A DNA stretch of 5,195 bases from Candidatus Zixiibacteriota bacterium (GTDB taxonomy: Bacteria; Zixibacteria; MSB-5A5; SM1-73). The stretch lies in assembly GCA_023129805.1 (NCBI GenBank), contig JAGMBK010000114.1, positions 1-5,195 of the forward strand. The letters are read 5' to 3'. Both the position numbers and the translations under genes were made by a program. This document shows, one piece after another, positions 1-5,195 of the stretch. The notes under the pieces are model-generated. The model was given only the letters and a program-made list of their open reading frames with translations, searched no databases and had not been told where the DNA came from. Within the stretch, counting starts at the first letter, position 1. Each line of letters opens with the position of its first letter.

Positions 1-24
1 GGAGAAAAGCTCCTGACGCAACTA

Positions 25-1458
25 TCAACTTCTTTTGAGAAAAATGTTCTTGATAGCGGATACCAGCGTCTCATCTTGATGGGAAAAAACGGTTCTTAAA
101 TCCAAAACGAATCTCTCATTTTCAATCCGTCCGATGATAGGAGGAGATTGTTGTCTGAAAAGCTTGGCTTGCTGGTCAGCGGATACCTCAACGGGTGGGT
201 CAACGGTCATTTGACTCAACTGAGATGAAACGGATATTACTATGGTGGGCAGGGTTTCACCGGGGAGGGAGCCTCCCCCTACTGTGCTTTGACTCTTTTG
301 AATGGTAACCTTAATGCCCGATTTTTTTAGCTCATCTGTTATTTTCTCCGCTCTGGTTTGCAAAACCTTCAGTGGAGTGCTGATCATCTGCCAGGCAGGA
401 ATCTTTTTGGTAGCTTCCCCTTTAAGATAGTAAAGCAAAACCCTTTCCAGCCCGGCAAGAAACATCTTGTCCAATCTCAAGGCGCGATGCAGGGGGTGCT
501 TTTTAAGAATATCTATATATCTCCTTTTGCCTAAGATTATCCCCGCTTGAGGCGCCCCCAAAAGCTTATCCCCTGAGAAGCAAACCAAATCCGCATCAGC
601 TGAGACAGCCTCAAAAGCCGTAGGTTCATGCGCCAGCTCGAAATCTTCGGTTCTAAGCAAGACCCCACTTCCCAGATCTTCTGCTACACATAGATTGTGT
701 TTCTTTCCCAACTTGACCAATTCGTTTATGGAGGGTCTCTTCACGAATCCGATCATCTTAAAATTGCTCTGGTGAACTTTAAGCAGAAGTGCAGTTTCCG
801 GGGTGATGGTGTTTTCGTAGTCAGATATGGTGGTCTGGTTAGTGGTCCCCACCTCCTTTAGTTTTGCGCCGCTTAAAGCTAATATCTCGGGAATTCGGAA
901 GCCTCCTCCGATCTGCACCAATTCACCTCTTGAGACTATAACCTCCTTGCCTTTCGCCAACGCGGTTAAGATCAAAAGCACAGCCCCAGCATTGTTATTA
1001 ACAGCTAAGGCGGCTTCTGCTGAGGTTAGAATAGAAAGAAGTCTTTCCACGAAGATTCCTCTTTGGCTCCTTTTCCCTTCCTTCAGATCAAACTCCAGGT
1101 TGTTGTAAGTCGCACTGATATTCTTAATGAAAGACAAAGTATCCTGATCTAACGGAGCCCGCCCCAGGTTAGTATGAAGGATAACTCCGGTGGCGTTGAT
1201 CACCGGCTTTAAAGAGGGAGAGGTTAGTTCAACAGTGATGTTTTTCGCCTTCTGCACTATTTCCTGGGTGGAGATTGTCTCTTTACCCTTTTTCACCTCT
1301 TCCCTTATCATCTCCACCGCCTGTTTGACCGCCAGCGCCACCAGGGGATGAGAGAATTCATCGATGTCAGATTGAAGTTGGGGCGACTCCAAAATCTTTT
1401 CCACACTCGGAATCTGTCTTAATTTCTCCTGGATCACATTTTCACCTGAATCCGGCAT
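25..1458 (-). CDS. selA: L-seryl-tRNA(Sec) selenium transferase (selenocysteine synthase)
   Basis: SelA is a PLP enzyme that converts Ser-tRNA(Sec) to Sec-tRNA(Sec) using selenophosphate, in the cytosol. The 477-aa product is full length (E. coli SelA is about 463 aa, from memory). Visible SelA hallmarks, in order: the N-terminal helical region (about 1-80), INATGVILHTNLGRAPL (about 88-103), VNNNAGAVLL (153-162), SRGELVQIGGGFRIPE (176-191), EVGTTN (202-207), DLGSG (261-265) and FSGDKLLGAPQAGI (294-307), where Lys298 is the expected PLP-binding lysine. The C-terminal part carries GGGSLPGETLP and IIGRIENERFVLDLR. The ATG at 1458 is chosen because GAGG lies 7 nt upstream; it overlaps the end of selD by 25 nt, so translational coupling is likely. 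An alternative GTG at 1437 would give a 4-nt GTGA overlap. Function is very secure; the exact start is less so. Confidence 0.97.
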   Translation of the reverse strand: MPDSGENVIQEKLRQIPSVEKILESPQLQSDIDEFSHPLVALAVKQAVEMIREEVKKGKETISTQEIVQKAKNITVELTSPSLKPVINATGVILHTNLGRAPLDQDTLSFIKNISATYNNLEFDLKEGKRSQRGIFVERLLSILTSAEAALAVNNNAGAVLLILTALAKGKEVIVSRGELVQIGGGFRIPEILALSGAKLKEVGTTNQTTISDYENTITPETALLLKVHQSNFKMIGFVKRPSINELVKLGKKHNLCVAEDLGSGVLLRTEDFELAHEPTAFEAVSADADLVCFSGDKLLGAPQAGIILGKRRYIDILKKHPLHRALRLDKMFLAGLERVLLYYLKGEATKKIPAWQMISTPLKVLQTRAEKITDELKKSGIKVTIQKSQSTVGGGSLPGETLPTIVISVSSQLSQMTVDPPVEVSADQQAKLFRQQSPPIIGRIENERFVLDLRTVFSHQDETLVSAIKNIFLKRS

Positions 1459-2486
1459 TTCTCATCCTCTACTATTTCACCGATCACCATTGAATTGAGC
1501 ACACCCCTGGAGGTCAAAACATCCAAAAGCTTTTTCTCTTTCGCTCTGGAAACTGATATGAGCAATCCTCCGGAGGTTTGAGCATCGGATAGAATCAGTT
1601 TCGCTTCATCGGTAATCTCTTTATCCCAATCGACTTTATTCTGCAAAAATTTAAGATTGGCTAAAGTTCCGGCCGGAACTGCCTTTTGTTTTGCCAGCTC
1701 CCAGGCAAAATCGATCACCCGAACTTTTGATAGATAGATTTTTGCTCCTGTTTTTGAAGCATGAACTAACTCGTGCAAATGGCCCAAAAGCCCATAGCCG
1801 GTGATGTCTGTTGCGGCATTGATACCTACCTCTAACATTGCTTCCGCGGCGGATTTATTTAGAAAAGTCATTATGCTGACAGCTTCTTTCACTACATTTT
1901 GGTCGACTAAATCCTTTTTGATGGCCGTGGTTATGATCCCAATCCCCAAAGGCTTGGTCAATACCAGGGAATCCCCGACTTTAGCATCAGCATTGCTGAT
2001 TATCTTATCCGGATGAATTATCCCGGTTACCGCCATTCCATATAGCGGCTCCTTGGTTTTAAGAGTATGTCCCCCTATTATAACCACATCCGCCTCTTGG
2101 GCTTTGTCTGCGCCTCCTCTTAGGATTTCTTGCACGGCGGATAAAGGCACAGTCGCTTGAGGAAAACCAAGAAGATTCAGAGCCGATAAGGGCTTTCCTC
2201 CCATGGCGTAGACATCACTTAAGGAATTAGCCGCGGCGATTGCTCCGAAATCATAGGGATCATCTACCACCGGCGGAAAAAAATCCACTGTTTGCACCAA
2301 AGCTAAATCTTCTCTGATTTTGTATATACCAGCATCATCCACGGAGTTGAAGCCGACCAACACATTGGGATTATCTATCTTGGGCAAATGACCCAGCACC
2401 TGGGTTAAGTCCTCCGGACCACATTTTGACGCTCACCCAAAACTGGATGCCAGACTGGTCAGTCTGATTTTTTCTTTTGAGTCCAT
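1434..2486 (-). CDS. selD: Selenide, water dikinase (selenophosphate synthetase), selenocysteine-containing
   Basis: SelD makes selenophosphate from selenide and ATP, the selenium donor for SelA. Read from ATG 2486 through an in-frame TGA (2433-2435), the product is 350 aa with Sec at residue 18. The stretch after the start reads RLTSLASSFG-U-ASKCGPEDL, matching SelD N-termini: Sec18 aligns with E. coli Cys17 and Lys21 with Lys20. Downstream come NPNVLVGFNSVDDAG, TVDFFPPVVDDPYDFG, NSLSDVYAMGGKPLSAL, GGHTLK, DITGYGLLGHLHE and LSDAQTSGGLL, all classical for the ATP-binding AIRS/PurM-like fold. Stopping at the TGA, or starting at GTG 2399, would remove the catalytic loop. An in-frame TAA lies just upstream of ATG 2486, which is the only ATG before the motif. 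The Shine-Dalgarno is weak (GAGAAG). selD precedes and overlaps selA. Recoding is inferred from frame conservation, the adjacent selA and the tRNA-Sec, not shown experimentally. Confidence 0.95.
2391..2420 (-). promoter_or_regulatory. Candidate bacterial SECIS (two adjacent hairpins downstream of the Sec codon)
   Basis: Bacterial SECIS elements are coding-region hairpins just 3' of the UGA, recognised by SelB. Two candidates are visible in the selD mRNA. The first pairs GGTCC (2420-2416) with GGACT (2412-2408), including one G-U pair, around loop GGA; the loop begins 17 nt after the UGA, close to the E. coli fdhF spacing. The second pairs ACCCAG (2405-2400) with CTGGGT (2396-2391) around loop GTG; it is 33 nt from the UGA but has the adjacent G-U that SelB contacts in E. 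coli. Which one is used, or whether both stack, cannot be settled by eye. Confidence 0.6.
2433..2435 (-). other. In-frame TGA recoded as selenocysteine (SelD Sec18)
   Basis: The codon sits between GGG and GCG codons in the SelD frame. The residues on both sides (FG before, ASK after) are the conserved catalytic loop of SelD, where other family members carry Cys or Sec. Conservation of the frame on both sides argues for recoding rather than a nonsense mutation. Confidence 0.92.
2451..2466 (-). repeat. Perfect 6-bp hairpin at the 5' end of selD coding sequence
   Basis: CAGACT and AGTCTG pair around a GACC loop in the selD mRNA, about 15 nt before the Sec codon and 18 nt after the start codon. 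Read on the plus strand it is followed by A and six Ts, so it looks like an intrinsic terminator for antisense transcription, although I see no plus-strand gene it would serve. A role in slowing ribosomes near the UGA, or in SelB-type autoregulation, is speculation. Confidence 0.45.
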
Positions 2487-2511
2487 TTTGCTTCTCGCAA
2501 AAGATTAAGAT

Positions 2512-2540
2512 TTCCGTGCCTGCCAAGTCCCCTGACTTGG
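2512..2540. repeat. 29-nt direct repeat, left copy (palindrome-containing), in selD leader
   Basis: This copy matches the one at 3266-3294 at 28 of 29 positions (t2533 versus c3287). It contains CCAAGTC and GACTTGG around a CCCT spacer. It begins 25 nt upstream of the selD start codon, so it lies in the selD leader if transcription comes from upstream. It resembles a dispersed intergenic repeat; the pair brackets the hicBA module at 2633-3065. Confidence 0.8.
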
Positions 2541-2568
2541 GAGGTAAATCTCGTCAGGTCAGGGGACT
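2526..2568. repeat. 11-bp perfect inverted repeat upstream of selD
   Basis: AGTCCCCTGAC (2526-2536) is the exact reverse complement of GTCAGGGGACT (2558-2568), with a 21-nt spacer. Its left arm overlaps the smaller CCAAGTC/GACTTGG palindrome of the 29-nt repeat, so the two hairpins would be mutually exclusive in RNA. No T-run follows on the minus strand, so it is not a standard intrinsic terminator. Confidence 0.75.
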
Positions 2569-2632
2569 CACAAACATAATAAAATCGTTTATTTCATGCT
2601 TTATTTCATACGGCATTTTCCCAAAGGCAGAT

Positions 2633-2860
2633 CTAAAGATTGTCCATGAACTCCTTTGGAGTGACTTTTGCTTGCCTGAGAATTCCCTTAAGCGTCCCAA
2701 TTTTAAGTTCGGGATGAAGTGGAACTACACAACCTACCTCACCCTCTTTTGTTTGCCTTTTAAGAACCACGTGACTTCCTCGGTGTCTTACTTTTTCAAA
2801 ACCGAGTCTTCTCAAGGCGCGGATGGCTTGATCTCCAGAAACTTTTCGTAACTTAACCAT
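2633..2860 (-). CDS. hicA: HicA-family mRNA interferase toxin (second module)
   Basis: HicA is a small double-stranded-RNA-binding-fold ribonuclease that cleaves mRNA when free of HicB. The 75-aa product has the family layout: KLRKVSGDQAIRALRRLGFE (3-22), then RGSHVVLKR with the catalytic His at residue 30, a hydrophobic strand GCVVPLH, and the C-terminal helix LKIGTLKGILRQAKVTPKEF. ATG 2860 is chosen over an upstream TTG at 2875 because GAGG lies 9 nt before it and the product then starts like other HicAs. It overlaps the hicB stop by 8 nt, the usual coupling for this pair. It differs clearly from the HicA at 4323-4544, so it is not a recent duplicate. Full length with the key His present, so probably functional. 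Confidence 0.9.
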   Translation of the reverse strand: MVKLRKVSGDQAIRALRRLGFEKVRHRGSHVVLKRQTKEGEVGCVVPLHPELKIGTLKGILRQAKVTPKEFMDNL

Positions 2861-3065
2861 CAGATGTAACCTCAAATGTGGTAAGTATAGGTTTCTCGAC
2901 CTTGGTAAGAGGAAACTCCTCTAAGTAAAGTTCTGTGGCTTCTTTGAGGTTGACAATCGCTTCCTCAATTGTATAACCCTGGCTGACCGTTCCCACCTCA
3001 GGACATTCTGCCACATACATATCCTCTTCTTTGTGCAGAACTGCAGTAAAAGTTAGAGTAGCCAT
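2853..3065 (-). CDS. hicB: HicB-family antitoxin (second module)
   Basis: This 70-aa protein is the antitoxin for the HicA it overlaps. It has the HicB partial RNase H-like fold signature: FTAVLHKEEDMYVAECPEVG, then VSQGYTIEEAIVNLKEATEL and YLEE. Longer HicBs carry a C-terminal ribbon-helix-helix or HTH domain; this one ends shortly after the core, with ILTTFEVTSDG, so it lacks an obvious DNA-binding domain and may not autoregulate in the usual way. The start is firm: AGGAG lies 7 nt before the ATG. The gene order hicB-hicA is one of the two known arrangements. A plausible promoter lies just upstream (3086-3114). The operon reads toward selD, 146 nt downstream of hicA, so read-through into selDA is possible. 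Confidence 0.9.
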   Translation of the reverse strand: MATLTFTAVLHKEEDMYVAECPEVGTVSQGYTIEEAIVNLKEATELYLEEFPLTKVEKPILTTFEVTSDG

Positions 3066-3085
3066 CGTTTTTCTCCTCTCAAATC

Positions 3086-3114
3086 ACAATAGACATCCTT
3101 CAAATTCTTCTCAA
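3086..3114 (-). promoter_or_regulatory. Putative sigma70-type promoter for hicBA (second module)
   Basis: TTGAGA (3114-3109, 5 of 6 matches to the -35 consensus) and TATTGT (3091-3086, 4 of 6) are separated by 17 nt. The implied start, near 3079, would fall at the Shine-Dalgarno itself, leaving a very short leader, which weakens the call. Confidence 0.3.
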
Positions 3115-3132
3115 AAAACTCAGTCTGGTTTT

Positions 3133-3246
3133 CGCAGGCTGACGTTCGTCCTGCCCTTCGGTCCTGCCTCGCACTGATCCCGCCTTTGGCGGGAGAAGTG
3201 AGACCTCAGGGTCGAAGGAAAGGACTCAGTCCGAAGGAAGCCTGCG
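3133..3246. repeat. Nested imperfect palindrome, MITE-like intergenic repeat
   Basis: Outer arms CGCAGGCT (3133-3140) and AGCCTGCG (3239-3246) are exact reverse complements. Inside are CCTTCGG (3155-3161) with CCGAAGG (3231-3237), CACT (3172-3175) with AGTG (3197-3200), and a perfect core TCCCGCC (3178-3184) with GGCGGGA (3188-3194) around TTT. Short internal direct repeats (TCCTGCC twice, CGAAGGAA twice) allow alternative pairings. It is more GC-rich than its surroundings. It has no ORF, so it would be a non-autonomous or structural repeat. Confidence 0.65.
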
Positions 3247-3265
3247 GCTACCTACAATAAATATC

Positions 3266-3294
3266 TTCCGTGCCTGCCAAGTCCCCCGACTTGG
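3266..3294. repeat. 29-nt direct repeat, right copy
   Basis: Same orientation as 2512-2540, with one mismatch. Here the palindrome is longer: CTGCCAAGTC (3274-3283) pairs perfectly with GACTTGGCAG (3288-3297) around CCCC, a 10-bp stem running three bases past the repeat. The left copy has degenerated outside its inner 7 bp, suggesting this copy is closer to the original form. Confidence 0.8.
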
Positions 3295-3395
3295 CAGATG
3301 AACAATTAACCGAATATCAACACAACATTTTTCTCAGGCTACCAAATTGGTATTTTAGAAGAGCTAAAGAACCCGGTGAGCAAAATGATTTTTCC

Positions 3396-4217
3396 TTATA
3401 TCTCGATTATCTTTCCCACGCCATTTGAAATGAAATCCTCCTTGTATTCTTCTTTAAACAGTTCTCTGGTTCTATCTCCGGAACAGTGGCAAGGGGCGGC
3501 TTTTTTCACGCCCAACTCCCTGAAGCTTTTTATTATATCTCTTAATTTAGAATCACCAACTCCCCCTAAGTGAAAACCGCCTAAAACCAGATAGATATCC
3601 TCGTTGGTTATCTTTTTAGCTTCTCTTAATATTTCCACAATCCCTGGATGAGCACAGCCGGTAATCACCACCAAGCCCTTTTCTGTTTTCACTATTAAAG
3701 ACTGCTCACCTATCCAGGTGCCCAATTCGCCGGTAGTGCTTACATTTTCATATATCCTTACCGGATCACTCACTTCAACCACATTTGCCTTGTATGATTT
3801 TACCCCATTTTTAAAATCGTTGGGAAATGATTTCAAAAGATAAACACTAAGATTTGAATTGATTTCTAATATCCCTTGCAGTCCGCCGGTATGATCTCCA
3901 TGAATATGTGAGAGCACAATCGTATTTATGGTTTTTGGATCTATACCCAATTTCTGCATATTATAAAGCAAGGTTGAGCTTTCTCCGCCGGTATCAAAAA
4001 GAATATTTTTGTCTTCCACTTTCACCAGACAGGAAAACCCCCATCCTGTCTTCAATTCAGGATTGTGCTCATAGTTGTCATAGAGGGTGATTAAAGTGAC
4101 TTTTGCTTGACTTGATTCCATTTTGATCTTCTCCGTTTTTTTTGTTTTTTTGCAACCCCAAAATGAAATTAACAAAAATATTACGATGAAGGGTATAAAT
4201 GGGAATAACTTTTTCAT
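3396..4217 (-). CDS. Exported metallo-beta-lactamase-fold lipoprotein, COG1237-like
   Basis: A 273-aa metallo-hydrolase. Residues 1-21 form a signal peptide (KK, a long hydrophobic stretch, then SFWG) ahead of Cys22, so it is probably a lipoprotein, though Phe and Trp at -3 and -2 make the lipobox imperfect. The metal site is intact: NILFDTGG (Asp75), LSHIHGDHTGGL with His104, His106, Asp108 and His109, GCAHPG (His190) and GGFHLGG (His216). The C-terminal AAPCHCSGDRTRELF (His244) and the GCAH motif recall the COG1237 group, often annotated as dihydropterin-ribofuranosylaminobenzene-phosphate synthase. The true substrate is unknown; nothing suggests antibiotic resistance. The Shine-Dalgarno is poor. 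The gene is visibly richer in A and T than selA. It lies alone between two hicBA modules with no obvious functional partner. Confidence 0.88.
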   Translation of the reverse strand: MKKLFPFIPFIVIFLLISFWGCKKTKKTEKIKMESSQAKVTLITLYDNYEHNPELKTGWGFSCLVKVEDKNILFDTGGESSTLLYNMQKLGIDPKTINTIVLSHIHGDHTGGLQGILEINSNLSVYLLKSFPNDFKNGVKSYKANVVEVSDPVRIYENVSTTGELGTWIGEQSLIVKTEKGLVVITGCAHPGIVEILREAKKITNEDIYLVLGGFHLGGVGDSKLRDIIKSFRELGVKKAAPCHCSGDRTRELFKEEYKEDFISNGVGKIIEI

Positions 4218-4262
4218 AATACTTTCAAACTAATTAACGAGACCTCTTGACAATGCCCTAAA

Positions 4263-4292
4263 ATTAAAATAAACGGATGGGAAAGGAATCAA
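4263..4292 (-). promoter_or_regulatory. Weak candidate promoter for the metallo-hydrolase gene
   Basis: TTGATT (4292-4287, 4 of 6) and TTTAAT (4268-4263, 5 of 6) are spaced 18 nt apart in the 105-nt gap upstream of the lipoprotein gene. The gap is AT-rich, so chance matches are likely. Confidence 0.22.
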
Positions 4293-4322
4293 ATCCAAAT
4301 AGAAAAATAGGCATTAGCATTA

Positions 4323-4544
4323 TCAAATATTCTTAAGAAACTCTATTTCATCTATCTCTGCGTCTCTCAAAGCACCCTTCAAAGTCCACCTATCGATTTC
4401 CTTATGATCCGGAAATACGATAACCGTTCCGTCTGGACGCTGCATTTTTACATGGCTTCCTTTACGGTGAACCACTTCAAATCCCATCCTCTTTAATGCC
4501 GCTATGACCTGGCGACCGGAAAGAAGCGGTAATTTGGGCTTCAT
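4323..4544 (-). CDS. hicA: HicA-family mRNA interferase toxin (first module)
   Basis: The 73-aa product matches HicA over its length: KLPLLSGRQVIAALKRMGFE (4-23), RKGSHVKMQRPDG with the catalytic His at residue 31, the strand TVIVFPDHKEI, and the C-terminal helix RWTLKGALRDAEIDEIEFL. It would act as a ribonuclease on mRNA, neutralised by its HicB. ATG 4544 is chosen over a TTG at 4559 because it forms a 4-nt ATGA overlap with the hicB stop; translation is likely coupled, since only a weak GAG-type site precedes it. It shares the fold landmarks but little else with the HicA at 2633-2860 (DHKEIDR here versus LHPELKIG there), so the two modules were probably acquired separately and should not cross-neutralise. 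Confidence 0.9.
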   Translation of the reverse strand: MKPKLPLLSGRQVIAALKRMGFEVVHRKGSHVKMQRPDGTVIVFPDHKEIDRWTLKGALRDAEIDEIEFLKNI

Positions 4545-4744
4545 AAATTCAACTCGCAAAGCTTATGTTTTTCGTCTTCGACAACATCTTCAGGGTTCGG
4601 TTCTAAATATAGCTCTATCGCTTCCCGAATATTCTTTAAAGCCTCCTCTTCTGTTTTGCCTTGAGACCAACATCCTTTCAGGGACGGACAATGAGCAACG
4701 ATAAAACCGTCTAACCCTTTTTCTAATACCACCTTTAGCTTCAT
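4541..4744 (-). CDS. hicB: HicB-family antitoxin (first module)
   Basis: A 67-aa HicB core: MKLKVVLEKGLDGFIVAHCP, then LKGCWSQGKTEEEALKNIRE and AIELYLEP, the standard signature of the partial RNase H-like antitoxin domain. The C-terminal tail (NPEDVVEDEKHKLCELNL) is acidic, then short, with no DNA-binding domain, as in the second module. AAGGAG lies 6 nt before the ATG, so the start is secure. The preceding 105 nt contain a 12-bp perfect inverted repeat (4768-4801) that is a candidate operator, and the remnant of a RelE-like toxin gene. The antitoxin gene comes first and overlaps hicA by 4 nt. Confidence 0.9.
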   Translation of the reverse strand: MKLKVVLEKGLDGFIVAHCPSLKGCWSQGKTEEEALKNIREAIELYLEPNPEDVVEDEKHKLCELNL

Positions 4745-4767
4745 AGATATCTCCTTCAGTCTTGCAG

Positions 4768-4801
4768 GTCAAGCATTCCTGTAAAAGGCGGAATGCTTGA
4801 C
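4768..4801. repeat. 12-bp perfect inverted repeat upstream of the first hicBA
   Basis: GTCAAGCATTCC (4768-4779) is the exact reverse complement of GGAATGCTTGAC (4790-4801), separated by 10 nt. It begins 24 nt before the hicB start. No T-run follows on either strand, so it is a poor fit to an intrinsic terminator. It could be an operator, the scar or end of an inserted element, or an mRNA-stabilising hairpin. It lies immediately past the point where the RelE-like reading frame breaks off. Confidence 0.8.
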
Positions 4802-4805
4802 AAAT

Positions 4806-4850
4806 CTACGAATTCTTTTCGACTCTTCTGGTAAGGATTAATTTATACAT
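4806..4850 (-). pseudogene. 5' remnant of a RelE/ParE-family toxin gene
   Basis: An ATG overlaps the antitoxin stop by one base (TAATG) and opens a frame reading MYKLILTRRVEKNS before TAG. The pattern M-Y-hydrophobic run-T-(K/R)-(K/R)-x-E/Q-K is the typical first strand and helix start of RelE/ParE toxins, and the position directly after a Phd/YefM-like antitoxin is where such a toxin belongs. A whole toxin would be about 80-95 aa. The sequence after the TAG, in any frame, does not look like the rest of RelE; instead the 12-bp inverted repeat and hicBA follow. I infer that most of the toxin was deleted or replaced. The match is short, so it could be chance. Confidence 0.55.
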
Positions 4851-5050
4851 TATCTTTTTACTTTGTATTTCTTTTTAAAATCTTCGAAGGAAATATAATC
4901 GCCTCTTTCTATTTTCTTTCGTTCTTTCTTAAGTTCTTTTGGCAGGTTGGGGTTTTCGGTCAGAAGCTGAATAGTTTCTTTCATGCTTTCATATTCCTTC
5001 AATGAAATTATGACCATTGGTTTGTTGGTTTTTATTGTGATAGTATCCAT
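4850..5050 (-). CDS. Probable Phd/YefM-like antitoxin, now without an intact toxin
   Basis: A 66-aa protein. The N-terminal half (TITIKTNKPMVIISLKEYES) has the strand-then-LxEYE pattern of Phd/YefM-type antitoxins, which bind DNA with this half. The C-terminal half (KELKKERKKIERGDYISFED, then FKKKYKVKR) is the charged, flexible toxin-wrapping segment usual for partners of RelE/ParE toxins. ATG 5050 is chosen, not the longer frame from 5095, because a perfect AAGGAGGT sits 5 nt before it. The partner toxin survives only as 14 codons (4806-4850). An orphan antitoxin may persist as an anti-addiction factor against related toxins. It lies 82 nt downstream of tRNA-Sec. Family assignment rests on pattern only; no fixed catalytic motif exists to confirm it. 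Confidence 0.62.
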   Translation of the reverse strand: MDTITIKTNKPMVIISLKEYESMKETIQLLTENPNLPKELKKERKKIERGDYISFEDFKKKYKVKR

Positions 5051-5055
5051 TTTTA

Positions 5056-5063
5056 ACCTCCTT
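5056..5063 (-). promoter_or_regulatory. Strong ribosome binding site that fixes the antitoxin start
   Basis: AAGGAGGT, fully complementary to the 16S 3' end, stands 5 nt before ATG 5050. It rules out the 15-codon N-terminal extension that would start at 5095. Confidence 0.85.
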
Positions 5064-5132
5064 GCAATTTTGATAACACCTTCAATACAATACAATAGAA
5101 AGACTCAACTTCAACTTATTGAAAAATTTTAG

Positions 5133-5195
5133 CGGAAGGGGTGGGAATCGAACCCACCTCCCCCCGGACCAACCGAGGGGACCACGGATTTGAAG
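5133..5195 (-). tRNA. selC: tRNA-Sec (UCA), 3' part, cut by the window end
   Basis: Visible from the anticodon loop to the discriminator. The loop CTTCAAA carries anticodon TCA (5193-5191), which reads UGA. A long variable arm follows: nine pairs between 5181-5173 and 5167-5159 (one G-U) around a 5-nt loop, diagnostic of class II tRNAs. The T arm is GTGGG-TTCGATT-CCCAC (5157-5141). The acceptor 3' strand is CCCTTCC (5140-5134), then discriminator G (5133); CCA is not encoded. UCA plus a long variable arm, next to selD and selA, identifies tRNA-Sec. The T-stem and acceptor strands total 12 nt, one fewer than the 13 usual for bacterial tRNA-Sec. The 5' half, D arm and promoter are outside the window. 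Confidence 0.93.

Follow-up and report, generated by a model that had tools for sequence, protein, structure and literature searches.

We use 'the window' for the whole 5,195-nucleotide stretch of DNA analysed here. Read along the minus strand, it starts with the 3' part of a tRNA-Sec gene (5195-5134) and continues with a Phd/YefM-like gene (4850-5095; 25.6 bits, Pfam cut-off 29.8 bits), a HicB/HicA-like toxin-antitoxin pair found by the Pfam search (4323-4744), a gene for an MBL-fold hydrolase (3396..4217; PF00753, 54.1 bits), a second HicB/HicA-like pair (2633-3065; HicB 20.1 bits, Pfam cut-off 27 bits), selD (1434..2486) and selA (25..1458). The selA gene, encoding L-seryl-tRNA(Sec) selenium transferase (TIGR00474, 560.5 bits), lies directly downstream of selD and overlaps its end. 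In L001, the closest named relative, an ORF at 7100-7936 that appears by eye to be similar to the MBL-fold gene occupies the same place, so a link between this gene and the selenium genes is possible. The interval between tRNA-Sec and selD in L001 has space for that ORF alone.

The selD reading frame and its annotated start

The selD frame runs on the minus strand from an ATG at 2486-2484, through a single internal TGA at 2435-2433, to a stop TGA at 1436-1434. Read through, it specifies 350 amino acids with Sec at residue 18 and Lys at residue 21. Upstream of the ATG the frame is closed by a TAA at 2507-2505, the nearest in-frame stop, without any ATG, GTG or TTG codon in between. The predicted product is selenide, water dikinase (SelD, selenophosphate synthetase). 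It matches the SelD equivalog model TIGR00476 with 371.2 bits (cut-off 125), the alignment covering model positions 1-309 of 311 and residues 8-315 of the protein. Alignments to the SelD chains 2yye and 3u0o in the PDB (we take the latter to be E. coli SelD) begin at residues 4 and 3, respectively, and both place a Cys opposite U18. The N-terminal motif, G-U18-A-S-K21, fits the G-(U/C)-x-x-K pattern of the family; the Sec or Cys and the Lys are catalytic in the SelD proteins that have been studied. Judged by these alignments, the residues N-terminal to the TGA are SelD sequence. The preliminary description had placed the ATG (2486), the TGA (2433-2435), a downstream GTG (2399), the 29 codons before that GTG and the 350-residue product correctly, and its report of SelD-like residues on both sides of the TGA agrees with family matches that reach well into the N-terminal extension.

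That extension (2400..2486), which holds both Sec18 and Lys21, is missed by standard gene callers. A database search returned 7998 protein matches; the 120 listed have lengths of 302-324 amino acids and query coverages of 85-92%, and each of the five that we inspected (P0001, P0002, P0003, P0005 and P0014) begins after the TGA. P0001 is 100% identical to the window and is exactly the 321-residue form that starts at the GTG (2397..2399), as had been predicted for a standard caller, with the loss of Sec and Lys. The caller was probably drawn to this codon by a GGAGG (2411-2415) lying 11 nt upstream of it. Anyone taking the sequence from the database would thus express or model a SelD that lacks both residues, and the gene adds another clear example of a catalytic residue lost through automatic annotation.

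The codon at position 18 in relatives

Relatives were collected by a scan of GTDB species genomes, from which we used the best 80 of 323 confirmed loci. One of them (L052) was left unmapped, since its match starts only at residue 41. Across the other seventy-nine, the codon aligned to U18 is TGA in fifty-eight, TGC in thirteen and TGT in eight, with no other codon present. The four closest relatives (L001-L004; 87, 81, 66 and 64% identity) are all Candidatus Zixiibacteriota MAGs and all carry TGA. Two further genome searches gave thirty-nine loci, nine from a search of near genomes (eight of which repeat places of the GTDB scan) and thirty from a sample of the phylum; here the codon is TGA in twenty-six, TGT in nine and TGC in four. 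Another forty-eight TGA-containing SelD frames from the phylum sample have their TGA at the U18 position without exception (48/48). Counted by genome, seventy of the eighty Zixiibacteriota genomes in that sample have a TGA-type SelD, with the TGA at the U18 position in 70/70. Because the mapped loci carry only TGA, TGC or TGT there, the match to this codon is not a matter of chance. Relatives with a sense-codon frame excluding the extension would have spoken against Sec, but no mapped relative has any other codon at position 18. One SelD frame (G036:C34:28860-29774, L211) has a TGA at the Sec position plus one TAA further inside.

We also compared the twelve codons 5' of the TGA between the window and individual relatives. 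Synonymous and nonsynonymous differences number 6 and 1 for L001, 4 and 1 for L002, 7 and 1 for L003, 6 and 3 for L004, and 1 and 1 for L098. Such mostly silent change is the pattern expected of translated sequence, the comparisons with L004 and L098 being weak when taken alone.

The selenocysteine machinery and a candidate SECIS hairpin

The tRNA-Sec gene at 5134..5195 has the anticodon TCA and is cut by the end of the window. Its match to RF01852 is accordingly truncated, at 33.6 bits under a gathering score of 47, and ARAGORN reports no complete tRNA in the window. The part that is present is close to the tRNA-Sec of L107. A second Rfam match at the same place, to a plastid element, reached 25.1 bits where the gathering score is 68 and was taken as chance. 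The proximity of selA and tRNA-Sec to selD noted in the preliminary description thus holds, the tRNA gene being partial.

The remaining factor, selB, was sought in relatives. It exceeds the curated cut-off in six of seven near Zixiibacteriota genomes and in two of fourteen control genomes, and only pieces of it are found in G002, the genome of L002. At E <= 0.001 a match is present in 7/7 Zixiibacteriota genomes, but also in 14/14 controls, so only the count over the cut-off is informative. The absence of selB would have argued against Sec; these counts suggest instead that the window's own genome probably encodes it. A tRNA-Sec over the cut-off is present in six of the seven near genomes, the miss being G001, and in 70 of the 80 genomes of the phylum sample, where the search used stricter filters. 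ARAGORN, run on 37 loci from both tRNA-Sec searches, called 35 as SeC and the other two as tRNA-Leu. Gene order in the near genomes is similar in part: one contig of G004 carries tRNA-Sec, selD, a 464-residue ORF of the size of selA, and selB, in that order, and in G003 and G005 tRNA-Sec, selD and selB are grouped around a gap that would fit selA by size. Among the phylum-sample genomes, tRNA-Sec passed the cut-off in 60 of the 70 that have a TGA-type SelD and in all ten that lack one, so the two show no association; gaps in the MAGs may explain the ten TGA-type genomes in which no tRNA-Sec passed the cut-off. A TGA also lies within Fdh-alpha-like frames in 5/5 near genomes and, in one genome, within an FlpD frame; every one of the Fdh-alpha-like matches in relatives scores under the family cut-off, and the family label is approximate.

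The genome without a tRNA-Sec over the cut-off is that of L001, a MAG that has in-frame TGA codons in its selD, FlpD and Fdh-alpha-like frames. Beside its selD (L001:6978-7072) lies a tRNA-Sec-like gene with the anticodon TTA, which ARAGORN labels 'tRNA-Stop'. The available text of PMC10778597 reports tRNA-Sec species for UAA. Coverage of this MAG is about 7x, and at that depth the anticodon is at least as likely to reflect an error or a variant.

Downstream of the TGA, the window contains a candidate bacterial SECIS hairpin, GGUCC-GGA-GGACU (2408..2420), which extends from +13 to +25. Its GGA forms a small apical loop with a G, a feature described for bacterial SECIS elements in the accessible part of PMC1088965; any significance arises at the level of the group. 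Taken by itself, the window hairpin has a synonymous-shuffle p of 0.106, 11.8% of other gene positions score as high (positional fraction 0.118), and the 39-base fold has a z of -0.51. The Rfam search of the window returned no SECIS family among its matches.

The group comparison covered sixty TGA genes (the window, the 58 TGA loci of the GTDB scan and L098) and twenty-one Cys genes. Mean fold z was -1.05 in the former vs +0.21 in the latter (Mann-Whitney p = 1e-4, a guide only because the sequences are related). A simple hairpin detector gave a synonymous-shuffle p below 0.05 in 24/60 TGA genes vs 1/21 Cys genes; for individual relatives, p was 0.044 (L001), 0.058 (L002), 0.026 (L003), 0.056 (L004), 0.074 (L098), 0.194 (L038) and 0.422 (L039). 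A G is present in the loop in 49 of the 59 TGA genes with a hairpin, and the best loops of L003 and L038 lack one. Of 58 distinct TGA genes, 34 have at least four of the five pairs in the stem that joins bases 13-17 to 21-25, vs one of the 21 Cys genes; with the stem slid by one to three bases, the number falls to 0 to 10 of the 58. The mean share of stem pairs is 69% in register, yet 60% when slid by +1; the register was chosen from the window, and the signal partly tracks the conserved GPxDL motif. With these limits, a bacterial SECIS in the window selD is likely.

Interpretation and known systems

We conclude that the gene is almost certainly the Sec-containing SelD of a Candidatus Zixiibacteriota relative, with UGA codon 18 translated as Sec. 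The preliminary description had proposed this decoding, and the codon restricted to Sec or Cys in relatives, the synonymous turnover before the TGA, the selA and tRNA-Sec neighbours and the group hairpin signal all support it. If the UGA were instead a true stop, a functional protein would have to start at GTG 2399, perhaps as a regulatory short form translated from the internal GGAGG. The spacing of that GGAGG and the start of P0001 would suit such a form, but the corresponding codon is GTT in L001-L004 and L098 and GTG in just eight of the sixty TGA genes, the window counted in, which shows that this start is not conserved. Moreover, the short form would lack the Sec or Cys that every mapped relative keeps, and the codons upstream of the TGA evolve as coding sequence. 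The internal start was rejected on the non-conservation of its codon, and we regard it as very improbable.

We give still less credence to the reading of UGA as another amino acid (Trp, Gly or Cys), whether by a change of code or by near-cognate read-through. At this position the mapped relatives use TGA or a Cys codon and never a codon for Trp or Gly, and selD is flanked by selA and a tRNA-Sec with the anticodon TCA. Of the eight genes listed for the window, four end in TGA (selD, selA, the second hicA-like and the second hicB-like), and we therefore rejected a genome-wide reassignment of the codon. A sequencing error, or the decayed Cys codon of a pseudogene, is suggested by the single base that separates TGA from TGC and TGT, but the same TGA recurs in 58 of 79 mapped relatives, from separate assemblies and across phyla, and the selD frame is otherwise intact over its 350 codons. 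This explanation was rejected on the recurrence of the TGA, and its probability is close to nil.

Under Sec decoding, UGA codon 18 would be translated through tRNA-Sec, SelA and SelB, probably with the help of the hairpin beginning 13 nt past the UGA; both the insertion of Sec and the SECIS role of the hairpin are predictions from sequence. Sec18 and Lys21 would then lie in the N-terminal active-site loop, with a predicted role in converting selenide and ATP into selenophosphate, which SelA would use to make Sec-tRNA(Sec).

A SelD of this kind would depend on its own product. The preliminary description took the step further, stating that the pathway must make its own key enzyme by the route it feeds, which was an overreach: a Cys-type SelD is also present in 2/7 near genomes and in 7/70 genomes with a TGA-type SelD. 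Among the near genomes, five of seven have only TGA-type SelD over the cut-off, and a Cys-type copy accompanies it in G001, a fragmented MAG, and in G005, a single contig. In both, the Cys-type protein is a 737-residue fusion (L091:319-2532 and L092:319-2532) whose N-terminal part is NifS-like, a label given by reading the sequence, and it coexists with the Sec-type SelD. In the phylum sample of eighty genomes, sixty-three have only TGA-type SelD over the cut-off, seven have TGA-type together with a long Cys-type, four have Cys-type only and six have none; the long Cys-type frames, of which the SelD part was examined, thus occur in 11/80 genomes, seven of them beside a TGA-type copy. Self-dependent SelD is therefore common in the phylum, as 63/80 genomes have no other type over the cut-off. 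Overall, the original observation is confirmed and its interpretation supported, except for this last inference of self-dependence.

It is conceivable, though we think it unlikely, that the selD UGA acts as a selenium-dependent self-amplifying switch, in which the Cys-type NifS-SelD fusion, where both forms exist, would prime the loop and the Sec form drive it. A 1996 paper reportedly names autoregulation in its title. Zixiibacteriota that carry both a Sec-SelD and a Cys-type NifS-SelD offer a natural setting in which to ask how a self-dependent SelD starts.

Sec-containing SelD proteins have long been known, so the biology is established, and what is new here is the correct annotation of another member. 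According to the available portions of PMC4561486, many species have SPS in the form of a selenoprotein, Sec occurs in 19% of SelD genes of reference prokaryotes and always at the same position, selenoprotein genes are usually misannotated, and RNA analysis brought out bacterial SECIS elements in Sec-SelD genes; two NifS-SPS fusions, one with Sec, are also noted there. In the available text of PMC1794560, SelD with Sec counts among the selenoproteins and may contribute to the maintenance of the Sec trait. The Zixibacteria content found in the literature on Zixibacteria and selenocysteine concerned genome statistics; we make no claim that the gene is missing from print.

As far as those accounts go (PMC4561486, PMC1794560), the window selD resembles bacterial SPS-Sec in having a UGA at the single N-terminal Sec/Cys position, a candidate hairpin downstream and a misannotated start, and probably in having Sec machinery in the genome, represented here by selA and a partial tRNA-Sec in the window and by selB from relatives. 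It differs only in its host lineage, a Zixiibacteriota relative, and in its local order, tRNA-Sec and selD being separated by an MBL-fold gene and toxin-antitoxin-like genes. The NifS-SelD fusions (L091 and L092) have a SelD domain of the same family, but unlike the window selD they carry a NifS-like N-terminal part and a Cys active site and lie at a separate locus. The Cys-SelD of 3u0o shares the family and the N-terminal motif, with its Cys aligned to U18 of the window; because Cys replaces Sec, it needs no recoding.
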